From: Propionicimonas sp.
GTDB lineage: Bacteria; Actinomycetota; Actinomycetes; Propionibacteriales; Propionibacteriaceae
Assembly: GCF_029975155.1 (NCBI RefSeq)
Contig: NZ_JARKPQ010000163.1
Span: 1-36,804 of the forward strand
Direction of reading: 5' to 3'
Length of the DNA stretch: 36,804 nt
A program made the position numbers and the translations under genes. This document shows positions 1-36,804 of this stretch, piece after piece (within the stretch, counting starts at the first letter, position 1; every line of letters begins with the position of its first letter). The notes beneath the pieces were generated by a model. The model saw only the letters and a list, made by a program, of their open reading frames with translations, did no database searches and was not told the DNA's origin.

Positions 1-935
1 GCGATGAAGTCCTGCGCCGACTTCGCGGTGTCGACCGGCTCGCCGACCGAGGTGGCCAGGTCACCGTTGGCGGCATCGCCGGCCAGTTCGATGTAGGTCG
101 GGTCGAAGATGCCGTCGCCGCCCATCAGCGGGACCTTGAGCCCGGCGGCCTTCATCTGCTTGGACAGCGGTCCGGCCTGCGGGTACTCGCCGCCGTAGTA
201 GACGGCCTGCGGGTTGGCGGCCTTCACCTTGGTGATCACCGCGCTGAAGTCGCTGTCGTCGGGGTTGATCGTCTCGGCAGCGACGACCTTGCCGCCGAGC
301 TTCTCGAAATTCTCGGTGACCGACTGGACGAGGCCCTGGCCGTAGATCTTCTTGTCGTGGATGGTGCCCAGTTCCTTCACACCCGAGTCGATCAGGTACT
401 GCGCGGCCACCGCACCCTGGACGGTGTCGGTGGTGCAGGTGCGGAAGAAGTTGGCGTTGGGACGCTTCGGGTTGGTGGCGAAGTCGGCGCCCTTGGTCAG
501 CGACGGGCCGGTGTTGGCCGGGGACACCTGGACGATGTTCGCCGAGTCGAGCACGGGGATCGTGGTCTGGCTGACCGAGGAGTTCAGCGCACCGACGACA
601 CCCACGACGTCGTTGTCCGAGGCGAGCTTGGTGGCGGCGTTCTTGCCAACATCGGCCTTCGCCTCGTCGTCCTCAGCGGCCAGTTCCAGCTTCCAGCCGG
701 GGATCGCGTTGGACTCGTTCGCCTGCCGGATCGCCAGGTCGACCGAGTTGCGGATGCCGAGGCCCAAGGCGGACAGGCCGCCCGAGAGCGGGGCGATCAC
801 GCCGATCTTGGCGACTTTGGCCGAGCCGCCGGTCGAGCCGCTGCTGCCGGTTTCGGAGCGGGCGCCACAACCGGTGAGAGCCAGTGACGCCACCACAAGG
901 GCGACGCCGGCGAGCTTGACGGACTGGGTTTTCAA
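1..935 (-). CDS. ABC transporter substrate-binding lipoprotein, branched-chain amino acid type (partial)
   Basis: Only the N-terminal part (311 codons) is inside the window; the 3' end runs off the left edge. The TTG start at 935 follows a strong ribosome binding site (GAGGAGGG, about 5 nt away). The first residues are MKTQSVKLAGVALVVASLAL followed by TGCG, a lipoprotein signal with Cys24 as the probable lipidated residue. The mature part begins with KIGVIAPLSGG and continues with GVVGALNSSVSQTTIPVL and YGQGLV segments, which is the Peripla_BP_6 (LivJ/LivK-like) fold. It should capture amino acids or similar small solutes outside the membrane for a Liv-type ABC permease that would lie left of the window. 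The exact ligand cannot be read from the sequence. Confidence 0.88.
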   Translation of the reverse strand, partial: MKTQSVKLAGVALVVASLALTGCGARSETGSSGSTGGSAKVAKIGVIAPLSGGLSALGLGIRNSVDLAIRQANESNAIPGWKLELAAEDDEAKADVGKNAATKLASDNDVVGVVGALNSSVSQTTIPVLDSANIVQVSPANTGPSLTKGADFATNPKRPNANFFRTCTTDTVQGAVAAQYLIDSGVKELGTIHDKKIYGQGLVQSVTENFEKLGGKVVAAETINPDDSDFSAVITKVKAANPQAVYYGGEYPQAGPLSKQMKAAGLKVPLMGGDGIFDPTYIELAGDAANGDLATSVGEPVDTAKSAQDFI

Positions 936-1038
936 TTTCCCTCCTCAGTGCTGGGACCCGTGCTTGCGGGGTTGGGCAAGGTGCGGGCGTGGACACATTC
1001 GAGCACCCCGACATCACGACGTTGTTACCGTTGTGTGG

Positions 1039-1053
1039 TTCGGTGTTACCGAA
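1039..1053. repeat. Small perfect palindrome between hemW and the binding-protein gene
   Basis: TTCGGT and ACCGAA form a perfect 6-bp inverted repeat around a 3-nt centre. It lies 38 nt after the hemW stop and about 105 nt before the downstream TTG start, both on the minus strand. It could be a weak hemW terminator or an operator for the transport gene. There is no T-run, so neither role is certain. Confidence 0.3.
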
Positions 1054-1076
1054 TCGTTGCAACTCAGCGCGCTGTG

Positions 1077-2288
1077 TCAGTCCAGAAGATCCCGGACGAC
1101 GGCGTCCGCCAGCAGCCGGCCGTGCAGGGTGGGGCGCACGCGTCCGTCCGCCACCTCGACCAGGCCGGACGCGCCCAGGCCCGGCAGCCGACCCTGCTCG
1201 GACGCGGTCAGCACGTCGAGCGGGAGTCCTTGTGAGAGCCGCAATTCGAGGAGCACGCGCTCGACCCTGCGCTGGTCGCCGGTCAGTTCCTCGCGTGCCT
1301 GGGCCGGGGACTCCCCCGCCCGGAGCCGCGACGTGTAGTCGCGCGGGTGCCGCACGTTCCACCAGCGGACGCCGCCCACGTGGGAGTGCGCGCCCGGCCC
1401 GACGCCCCACCAGTCGTGACCCAGCCAGTAGGCGAGGTTGTGCCGGGACTCGTGCCCGGGGCGGGCCCAGTTGCTGACCTCGTATGCCCGGTAGCCGCCG
1501 GCGGTGAGCAGTTCCTCGGCGAGCAGGTAGCAGTCGGCGTGGGTGTCGTCGTCGGGCGCGGGCAGCTCGCCGCGGCCGATCCGGGCGGCGAGCCGCGTCC
1601 CCGGCTCGACGATCAGCGAGTAGGCGCTGACGTGGTCGGGCGCCAGGGCCAGGGCGGCGCTCAGGCTGGCGCGCCAGTCGGCCAGCGTCTCGGTCGGGCT
1701 GCCGTAGATCAGGTCGAGGCTCACCGACCCGAAGCCGGCCGCGCGGGCCCAGCGCACGACCTCGCCGACCCGGCCGGGGGTGTGACGGCGTTCGAGCACG
1801 GCGAGGACGCCGGGCCGGGCCGACTGCATGCCCAGCGACAGCCGGGTGAAGCCGGCGGCGACGAGGGTGTCGAGGTAGGCGCGGTCGACCGATTCGGGGT
1901 TCGCCTCCGTGGTGACCTCGGCGTCGGCGGCCAGCGGGAAGCGGTCGCGGATCGCGGTGAGCAGCCCGGCCAGCGCGTCCGGCGGCAGCATCGTGGGCGT
2001 GCCGCCGCCGAAGAACACGCTCTGTACCTCGGGCGTGCCGCCCAGCACGCCACGGGCGAGATCGAGTTCGGCGACGGCCGCGGCGAGGTAGGCGTCCTGG
2101 CTCGCCCCGGGCGCGGCGCCGAGTTCGGCCGCCGTGTAGGTGTTGAAGTCGCAGTAGCCGCACCGGGACGCGCAGAACGGCACGTGCACGTACAGGCTGA
2201 ACGGGCGTTCGCCGACCCCGGCGAACGCGGCGGCGGGCAGCCGTCCGTCGGTCGGTGCGGGCTGGCCCTCCGGCGGCGTGGACGGCAC
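1077..2288 (-). CDS. hemW: Radical SAM heme chaperone HemW
   Basis: A 403-residue protein starting at GTG 2288, two bases after the stop of the preceding phosphorylase gene, so the two are probably co-transcribed. The radical SAM cluster motif is C39-x3-C43-x2-C46 in YVHVPFCASRCGYCDFNTY. The GYCDFNTY ending is typical of HemW and separates it from true coproporphyrinogen dehydrogenase HemN. FFGGGTPTML and EANPES follow as SAM-binding strands, and the C-terminal HemW domain (WWGVGPGAHSH, RHPRDY) is complete. HemW binds heme and delivers it to respiratory enzymes; it is not itself a heme synthesis enzyme. Proximity to lepA is a conserved arrangement. The start is uncertain by some residues because no good ribosome binding site precedes it; translation may be coupled to the upstream gene. 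Confidence 0.92.
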   Translation of the reverse strand: MPSTPPEGQPAPTDGRLPAAAFAGVGERPFSLYVHVPFCASRCGYCDFNTYTAAELGAAPGASQDAYLAAAVAELDLARGVLGGTPEVQSVFFGGGTPTMLPPDALAGLLTAIRDRFPLAADAEVTTEANPESVDRAYLDTLVAAGFTRLSLGMQSARPGVLAVLERRHTPGRVGEVVRWARAAGFGSVSLDLIYGSPTETLADWRASLSAALALAPDHVSAYSLIVEPGTRLAARIGRGELPAPDDDTHADCYLLAEELLTAGGYRAYEVSNWARPGHESRHNLAYWLGHDWWGVGPGAHSHVGGVRWWNVRHPRDYTSRLRAGESPAQAREELTGDQRRVERVLLELRLSQGLPLDVLTASEQGRLPGLGASGLVEVADGRVRPTLHGRLLADAVVRDLLD

Positions 2289-2290
2289 GG

Positions 2291-3109
2291 TCAGGGCAGC
2301 TCGAACGGCAGCGTCTGGCCGTCCAGGGCGTGCCGGCAGGTGCAGGTGGCGGTGGCGTCGTCCGGCTCGTTCGCCGGCAGCGCGCCGATAGCCTTGGCGA
2401 GCAGGGCCTTCATCCGGTCGATGTTGGCCGCGAACTGCGCGAGGACCTCGTGGTGGCTGACGGCCTCGCCGCCGTCCACGCCGGCGTCGTGGTCGGTGAC
2501 CAGGCAGACCGTCGAGTAGCACATGGCCAGGTCGCGGGCGACGGACGCCTCCGGCATGCCGGTCATGCCGACGATCGTGCCGCCGAGCGCGACGTTCATC
2601 CGGGACTCCGCCTTCGTCGAGAAGCGCGGGCCGTTGATCACCACGAGGGTGCCGCCGTCGACCGGGCTGAGGCCGGCGTCCCCCGCGCCGAGGAGCGCAG
2701 CGCGCCCGCGCGGGCAGTACGGATCGGCGAAGCCGATGTGCACCACGGCGCCGACCTCGTCGTAGACCGTGTGCGCGCGTCCCCAGGTGCGGTCGATCAC
2801 CTGGTCGGGCACCACGAAGGTACCCGGGCCGAGCTCTGGACGCAGGGAGCCGACCGCGGCCGGGGCGAGCACCTGGCGGGCCCCCACGCTGCGCAGCGCC
2901 CACAGGTTGGCGCGGTAGTTCACCCGGTGCGGCGGGAACTGGTGCTGCTGGCCGTGGCGGGGCACGAACGCGACCCGGCGTCCGCCGACCTCGCCGAGCG
3001 CCAGCGGTGCGCTGGGTTCGCCGAAGGGGGTGTCCACCACCACGCTGGTGGGGTTGGCGAGGAACTCGTAGAACCCGCTGCCGCCGATGATGCCGATCTC
3101 TGCGTCCAT
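2291..3109 (-). CDS. mtnP: S-methyl-5'-thioadenosine phosphorylase
   Basis: A 272-residue purine nucleoside phosphorylase of the PNP/MTAP family. The phosphate-binding start IGIIGGSGFY (residues 5-14), PRHG near residue 50, the NGPRFSTKAE loop around 160-168 and GMTGMPEA at 181-188 are all present. The purine pocket reads TDHD with Asp206 and Asp208. Asp at these places is known to favour 6-aminopurines (MTA, adenosine), whereas inosine/guanosine enzymes carry Asn, so MTA phosphorylase is preferred over 6-oxopurine PNP. The enzyme would split methylthioadenosine from polyamine synthesis into adenine and methylthioribose-1-phosphate. The ATG at 3109 starts right at the family N-terminus. hemW follows 2 nt downstream. 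The 5' region toward the GNAT gene carries a palindromic repeat at 3171-3240. Confidence 0.88.
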   Translation of the reverse strand: MDAEIGIIGGSGFYEFLANPTSVVVDTPFGEPSAPLALGEVGGRRVAFVPRHGQQHQFPPHRVNYRANLWALRSVGARQVLAPAAVGSLRPELGPGTFVVPDQVIDRTWGRAHTVYDEVGAVVHIGFADPYCPRGRAALLGAGDAGLSPVDGGTLVVINGPRFSTKAESRMNVALGGTIVGMTGMPEASVARDLAMCYSTVCLVTDHDAGVDGGEAVSHHEVLAQFAANIDRMKALLAKAIGALPANEPDDATATCTCRHALDGQTLPFELP

Positions 3110-3117
3110 GGCCGGCA

Positions 3118-3123
3118 AGCCTA
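3118..3123 (-). promoter_or_regulatory. Possible -10 element of the mtnP-hemW transcript
   Basis: On the minus strand TAGGCT lies 8 nt before the ATG at 3109. With initiation 7-8 nt after a TAnnnT hexamer the mRNA would be leaderless or nearly so, which fits the lack of a ribosome binding site. No clear -35 was found. Confidence 0.3.
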
Positions 3124-3170
3124 TGCCCCCGCCGACCGCCCCCGACCCCCACGCTCCACCCCCTCCTGCG

Positions 3171-3240
3171 CCGAACGCCTCCGTTCCGGTCAAACGCTCC
3201 AGCGTGGGCGGTGGCGTTTGACCGAAACGGTGGCGTTCGG
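3171..3240. repeat. Long palindromic repeat, family 1, copy 1
   Basis: Two 27-bp arms (3171-3197 and 3214-3240) match at 25 of 27 positions around a 16-nt centre. The arms begin CCGAACGCC and end GGTCAAACGC. The element sits between the divergent mtnP and GNAT genes. A second copy at 3874-3942 lies in the opposite orientation: the reverse complement of the right arm here is identical over 27 bp to the left arm of that copy. It resembles a REP/BIME or small MITE-like element rather than a terminator, as it lies upstream of both genes. Confidence 0.85.
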
Positions 3241-3275
3241 TGCCTGGGGGTGGACGGCGGTGGCAGGGTTGCCGC

Positions 3276-3851
3276 ATGGCGATCGAGGTGCGGCCGGCCA
3301 CGGTGTTCGCCGACGTGGCGACGATGGTCGGCCCCAAACGTCCGGACGCGACCGTGTGCTGGTGTCTTTCGTACCGGCTGAAGTCCAGCGCCGAGAACCG
3401 CTCGCTGACCGGACCCGCGCGCGGCGAGCGGGTGCGGCAGCTCTGCGCCGAGGCACCGCCACCGGGTGTGCTGGCCTACGACGGGGACGAGGTCGTCGGC
3501 TGGGCCGGCGTCCACCCCCGCGCAGACACCAGCTTCGCCGCCAATCGCAGGATTCCGCACGTCGACGACGCCGATGTCTGGTCGGTGTGGTGCATCCGCG
3601 TGCGGCCGGGCCATCGCCGCAGGGGCATCTCGCACGCGCTGCTGGCCGGGGCGGCGGCGTTCGCCCGCGAGCACGGGGCACCGGCGATCGAGGGCTATCC
3701 CGTCGACAATCACGGCGAGCGGGTCGATCTGACGATGGCCTATGTCGGCACCCGCAAGCTGTTCGAGGACGCCGGCTTCACCTGGGCGGCCGACACCACG
3801 TCCATCCTGAACGGCTTTCCGCGGGTGCTGATGCGGCGCGACCTTCGCTGA
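3276..3851 (+). CDS. GNAT family N-acetyltransferase
   Basis: A 191-residue protein with the acetyl-CoA binding motif of GNAT enzymes in VWSVWCIRVRPGHRRRGISHALL (about residues 107-129), with RRRG as the pyrophosphate-binding turn. The later segment YVGTRKLFEDAGF (about 160-172) is the usual motif B strand-helix. The substrate cannot be deduced. ATG 3276 was chosen because the acetyltransferase fold starts at once (IEVRPAT); a GTG/ATG further upstream would add a low-complexity stretch running through the repeat. The gene stands alone and is bracketed by inverted copies of palindromic repeat family 1, which hints at a movable or recently inserted cassette. Confidence 0.8.
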   Translation: MAIEVRPATVFADVATMVGPKRPDATVCWCLSYRLKSSAENRSLTGPARGERVRQLCAEAPPPGVLAYDGDEVVGWAGVHPRADTSFAANRRIPHVDDADVWSVWCIRVRPGHRRRGISHALLAGAAAFAREHGAPAIEGYPVDNHGERVDLTMAYVGTRKLFEDAGFTWAADTTSILNGFPRVLMRRDLR

Positions 3852-3873
3852 GCCCCGAACCCCTGCCCATCCG

Positions 3874-3942
3874 CCGAACGCCACCGTTTCGGTCAAACGC
3901 TCCACCCCACGCTGTGGCGGATGACCGGAACGGTGGCGTTCG
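3874..3942. repeat. Long palindromic repeat, family 1, copy 2 (inverted)
   Basis: Arms 3874-3900 and 3917-3942 match at 23 of 26 positions with a 16-nt centre. It is placed between the convergent ends of the GNAT gene (3851) and lepA (3948), so here it may also work as a two-way terminator. Its left arm is identical over 27 bp to the reverse complement of the right arm of copy 1, and the two centres share CCCACGCTG in this orientation, so the copies are inverted relative to each other. Confidence 0.85.
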
Positions 3943-3947
3943 ATGGG

Positions 3948-5783
<1,836 letters not shown>

Positions 5784-5908
5784 GCACTTTCCTGGTCAGC
5801 GGGACAGCCAGCACACGATACCGGACCCGCTTCCTCCCGCGGTCGTCGCCTCCCCGTCCGCCGCACCGGTGTCCCGGATCGCGGACCAGCCTCGCGCCCG
5901 CCACCACC

Positions 5909-5966
5909 CACCACGTTGTGGACGTCTTCCCGGCGTCATCGCCGGAAAATCTCCACCTTGTTGTGG
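5909..5966. repeat. Palindromic repeat, family 2, copy 1
   Basis: The copy runs from CCACCACGTTGTGG to CACCTTGTTGTGG around the core TTCCCGGCGTCATCGCCGGA, with CCGGCG/CGCCGG as the inner stem. The outer arms are only partly complementary. The same 20-nt core recurs 72 bp later in copy 2. Both copies lie in the 378-bp lepA-rpsT gap, which otherwise holds only the promoters. Confidence 0.75.
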
Positions 5967-5979
5967 ATTCGAGACCCCC

Positions 5980-6038
5980 GCACAACGATGTGGAGGGATT
6001 CCCGGCGTCATCGCCGGAGGATCTCCACATTGTTGTGC
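5980..6038. repeat. Palindromic repeat, family 2, copy 2
   Basis: The outer arms GCACAACGATGTGGAG and CTCCACATTGTTGTGC differ at one position, and the core hairpin CCGGCGTCATCGCCGG is perfect. The stretch from the core onward repeats copy 1 over about 40 bp with a few changes. The function is unknown; it is upstream of both flanking genes and so is unlikely to be a terminator. Confidence 0.8.
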
Positions 6039-6073
6039 AGTTGGCTCGCCGCAATGGGGACGTCGTCGTCGAT

Positions 6074-6103
6074 TTGGGGGCTCAGGACAGCGGCTGATAG
6101 AGT
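6074..6103 (+). promoter_or_regulatory. Probable rpsT promoter
   Basis: TTGGGG at 6074-6079 and TAGAGT at 6098-6103 are separated by 18 nt and would start the rpsT mRNA about 50 nt ahead of its GTG. This is the best sigma-70-type pair in the gap, chosen by eye. Confidence 0.4.
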
Positions 6104-6161
6104 TCGAAGTCGCGTCCGCGCGGCGCGCGAAGCACAATCACCAGCGAAGAGGGCAAGCCCT

Positions 6162-6422
6162 GTGGCGAACATCAAGTCTCAGAAGAAGCGGATCCTGACC
6201 AACGAGAAGGCCAGGCTGCGGAACAAGGCCGTGAAGTCGAGCCTGCGCACCCACGTCCGCAAGTTCAACGAGGCTGTCGCAGAGGGCGACACCGCCAAGG
6301 CCCAGGAACTCGCCCGCACCGCCACCAAGGCACTCGACAAGGCCGCGAGCAAGGGCGTCATCCACAAGAACCAGGCTGCGAACCGCAAGTCGGCGATCGC
6401 GTCGACGGCCGCAGCGCTCTAG
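6162..6422 (+). CDS. rpsT: 30S ribosomal protein S20
   Basis: An 86-residue basic protein starting at GTG 6162 behind GAAGAGGG. The sequence [17 protein letters not shown] at the start and [17 protein letters not shown] near the end are the signature of S20, which forms a helical bundle on 16S rRNA. It is transcribed divergently from lepA and ends in a strong terminator. The short length explains why longer in-frame openings upstream should not be taken as the start. Confidence 0.97.
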
Positions 6423-6437
6423 AGCTTCCTCGACCAG

Positions 6438-6470
6438 CGCCGCCCGGGAAACCGGGCGGCGTTTGTCATT
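6438..6470 (+). terminator. Rho-independent terminator of rpsT
   Basis: A perfect 10-bp GC stem (CGCCGCCCGG/CCGGGCGGCG) closes on a GAAA tetraloop and is followed by TTTGTCATT. It lies 16 nt after the rpsT stop, between the convergent ends of rpsT and holA. Confidence 0.88.
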
Positions 6471-6505
6471 CCGGGAACAGGTGGCTGCGAACTCGCCCAC
6501 GGCCC

Positions 6506-7486
6506 TCAACGACGACCGCGGCCCCGGCAGCCGATCACCTTCAGCACGGCCTGCTCGAGCGCGAACCCCGGGTCGCTGGCTGCACCCTTGATCTGGGCGT
6601 CGGCCGTGGCGACGATCTGGATCGCCTCGGCCACTGCCGTCGGCTTCCAGTCCCGCGACAGCCGGGACAGATCCTTCAGCTTCCACGGCGGCACGCCGAT
6701 GTTGCGGGCCAGGTCCGCATCGCGCAGCCGCGCGTCGCGCCCGTCCAGGTACTTGCCGAGGCTGCGCAGGTTGTTCGACAGCGCACTGGTGATCAGCACA
6801 GGCGCCACCCCGGTGGACAGCGCCCAGCGCAGCTTGCCGAGGGCGCCGTCGGTGCGGCCGCCGAGGGTGTCGTCCGCGACGGAGAAGCTCGTCACCTCGG
6901 CCCGCCCCCCGAAGTAGCGCCGGACCGCGGGCTCGGTGAGCAGCCGGTCGGGGGTGTCGTCGAGCAGTTGCCGGACGGCAGCGGCCAGCGAGCGGGTGTC
7001 CGTGCCCACCGCGTCGACGAGGGCCGCGGCGCTGGCCGCGTCGGTCCGTCCGTTCAGCCGGCGCGCCTCGGCCGAGACGAACTGGGGCAGCTCCCACGGC
7101 TTGATGGACGGGCAGTCGACCACCTGCAGGTGCAGCTTGCGCAGCCGGTCGAGGACGGCTTTGCCCTTGTTGCCGCCGGAATGGGCCAGCGCCAACGCGA
7201 GATCGGGACCTGGGTCTCCGGCCAGCGCGACCAGCTGGTCGGCAAGGTCTGCGGGCAGGTCACCCAGTTCACTGACGACCAGCACCGTCGCGGACGCGAA
7301 CAGCGAGCCGCCAGCCGCTTCGGCCAGCGATCCGGCCTCGAGCTGTCCGGCTTCGAGCCTGGTCACCGCTGCGTCGGGACGCTCCGTCGTGGCGCGCGCC
7401 ACGTATCCGGCGACCGCACGCTCGGCGAGCAGCGACTCGGGTCCGGTGACCAGCAGTACTCGCCCGAACGGGCTCGGTTCGTCCAC
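6506..7486 (-). CDS. holA: DNA polymerase III subunit delta
   Basis: A 326-residue HolA protein from GTG 7486. The N-terminal domain starts LLVTGPESLLAERAV and has the strand SATVLVVSEL; DCPSIKPWELPQFVSAEARRLNG begins the second domain, and the C-terminal collar domain includes LRWALSTGVAPVLITSALSNNLRSLGKYLDG. Delta opens the beta clamp within the clamp loader. Actinobacterial holA commonly lies after comEC, as here, and ahead of rpsT. The gap to comEC is 96 nt. There is no clear ribosome binding site; CATGCT six bases before the GTG might be a weak -10 for a leaderless mRNA. Confidence 0.9.
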   Translation of the reverse strand: MDEPSPFGRVLLVTGPESLLAERAVAGYVARATTERPDAAVTRLEAGQLEAGSLAEAAGGSLFASATVLVVSELGDLPADLADQLVALAGDPGPDLALALAHSGGNKGKAVLDRLRKLHLQVVDCPSIKPWELPQFVSAEARRLNGRTDAASAAALVDAVGTDTRSLAAAVRQLLDDTPDRLLTEPAVRRYFGGRAEVTSFSVADDTLGGRTDGALGKLRWALSTGVAPVLITSALSNNLRSLGKYLDGRDARLRDADLARNIGVPPWKLKDLSRLSRDWKPTAVAEAIQIVATADAQIKGAASDPGFALEQAVLKVIGCRGRGRR

Positions 7487-7582
7487 GCGCCTAGCATGCC
7501 AGTCGCGGGTGACAGTCCGCGCCGCAGAAACGTCACCCGCACTGTCCGCTGAAGCGGGGATCGTTGCCTCGATGGTCCCGGC

Positions 7583-9955
7583 TCAGCCGCGTTGGGTGGT
7601 GACGAGGAGTTGCCCGCCGTCGCTGCTGATGGCGATCGCGCCGTGCTGGTCGGTCCGGTAGATCCTGGCGCCCGTGGCGGCGACCGTGGCGACGGTACGG
7701 GCTGCGGGATGGCCGTAGTCGTTGTCCTTGCCGACGCTGATCAGGGCAACGGTCTCGCCGACAGCGTCCAGGAAGGCGGGCAGCTGGTGGCCGGAGCCGT
7801 GGTGAGGCACCAGCAACACCTCAGCGGACAGGTCCGGCACGGTCGCGACCGCGTGCCCCTGCCCGGCCTCCTCGAGGTCGCCGCCGAGGACGATCCGTAG
7901 CCCGCCGGCGGTGACCCGCATCACGATCGAGGAGTCGTTCTGGTCGGCCGAGTCCTCCGCGACGGCAGCTGTGCCGACCAGTGCCCGCAGCGCCAGAACG
8001 GACACCTGGACGTCTCCAGCCGCCACCACCAGGCCGGGGACGGCGACCGTCCGCGGCACGTCCGGCAACGCCTCCTCCACCAGCCGCCAGCCACTCGCCG
8101 GCTCGGTGATCCCGGAGTACAGCAGGTGGTCGACGCGGCGCCCGGACGCCACCCCGGGCACTCCGCCCGCATGGTCGGCATGCAGGTGGGTGAGCACCAG
8201 CCAGGCGACCTCCGTGATGCCCAGCTGGTCGAGGCAGCGATCCACCACCGCCGGTTCCGGACCCGTGTCGACCACGATCGCCCGTCCCGGCCCGGCCGCG
8301 ATCACCGTGGCGTCCCCCTGCCCCACGTCACAGCTGACCACCTGCCAATGCCGGGGCGGCCATCCCGGAATCGGCACCGGACGGGCCAGCACCACCATCA
8401 GCCCTGCGACGACCAGCACCACCAGCCATGGCCGCCGCCACAACAGCGGTAGCCCGGCCAGCACGACGACACAGGCCATCGTGAGCACGCCGAGCGCGAC
8501 CGGCTCCTCTGGCCAGCTCACGGCGGCCCCCGGCACGCCGGCCGCCATCTGCGCGATCCATACCAGGCCCTGCGCGAACCCGCCCGCCAGCCATCCGGCG
8601 ACGGCGGCGGCTGGCGGGCTGATCACCGACAACCCCGCGGCGAGGAAGCCCAGCACGGTGCCCGGACCCACCAGGGGCGCAGCAAGCAGATTCGCCACCA
8701 CCCCCACCACGCTGACCTGGCCGGAGATCGCAGTCACGACCGGCTGGGTGGCCAGCTGTGCGGCGACCGGTACGGTGACCGCCTCCGCCAGCCATCGCGG
8801 CAACCACGCCAGGTGGCGCGCCCAGCGGCTCGCCCACAGCAGGATCCCGGCGCTGGCACAGACCGACAGCACGAAGCCGACCGACCGGCACAGCCACGGA
8901 TCGACCAGCAGCAGCCCTATCACGGCCCAGGACAGGTAGCGCAGCCCCTGGCGGAGCCCGCCCCACCCCAGTGCGGCAAGTCCCACCACACCCATCGCCG
9001 CCGCGCGCAGCACGCTGGGTTCGGCGCGGCACAGCAGCACGAACGCCACCACCCCGACGACAGCCACCCCGCGCCGCCACCAGCCCACCACCCCCAACCG
9101 GGCCGCCGCCCAGAGCAACGCCGCCAGCAGCAAGGTCAGATTGGCGCCCGAGACGGCGGTCAGATGGGTGAGTCCCGTGATGCGGAAGTCGGTCTGCAGC
9201 TCGGCCGGCATCAGGTCGGTGTCTCCGACGACCAGCGCGGGAACCAACGCCCGTGGTGCCGGCGGCAGCCCGGACACGGACTGGCGCAGGCCCGCCCTGA
9301 CCGAGGACACCGCGGCGTCCAGCGGACGTGGCGGAGCGACCACCTCCGGAGAGGCGCGCGCCCGCGCCCATGCGCTCACCCCCTCGTCGGCGCCGGCCGG
9401 ACTGAGCCGCACCACCGCACGGACGGTCGTGCCCGTCGGCAACGCCGCCCAGGCCGCCGTCAGGCCACCGGACGCACTGAGCCGGATCGTGTCACCGGAC
9501 GCCCAGGACTCGCCGCGTCCCGTTGCGCTGACCAGCGTCGCACCGGCGGTCCACACCGGCCCACCCGGCCCGGCATCGGTGGTGCGGCCTCCCCCGACCC
9601 GCGCGTCGATCGACACGACGGCACCGTCCCGCGCCCATCCCGGCACCGGCCCCAGTTCGGCGAACCACGACCGCAGACCCGGAATCCCCGCTGCGACAGC
9701 GACGACCACCGCGAGGGCGGCAAGCAGCCAGCGTTGCCGCCACCACCCCAGCCCACCGATCCCGAGAGCGACACCGGCACTGCACGCCAGCAGCCACGGG
9801 CTGCCGGAGGTGCCCGCCCACGCTCCGGCCCACATGGCAACAGCCAGAACGGGCGACCACCAGTCCGTCGCCACCAGGACCTCGCCAGCACGATCGAACG
9901 CGGCATCGCTTCCCCCGGGGGCCCTAGACGCGGACATTCGGTTCGATGTCGGCAT
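7583..9955 (-). CDS. comEC: ComEC/Rec2 family DNA uptake channel
   Basis: A 790-residue polytopic membrane protein. Order of parts: N-terminal membrane helices with the DUF4131 OB-like region (about 30-190), the Competence domain with about ten helices (FRITGLTHLTAVSGANLTLLLA at its start), and a C-terminal metallo-beta-lactamase-like domain with VVDTGPEP and THLHADHAGG near residue 590, followed by LLVPHHGSGHQLP. ComEC passes single-stranded DNA across the membrane in natural transformation. The start is either ATG 9955 (overlapping comEA by 32 nt) or ATG 9937; both fit, and the first has GAAGA ahead. Together with comEA it forms a two-gene late-competence unit. Whether the organism is transformable is not shown by this pair alone, which many actinobacteria carry. 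Confidence 0.9.
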   Translation of the reverse strand: MPTSNRMSASRAPGGSDAAFDRAGEVLVATDWWSPVLAVAMWAGAWAGTSGSPWLLACSAGVALGIGGLGWWRQRWLLAALAVVVAVAAGIPGLRSWFAELGPVPGWARDGAVVSIDARVGGGRTTDAGPGGPVWTAGATLVSATGRGESWASGDTIRLSASGGLTAAWAALPTGTTVRAVVRLSPAGADEGVSAWARARASPEVVAPPRPLDAAVSSVRAGLRQSVSGLPPAPRALVPALVVGDTDLMPAELQTDFRITGLTHLTAVSGANLTLLLAALLWAAARLGVVGWWRRGVAVVGVVAFVLLCRAEPSVLRAAAMGVVGLAALGWGGLRQGLRYLSWAVIGLLLVDPWLCRSVGFVLSVCASAGILLWASRWARHLAWLPRWLAEAVTVPVAAQLATQPVVTAISGQVSVVGVVANLLAAPLVGPGTVLGFLAAGLSVISPPAAAVAGWLAGGFAQGLVWIAQMAAGVPGAAVSWPEEPVALGVLTMACVVVLAGLPLLWRRPWLVVLVVAGLMVVLARPVPIPGWPPRHWQVVSCDVGQGDATVIAAGPGRAIVVDTGPEPAVVDRCLDQLGITEVAWLVLTHLHADHAGGVPGVASGRRVDHLLYSGITEPASGWRLVEEALPDVPRTVAVPGLVVAAGDVQVSVLALRALVGTAAVAEDSADQNDSSIVMRVTAGGLRIVLGGDLEEAGQGHAVATVPDLSAEVLLVPHHGSGHQLPAFLDAVGETVALISVGKDNDYGHPAARTVATVAATGARIYRTDQHGAIAISSDGGQLLVTTQRG

Positions 9956-10796
9956 AGGTCTTCGGGCCGATGCCGGCGACCTCCTGCAGTTCGCTCACCG
10001 CCTTGAACCGGCCATGCTGCTCACGCCAGTCCAGGATCTTCTGGGCCGTCACCGGGCCCACCCCGGGAAGCGTGTCCAGCTGTTCGAGCGTGGCCGTGTT
10101 CAGTGAGACCTTCCCCGACCCGGACGCCTGGCCGGCGCCGCCCCCACCGCCGCCCGCGTCCCGCACCTCCCCCCGCGGTTTCACACGCGTACCGATGACC
10201 ACCTGCGAGCCGTCCTCGACAACGGCTGCGAGGTTCAGCTCGCCCGCATCGCCGCCCGGGGCCAGACCACCGGCGGCATCGATCGCATCCTGCACGCGGC
10301 TTCCCTCGGCGAGGTCGACCACCCCGGGCCGCTGCACCGCACCGATCACATGGACAAGAATCTTCGGGGCCGCAGAAGCCGTCGCGCTCGGACTGGACGC
10401 GATCGACGGCGGAGCGGCCACCGCGATCGGCGTGGATCTGGCCTGCAGCAGCGTGTACGCCGTCCACGCGACGCCGACCAGCAGCACCACCACGACAGCG
10501 GAAAGGTGCTCACGGGAGAACTCCAGCAACCGCCGGCCGGCCTGCGCCACCCGTTCCCCCGCCGGCGGCGCCCGACGGGGAGACGGTGGCGCGGACCGGT
10601 CTTCGTGGACGCCGCCCTCCGCGCCGGTCGCCCGATCCCGCGGGAGCCCGGGGACGGCAGCGGAACCGCGCGGCGGCGGCATCGCCGGCGGAGCCTCGGC
10701 CTCGGGCAGGGCGTACCGCGGCTGCACCTCGGCCAACAGCAGCTCGAGCCGCTGCCGCACGACCTCACTCATCACCGGCTCGGGAGCGACCTTCAT
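9924..10796 (-). CDS. comEA: ComEA family helix-hairpin-helix DNA receptor
   Basis: A 290-residue protein with a Pro/Ala-rich cytoplasmic start, one membrane segment (residues 98-118), an SLBB domain (KILVHVIGAVQRPGVVDL, 145-205), a Gly-rich linker and a double helix-hairpin-helix domain (SLNTATLEQLDTLPGVGPVTAQKIL, then LQEVAGIGPKTYADI, 231-288). This is the actinobacterial ComEA layout. It binds incoming double-stranded DNA outside the membrane and hands it to ComEC, whose gene overlaps its end. Start choice: ATG 10796 follows GCAGGG closely; ATG 10772 is possible. The upstream gap has two DnaA-box-like sequences. Confidence 0.88.
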   Translation of the reverse strand: MKVAPEPVMSEVVRQRLELLLAEVQPRYALPEAEAPPAMPPPRGSAAVPGLPRDRATGAEGGVHEDRSAPPSPRRAPPAGERVAQAGRRLLEFSREHLSAVVVVLLVGVAWTAYTLLQARSTPIAVAAPPSIASSPSATASAAPKILVHVIGAVQRPGVVDLAEGSRVQDAIDAAGGLAPGGDAGELNLAAVVEDGSQVVIGTRVKPRGEVRDAGGGGGGAGQASGSGKVSLNTATLEQLDTLPGVGPVTAQKILDWREQHGRFKAVSELQEVAGIGPKTYADIEPNVRV

Positions 10797-10848
10797 ACCC
10801 TGCACTATCGGCAGGACCGCGGCTTGCGCGTCAGCCGATTCGCCGGCC

Positions 10849-10886
10849 TGTGGACAACGCTCCGGGCCATGCCAGCCTGTGGACAA
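10849..10886 (-). promoter_or_regulatory. Pair of DnaA-box-like sites upstream of comEA
   Basis: TGTGGACAA occurs at 10849-10857 and again at 10878-10886, inside a direct repeat GCCTGTGGACAAC spaced 29 bp. Its complement TTGTCCACA is the DnaA box form used by GC-rich actinobacteria. The sites lie between comEA and the divergent DUF2249 gene. Chance occurrence of one site is plausible; two in tandem is less so. Confidence 0.45.
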
Positions 10887-10953
10887 CGGGATTGGCCGCC
10901 CCGGCACCCGCAGGTACTCTTCGGGCGTCCCCCGAAACGGAGAAGGAGCCCTC

Positions 10954-11250
10954 ATGGCCACCGAGATCGACCTCGCCCCTGCGCCCACTCACGGTGGCTG
11001 CGGATGTGGCTGCGGCACGGCCGCCTCCACCCCGGAGCTCGTGGTGAGCGCCCTGCCGAAGGTCATCCGGCACGCCGCCATCATCGGTGGGCTCACCAGC
11101 ATGAAGGCCGGCGAGAAGCTCGTCCTCGTCGTCAGCCACGATCCCCTGCCACTGCTCTCCCAGCTCGACCGGGTCGCCCCGGACGCCTTCGACCTGGTGT
11201 ACCTCGAGCGCGGCCCGGAGACCTTCCGCCTGGAGTTCACCAAGCGCTGA
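10954..11250 (+). CDS. DUF2249 domain protein
   Basis: A 98-residue protein starting at ATG 10954 behind GAAGGAG. After a short Ala/Pro start there is HGGCGCGCG (Cys16, Cys18, Cys20), then a DUF2249 domain (about 29-97) ending in YLERGPETFRLEFTKR. DUF2249 has a TusA-like fold and is often found near hemerythrin, nitrite or nitric-oxide genes, so a redox or sulfur-carrier role is possible, but no such neighbours are seen here. The Cys-rich N-terminus suggests metal or cluster binding, which is inference. It is divergent from comEA. Confidence 0.75.
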   Translation: MATEIDLAPAPTHGGCGCGCGTAASTPELVVSALPKVIRHAAIIGGLTSMKAGEKLVLVVSHDPLPLLSQLDRVAPDAFDLVYLERGPETFRLEFTKR

Positions 11251-11298
11251 CCGGCCTGTCCCGCGCCTCCTGTCGGTGCGGACTGAGAGGCTGGAGTT

Positions 11299-12462
11299 GT
11301 GAATCAGGCAGGTCCGTCGCGCGCCCCGGCGCGACCGGCCCCCGTCCGCAACGGCAACGCGAGCACCGCGAACAGCCGTGATGGCGGTGCCCGCGGCGGC
11401 AGCCGCCGTTCGACCGCCCCTTCCACAGGCGGTCCCCGTCGCTCGCCGGGTCGTCCCCGGGCTACTGGGACCGCACCGCGGCGCAGCGTGCGCTGGCTGC
11501 TGGTCTCCGCGGCCGTCTGCGCGGCGCCTGGAGTCCTGCTCCTGCTGGTCCACCTCGTTCCGGAGGTGCAGACGGCGCATCCCGGTCTGGCAACGGCCGC
11601 GGCCTTCGCACCCTTCGGCGTGCTCGCATGGGCCGCCGCGTTGGTGTTCGCCCTGCTGGGTGCCAGAGGCAGGAGCCGCCTGATCGCAGCCCCGCTCGCG
11701 CTCGGCCTGACCTGGCACGCCGCGGTGCTCGCTCCCTACTTCCCGGGGCGGACGGCGACCGCGGCGGGCGATTCGCGCGTCGAGGTACTGGCCCTGAATC
11801 TGGACGGCGGCCGCGCCGACCTCGTCCAGCTCGCTGACACTGTGGCCGGCGCCACGCCGGACCTGCTCGTGCTCACCGAGGTGACCCGCTCGAACGCCGC
11901 GGCTTTCGCACGCAAGCCGTGGGCACGGGCATTCCCCTACCGTTCCGGCACCGCCGGCAGCGACGCCGGAACGGCAGCCGGCGCGGACGACGTGCGCGGG
12001 ACCATGGTGCTGTCGCGTCATCCGCTGACCGATCTGGGCCACACGACCGACACGCAGGCGAGCAGTATCGCGCTGCGGGTCGCGCTCAAGGGGCATCCGT
12101 TCACGCTGGTCGCCGCGCATCCGGCGGGGCCCGACTGTGGCATCGCATGCTGGCTGCAGGAATCGGACGCCCTGACTCGGCTCGCGCTCGCCCACAGCTC
12201 CGAGCCACTGCTGGTCGCCGGCGATCTGAACGCGACCCGGGAACAGCTCACGCTGCGGGTGCTGTCCGCGAAAGCAGGGCTGCACGACAGCGCGTCCGGC
12301 AGCGGCTGGCAGCCGACCTATCCGGCCAACTCGTGGCTACCGCCCCTGCTCGCGGTGGACCACGTGCTGGCCTCGCGGCAGTTCAGCACGGCCGGCTACC
12401 GGACCGTCCGGGTCGCCGGGACCGATCATCTGGGGGTGCTGGCGAGTCTGGTTGTCAGCTAG
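11299..12462 (+). CDS. Membrane-bound endonuclease/exonuclease/phosphatase family protein
   Basis: A 387-residue protein from GTG 11299. The first 55 residues are basic and low in complexity, followed by three membrane helices (about 58-155). The rest is an EEP domain with the metal and catalytic motifs in order: LALNLDGG, LLVLTEV, VAAHPAGPD, VAGDLNA, VDHVLAS and TDHLGVLASL. The active site therefore faces outside. Relatives include exported phosphodiesterases and nucleases of the YafD type; the substrate cannot be told. It follows the DUF2249 gene by 48 nt and may be co-transcribed. It ends next to a repeat-rich gap shared with leuS. Confidence 0.85.
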   Translation: MNQAGPSRAPARPAPVRNGNASTANSRDGGARGGSRRSTAPSTGGPRRSPGRPRATGTAPRRSVRWLLVSAAVCAAPGVLLLLVHLVPEVQTAHPGLATAAAFAPFGVLAWAAALVFALLGARGRSRLIAAPLALGLTWHAAVLAPYFPGRTATAAGDSRVEVLALNLDGGRADLVQLADTVAGATPDLLVLTEVTRSNAAAFARKPWARAFPYRSGTAGSDAGTAAGADDVRGTMVLSRHPLTDLGHTTDTQASSIALRVALKGHPFTLVAAHPAGPDCGIACWLQESDALTRLALAHSSEPLLVAGDLNATREQLTLRVLSAKAGLHDSASGSGWQPTYPANSWLPPLLAVDHVLASRQFSTAGYRTVRVAGTDHLGVLASLVVS

Positions 12463-12475
12463 CGGGATCTCGACA

Positions 12476-12534
12476 GGTTCGATCAGCGGTTTGGGGGTTC
12501 GATCAGCGGTTTGGGTGGGCTCGATCAGCGGGTG
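12476..12534. repeat. Short tandem repeat
   Basis: TTCGATCAGCGGTTTGGG occurs twice in tandem (20-bp period), followed by a third partial unit TCGATCAGCGGGTG. It begins next to CTCGACAGGTTCGATC, a relative of the dispersed repeat at 12587-12630. It lies between convergent genes and codes for nothing recognisable. Confidence 0.7.
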
Positions 12535-12586
12535 CACCCTTCGTGACGGTCGCAGGGCGACCTCCTCAGCTCGAATCCTCCGAAAT

Positions 12587-12630
12587 CGCTCGTCGAGCTT
12601 GTCGAGACGCGCTCGATCGGCGGATCCAGG
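12587..12630 (+). repeat. Dispersed 44-bp repeat, copy A
   Basis: One of three copies (others at 20280-20323 and 35514-35557) sharing the core CGTCGAGCTTGTCGAGACGC and a tail GGATCCAGG; 40 of 44 positions are the same in all three. This copy lies between the convergent ends of the EEP gene and leuS. Confidence 0.85.
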
Positions 12631-12655
12631 CTCGCGGAGCGGGTGCCGCGGGCGT

Positions 12656-15127
12656 TCAGGCGGGGACGATGCTGACCAGCTTCGGGGCGCGGACGATCAC
12701 CTGGCGGATCTCGCGGCCGTCCAGGGCGCGCCGGACGCCCGGATCGGCCAGGGCCACCTCGGTGAGCTCCGCTTCGGTGATCGAGGGCGGTACGTCCAGC
12801 TTGGCGCGCACCTTGCCCTGCACCTGCACGACGCAGGTCACCGACTCGGCGAGCAGCAGCGCGGGGTCGACGACCGGCCAGGACGCGTTCGCCACCGACG
12901 GCGCGTGGCCGAGCAGCTCCCACATCTCCTCCGCGACGTAGGGCGCCACCGTGCTCAGCGCGATCGCCACCGCCTCCACGGCCTCGCGAACGGCCGGATC
13001 GGCCGGACCCGCCCCGCTGTCGATCACCTTGCGGGCGGCGTTCACCAGCTCCATGATCCGGGCGACGGCCACGTTGAACCGGTGCGAGTCCAGCGACTCG
13101 GTGATCTCCGCGACTGCCTTGTGCGTGGCGCGCCGCAGCCCCAGGTCACCGGACGACGGGTCGGTGCCCACCGGGCTCGCCACGTCCTGCGCGAGACGGT
13201 AGGCCCGCTGCAGGAACTTCAACGACGAGCCCGGGGACATGTCGGCCCAGTCGATGTCGTCCTCCGGCGGACCGGCGAACACGACCGTGGTACGGATCGC
13301 GTCCACGCCGTAGGTGTCGATCTGCAGGCCCAGATCCACCCCGTTGCCCAGCGACTTGCTCATCGCCTTGCCCTGGTTGATCACCTGGCCCTGGTTCATC
13401 AGCCGCAGGAACGGCTCGGGGAAGTCGACCAGCCCCAGATCCTGGAGCACCTTGGTGAAGAACCGGCTGTACAGCAGGTGCAGGATGGCGTGCTCGACCC
13501 CGCCGACGTACTGCGCGATCGGCATCCACTTGGCCACCTCGGCCGGGTCGAACGGCCCCTCGGTGTAGCGCGGGGAGCAGTAGCGGAAGTAGTACCAGGA
13601 CGAGTCGACGAACGTGTCCATGGTGTCGGTGTCCCGCATCGCCGGGCCGCCGCACGCCGGACACTTCGTGCGCACCCAGTCGGTGGCCGAGGCCAGTGGG
13701 CTGGTGCCCTTCGGCTGCAGGGCGGCGCCGCGCAGGTCGGGCAGCGTGACCGGCAACTGGTCGTCCGGCACCGGCACCTCGCCACACGCCGGGCAGTGCA
13801 CGATCGGGATCGGGCAGCCCCAGAACCGCTGCCGGCTCAGCAGCCAGTCCCGCAGCCGGAAGGTGATCGCCGCCTCGCCGCGCCCCTCGGACGCCAGCCG
13901 CGCGGTGATCGCAGCGACGCCGGCCGCCTTGTCGGCGAGGCCCTCCAGCGCCGGCGAGTTCACGTAGGCACCGTCGCCGGGCGTGGCCACCCCGGTCTCG
14001 GCCGGGTCGGGCTGGCCGGTCTCCACGACCACGCGGACGGGCAGCCCGAACGCCTTCGCGAAGTCAAGGTCGCGCTGGTCGTGGGCGGGCACGGCCATCA
14101 CCGCGCCGGTGCCGTACTCGGCCAGCACGTAGTCGGCCGCATAGACCGGCAGCCGCTCGCCGTTCACCGGGTTGATCGCGTGCACGCCCAGGAACACCCC
14201 GGTCTTCGGCCGTTCGGACGACTGCCGCTCGATCTCACTGACCCGCTTGGTGGCCTCCAGGTACTCCTCGAACGCCGCCCGCTGCTCGTCGGTGACGATC
14301 TCGGAAGCCAGCGGCGCCTCGGGCGCCACCACGAAGAAGGTCGCCCCGTACAGGGTGTCCGGACGGGTGGTGAACACCCGCACCGGCTCCTCGCGTCCCT
14401 CGATCTCGAAGTCGACCCACGCACCCTCGGAGCGGCCGATCCAGTTGCGCTGCATGGCCAGCACGCGATCGGGCCAGTTGCCCTCGATCAGGGCCATGTC
14501 GTCCAGCAGCCGCTGGGCGTAGTCGGTGATCTTGAAGTACCACTGGGTGAGCTTGCGCTTGGTGACCACCGCGCTGCACCGCTCGCAGAGCCCCTGGACA
14601 ACCTGTTCGTTGGCCAGCACGGTCTGGTCGTTGGGGCACCAGTTGACGTAGCTGTCCTTGCGGTAGGCCAGCCCGCGTTCGTAGAAGCGCAGGAACAGCC
14701 ACTGCGTCCACCGGTAGTACTCGGGGTCGGACGTGTGCAGCCGCCGGGACCAGTCCAGGCTCAGGCCGTACCGCTTGAACGAGCGGGCCTGCGTCTCGAT
14801 GTTGGCGTACGTCCAGTCGGCCGGGTGCGCATCGCGGGCGATGGCGGCGTTCTCGGCCGGCAGGCCGAAGGAGTCCCAGCCGATCGGGTGCATCACGTCG
14901 TAGCCGCGCAGCCGCCAGTAGCGGGCGACCACGTCACCCATGACGAAGGCCTCCGCGTGGCCCATGTGCAGGTCGCCGGACGGGTAGGGGAACATGTCAA
15001 GCATGTAGCGACGCTCCCTCGAACCGTCGTCGAGCGGGGTGAAGGTGCCGTCCTGTTCCCAGAACCGCTGCCACTTCTCCTGTGCTGCGGCAGCGTCGTA
15101 GCTCCGGCGAACCTGTTCGGTGGTCAC
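12656..15127 (-). CDS. leuS: Leucyl-tRNA synthetase
   Basis: A complete 823-residue class I synthetase. The HIGH motif is HMGH (residues 54-57), with [16 protein letters not shown] and [13 protein letters not shown] around it; the KMSKS motif is AMSKS (588-592). The zinc ribbon CPNDQ...CERC, the CP1 editing domain with TTRPDTLYG and [12 protein letters not shown], and the C-terminal domain ending [12 protein letters not shown] are all present. It charges tRNA-Leu and edits mischarged products. The ATG at 15127 follows GAAGGAGAAAGACCGA. The leader upstream carries a putative leucine attenuator (peptide, hairpin and terminator), so expression is likely raised when charged tRNA-Leu is scarce. 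Downstream there are repeats and the convergent EEP gene. Confidence 0.97.
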
Positions 15128-15171
15128 TTCGGTCTTTCTCCTTCGTTCTGCACGTGTCCCGCCACGGCATG

Positions 15172-15207
15172 AAAAAGCCCCTGCGCGCCGTCAGGCTCGC
15201 CAGGGGC
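15172..15207 (-). terminator. Intrinsic terminator in the leuS leader (attenuator)
   Basis: Read on the minus strand, GCCCCT and AGGGGC pair, then GCG/CGC and GCC/GGC continue the stem to a TGAC loop, with TTTTT directly after. It lies 44 nt before the leuS start codon and after the leader peptide, so a fraction of transcripts should stop before leuS. The inner left part GCGAGCC could instead pair with GGTCGC of the preceding hairpin, which would prevent termination. Confidence 0.72.
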
Positions 15208-15208
15208 C

Positions 15209-15234
15209 GCCGCGACCGCTCAAGCGGCCGCGGC
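15209..15234 (-). promoter_or_regulatory. Leader hairpin 1 between leader peptide and attenuator
   Basis: An 11-bp stem (GCCGCGGCCGC with GCGGTCGCGGC, one G-T pair) closes on a TTGA loop. It begins within the last base of the leader peptide stop codon and ends one base before the terminator stem. A ribosome stalled on the leucine codons would cover its left arm and free the right arm, the classical arrangement for transcription attenuation. Confidence 0.65.
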
Positions 15235-15263
15235 TATCGAAGCAGCAGGAATGCGCTGTGCAC
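15234..15263 (-). CDS. Leucine leader peptide of leuS (MHSAFLLLR)
   Basis: A nine-codon reading frame GTG CAC AGC GCA TTC CTG CTG CTT CGA TAG. Three consecutive leucine codons come just before the stop and before two consecutive hairpins, the second a terminator. A possible -10 (TAGCAT) lies 6 nt before the GTG, so translation would start at the 5' end of a leaderless mRNA, a common state for actinobacterial leader peptides. Regulation of a leucine gene by such a peptide is established for leucine biosynthesis operons; its use ahead of leuS is inferred here from sequence only. Confidence 0.65.
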   Translation of the reverse strand: MHSAFLLLR

Positions 15264-15269
15264 CCTGTC

Positions 15270-15275
15270 ATGCTA
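15270..15275 (-). promoter_or_regulatory. Possible -10 element of the leuS leader
   Basis: TAGCAT on the minus strand with exactly 6 nt to the leader GTG. No good -35 is seen at 16-18 nt upstream. The rest of the 313-bp leuS-VIT gap (15276-15385) shows nothing further. Confidence 0.4.
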
Positions 15276-15385
15276 TCGGATTCGCCTGCAGGCGGCTCTC
15301 CGTGGTTTCGGGTGCGGACCCACCTTTCCGGACGAGTACTCAGAATTGCGTATTCGACGGCCTCGAAGCGCCTCCCGGCGATCGG

Positions 15386-15404
15386 TAAGGACAGGCTTTC
15401 CTAG
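15386..15404 (+). promoter_or_regulatory. DtxR/IdeR-like iron box upstream of the VIT transporter gene
   Basis: TAAGGACAGGCTTTCCTAG matches 13 of 19 positions of the known consensus TTAGGTTAGGCTAACCTAA, including the AGG...AGGCT...CCTA framework. It ends 36 nt before the ATG of a predicted iron/manganese transporter, which fits control by an iron-sensing DtxR-type protein. The match was judged by eye. Confidence 0.45.
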
Positions 15405-15440
15405 CTTGCGACTAGGGGTTTTACTGGGAACGATGGGTTC

Positions 15441-16151
15441 ATGGCCGTTCTCCAGGACACCACGATCGTCGCCCAGCAATCGCTGTCGCAACGACTGAAC
15501 TGGCTGCGCGCCGGCGTCCTGGGAGCGAACGACGGCATCGTCTCCACCGCCGGCCTGGTCGTCGGTGTCGCCGGGGCGACCACCGATTCGGTGGCGCTGC
15601 TGATCGCCGGGCTCGCCGGCATGGTGGCGGGGGCGCTCTCCATGGCCGGCGGCGAGTACGTGTCGGTGAGCAGCCAGCGGGACAGCGAGATCGCCGCGCT
15701 GCGCCAGCAGGAGGACGAGCTGGCCGCCGACCCGGACGGCAAGCTCCGCCAGCTCACCGCCCACTACGCCGAGCGGGGACTGTCCACAGAGCTCGCAGGG
15801 CGCGTCGCGGCCGAGCTCACCCAGCACGCCGCCCTCGACGCGCACGCCCGGGTGTTCCTGAACCTGGACGCCGACGAGCGGGTCTCCCCGGGCGCGGCGG
15901 CCCGGGCTTCGCTGTTCGCCTTCCTCGCCGGATCGGTCATCCCGCTGCTGGCGATGGTGACCACGCCGGCGGCCGTCCGGCTGCCGTTCACCGTGCTGGC
16001 CGTGCTCGTTGCGCTGGTCATCACCGGCTACGTCAGCGCCCGGCTGGGCGGTGCCCGGCCAGCGCGGCCGGTCGTCCGGAACGTCGTGGTCGGCAGTCTC
16101 GCCATGGGCATCACCTATCTCGTGGGCTGGCTGGTCGGCCAGCAGCTGTGA
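15441..16151 (+). CDS. VIT1/CCC1 family Fe(II)/Mn(II) transporter
   Basis: A 236-residue membrane protein with five expected helices. The family start RLNWLRAGVLGANDGIVSTAGLVVGVAGA (about 18-46) and AGMVAGALSMAGGEYVSVSSQRDSE (about 59-83) are characteristic; the cytoplasmic metal-binding helical region rich in Glu and Asp follows (84-145), then three helices. Such proteins move ferrous iron or manganese out of the cytoplasm. A DtxR-like box precedes it. ATG 15441 is the start that places LSQRLNW correctly; the ATG eight bases earlier is in another frame. Its last 41 nt overlap the end of the convergent DUF4192 gene. Confidence 0.88.
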   Translation: MAVLQDTTIVAQQSLSQRLNWLRAGVLGANDGIVSTAGLVVGVAGATTDSVALLIAGLAGMVAGALSMAGGEYVSVSSQRDSEIAALRQQEDELAADPDGKLRQLTAHYAERGLSTELAGRVAAELTQHAALDAHARVFLNLDADERVSPGAAARASLFAFLAGSVIPLLAMVTTPAAVRLPFTVLAVLVALVITGYVSARLGGARPARPVVRNVVVGSLAMGITYLVGWLVGQQL

Positions 16152-17103
16152 GGACGATCGCGAGGTCGTCCAGCAGCTTCGCCCGCATCGTGTCCCAGTG
16201 CCATGGCGGCACCACCTCGGAGTTCAGGACATCGAGCACAGCAGCGAGTGGAACGTACGGGTCGATCTTCAGCAGCTCCTCCAGGCAGACCACCTGCAAG
16301 GCGCCGCCTCCGGCCTGCCAGGCGGCCATGCCCACCAGGCCGAGGACCGTCGGCCGATAGCGGAGCAGACTGTGCCGCAGCACCTGCGTCCACAGCTCGA
16401 CCTGCTGATCGGCGTTCTCCTGCGCCAGCGAACGCAGCACGGCGACCTGCCCGTCCGGCCGGACGGCGAGCAGCGCCAACCGCACACAGTCGGCGACCGG
16501 ACAGTGGCCAGGCGTGCGCAACAGGCGACGCAGCAGTCGCCTGCGGCCACGCCTCCCCAGCTGCTCCAGCTCTGCCGCCCGCACCTCGAACTCGGCGAGC
16601 AGTCCGTCCAGTGCCGCGTCGGGCGGCCCCGCCAGCCCGGCGGCGAGATCGGTGCGGGACCGGCGGGCGGGCATGCCCAGCACCGTCGCCTGGGCCGCCG
16701 CCGCACTGACGTGCCCGGTGAGTTCGCCCACGGGACCGTCTCGCTGGTCGGCCCGCCACGACCGGCGACCCACCTGCAGCACCCTGCCGACGCCTCGCCG
16801 GCCGACGACGTCGGTACACCCCGACAGCACCGCCCAGGCGAGTTCATCGTCATCGGTGAAGGCGAGGAACCAGCCCTCGGCGGCAGGAAACCGGCCGAAC
16901 ATCCGGGCCAGCAGGCTGTCCAGGTTGCCGCCATCGGCCACAACGGCCAGGTCGACGCGGGCGGTCAGCCCGACCCGGCCCCCCTCGATCATCAGCACCA
17001 CCAGGGACTCCTCGGGATGGAACCCCAGCAGGTAGGGCACCAGGCCGATCAGATCCTCGACGCTGTGCACGGCCAGGCGGGCCGGTTGTTCAGAGACGCT
17101 CAC
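16111..17103 (-). CDS. DUF4192 family protein
   Basis: A 330-residue cytoplasmic protein. The start LAVHSVEDLIGLVPYLLGFHPEESLVVL (about 10-37) and the later segments WFLAFTDDDELAW and GMAAWQAGGGALQ are the marks of DUF4192, a family found almost only in actinobacteria and without a known function. No catalytic motif is visible. The 3' end overlaps the VIT transporter gene by 41 nt in convergent orientation. ATG 17103 lies opposite the next gene, with a 115-nt divergent gap holding DnaA-box-like sites. Confidence 0.82.
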   Translation of the reverse strand: MSVSEQPARLAVHSVEDLIGLVPYLLGFHPEESLVVLMIEGGRVGLTARVDLAVVADGGNLDSLLARMFGRFPAAEGWFLAFTDDDELAWAVLSGCTDVVGRRGVGRVLQVGRRSWRADQRDGPVGELTGHVSAAAAQATVLGMPARRSRTDLAAGLAGPPDAALDGLLAEFEVRAAELEQLGRRGRRRLLRRLLRTPGHCPVADCVRLALLAVRPDGQVAVLRSLAQENADQQVELWTQVLRHSLLRYRPTVLGLVGMAAWQAGGGALQVVCLEELLKIDPYVPLAAVLDVLNSEVVPPWHWDTMRAKLLDDLAIVLTAAGRPASPRDR

Positions 17104-17143
17104 ACCCTGCCATTGTCAGCAGCGGCCCGCCGATCCGGTCACC

Positions 17144-17181
17144 CGTCCACAGGCCACGTCCGGAGGGCCCGGTTGTCCACA
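17144..17181 (+). promoter_or_regulatory. DnaA-box-like sites in the DUF4192/orphan divergent gap
   Basis: A perfect TTGTCCACA at 17173-17181 is preceded 29 bp earlier by a near match CCGTCCACA (17144-17152), each followed by GG. The spacing equals that of the pair near comEA. The function is unproven. Confidence 0.35.
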
Positions 17182-17218
17182 GGTTTCCGCGGGCCGACGC
17201 CGGGTAGCCTTGTCCGCG

Positions 17219-17896
17219 ATGACCCAGCAGCACGATCCAACCGAGCCCTTCCCCGACCGGCGGCCGGCTGAGCCTGCCGCGCCCCCGTCCGGCTGGGCGC
17301 CCGCTCCCCTGTCGACCGGTGACCGTCCGTCGTTCGGCGGCGATCCGTCGCCGCGTGCGGATGCGGGCACGCCGCTGGGCGGCCCGGCACTGCCGTCGGT
17401 GACCATCCAGGAGTTCGCCCCGCCGCGATCTCGGCTGCCCCTGCTGGTCGCCCTCGTCGCCGTGGTCGTCGCAGCCCTGATCTGGGCCGGCACCACGCTG
17501 CGTGCGCCGCAGCCCGTTCCTGCCGCCAGCCCCGCCGCGAGCCCGAGCGCCACACCGGCTGCCCCCGGCCTGCCGTTCGTCACCCCCGATCAGCGGGCCA
17601 CCGGCCGCTGGGAGGTCATCCGCCATCAGTGGACGGACGCAGGACTCGAGGTGGAGATCCGGATCGCCGCGGATCGCGGACCGGTGACCTACGCCTTCGT
17701 CGCCTTCGGCAACAACGACGTGCAGGCGACCGACTCCGAGCCGGGCCTGCAGGGTCCCCAGTTCTCCGGAATGCCGATCCAGAGCGGCAACGAGGAGACC
17801 GGCTGGCTGTTCTTCCGCCTGAACCGTGGCCCGTCCACGATCATCCTCACCACGGCCGAGGGCAACCAGATGTCGGCGTTGCCGGTGGCGGCCTGA
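17219..17896 (+). CDS. Membrane-anchored protein of unknown function
   Basis: A 225-residue protein not recognised as a known family. Layout: a Pro-rich, charged N-terminal region (1-68), one membrane helix (about 70-93), a Pro/Ala/Ser linker (about 97-118), and an external domain of about 105 residues with alternating strands (WEVIRHQWTDAGLEVEIRIAAD, YAFVAFGNNDVQ, GWLFFRLNRGPSTIILTTAEG). Such a design suggests a small beta-sandwich outside the membrane. ATG 17219 is preferred; a TTG at 17210 is in frame. TAGCCT 8 nt upstream of the ATG may be a -10 for a near-leaderless mRNA. The GT4 gene follows 41 nt downstream. Confidence 0.7.
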   Translation: MTQQHDPTEPFPDRRPAEPAAPPSGWAPAPLSTGDRPSFGGDPSPRADAGTPLGGPALPSVTIQEFAPPRSRLPLLVALVAVVVAALIWAGTTLRAPQPVPAASPAASPSATPAAPGLPFVTPDQRATGRWEVIRHQWTDAGLEVEIRIAADRGPVTYAFVAFGNNDVQATDSEPGLQGPQFSGMPIQSGNEETGWLFFRLNRGPSTIILTTAEGNQMSALPVAA

Positions 17897-17937
17897 CCCT
17901 CCCCGGTCACCTCGCACCCAGCCGCTAAGGTGAACCC

Positions 17938-19212
17938 GTGACGCCCCCGGATGCCGCGCTCGACATCGGCATCTTCACCGACGACTTCTACCCCGAGTCC
18001 GGCGGCGTCTCCCGGTCGATCCAGCTCCAGGTCGAGCAGCTCAGTCGCGCCGGCCACCGGGTGACCCTGTTCGCCCCGAAGGTGAAGTTCACCCCGCCCG
18101 CCGGCAGTGCCTGGGAAGGCCTGCCCTACTGGCGCATGCCGGGAACACCCAGCTTCCTGTGCTCCCTGCAGGCGCGGCCCGGACTGGCCGCCCGGATCGC
18201 CGCCGACCGCCACCTGGATGTCGTGCACTCCCAGAACGAGCGGGGCTCGATCTTCCTCGCCGCGCTCGTCGCCCGCGAACTCGGGGCGCCGCACGTGCAC
18301 ACGTTCCACTCCAACTACGCCGGCACCCACCTCACCACCCCGTTCGCCTCCGGTCTGAACTCGATCACCTACCTGGACTGGTCGGGACGATGGCTGCGCC
18401 GCGTCGCCGGCCGGCCCCCGATCGCTACGGCCGGATCCGCGGCCCTGGAGCCGGGCGAGCCCCGGCTGGCCGGCCGCGACTGGCGCAGTGTCGCGCGGCT
18501 GGCGTCCGCCGTGGACGCCTTCACCTCACCGGCGGGTTTCGTCGTGGACGCCACCGTGGCCGCGTCGGACGGTGAGCTGGCCGGGCGAGGCCACGTCGTC
18601 CCCTCCGGCGTCGCGGACGCCTTCACCAGGGCGGAGCGCAAGCGCCCCCGTGGGGAGGCCGTCCGGTTCCTCAGCTGTGGGCGCCTCGGTCCGGAGAAGC
18701 GCGTGGACGTGATCCTGGACGCCTTCGGCCGGCTCGGCCGCGACGACGCCGAACTGCATATCGTCGGCACCGGCTCGGCCGAGCGGTCGCTGCGCCAGCA
18801 GGCGTCCCGGATCGAGCACGGGACCGTCCGGTTCCTCGGCCATTTCGACGACGCGGACGCCATCGCCCGGGAGATCGCGGACGCCGACGTGTTCGTGCTG
18901 GCGTCCCACCGGTTCGACACCCAGGGCATGGTGCTGGCGGAAGCGGCGGCCACCGGTACGCCGATCCTCTACTGCGACGACCGGCTCAGCGTGGGGGTCA
19001 GCCCGGCCAATGCCCTGCTGACCGGCCCGGAGCCGGAGGCGCTGGCCGCCGGCATGGCCGAACTGGCGGACGCACCCGAGCGGCTGCTGGCGATGTCGGC
19101 GGCCTCCCGGGCGCTGGGCCGGCGGCTCACCGCCGAGGCCATGCGGGAGGCCTACGTCTCGGTCTACCGGCAGGCCATCGCCGCACGCACGGCCGCGGCC
19201 ACCACCGTCTAG
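17938..19212 (+). CDS. GT4 family glycosyltransferase
   Basis: A 424-residue GT-B fold enzyme. IGIFTDDFYPESGGVSRSIQ (10-29) is the acceptor-domain loop, HTFHSNYAGTH follows in the first domain, and the donor domain begins FLSCGRLGPEKRVDVILDAF with HIVGTGSAE further on. The nucleotide-sugar motif reads HRFDTQGMVLAEAAATGTP (about 322-340): the first Glu of the usual EX7E pair is Asp, and the DTQG form resembles glycolipid glucosyltransferases (SETQG type). It may thus make a diacylglycerol glycolipid or a related envelope sugar, but this is inference. GTG 17938 has both AAGGTGA (ribosome site) and TAAGGT (possible -10, 6 nt away) in front. Confidence 0.85.
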   Translation: MTPPDAALDIGIFTDDFYPESGGVSRSIQLQVEQLSRAGHRVTLFAPKVKFTPPAGSAWEGLPYWRMPGTPSFLCSLQARPGLAARIAADRHLDVVHSQNERGSIFLAALVARELGAPHVHTFHSNYAGTHLTTPFASGLNSITYLDWSGRWLRRVAGRPPIATAGSAALEPGEPRLAGRDWRSVARLASAVDAFTSPAGFVVDATVAASDGELAGRGHVVPSGVADAFTRAERKRPRGEAVRFLSCGRLGPEKRVDVILDAFGRLGRDDAELHIVGTGSAERSLRQQASRIEHGTVRFLGHFDDADAIAREIADADVFVLASHRFDTQGMVLAEAAATGTPILYCDDRLSVGVSPANALLTGPEPEALAAGMAELADAPERLLAMSAASRALGRRLTAEAMREAYVSVYRQAIAARTAAATTV

Positions 19213-19222
19213 GCACCGGCGT

Positions 19223-19272
19223 CGCAAGGTGGACCGAGACCGTCGACGTCGGCGCTTTCAGTCCACCTTGTG
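19223..19272. terminator. Inverted repeat between convergent GT4 and DMT genes
   Basis: CAAGGTGGAC and GTCCACCTTG are perfect 10-bp arms, extending to 13 of 15 matches at 19223-19237 and 19258-19272. The right arm lies inside the last codons of the DMT gene. It may end transcripts from both sides, though there is no T-run. Confidence 0.4.
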
Positions 19273-20253
19273 GTGGCCGGGGAGATCGGCCGCATCGAGA
19301 TCGGCGGGCGTGACGGCCGGCGGGTCCGGGTCACGCTGCGCGTCGGGGTGGTACTTCGACAGCACGACCACACCGGCCACCGCGACCGCGCCACTGATCG
19401 CCATGCCGAGCGCGTCGAGTGGGCCCAGCCGGACGCCCTCGCCCAGCACGGCGAGACCGAACGTGACCGCGACGATCGGGTCGGTGGTCGTCATCGAGCC
19501 GACGACGATCTCCGCCGGGCCGTTGGCGTAGCCCTGCTGCACCATCCAGCCGCCGACGACGTAGCAGATCAGCAGGAAGACCAGCACCGTCCAGAACAGC
19601 GGTCGCTGCAGGAAGTCGCCGATCCGGACGAGCTCGGCGACCGACTTCACCATCGCGGACGAGAGCCCGTAGAAGAACGACCCGCCCGAGGCCCACATCA
19701 GGCAGCGGCGCGACGGGGAGCCGAACCGGCCCAGATAGCCCAGCACACCGCCACAGGCGAACACGATCAGGCAGGCGACGACGATCCGCGTGGGCGGCAG
19801 CTCGGTGTCCGGCGCCGCGGTGGTGGCGGAGAACAGCGTGAACACCACGATCCCGAGGATGGTCAGGGCGACCGCTCCCCAGATCACCTTCGTGGGCCGG
19901 AAGTGGTGGATCTTCGCCGCGAGCAGCACCGCCCACGGCACGGCGAGGATGCCGACCGGCTGCACCACGGTGACCGGAGCCAGCATCAGGCCCACGATGT
20001 GCATGCTGGCGCCCAGGGCCACGGTGCCGAGGCCGAGCAGCCAGCGCGGGTTCTTCAGCAGGCCCAGCACCTGGCGCAGCCCCATCGAGCGGTTCTCGGC
20101 GCCCTTGTCGACAGTGCGGCTCACCGCGAGGTGCTGGATGGTGGATCCGCCGGCGAACAGGAAGGACGCCACCACGACGATGGCGATGGCCAGAGGGATG
20201 TTCTGCTCGAACAGCGAGAACCCCGGGGCGACCAGCGGGATCGGGTGCGTCAT
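19258..20253 (-). CDS. DMT superfamily membrane transporter (EamA/NIPA-like)
   Basis: A 331-residue protein with about ten hydrophobic helices in two repeats: the first half includes LLGLGTVALGASMHIVGLMLAPVTVVQPVGILAVPWAVLLAA and the second GYANGPAEIVVGSMTTTDPIVAVTFGLAVLGE. The Pro-Val-Gly and Asp-Pro turns are typical of DMT carriers related to the NIPA magnesium transporters. The C-terminal tail is charged. The substrate is unknown. It lies downstream of the AlbA_2 gene on the same strand, separated by 138 bp with a dispersed repeat, so it probably has its own promoter. Confidence 0.8.
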   Translation of the reverse strand: MTHPIPLVAPGFSLFEQNIPLAIAIVVVASFLFAGGSTIQHLAVSRTVDKGAENRSMGLRQVLGLLKNPRWLLGLGTVALGASMHIVGLMLAPVTVVQPVGILAVPWAVLLAAKIHHFRPTKVIWGAVALTILGIVVFTLFSATTAAPDTELPPTRIVVACLIVFACGGVLGYLGRFGSPSRRCLMWASGGSFFYGLSSAMVKSVAELVRIGDFLQRPLFWTVLVFLLICYVVGGWMVQQGYANGPAEIVVGSMTTTDPIVAVTFGLAVLGEGVRLGPLDALGMAISGAVAVAGVVVLSKYHPDAQRDPDPPAVTPADLDAADLPGHHKVD

Positions 20254-20279
20254 GCCGTCCTGTCCGTGAAGGGCGAAAG

Positions 20280-20323
20280 CCTGGATCCACCGAACGAGCG
20301 CGTCTCGACAAGCTCGACGAACG
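20280..20323 (-). repeat. Dispersed 44-bp repeat, copy B
   Basis: The reverse complement of this stretch matches copies A and C with the core CGTCGAGCTTGTCGAGACGC and the tail GGATCCAGG. It is in the opposite orientation to the other two. It lies 26 nt upstream of the DMT transporter start. Confidence 0.85.
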
Positions 20324-20391
20324 GTTCAGATGGAGCGGGGTAAGGCCGCCAGCCTAGCGGGTGGGGCCGGGTGCGCCGTCCACTCCGCCGC

Positions 20392-21264
20392 TCAGTGCTC
20401 CTCGGAGAAGCGGACGGCGGCCCGCAGCTGCGCCGCGATGCTGGAGCCGAGGTTCAGCGGCCAGCGGTGCATCACGTACTCCGTGGCCTCGTCGACGGTC
20501 AGCTGGCGGGTGGAGTTGCCGGACCGCACCCACAGCTCGGGCGCCGATCCCTTGGCCGGTCGCAGGTACACCGGACGCGGGGACGGCCGGCAGGTCACCC
20601 GGCACACGACGGTCTCGCCCTCGGGCGTCGGCACGGCGGGGAACTCGATGCCGACGGCCGTGGCCGCGGTCTGGCCGAGGCCGGTGGTGAGCAGGTCCCG
20701 CAGCCACAGTTCGTAGCGGTCGTGGTCGGGGCTCTTCAGCGTGGCCAGGTCAGGGTCGAGGCCCAGCGCACGGCCGGCGTCGTCCACGCCGATCACCAGC
20801 GTGCCGCCGTCGGCGTTCAGGAACGCGCACACGGTCTTGGCGACGATCTGCTCCATCCGCTCGTCCTTCGCCCCGGTGCGCAGGTTGATCCGCGCGGTCG
20901 ACTTGAACTCGACCCGGTCCGACTCCCCCGCGGCCAGCAGCTCCGCCACCGTCTCCCGCTGCGGACGCTGGAAGTGCGCGGCCACCGCTCCGTAGGCGGC
21001 GATCCCGGCCACGGTCATGCCCAGGGCGAGCAGCACGGTCAGCGGACTCCAGAGCGAGACCGAGGGGTCGATCCAGCCGGCGAGCAGCAGTCCGACCGAG
21101 GTGCCGAGGATCGAGATGACCATGGACGTCGCGACGCCGAGCCTCGCCCGGCCACGCAGCAGCCAGCGGGCGAGCGAACCCAGCGCCCACGCCACCACCA
21201 GCACGGTCGGCAGCGCCGCCGCCACGGCCCACACCGGCACCCTGCCGAGAAACACCGCGCCCAT
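20392..21264 (-). CDS. Membrane-anchored AlbA_2 (Schlafen-type) domain protein
   Basis: A 290-residue protein with three membrane helices (about 10-35, 45-64, 73-96) followed by a cytoplasmic AlbA_2 domain (about 112-260). The domain shows ESDRVEFKST, then AKTVCAFLNADGGTLVIGVDD (143-162) and PVYLRPAKG...WVRSGNSTRQL. AlbA_2 is a putative nucleic-acid-binding domain, usually at the start of soluble regulators; a membrane-tethered form is less usual. ATG 21264 overlaps the FUSC stop (TGATG) and has GGAGGG ahead, so the two are translationally coupled. An open frame continues upstream but overlaps the FUSC gene and is not coding. The role is unknown. Confidence 0.8.
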   Translation of the reverse strand: MGAVFLGRVPVWAVAAALPTVLVVAWALGSLARWLLRGRARLGVATSMVISILGTSVGLLLAGWIDPSVSLWSPLTVLLALGMTVAGIAAYGAVAAHFQRPQRETVAELLAAGESDRVEFKSTARINLRTGAKDERMEQIVAKTVCAFLNADGGTLVIGVDDAGRALGLDPDLATLKSPDHDRYELWLRDLLTTGLGQTAATAVGIEFPAVPTPEGETVVCRVTCRPSPRPVYLRPAKGSAPELWVRSGNSTRQLTVDEATEYVMHRWPLNLGSSIAAQLRAAVRFSEEH

Positions 21265-22316
21265 CAGCCCTCCTGTCGTCCCGCCGTCCGGGAGTCCACG
21301 ATCACCATCACCATTGCGATCAGCGCGGCCAGCACCGCGCCGGTCACCGTGGCCAGCGCCCGGTCGGCCGCGACGAGGCCGAGGTCCCCGGGCGTGCCGA
21401 GCAGTACGACGGACGGGGTGAGGAACAACACCTGCCGGGTGTAGTCGCCGCGCAAGGCGTAGGCCGTCATCAGCACGAGGCAGGCGGTCAGGGCCACCGC
21501 GATCGCCCACAGCGGCAGCAGCGCCGCCAGGAGAACGGCCAGCACGATACCGCCGAAGGTGCCCACCAGCCGCTCCCACGCCTTGGTGCGGGTCTGGTCG
21601 TCGAACGGGCGCAGCACGACGGTCAGGGTCAGTGCCACCCAGTAGCCGTGCGGCACATGGAGGGCGAGCACCAGATACGTGACCAGCCCGGCGGCCGCGG
21701 CCATGACCACGGCGTGGCGCTGCGCGCGATCGCGATCCAGGCCCGGCAGCGGCGTGGCCTTGGGTACCCGCGCCGCCACGAGCACGGCGATACCGCCGCC
21801 CAGCACCGCCCAGCCGGCCATCGCCGCGGGGTCGAAGTCGCCGGGAACGGCGACGAGCACGGACGCGGCGGTCGGCAGCCCGGCGAGCATGCCCTCGCCC
21901 GTCCGATTGACCGGCGCGACCGCGAGACAGCACAGCGCCACGAACGCCGCGGCGGCGAGCGGCTGGCCGCGCAGGGCCACCGCGACGCTCGCGACGAGAC
22001 CGGCAGCCAGCACCAGGAGCCCGACGCGCCGCGCCGGCAGGGTGAGCGCAGGACGGAGCAGCACCACGTAGCCCATGCCGATGCCCAGGGCCGCCGGCAC
22101 CCCGGCGAGCAGGTAGCCCCCGGCGAGCGGGATCAGCAGCAGGACGGAGAGCGCGGCGCTGAGCAGCAGCACCCGCCGCGGGATCCTCCAGCCGCGGGTC
22201 GTCCGGGAAGCCGACGGGGCCCGGTCCTGCCCAGCCGTCACCGGACCGTCGCCGTCATCGGCACCGTCGTCCCGGGCTCGACCCGGGAGCTCCGGTGTGA
22301 CGGGCGGTGGGCTCAC
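21264..22316 (-). CDS. FUSC-like aromatic-acid exporter family membrane protein
   Basis: A 350-residue protein with a hydrophilic start (1-45) and about ten helices in two sets of five. The second set begins HGYWVALTLTVVLRPFDDQTRTKAWERLVGTFGGIVLAVLLAALLP (about 225-270), the typical FUSC/YccS signature with its TxxR...R.xGT.xG motif. Related proteins export aromatic acids or act in envelope stress. GTG 22316 lies 15 nt after the DUF2207 stop; the AlbA_2 gene overlaps its end. No membrane-fusion partner is encoded nearby. Confidence 0.78.
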   Translation of the reverse strand: MSPPPVTPELPGRARDDGADDGDGPVTAGQDRAPSASRTTRGWRIPRRVLLLSAALSVLLLIPLAGGYLLAGVPAALGIGMGYVVLLRPALTLPARRVGLLVLAAGLVASVAVALRGQPLAAAAFVALCCLAVAPVNRTGEGMLAGLPTAASVLVAVPGDFDPAAMAGWAVLGGGIAVLVAARVPKATPLPGLDRDRAQRHAVVMAAAAGLVTYLVLALHVPHGYWVALTLTVVLRPFDDQTRTKAWERLVGTFGGIVLAVLLAALLPLWAIAVALTACLVLMTAYALRGDYTRQVLFLTPSVVLLGTPGDLGLVAADRALATVTGAVLAALIAMVMVIVDSRTAGRQEG

Positions 22317-22331
22317 GTCAGGACTCTAGCG

Positions 22332-24131
22332 TCACCAGCCGCCGCCACCGCCGCCGCCGAAGCCGCCGCCACCGGAGAAGCCCGAGCCGCCGCTGCTGGC
22401 GGCCGTGGCCGACTGCAGCGAGCTGGACATCGTGCTCGCCAGGGAGTCCATCGACGACGCGAAGCTGGAGTAGCTGAACCCGTAGCCATAGCCGACGTAC
22501 CAGCCTGTGGTGTCGAAGGCGTAGCGCCCCTGCGCCTCGAGCTCGGTGAACACCTTCGTCCAGCGCTCCGCGACGCCGAACATGATCGCGTAGGGCAAGT
22601 AGCGGGAGTACACGTCGATGCCCTCCTCGAACCGGATCTGATCGGCCTCGGCCGTGCGCAGATACAGCTCGAAACCACGGGTCTGCGCGAGGATGGCCGA
22701 GCCGGTGGCCGTCCGGGAACCGAACCGGTTGTTCAGCACCAGCACGGCCAGTCCGGTGATCACCCCGGCGAGCCCGACCAGGCCCCAGCCGACGAGGCCG
22801 AACAGAAGACCGAGGCCAACGCCCGAGGCCACGAGCAGAATGCCGGCGCCGAGCGCGAGCCCGCGGACCGTCGCGGGGTTCGCCGTGAACCACTTCAGTT
22901 CCGTGGCCACCCGCCGGTGCAGCCGCGCCTTGGTGTCGGTGATCACGCCGGCGTAGCTGCTCTCCTTGAGGTCGTCGGTGGTGACCTCGTCGCCCTGGGC
23001 GAACAGTTTGCCGAGCAGCGACCGCTCGTAGTCGACGAGCTGGTCGGGGGTGCCGAGCCGGGTGAAGGTCCAGTCCTTCTTGCCGGTCTGGGTGATCTTG
23101 AGATGCCCCCGGACGGCGAGGTCGATGATCGTCGCGGTCACGTCGCGGGTGTCGGCAGTCGCGTCCGTGAGCGTGCCCAGCTCGCCCGGACGCGCGCCCT
23201 GCGGCGGCGTGAACTGCACGGCGACCGGCACGTCCTGGGTCTGGTGGCCGACGGTCGTCTCCTGACCCGGCGCCGGCACGACACCGGGGGTGAGCCCCAG
23301 GTACACCTGGTCGCGGGCGCTGCGCCGGCTGCGGCGGAACACCGCGGCGAGACCGAGCGCGGAGAGAGCGGCGGTGACCCCACCGGTCAGCGGGGTGACC
23401 GGGAACATGTTGCCAATGTTGAACCGCTTCTCCAGCCGGGCGTCCGCGCCGGTGAACGTGCCCGCGGGGAAGCCGGCGACCACCTGCAGGCCGTCCCCGT
23501 CGCCGATGCCCTGTGCGGAGAACGTCGCCTCGGTGCCGGAGCTGTCCGCCTGGCACGGCAGGGCGAACGACGAGCCCTGGAAGCAGGCGACCCTCGTCAC
23601 CGCGACCGGTCCGGTGACGGTCACGTGCGCGGCGTCGATGGGCACCTCCCAGCCCGGCCCGACGGCGTTCCAGTTCACCTCGTCGAGTCCGGACGTGGCC
23701 TGTCGCGGCGCGATCAGGCCGCGGACGGTGTAGCTCACCTGGTAGGTCTGGACCCCGGTGTAGGTGTACCCCTCACTGCCCACCCGGACCAGCAGGTTTC
23801 CGTCCTTCTCCTCGGTGCGCACCTCGGTGTTCGCGCCGCTGGGGCTGGTCACGTCGCCGATGCTCATGTCCAGCATCCGCCAGTGGTCGGGATCGTTGCC
23901 GATCTCCTGCCGCAACGGGAAGGTCAGGTACGGACCGTGCCCCTCCTCACTGCCGAAGTCGAATGCCAGCCTCAGTTGCACGGCGGTGGTGCCGGAGGAG
24001 TCGACGTTCGCGACCACGGTGTAGTCGGTGATTCGCCAGTCGTCGCCGTCCGCATGCGCGACGCCGGGAACGAATGCGAGCGGCCCCACCACGAACAGCA
24101 GGGCCAGCACAGCCATGCACAGCCGTTTCAT
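22332..24131 (-). CDS. DUF2207 family membrane protein
   Basis: A 599-residue protein with a signal peptide (MKRLCMAVLALLFVVGPLAFVPGVAHA, 1-27). The external N-terminal domain has WRITDYTVVANVDSSGTTAVQLRLAFDF and continues to about 245. A helix near 260-280, a cytoplasmic winged-helix-like part (IIDLAVRGHLKITQ) and two further helices (about 430-475) follow. The end is Gly-rich (FSGGGGFGGGGGGGW), which is the hallmark of DUF2207/YciQ-type proteins. The function is not known. ATG 24131 was chosen because the signal peptide starts there. It heads a probable operon with the FUSC and AlbA_2 genes. Confidence 0.88.
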   Translation of the reverse strand: MKRLCMAVLALLFVVGPLAFVPGVAHADGDDWRITDYTVVANVDSSGTTAVQLRLAFDFGSEEGHGPYLTFPLRQEIGNDPDHWRMLDMSIGDVTSPSGANTEVRTEEKDGNLLVRVGSEGYTYTGVQTYQVSYTVRGLIAPRQATSGLDEVNWNAVGPGWEVPIDAAHVTVTGPVAVTRVACFQGSSFALPCQADSSGTEATFSAQGIGDGDGLQVVAGFPAGTFTGADARLEKRFNIGNMFPVTPLTGGVTAALSALGLAAVFRRSRRSARDQVYLGLTPGVVPAPGQETTVGHQTQDVPVAVQFTPPQGARPGELGTLTDATADTRDVTATIIDLAVRGHLKITQTGKKDWTFTRLGTPDQLVDYERSLLGKLFAQGDEVTTDDLKESSYAGVITDTKARLHRRVATELKWFTANPATVRGLALGAGILLVASGVGLGLLFGLVGWGLVGLAGVITGLAVLVLNNRFGSRTATGSAILAQTRGFELYLRTAEADQIRFEEGIDVYSRYLPYAIMFGVAERWTKVFTELEAQGRYAFDTTGWYVGYGYGFSYSSFASSMDSLASTMSSSLQSATAASSGGSGFSGGGGFGGGGGGGW

Positions 24132-24296
24132 GGCATCGAGCCTAATCGCCGCTCCAGGGAGTTCGCGCGACGGGATCGTCTTATCCGGGGGATCCCCGGG
24201 TCGCCCCCAGGTTCGTGCCGCGGGCATCCGGCCGGCCGACGCCGGGCGACCCTTCCGCGGCGGTGCTCGCTATCCTGACCCGAACGAGGAGGTGCG

Positions 24297-25193
24297 ATGA
24301 CCGGGCAGGCGGTGACCGCTGAACTGCTGGCCGTCGTCGTCGCGCTGGTGGACGGACGCCCGTCGGTGCTCACGCTCGGTGAACCGCCGCGGCTGCCGGC
24401 GGGTCCGCTGCTGGCCAGCCACCGGTCGCTGCAGGCCGCGACGCGCGCGTGGGTGGAGGAGCAGACGGGACGGCGGCTCGGCTACCTGGAGCAGCTCTAC
24501 ACCTTCGCCGACCTCGACCGGGACCGCGGTGGCCGGCGCATCTCGATCTCCTACCTGGGCCTGACCACCGCCGGCGAACCCGGCATCGGCGGCTGGACTG
24601 ACTGGTACGACCTGTTCGGCTGGGAGGACCACCGCGGCCACACGTCCGCGACCGAGCCGCTGGTGGACCGCCTGCTCGCCTGGGCGGACGCCGACCCCGA
24701 CCGGCGCGATGATCGCAGCCAGCGCGTGGCCGTCACCTTCGGGCTCTCGGCCAGGGCCTGGCAGCCCGAGTTGATCCTGCAGCGCTACGAACTGCTCTAC
24801 GAGGCCGGCCTCGTCGCCGAGGCACCGGACGAGTGGCGCAGCCCGTCCGCCGACCTCGCCCCGGGCGGCCGCATGCTGGGGGACCACCGCCGCGCGCTGG
24901 CCACCGGCATCGCCCGGCTGCGGGCGAAGATCGGCTACCGCCCGGTGGTGTTCGAGCTGATGCCCTCGACGTTCACGCTGCGGCAGCTGCAGGACTGCGT
25001 GGAGGCGCTGTCGGGTCACGCCGTGCACACCCAGAACTTCCGCCGCCTGATCGAGCAGCAGGCGCTCGTCGAGGAGACCGGCGGCCTGCTGGAGACCGGC
25101 GGTCGTCCCGCCCGGCTCTACCGGTTCCGGCGCCAGGTGCTCCAGGAGCGCCACGTCGCCGGCACCAAACTGCCCACCGCGCGCGCCCGCTAA
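24297..25193 (+). CDS. nrtR: NrtR-type Nudix-related transcriptional regulator of NAD metabolism
   Basis: A 298-residue protein. The N-terminal Nudix-like domain (about 5-150) keeps AWVEEQTG (51-58), but the Nudix box lacks the first Glu and has Ala for the key Glu of RE, so it should bind a nucleotide and not cut it. The C-terminal winged helix (about 215-290) has FELMPSTFTLRQLQDCVEALSG and NFRRLIEQQALVEETGG...GRPARLYRF, the NrtR pattern. NrtR proteins repress NAD genes and respond to ADP-ribose or related ligands. The next genes are nadA-nadB-nadC on the same strand, 240 nt away. ATG 24297 has a strong site (GAGGAGG); TATCCT upstream may be its -10. Confidence 0.85.
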   Translation: MTGQAVTAELLAVVVALVDGRPSVLTLGEPPRLPAGPLLASHRSLQAATRAWVEEQTGRRLGYLEQLYTFADLDRDRGGRRISISYLGLTTAGEPGIGGWTDWYDLFGWEDHRGHTSATEPLVDRLLAWADADPDRRDDRSQRVAVTFGLSARAWQPELILQRYELLYEAGLVAEAPDEWRSPSADLAPGGRMLGDHRRALATGIARLRAKIGYRPVVFELMPSTFTLRQLQDCVEALSGHAVHTQNFRRLIEQQALVEETGGLLETGGRPARLYRFRRQVLQERHVAGTKLPTARAR

Positions 25194-25234
25194 CCCGTCC
25201 CCACCAACCACGCTCCCAGGCGCCCCCAGCCGCC

Positions 25235-25320
25235 CCCAGCTCACAGCGGCTGCCGAAACGTGCCCTGGCTGTCGAACCTTCGGCAGCCTCTGGCACTTTC
25301 GGCAGCTTCTGTGAGGTGGG
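25235..25320. repeat. 86-bp near-perfect palindrome between nrtR and nadA
   Basis: The two halves are complementary over almost their entire length, with an inner hairpin GGCTGTCGAA/TTCGGCAGCC (25267-25276, 25279-25288) and outer parts CTCACAG, GCTGCCGAAA and GTGCC mirrored on the right. It follows the nrtR stop by 39 nt. It may end the nrtR transcript, or it may be a palindromic element of a third family. Confidence 0.8.
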
Positions 25321-25390
25321 AGCGTACGGCCGGACGGTCGGTGGACCGGTCGCCACTTTTGCTCAGATCGTGGAATACTTCCGGCAGCGC

Positions 25391-25411
25391 TTTTGCTCAT
25401 CTGTAGCATAA
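25391..25411 (+). promoter_or_regulatory. Palindromic operator candidate ahead of nadA
   Basis: TTTTGCT and AGCATAA are inverted arms (6 of 7 matching) around a 7-nt centre, 22 nt before the nadA ATG. The left half CTTTTGCTCA also occurs at 25356-25365, 34 nt upstream. TAGCAT within the site could be the -10 of the nadABC promoter, so a bound regulator would block transcription. NrtR is the obvious candidate, but its local motif is not known to me. Confidence 0.5.
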
Positions 25412-25433
25412 GGGCTCGACGAAGGGACAACCG

Positions 25434-26420
25434 ATGACCAGCACACTGCTCACCGCCGCCGATCTGTACGAGAAGGTCGCGCACGTCGTGCCGTCCGTCG
25501 AATGGGCCACCATGACCGAGGACGTGGACGCGATCCTGCGGCTCAAGCGCGAGCGCAACGCCGTGATCCTCGCCCACAACTACATGACGCCCGAGATCTT
25601 CCACGGCGTCGCCGACATCACCGGCGACTCCCTGGCCCTGGCCCGTGAGGCCGTGAACGTCGACGCGGACGTGATCGTGCTCGCCGGCGTCCACTTCATG
25701 GCCGAGACCGCGAAGCTGCTGAACCCGGCGAAGACCGTGCTGATCCCCGACCTGCGCTCCGGCTGCTCACTGGCCGAATCGATCACGGCCGACGACGTCC
25801 GGGCACTGCGGGCGGCACATCCCGGCGTCCCGGTGGTCACGTACGTGAACACGTCCGCCGCGGTGAAGGCCGAGTCGGACATCTGCTGCACGTCCGGGAA
25901 CGCCGTCCGGGTGATCGAGAGCCTCGGCGTGCCGAAGGTGATCATGATCCCCGACCGGTTCCTGGCGGCGAACGTCGCCCGGCAGACCGGCGTCGAGGTG
26001 ATCGTCCACCCCGGCGCGTGCGAGGTGCACGAGCGGTTCACCCCCGACGACATCCGGCAGGTGCGCGCCGACCACCCCGGCGTGACCGTGCTCGCCCACC
26101 CCGAGTGCCCGCCCGAGGTCGTGGACGAGGCCGACTTCGCCGGTTCGACCGCCCAGATGGTCTCCTTCGTGGACGCCCGGCGGCCGCTCGCCGTGGCCCT
26201 GATCACCGAGTGCTCGATGAGCGACAACGTCGCCCAGGCCTATCCCGACCTGGAGTTCATCCGGCCCTGCAACCTCTGCCCGCACATGAAGCGCAACACC
26301 CTCGGCGCGATCCGGCACGCGCTGGAGACCATGACCCACGAGGTGACGGTGCCGGACGACGTCGCCGACCGCGCGCGGCTGGCCGTCGAGCGGATGCTCG
26401 CGGTGGGGGTGGCGAAATGA
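25434..26420 (+). CDS. nadA: Quinolinate synthase
   Basis: A complete 328-residue NadA. The three 4Fe-4S cysteines are Cys111 (SGCSLAES), Cys196 (HPGACEVHERFT) and Cys282 (CNLCPHMKRNTL); ILAHNYMTPEI near 45-55, TYVNTSAAVKAESDICCTSGNA (136-157) and HPECPPEV (222-229) line the active site. It condenses iminoaspartate with dihydroxyacetone phosphate to quinolinate. It is the first gene of nadA-nadB-nadC, and its stop overlaps the nadB start (ATGA). GAAGGGA precedes ATG 25434. Confidence 0.97.
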   Translation: MTSTLLTAADLYEKVAHVVPSVEWATMTEDVDAILRLKRERNAVILAHNYMTPEIFHGVADITGDSLALAREAVNVDADVIVLAGVHFMAETAKLLNPAKTVLIPDLRSGCSLAESITADDVRALRAAHPGVPVVTYVNTSAAVKAESDICCTSGNAVRVIESLGVPKVIMIPDRFLAANVARQTGVEVIVHPGACEVHERFTPDDIRQVRADHPGVTVLAHPECPPEVVDEADFAGSTAQMVSFVDARRPLAVALITECSMSDNVAQAYPDLEFIRPCNLCPHMKRNTLGAIRHALETMTHEVTVPDDVADRARLAVERMLAVGVAK

Positions 26421-27979
26421 GCCCTCGCCCCTTCGACAGGCTCGGAGCAGACCGGACTCAGGCAACGGTCACGGCCGGTTGCCCGGTCATCATCGGCGCG
26501 GGACTGGCGGGCCTGAGCGCGGCGATCGAGCTGAGCCCGCTGCCCTGTGTGGTGCTCAGCGCCGGCGCGGTCAGCACCGGAACCTCGACCGGCTGGGCCC
26601 AGGGCGGCGTGGCTGCCGCGGTCGGGGCGGACGACGATCCGGCCCTGCACACCGCCGACACCCTCGCCGCCGGCGCCGGCCTGTGCGACCCGGAGGTCGT
26701 CGCAGCCGTCACCGCCGCCGGCCCCGGGGCGATCGAGTGGCTGTCCGGCCTGGGCGCCGAGTTCGACCGGGCCGCGGACGGGACGCTGCGGCTCGGCCTC
26801 GAAGGCGCGCACAGCCGGCGACGGATCGTCCATGCGCACGGCGACCGTACCGGCGCCGAACTGCTGGAGACCGTGGTGGACGCGGCCCGGCGGCTGCCGT
26901 CCGTCTCCCTGTGGGACCACTCCCCCGCCCGCGAGGTGCTGGCCGAGGGCGGACGGGTGACCGGCGTCCTCGTCGACACCCCGGACGGTCCGGTCGAGCT
27001 GCGCACGGACACCGTGCTGCTGGCGACCGGTGGCATCGGTGGGTTGTTCAGCCACACCACGAACCCGCTGTCCTCGCGCGGCCAGGGACTCGCGCTCGCC
27101 CACCGGGCCGGCGCCACGCTTCGCGACGTGGAGATGGTCCAGTTCCACCCGACCGCCCTCGATGTCGGCGTCGACCCGATGCCGCTGGTCAGCGAGGCCG
27201 TCCGCGGCGAGGGGGCGATCCTGGTCAACGAGCTCGGGCAGTGGGTGCTGCGCAACCCGCTGTCGGCGCGCGACGTGGTCTCCCGCGCCGAATGGGCGCA
27301 GCTGCAGGCCGGGCATCGCGTGTTCCTCGATGCCCGCAAGGACCCCGGCGAGCGGTTCGCGGAGCTGTTCGGATCGATCTACGCGACCGCGCGCGAGGCC
27401 GGCCTCGACCCGGCGAAGGACCTGCTCCCCGTCCGCCCCGCCGCCCATTACCACATGGGCGGCGTGCTGGTGGACCTGGCCGGGCGCACCACCGTCGAGG
27501 GCCTGTACGCCGCCGGCGAGGTGGCGTCCACGGGGCTGCACGGCGCGAACCGGCTCGCCAGCAACTCGCTGCTGGAGGCCGTGGTGTGCGGACGCTGGGT
27601 CGCCCGGCACTGGCGCGACCATCGCGTCGCCGCCGGCTCGCCGCCCCCGCCACGCACCTACGCCGACCCGCAGGCGTGGCGGCCCGACCCGGTCGTTGAC
27701 TCGGCCCGTCGCATCGTCAGCGCGGCCGCCGGTGTGCTCCGCGACGCGGACGGGCTGCGGGCCGCCCTCACCGACCTGGAGCCGCTGCGCCACCACGACG
27801 CCGGACTCGTCGGCTCCCTGCTGGTCGAGGCCGCGCTGCGCCGCGAGGAGTCCCGCGGTGGCCACACCCGGCTGGACTTCCCGGAGACGTGGCCGGTCGC
27901 CGACCACATCCTGACGGCCCCCGCCACACCGCTGGTCGAGCCTGTCGACACCACCGCCGCGATCGCGAGCGTCCGATGA
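26417..27979 (+). CDS. nadB: L-aspartate oxidase
   Basis: A 520-residue flavoprotein. The FAD motif GAGLAG (27-32) in PVIIGAGLAGLSAAIE is followed by STGTSTGWAQGGVAAAV, the fumarate-reductase-type active-site loop TLRDVEMVQFHPTAL, HYHMGGVLVDLAGRTTVEGLYAAGEVA and HGANRLASNSLLE. It turns aspartate into iminoaspartate for NadA. ATG 26417 overlaps the nadA stop. The first 20 residues before the FAD motif (SPRPFDRLGAD...) and the tail (PLVEPVDTT) are encoded by short repeat-like sequences (TTCGACAGGCTCG and its inverse), so the extreme ends are probably recent additions with no conserved role. Confidence 0.95.
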   Translation: MSPRPFDRLGADRTQATVTAGCPVIIGAGLAGLSAAIELSPLPCVVLSAGAVSTGTSTGWAQGGVAAAVGADDDPALHTADTLAAGAGLCDPEVVAAVTAAGPGAIEWLSGLGAEFDRAADGTLRLGLEGAHSRRRIVHAHGDRTGAELLETVVDAARRLPSVSLWDHSPAREVLAEGGRVTGVLVDTPDGPVELRTDTVLLATGGIGGLFSHTTNPLSSRGQGLALAHRAGATLRDVEMVQFHPTALDVGVDPMPLVSEAVRGEGAILVNELGQWVLRNPLSARDVVSRAEWAQLQAGHRVFLDARKDPGERFAELFGSIYATAREAGLDPAKDLLPVRPAAHYHMGGVLVDLAGRTTVEGLYAAGEVASTGLHGANRLASNSLLEAVVCGRWVARHWRDHRVAAGSPPPPRTYADPQAWRPDPVVDSARRIVSAAAGVLRDADGLRAALTDLEPLRHHDAGLVGSLLVEAALRREESRGGHTRLDFPETWPVADHILTAPATPLVEPVDTTAAIASVR

Positions 27980-28824
27980 GGTCACTGCCGCGCATCGTCA
28001 TCGAGCCGGTCGTCCGGGACGCGCTGCGGGAGGACCTCGGCCGCGCGGGCGATCTGACCACCGACGCGATCATCCCCGCGGACGCGCGCGCGACCGTCCG
28101 GCTGGTCTCCCGGGAGACCGGGGTGATCGCCGGCACGGACTGCGCCCGGCTCGCCTGGGAACTGGTCGATCCGCGGATCGAGGTCCGCGACCTGCTGCCG
28201 GACGGCAGCCGCGTCCAGCCCGGGACGGTGGTCGGCACCGCGTCCGGCCCCGCCCGCGGCCTGCTGACCGGTGAACGGGTGGCGCTGAACGTCCTCGGCC
28301 ACCTGTCCGGCGTCGCCACGGGCACCGCGACCATCGCGGACGCGATCGCGCACACCCGGGCCAGGGTGGCCGACACCCGCAAGACCATCCCGGGGCTGCG
28401 AGCGCTGCAGAAGCACGCTGTGGTCGCCGGTGGCGGCAGCAACCACCGCTTCGGCCTCGACGACGCCGTCCTGATCAAGGACAACCACATCGCCGTGGCC
28501 GGCGGGGTGTCCGCGGCCCTGGCGGCCGTCCGGGAGCACGTCGGCCACCTCGTGAAGATCGAGGTGGAGGTCGACTCGCTGGATCAGCTGCGCGAACTGC
28601 TCCCACTCGGCGCGGACGCCGTCCTGCTCGACAACATGGCCCCCGACGTGCTGCGCGAAGCCGTGGCCGTCGTCGGCGGCCGGATGATCACCGAGGCGTC
28701 GGGACGGATCACCCCCGCCACCGCCGTCCCGATCGCCGAGGCCGGCGTGGACCTGATCTCCGTCGGCTGGCTCACCCACTCCGCTCGCGTCCTCGACATC
28801 GGCCTCGATCACGCCGACTCATGA
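27976..28824 (+). CDS. nadC: Nicotinate-nucleotide pyrophosphorylase (carboxylating)
   Basis: A 282-residue quinolinate phosphoribosyltransferase. EDLGRAGDLTTDAI (19-32), LNVLGHLSGVAT (104-115), ADTRKTIPGLRALQKHAVVAGGG (132-154) and LIKDNHI (166-172) hold the active-site Arg and Lys residues; EVEVDSLDQL and the TIM-barrel end SVGWLTHSA follow. It converts quinolinate and PRPP into nicotinate mononucleotide. ATG 27976 overlaps the nadB stop by ATGA, so the three genes are translationally coupled. No terminator could be made out in the 98-nt gap to glgP. Confidence 0.97.
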   Translation: MRSLPRIVIEPVVRDALREDLGRAGDLTTDAIIPADARATVRLVSRETGVIAGTDCARLAWELVDPRIEVRDLLPDGSRVQPGTVVGTASGPARGLLTGERVALNVLGHLSGVATGTATIADAIAHTRARVADTRKTIPGLRALQKHAVVAGGGSNHRFGLDDAVLIKDNHIAVAGGVSAALAAVREHVGHLVKIEVEVDSLDQLRELLPLGADAVLLDNMAPDVLREAVAVVGGRMITEASGRITPATAVPIAEAGVDLISVGWLTHSARVLDIGLDHADS

Positions 28825-28910
28825 ATCCAGCCTTCCGGCGCCGTCCCACTGCGCGATCCTCACTCCGAATCGCTGGGTAGGACGTTTTCGCGCTCGCCAT
28901 CCGGTTTGGC

Positions 28911-28916
28911 TACGGT
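28911..28916 (+). promoter_or_regulatory. Possible -10 element of leaderless glgP mRNA
   Basis: TACGGT lies exactly 6 nt before ATG 28923, and there is no ribosome binding site. The same TAnnnT-N6-start spacing is seen at 15275 (minus), 17926 and 36113. Confidence 0.4.
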
Positions 28917-28922
28917 GGCCCA

Positions 28923-31493
<2,571 letters not shown>

Positions 31494-31505
31494 CTCCGAA
31501 CCACC

Positions 31506-31560
31506 GGGGACAGGTCCCGTTCCCGTTCAGCAGACCTGAACGGGAATGGGACCTGTCCCC
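31506..31560. repeat. Near-perfect 25-bp-arm palindrome after glgP
   Basis: Arms 31506-31530 and 31536-31560 agree at 24 of 25 positions around CAGAC. The outer part is GGGGACAGGTCCC, then TTCCCGTTCAG. It sits between the convergent glgP and dehydrogenase genes and could act as a two-way terminator. Its outer sequence resembles REP-type elements known from many bacterial genomes. Confidence 0.88.
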
Positions 31561-31583
31561 GTTTGCCAGGGCGGACGGGGATC

Positions 31584-32672
31584 TCAGGGCAGCGGGACGG
31601 CGAACAGGCGGTCGTCGCCGTCGCGAGGGGTGCCGCGAGCGGTGTTGTTGGTGAGCACCAGCAGCTCGTCGCCGACGATGGCCACGTCGCGGATCCGGCC
31701 GTAGCCGTCGAGGAACACCTCGGGGTCCGACATGCCCTCGCCTTCGCGGGACGTCCGCCACACCCGCTCGCCACGGAGGGCGGCGAGGTAGACCACACCG
31801 TCAGGGTCGACGGCGATGCCGCTGGGCGAGGCCTCGGACGTCCGCCAGACGAGTTCAGGCGCGGTGATCCCGGCGGCCTCCGTCTCGCCCTCGGTCTGCG
31901 GCCAGCCGTAGTTCGCGCCGGGGGTGATCACGTTGAGTTCGTCCCAGGTGTTCTGGCCGAACTCGCTGGCGTACATCGTGCCCGCGGCGTCCCAGCCGAA
32001 GCCCTGCACGTTGCGGTGGCCGTAGCTGTACACGGCGTTGCCGAACGGGTTGTCCCGCGGGACGGATCCGTCCGCCTCCACGCGGAGGAGCTTCCCGCCG
32101 AGCGACGACCGGTCCTGCGACAGCTCGCTATGGCCGGCGTCACCGGTGCCGATATACAGCCTGCCGTCCGGACCGAACCGGAGCCGTCCGCCGTTGTGGT
32201 TCCCCGCCTTGGGTATGCCGGTCACGATCGGGGTCGGGTCGCTGAGTCCCGTGTCCGCGTAGCGGTAGCGCACCACCCGGTTGTCCTGTACTGCGGTGTA
32301 GTACAGATAGGCGAACTGGTCCTGAGCGAACGCCGGGGACAGCGCGATGCCGAGCAGGCCACCCTCCCCGTCCGGCGCCACCCCGTCCACGGTCGCGACC
32401 ACCGCGGGCGCACCACCGTCCACACCGATCCGGACGAGCTCCGCCCGGTCCCGCAGCGTCACCAGGTAGCTCCCATCGGGGAGGACGGCGAGATCCCAGG
32501 GCACGTCCAGTCCGGTCGCCAGCGTGCGAGGCCCGGCCGTCCCACGCGACGTCACACCGCCGGACGGGACGCTCGCGGCGTCCCCTGGCGGTGCCGTCGG
32601 ACGCGGCGGAGCCGGCGTGCAGCCGGCCAGGGCAACGACCAGGACCGCAGCGAGGGCGGCAACGCGGCTCAT
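31584..32672 (-). CDS. PQQ-dependent sugar dehydrogenase-like lipoprotein (GSDH family)
   Basis: A 362-residue exported protein with a lipobox (VVALAGC, Cys18) and a short Pro-rich linker. The six-bladed propeller of the glucose/sorbosone dehydrogenase family begins LATGLDVPWDLAVLPDGSYLVTLRDRAELVRI and continues with GGLLGIALSPAF, NHNGGRLRFGPDGRLYIGTGDAG, SYGHRNVQGFGWD and ASEFGQNTWDELNVITPGANYGWPQ. NHNGGR and GHRN carry the usual PQQ and calcium contacts. It oxidises aldose sugars at the cell surface; the natural substrate and acceptor are open. It lies 34 nt after niaP. Confidence 0.87.
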   Translation of the reverse strand: MSRVAALAAVLVVALAGCTPAPPRPTAPPGDAASVPSGGVTSRGTAGPRTLATGLDVPWDLAVLPDGSYLVTLRDRAELVRIGVDGGAPAVVATVDGVAPDGEGGLLGIALSPAFAQDQFAYLYYTAVQDNRVVRYRYADTGLSDPTPIVTGIPKAGNHNGGRLRFGPDGRLYIGTGDAGHSELSQDRSSLGGKLLRVEADGSVPRDNPFGNAVYSYGHRNVQGFGWDAAGTMYASEFGQNTWDELNVITPGANYGWPQTEGETEAAGITAPELVWRTSEASPSGIAVDPDGVVYLAALRGERVWRTSREGEGMSDPEVFLDGYGRIRDVAIVGDELLVLTNNTARGTPRDGDDRLFAVPLP

Positions 32673-32706
32673 CGCTCCAGTGTCGTCGCCGGCCCCAAAC
32701 CCACCC

Positions 32707-34020
32707 TCAGGCCAGCGCGCGGTTGCGCTCCTCCGGCAGCAGCAGCGCGGCCCCCGCGGCGAACAGGAACGCCGCGCCGAACACCACGAACACCAGCGGC
32801 ATGCCGCCCCAGCCCAGCAGCAGCGGCACGCTCAGCGGGGCGAGGATCGACGCGATCCGGCCGAAGGCGGCCGCCGCTCCCGTCCCGGTGCCCCGGACGC
32901 CGGTCGGGTACACCTCGGGCCCGATCGCGTACAGGGCACCCCAGGCGCCCAGGTTGAAGAACGACAGCGCGCAGCCGGCGACGATCACCCACGTCACGCT
33001 GGTCGCGAAGCCGAAGGCCGCCGCGGCGACCGCGGAGCCGGCGAGGAAGGTGGCGAGCGTCGGCCGCCGTCCCCACTTCTCCACCAGGTAGGCAGCAGCG
33101 ACGTAGCCGGGCAGCTGGGCGACCGTGATGATCACGGTGTACTCGAACGACTTGACCAGGTCGAAACCCTGGCCCAGCAGCAGGGTCGGCAGCCACGTGA
33201 ACGCCCCGTAGTAGGACAGGTTGATCCCGAACCAGACCGCCCACAGCGCCGCGGTGCGCCGCCGGTACTGCCGGGACCAGATCGACAGCTCCGCGGGCGT
33301 CGCGGACGGCGGGACGTCCGGACTCGGCACGGGCTCGACCCCGGCAGCCCGCTCGAAGTCGACCACCGCGGCCTCTGCCTCGGCGAACCGGCCCCTCAGC
33401 TCGAGGAAGCGGACGGATTCCGGCAGACCCCAGCGCACCACGGCGGCGTACGCGGTCGGGATGACCCCGATCGCCAGCGCCCACCGCCAGCCTTCGGCCA
33501 CGTTCGGGATGACCTGGTAGCCGATCAGGGCCGCCGCCAGCCAGCCGACGGCCCAGAAGGCCTCCAGCGCCACCACCATGCGACCGCGGATCCGCCGCGG
33601 CGCGAACTCGCTCACCAGCGTCGACGCCACGGGCAACTCCGCGCCGAGGCCCAGTCCGACCAGGAACCGCAGGGCGATCAGCATGGCCACGCCGGTGGCC
33701 AGCGCAGACGCTCCGGTGGCGACGCCGTACACGAGCAGGGTGATCGCGAACACCTGCCGGCGGCCGATCCGGTCGGCGAGCAGGCCGCCGAGGGTGGCGC
33801 CGAGCGCCATGCCCACGAAGCCGATGGACGCGATCCACGACAGCGTGGTCTTGTCGAGCTGCCACTCCACGGTCAGCGCCGCCATCACGAAGGCGATCAG
33901 GCCCACGTCCATGGCGTCCAGCGCCCAGCCGACCCCAGATCCGACAAGCAGTTTCGTGTGCTTGCGTGTGAACGGCAGCCGGTCAAGGCGCTGCGCGCGC
34001 GTCAGTTGGGTGTCCGCCAC
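32707..34020 (-). CDS. niaP: MFS transporter, close to niacin transporter NiaP
   Basis: A 437-residue major facilitator with 12 helices. Segments GVGWALDAMDVGLI, GLGLGAELPVASTLVSEF, EAFWAVGWLAAALIGYQVIP, SFEYTVIITVAQLPGYVAAAYLVEK and LSFFNLGAWGALYAIGPEVYPTGVR agree closely with what I recall of Bacillus NiaP (YceI), the nicotinate importer. GGLLADRIGRR is the MFS loop motif. GTG 34020 was chosen for its GAAGGAAGG site 7 nt upstream; an upstream ATG at 34071 would add residues with no counterpart. It would bring in nicotinate for NAD salvage, complementing the nadABC genes 6 kb away. General aromatic-acid or sugar transport is the alternative. Confidence 0.75.
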   Translation of the reverse strand: MADTQLTRAQRLDRLPFTRKHTKLLVGSGVGWALDAMDVGLIAFVMAALTVEWQLDKTTLSWIASIGFVGMALGATLGGLLADRIGRRQVFAITLLVYGVATGASALATGVAMLIALRFLVGLGLGAELPVASTLVSEFAPRRIRGRMVVALEAFWAVGWLAAALIGYQVIPNVAEGWRWALAIGVIPTAYAAVVRWGLPESVRFLELRGRFAEAEAAVVDFERAAGVEPVPSPDVPPSATPAELSIWSRQYRRRTAALWAVWFGINLSYYGAFTWLPTLLLGQGFDLVKSFEYTVIITVAQLPGYVAAAYLVEKWGRRPTLATFLAGSAVAAAAFGFATSVTWVIVAGCALSFFNLGAWGALYAIGPEVYPTGVRGTGTGAAAAFGRIASILAPLSVPLLLGWGGMPLVFVVFGAAFLFAAGAALLLPEERNRALA

Positions 34021-34057
34021 TCCTCTGCCTTCCTTCGGCCTCGCGCATCGTAGCGGC

Positions 34058-35212
34058 TCAGGCCGGGGCACCTGCCGACGTCTGATCCTGCGCCGGGCTG
34101 GCCGCGGTGTCCGACCCCGACGCCGAGACGTCGGTCGCGCCGGGCGCTGAAGTGGGAGGGGACGGCGAACCGTCCGTCGTGGTCGGACCGGGTGTCGCCG
34201 ACCCCGTGCGCGGCGTAGGCGTGCCCGGCGTCGGCGTCGGGGAACCCGCGGACGGCGTCGGGGTCGGCGAGGTGGTGGACGGCGTCGGCGTGGGCGAGGT
34301 GGTGCGCACCGTCGGGGTGGGCGTCGCCCGCCGGGTCGGTGACGCGGTCGCCGTGGGCGAGGGAAGCCCGGACGGCATCGGGCTGCCCACCCGGCGGCTC
34401 AACCCCGCCTTCGACTCGTCGCCGGTCAGGAACCGCATCGGGTCGACGTATGCGCCGTCCAGGATCACCTCGAAGTGCAGGTGACAGGCCGTGGACCGGC
34501 CCGTGGAGCCGACCCGTCCGACGACCGCTCCCTGCTGCACGGTCTGGCCGACGACCACGTCGATCTGGCTGAGGTGGTTGTAGGTGGTGGCGAAATCGTG
34601 GCCCGCGCGGTCGGCGTGCCGCAGGATGATCCGGTTGCCGTAGCCGCCCGCCCAGCCGGCCGACTGCACGGTCCCGTCGAGGGAGGCGTGGACGGGGTCG
34701 CCGCAGGGCTGGCCGAGGTCCACGCCGTCGTGCCAGCGCTGCTGATGGGTGAACGGGTCGCTGCGATAGCCGAAGCCGGTGGACGGAGTGTGGTCGCTCA
34801 CCGGCCAGCCGATCAGGCCGCCCGCCGCCGGATCAGCCGCCGCGGTCATCACCCCGGCCGGGTCGGTGAGCAGGTCGTCCGCGTCGCCGGCGTCCGCACT
34901 GATCGTCCCCCCGATCAACCCGGGCGGCGGAAGCAGAGCGGCAGCAGCCACCGGCCCTGTCTCCCCGAGGCCGGGAGCAGCCGCGGACGGCACCGGCAGC
35001 ACCACGTAGGTCAGGCACCCGCCGACCACGGCGAGCACTGCCACGGCGACCGTGTGCACCAGCGGTCGGGGCACTCGGGCCGGCGCACCGTGGCGCGCCG
35101 GCTCGGCGGCATCGGTCGCCCGGCGCGCAGCAGCACGACCGGCGACGCCGTCTGGGCCAGACCGGCCGGACGCGTGCCGTGGAGTGCTGGTGCTGGCACG
35201 TCTCGGCTGCAC
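34058..35212 (-). CDS. M23 family metallopeptidase, membrane-anchored
   Basis: A 384-residue protein taken from GTG 35212, which has GAGGGGGAG a few bases ahead; ATG 35239 is also in frame. The basic N-terminal region (1-50) is followed by one membrane helix (about 51-73). The LytM/M23 domain (about 140-265) has GFGYRSDPFTHQQRWHDGVDLGQPCG with His and Asp zinc ligands and STACHLHFEVILDGAYVDP with the HxH motif. A Pro/Thr/Ser tail of about 110 residues (PTPTPS repeats) probably spans the wall. It should cut peptidoglycan cross-bridges or act as a LytM activator. niaP begins 37 nt after its stop. Confidence 0.88.
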   Translation of the reverse strand: MQPRRASTSTPRHASGRSGPDGVAGRAAARRATDAAEPARHGAPARVPRPLVHTVAVAVLAVVGGCLTYVVLPVPSAAAPGLGETGPVAAAALLPPPGLIGGTISADAGDADDLLTDPAGVMTAAADPAAGGLIGWPVSDHTPSTGFGYRSDPFTHQQRWHDGVDLGQPCGDPVHASLDGTVQSAGWAGGYGNRIILRHADRAGHDFATTYNHLSQIDVVVGQTVQQGAVVGRVGSTGRSTACHLHFEVILDGAYVDPMRFLTGDESKAGLSRRVGSPMPSGLPSPTATASPTRRATPTPTVRTTSPTPTPSTTSPTPTPSAGSPTPTPGTPTPRTGSATPGPTTTDGSPSPPTSAPGATDVSASGSDTAASPAQDQTSAGAPA

Positions 35213-35385
35213 GAGCTCCCCCTCTCGCGACCTTCCCATGATCACCCCGCGCGCGGGACGGCGGAAGGCCGACCGAAGGACCTTGCGCAATTCTCAGGTT
35301 CGGCCCGGCGGTCACAGCCTCGCGGCGAGCCCGGGTTCCTTTCGAGAGAGAGGCCCGAAGCGGGCAGGGGTGGGACGGACGCGGT

Positions 35386-35454
35386 TCAGCCGCGACAGCC
35401 GTCGCTGACCACGCGGCCGAAATCGACCTCGAGTCGGCGCCACAGGCCCTGCAT
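35386..35454 (-). CDS. Possible 22-residue small protein upstream of the M23 gene
   Basis: ATG 35454 is preceded by GAGGAGAGAACGAAC, a very good ribosome binding site, and opens a frame of 22 codons: MQGLWRRLEVDFGRVVSDGC followed by RG and a stop. It lies about 170 nt ahead of the M23 peptidase in the same direction. The family is unknown; it might be a leader peptide or a small membrane-associated protein. The rest of the 388-bp gap holds repeats (35477-35557) and a GC-rich stretch with a small hairpin, nothing else recognisable. Confidence 0.4.
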   Translation of the reverse strand: MQGLWRRLEVDFGRVVSDGCRG

Positions 35455-35476
35455 GTTCGTTCTCTCCTCGTTCTGC

Positions 35477-35518
35477 CCTGATCCACCAGACCGTTCAGCC
35501 TGATCCACCAGACCGTTC
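35477..35518. repeat. Tandem 20-bp direct repeat
   Basis: CCTGATCCACCAGACCGTTC occurs at 35477-35496 and 35499-35518 with a 2-nt gap. The second unit runs straight into dispersed repeat copy C. Confidence 0.85.
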
Positions 35519-35557
35519 GTCGAGCTTGTCGAGACGCACTCGATCGGTGGATCCAGG
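35514..35557 (+). repeat. Dispersed 44-bp repeat, copy C
   Basis: Core CGTCGAGCTTGTCGAGACGC with tail GGATCCAGG, as in copies A and B; only two changes from copy B and three from copy A. It lies between the OsmC gene end (35601) and the M23 gene. Confidence 0.85.
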
Positions 35558-35600
35558 TTCAGCCACCCGCTCCGATCATCCCGCCGGAGCGCCCGTGCCG

Positions 35601-36026
35601 CTAGACCAGCGCTGCATCCAGCTCGATGGTGGTGCCGGTCAGCGCCGCGGAGACCGGGCAGCCGGTCTTGGCGTCGTTGGCCAGGGAGGCGAAGTCCTCG
35701 TCGGAGATGCCGGGAACGGAGGCGCGCACGGTGAGCAGGATGCCGGTGATGCCCTTGCCCGGCACGAACGTCACATCGGCCTTCGTGTCGAGGGAGGCGG
35801 GCGGCGTGCCGTGGCCGGCGAGCGCGTGGGACAGCGCCATCGAGTAGCAGGTGGAATGGGCGGCGGCGATGAACTCCTCCGGAGTGGTCTTGCTGCCGGG
35901 GGCCTCGCCGGCGCGGGACCGCCAGTCGACCTCGACACTGCCGAGGCTCGAGCTGAGGAATTCGACCTCACCCTTGCCGTCGACGAGCGAGCCTTCCCAG
36001 TGGGCCTGCGCGGAGCTGATGGTCAT
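35601..36026 (-). CDS. OsmC/Ohr family peroxidase
   Basis: A 141-residue OsmC-fold protein. The redox pair is Cys60 in AAHSTCYSMALS and Cys123 in KTGCPVSAAL. KTTPEEFIAAAHSTC is the OsmC form of the first motif and suggests OsmC rather than Ohr. It reduces organic hydroperoxides with these two cysteines, usually in a dimer. ATG 36026 follows GAAAGGCAG. It is divergent from the PAP2 gene (98 nt). Confidence 0.93.
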   Translation of the reverse strand: MTISSAQAHWEGSLVDGKGEVEFLSSSLGSVEVDWRSRAGEAPGSKTTPEEFIAAAHSTCYSMALSHALAGHGTPPASLDTKADVTFVPGKGITGILLTVRASVPGISDEDFASLANDAKTGCPVSAALTGTTIELDAALV

Positions 36027-36112
36027 GGAGTCTGCCTTTCGGTGGTCGGGGTCCGATGAGCTGTTACCACGCCCCAACGGCGGCCAAACCGCGGCTATTC
36101 CGGAGCGCCCGG

Positions 36113-36118
36113 TAGTCT
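36113..36118 (+). promoter_or_regulatory. Possible -10 element of leaderless PAP2 mRNA
   Basis: TAGTCT lies exactly 6 nt before ATG 36125, and no ribosome binding site is present. No good -35 was found. Confidence 0.4.
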
Positions 36119-36124
36119 CGCTGG

Positions 36125-36804
36125 ATGGGCCACGATCTCGTCCCCGATGACCCGGCGGACGCAACGTCGCCGTCCGTTCGGGCAGCCGTGCCGACGACGG
36201 CGGCTCTCGTGGTGACCGGCCTGGTCGGAGGCGTGGTGTTCGCCGCGCTGATGACCGGGGCGGCGTGGGTGTACGACGCGGTGACCGAGGCGGACGGCGT
36301 GGCCGGCCTGGACCGTCCCGTCCTCGACTGGGCGATCGGCCTGCGCACGCCGGCCTCGGAAGCGTGGGTGACCGCGTTCACGAACCTGGGTCGCACGCTG
36401 CCGATGGTGGTGATCGGCGTCACCCTGATGGTCTCGCTCTACCTGACGTACCGTCGCCGGACGGTCCTCGTGCTGAGTCTGACCGCGGCCGCCGGCGGGG
36501 TGTCGTTCACCATCGTGGCGAAGGCCCTGGTGGGACGCAGCCGTCCGCCGCTCGCCGACGCCGTGCCGCCATACGAGGACAGCTTCTCCTTCCCCTCGGG
36601 CCACACGCTCAACAGCACCGTGGTGGCCGGCATCCTGGCGTACCTGGTGGTCTGGCTGGTGGCGCGGACGTGGCTGCGCGTGGCTGCCGTGCTGGGCGCG
36701 CTGCTGTGGGCGGGCGCGATGGGCCTGAGCCGGGTCTTCCTCGGCCACCACTGGCTGACCGACGTGATCTTCGCCTGGCTCTTCGGCCTCGCCTGGCTCG
36801 CCCT
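36125..36804 (+). CDS. PAP2 superfamily phosphatase (partial)
   Basis: The first 226 codons are present; the 3' end lies outside the window. The three phosphatase motifs are complete: KALVGRSRPP (133-142), SFPSGH (155-160) and SRVFLGHHWLTD (202-213), with the catalytic His residues 160 and 209. Helices lie at about 25-48, 94-109, 114-131, 164-182 and 187-202. Such enzymes dephosphorylate undecaprenyl pyrophosphate or phosphatidic acid on the outer face of the membrane. The two cannot be told apart here. Confidence 0.92.
   Translation, partial: MGHDLVPDDPADATSPSVRAAVPTTAALVVTGLVGGVVFAALMTGAAWVYDAVTEADGVAGLDRPVLDWAIGLRTPASEAWVTAFTNLGRTLPMVVIGVTLMVSLYLTYRRRTVLVLSLTAAAGGVSFTIVAKALVGRSRPPLADAVPPYEDSFSFPSGHTLNSTVVAGILAYLVVWLVARTWLRVAAVLGALLWAGAMGLSRVFLGHHWLTDVIFAWLFGLAWLA

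Follow-up and report, generated by a model that had tools for sequence, protein, structure and literature searches.

The window (the whole 36,804-nucleotide stretch of Propionicimonas sp. DNA analysed here) encodes a leucyl-tRNA synthetase, LeuS. A short leucine-coding frame, a hairpin and a terminator lie ahead of its gene. This arrangement raises the question of whether leuS is controlled by translation of the leader and, if so, how a stalled ribosome would affect the terminator. As discussed below, comparison with related leaders makes leucine attenuation at leuS likely, and the route may differ from that of the familiar E. coli leaders.

Organization of the leuS leader

The leader adjoins leuS directly upstream on the same strand (Table 1). 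The leuS frame matches NCBIfam TIGR00396 (leuS_bact) with 944 bits, against a cut-off of 548. Measured from its predicted start through the last base of the U tract, the leader is approximately 92 nt long and consists of two simple hairpins and the ORF. The segment 15275-15128 has a predicted folding energy of -76.7 kcal/mol, compared with -60.0 +/- 3.7 kcal/mol for 200 shuffled sequences.

Table 1. Elements of the leuS leader and the downstream gene in the window
Feature	Position	Strand	Basis
Predicted -10 element TAGCAT, 6 nt (GACAGG) ahead of the leader start codon	15270..15275	-	Sequence; TANNNT spacing in leuS leaders
Leader ORF, GTG CAC AGC GCA TTC CTG CTG CTT CGA TAG, encoding MHSAFLLLR	15234..15263	-	Sequence; homologous leaders
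Final Leu codon (CTT), the predicted control codon; the hairpin 1 base is 5 nt away	15240..15242	-	Codon bias and register
Hairpin 1, GCCGCGGCCGC-TTGA-GCGGTCGCGGC, 11 bp with one G.U, beginning with the stop-codon G	15209..15234	-	Covariation
Terminator hairpin, abutting hairpin 1	15176..15208	-	Fold; covariation of closing pair
U tract, five T	15172..15176	-	Sequence
AAGGAG, probable ribosome-binding site of leuS	15138..15143	-	Sequence motif
leuS, leucyl-tRNA synthetase, 823 aa, GTG start at 15127	12656..15127	-	NCBIfam TIGR00396 (leuS_bact)

The first-pass annotation had described, in order on the minus strand, TAGCAT, a 6-nt spacer, a nine-codon ORF starting with GTG and containing CTG CTG CTT, and an 11-bp hairpin beginning at the stop codon; all of these can be read in the sequence. 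It had also described a 12-bp terminator stem followed by five T. The terminator and the five T are present, but there is no clean 12-bp stem: the 13 pairs are broken by a bulge and a mismatch, with a continuous base of 8 bp and an interrupted top. Generic scans for terminators and sigma-70 promoters missed both the terminator and the -10 element of the leader. On the opposite strand, divergent from the leuS leader, is a membrane-protein ORF (15441-16151), which we take to resemble a VIT1/CCC1-type transporter.

Specificity and distribution of the leader

The locus set comprises 139 leuS loci, window included. These are 30 loci from 60 related genomes, the best 80 of 588 named relatives and 29 further stretches of those related genomes. 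The first-pass annotation placed a leucine leader with a terminator at leuS, and the comparison agrees: an ORF with three consecutive Leu codons followed by a terminator is found in 56 of the 135 leuS upstream regions that span 250 bases or more (the window's among them), compared with one of 3344 control tiles of 350 bases taken from the rest of L031-L110. On this comparative evidence the leader ahead of leuS is not a chance arrangement, because to these frequencies are added the covariation of both hairpins and the match of a model built without the window (both below). A wider pattern, which also admits LxL and LL runs and scores the -10 element, finds leaders at 75 of the 139 loci. One of these (L063) was wrongly assigned by the regular expression, leaving 74; it is omitted from all counts on 74 leaders and still included in the 56, and its true element was later located by model R1.

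Two covariance models of different scope were used. Model R1 was built from 38 leaders, window included, none of which comes from a record bearing the name Streptomyces. Model R2 was built from 28 leaders with no known Propionibacteriaceae and with the window excluded; two of its rows (L056 and L093) come from metagenome-assembled genomes named only as actinobacteria. In the window's 5.0-Mb genome, R2 matches 15263-15170 (47.9 bits, E-value: 2.4e-9) and has no second match at E-values up to 10. It matches the leader in 26 of 42 sources from the family, window included, with one extra weak match at another place in L029 (E-value: 0.6).

Within the genus, R1 matches the leader in 21 of 30 genomes. 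Among the 80 named loci (the best 80 of 588 relatives) it does so in 31, in each case just upstream of leuS; many of these 80 loci trained the model, and two of the 31 matches (L090 and L102) are weak. At E-values up to 1, R1 has no match away from leuS in the 632,557 bases of the 80 named loci. All 51 loci returned by the R1 class search (30) and genus search (21) contain leuS.

At the thresholds used, R1 finds no leader in nine of the 30 genus genomes (in one of which, G023, leuS itself was not found) or in 49 of the 80 named loci (again the best 80 of 588 relatives), and the switch is therefore dispensable. The named records lacking a match include the fetched Propionibacterium, Tessaracoccus, Thermobifida, Kocuria and Microbacteriaceae; some contigs end a short distance upstream of leuS, and the lack of an R1 match does not prove that a leader is absent. 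On a tree built from 41 LeuS N-termini, the distribution implies five changes in leader status (bootstrap 3-6); the tree is poorly resolved. Judged from these searches, the leuS leader is kept in many, not all, of the actinobacteria examined. One genome (G239) encodes two different LeuS proteins, each with its own Leu leader (L191 and L192; 38% and 69% identity to the window's LeuS over the best segment).

Relationship to known leuS leaders

Candidate leuS attenuators were predicted in 2005 for Streptomyces avermitilis and Streptomyces coelicolor (Seliverstov et al., PMC1262725). In the available text of that paper, these likewise have a Leu-codon leader peptide, a hairpin and a terminator directly before leuS. 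RNA-seq of Streptomyces lividans TK24 lists leuL2, a leaderless frame that encodes MRAVRLLLSEPR and is separated from leuS by a hairpin with a U stretch (PMC8079986). The leaders are homologous: R1 recovers leuS leaders encoding MRAVRLLLSEPR and R2 recovers that of the window. Half of the loci from the R1 class search (15 of 30) encode MRAVRLLLSEPR or its S-to-T variant, and from this peptide match they are taken as Streptomyces or close kin. Because of the 2005 prediction, S. lividans leuL2 and the homology of the leaders, the window's leader is assigned to the actinobacterial leuS leaders of the Streptomyces leuL2 type; by sequence comparison it is of a kind already known. The first-pass annotation noted that the synthetase is often controlled by other means, a hint at an unusual target which the 2005 prediction of actinobacterial leuS attenuators, as given in the available text (PMC1262725), weakens.

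There are also differences. The window is from a member of the Propionibacteriaceae, as its nearest named LeuS relatives indicate, whereas the 2005 attenuators are from Streptomyces. The leuL2 peptide is 12 residues long, as opposed to nine in the window, with the hairpin and U stretch common to both; its start comes from RNA-seq, while that of the window is predicted from sequence (accessible part of PMC8079986). The stop codon is inside the hairpin in Streptomyces-type leuS leaders and at the hairpin base in the window. The available text of the 2005 paper names an antiterminator hairpin (PMC1262725), whereas no competing helix was found here. The comparison extends the Streptomyces leucine switch to the Propionibacteriaceae, Nocardioidaceae, Micrococcaceae and Streptosporangiaceae examined.

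Covariation of the hairpins

In the comparison of related genomes that the first-pass annotation had put forward as a check, aligned leaders conserve the Leu codons and both stems, with compensatory changes. Among the 38 diverse leaders, seven of nine hairpin 1 pairs change on both sides, giving 46 double-change cells compared with 9.4 in shuffled alignments (0/500 as high). The 28 leaders from outside the family show double-sided change in six of the nine hairpin 1 pairs and in nine of 16 pairs overall (44 cells versus 11.9 in shuffles, 0/500 as high).

The terminator pair nearest hairpin 1, which closes the stem, is GC in 15 of the 38 leaders, AU in 13, GU in four, UA in one and unpaired in five, with 14 double-change cells. 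In 18 of the 38 leaders the bases one step further out do not pair. In versions slid by +1 and +2, 71.1% and 69.7% of cells are paired, compared with 69.7% for the real register, but double changes are absent from the slid versions. A CCC:GGG block of the terminator is invariant in all 38 leaders. In 36 of the 38 leaders, precisely two alignment columns lie between hairpin 1 and the terminator, one of which is used by the closing terminator pair.

At position 15215 of the window, in the 3' arm of hairpin 1, 18 of the 20 leaders from the genus have a T that faces G or A. An unpaired A is found in two of the 20, and C (which would form a G-C pair) in none.

The control codon and its register

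The run of Leu codons ends in CTT in 69 of 74 leaders, in CTC in four and in CTG in one, against a background of 2.1% CTT among 3280 Leu codons counted in the fetched portions of these leuS genes; in eight ORFs of the window, CTT accounts for 8 of 399 Leu codons. A binomial probability for this bias was set aside, as it would count related leaders as independent. With the strict pattern, 71 of 74 leaders have their first stem base 8 nt downstream of where a Leu codon begins, and 68 of these 71 in-register codons are CTT. L022, L041 and L055, which the pattern does not capture, have stems with variant letters. The stop codon is less constrained in position, at two, five, six or seven codons past the control codon (48, 19, 1 and 3 of 71, respectively). 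In part of the genus the middle Leu is replaced (SLEL, SLDL, HLQL, ELKLL) and CTT stays in register.

Judged by established ribosome footprints, a ribosome with CTT in its A site would reach approximately CTT+12 and would shield some five bases at the 5' end of hairpin 1. CTT is likely to be the sensor codon, because it is conserved in a fixed register and an A-site stall would cover the hairpin base. A substitution of one Leu of the run by Glu, Asp, Lys or Gln, with CTT kept in register, was observed in eight loci (L013, L015-L018, L020, L022 and L029).

Predicted transcription start

A TANNNT motif is present 6-8 nt ahead of the start codon in 54 of the 56 leuS leaders, which had been picked without a -10 criterion; L063 is one of the two exceptions. 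The motif is 9-11 nt ahead in one of the 56, and nine occurrences are found at 12 nt. Transcription probably starts at the leader GTG, at approximately 15263, such that the leader ORF would be leaderless. This start is supported by the spacing and by the reported leaderless S. lividans leuL2, and the leaderless frame put forward in the first-pass annotation is thus probable.

Search for an antiterminator

In the leu and trp leaders of E. coli, control codons are in a short ORF just before a hairpin and terminator, and a 2:3 antiterminator excludes the terminator when it forms. The E. coli leu leader uses rare Leu codons. The window differs from these leaders in that no antiterminator was found and its leader is predicted to be leaderless. 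The first-pass annotation had proposed a comparable switch, in which stalling of the ribosome would release the hairpin 1 3' arm to pair with the 5' half of the terminator (GGTCGC:GCGAGCC). This helix can be drawn as 4 bp, a bulge and 2 bp. Of 20 sequences from the genus, 17-20 retain its 4-bp core, and pairing is seen in 82.5% of cells, compared with at most 48.3% in slid versions. The outermost pair, however, is broken in 16 of the 20, and covariation is no higher than in shuffles, with every measure within the shuffle range. Pairing of the freed arm with the terminator 5' half and loop in 68 leaders (including L039, for which the terminator arm was wrongly parsed) has a mean of -2.4 kcal/mol, compared with -4.0 when the loops are shuffled and -3.1 when they are swapped. 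Because shuffling destroys structure within loops, swapping is the fairer control; the real loops pair less with the freed arm than the controls in all 2000 draws of each. GGTCGC:GCGAGCC is rejected as a conserved helix on these three grounds, and a switch operating through it is unlikely. The loop comparison suggests that terminator loops are kept from competing with the freed arm.

With the RNA masked to CTT+12, each of the 69 leaders folded still prefers the terminator to structures with a free 3' arm, by a margin of 5.1-17.8 kcal/mol (median 12.4). Among the leaders examined, hairpin 1 is present and covarying, and no helix that would exclude the terminator was found.

A second candidate, the slid helix GGCCGC:GCGGCC, came from the folding of masked RNA and was also rejected. 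It shows no covariation in the genus. In the 38 leaders, 50.4% of cells pair, compared with 53.6% when the helix is slid by one, and there are 13 double-change cells versus 5.3 in shuffles (14/500 as high), a signal that is weak and unspecific.

Proposed mechanism and alternatives

The segment 15275-15172 (minus strand) is predicted to be a leucine attenuator in which a shortage of Leu-tRNA leads to a stall at CTT, an open hairpin 1 base and likely read-through into leuS; we place the probability of this reading at roughly 0.8. The steps would be as follows. A ribosome would translate the MHSAFLLLR ORF and, when short of Leu-tRNA, would stall on CTT and keep the base of hairpin 1 open. Hairpin 1, abutting the terminator and stacked on it, may aid termination, such that opening its base would weaken the terminator. 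RNA polymerase would then likely proceed into leuS, resulting in more LeuS. A direct effect of stacking between the two hairpins is proposed because no competing antiterminator helix was found, and it is for the same reason that we infer the step from stall to read-through. A more specific form of this model is possible, if doubtful: actinobacterial leuS leaders would be a distinct attenuator design with no antiterminator, in which a single rare CTT 5 nt from the hairpin base is the sensor, a stall opens the base and breaks the stacked hairpins, and the same chassis serves cimA (with Ile codons) and ilvB (with Ile-Leu-Val codons). The fixed register of CTT and the unsupported antiterminator go beyond what is described in the available parts of PMC1262725 and PMC8079986. 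The pattern is one of a near-invariant rare CTT in hairpin register with no sign of the textbook antiterminator, and if read-through depends on CTT, these leaders would represent attenuation by a simpler route.

Alternatively, the leader and terminator could keep leuS transcription at a constant low level, or aid translation, with no response to leucine. Such a role would fit the failure to find an antiterminator in the leaders folded and paired, the loss of the element from part of the genus and family with several changes on the tree, and a result cited in the available text of PMC1262725, in which swapping possible control codons of the S. coelicolor ilvBNC leader reportedly had no effect. 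It would leave unexplained why Leu codons, and CTT above all, stay in one register relative to the hairpin across widely separated leaders, and why R1-matched leaders contain Ile codons where the gene is cimA and Ile-Leu-Val codons where it is ilvB, such that the codon fits the pathway; we consider it quite improbable. T-boxes have been predicted at actinobacterial ileS genes (available text of PMC1262725), and a T-box or other metabolite-binding RNA might be imagined at leuS too. A leader of this length, made up of two simple hairpins and an ORF, speaks against such an RNA, as does a search of Rfam 15 in which no family reached its gathering score anywhere in the window, and this explanation is extremely improbable. 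Attenuation through the CTT codon is the reading preferred here.

Related leaders upstream of ilvB and cimA

A further 40 places, most of them second or weak matches from the R1 class search, divide into 15 at leuS (the window again among them) and 25 elsewhere. Six of the 25 were compared with NCBIfam. Two are acetolactate synthase genes (L194 and L201) and three are citramalate synthase genes (L209, L211 and L219), all above the cut-off; the sixth (L214) encodes a threonine ammonia-lyase-like protein and is below the cut-off. The leaders at these non-leuS genes have Ile-Leu-Val or Ile codons.

Actinobacterial ilvB leaders, including S. lividans ilvL, have the same layout of short leader, hairpin and abutting terminator, as far as the accessible parts of PMC1262725 and PMC8079986 describe them. 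They differ from the leuS leaders in their Ile-Leu-Val codons and target gene, and their R1 matches are weaker than those at leuS. The window's own genome has, by eye, an Ile-Leu-Val leader encoding MRKFILVVSQRVG before ilvB (L264; G000:C397, minus strand), which resembles S. lividans ilvL.

A leader with an Ile run followed by a terminator is found in 44 of 61 cimA upstream regions (L195, L207, L209, L211-L213, L215, L216, L219-L222 and L231-L282), compared with one of 651 control tiles. After removal of duplicates (L195/L238, L213/L249 and L216/L265), this becomes 41 of 58 distinct places, nine of which (of the 58) were reached through R1 alone. The same pattern finds no Ile-run leader at cimA in the window's genome (L263). 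A literature search for an Ile leader at cimA, mainly among papers outside subscription journals, listed PMC13158618 and no other paper. The cimA leader peptides include MLHHGIIIN and MHYGLLIIGRRAG, and each reading frame is followed by a hairpin and abutting terminator. At the threonine ammonia-lyase-like gene, the predicted leader peptide is MTVHEMAIT, in which ATT occupies the register of CTT and a hairpin and terminator follow.
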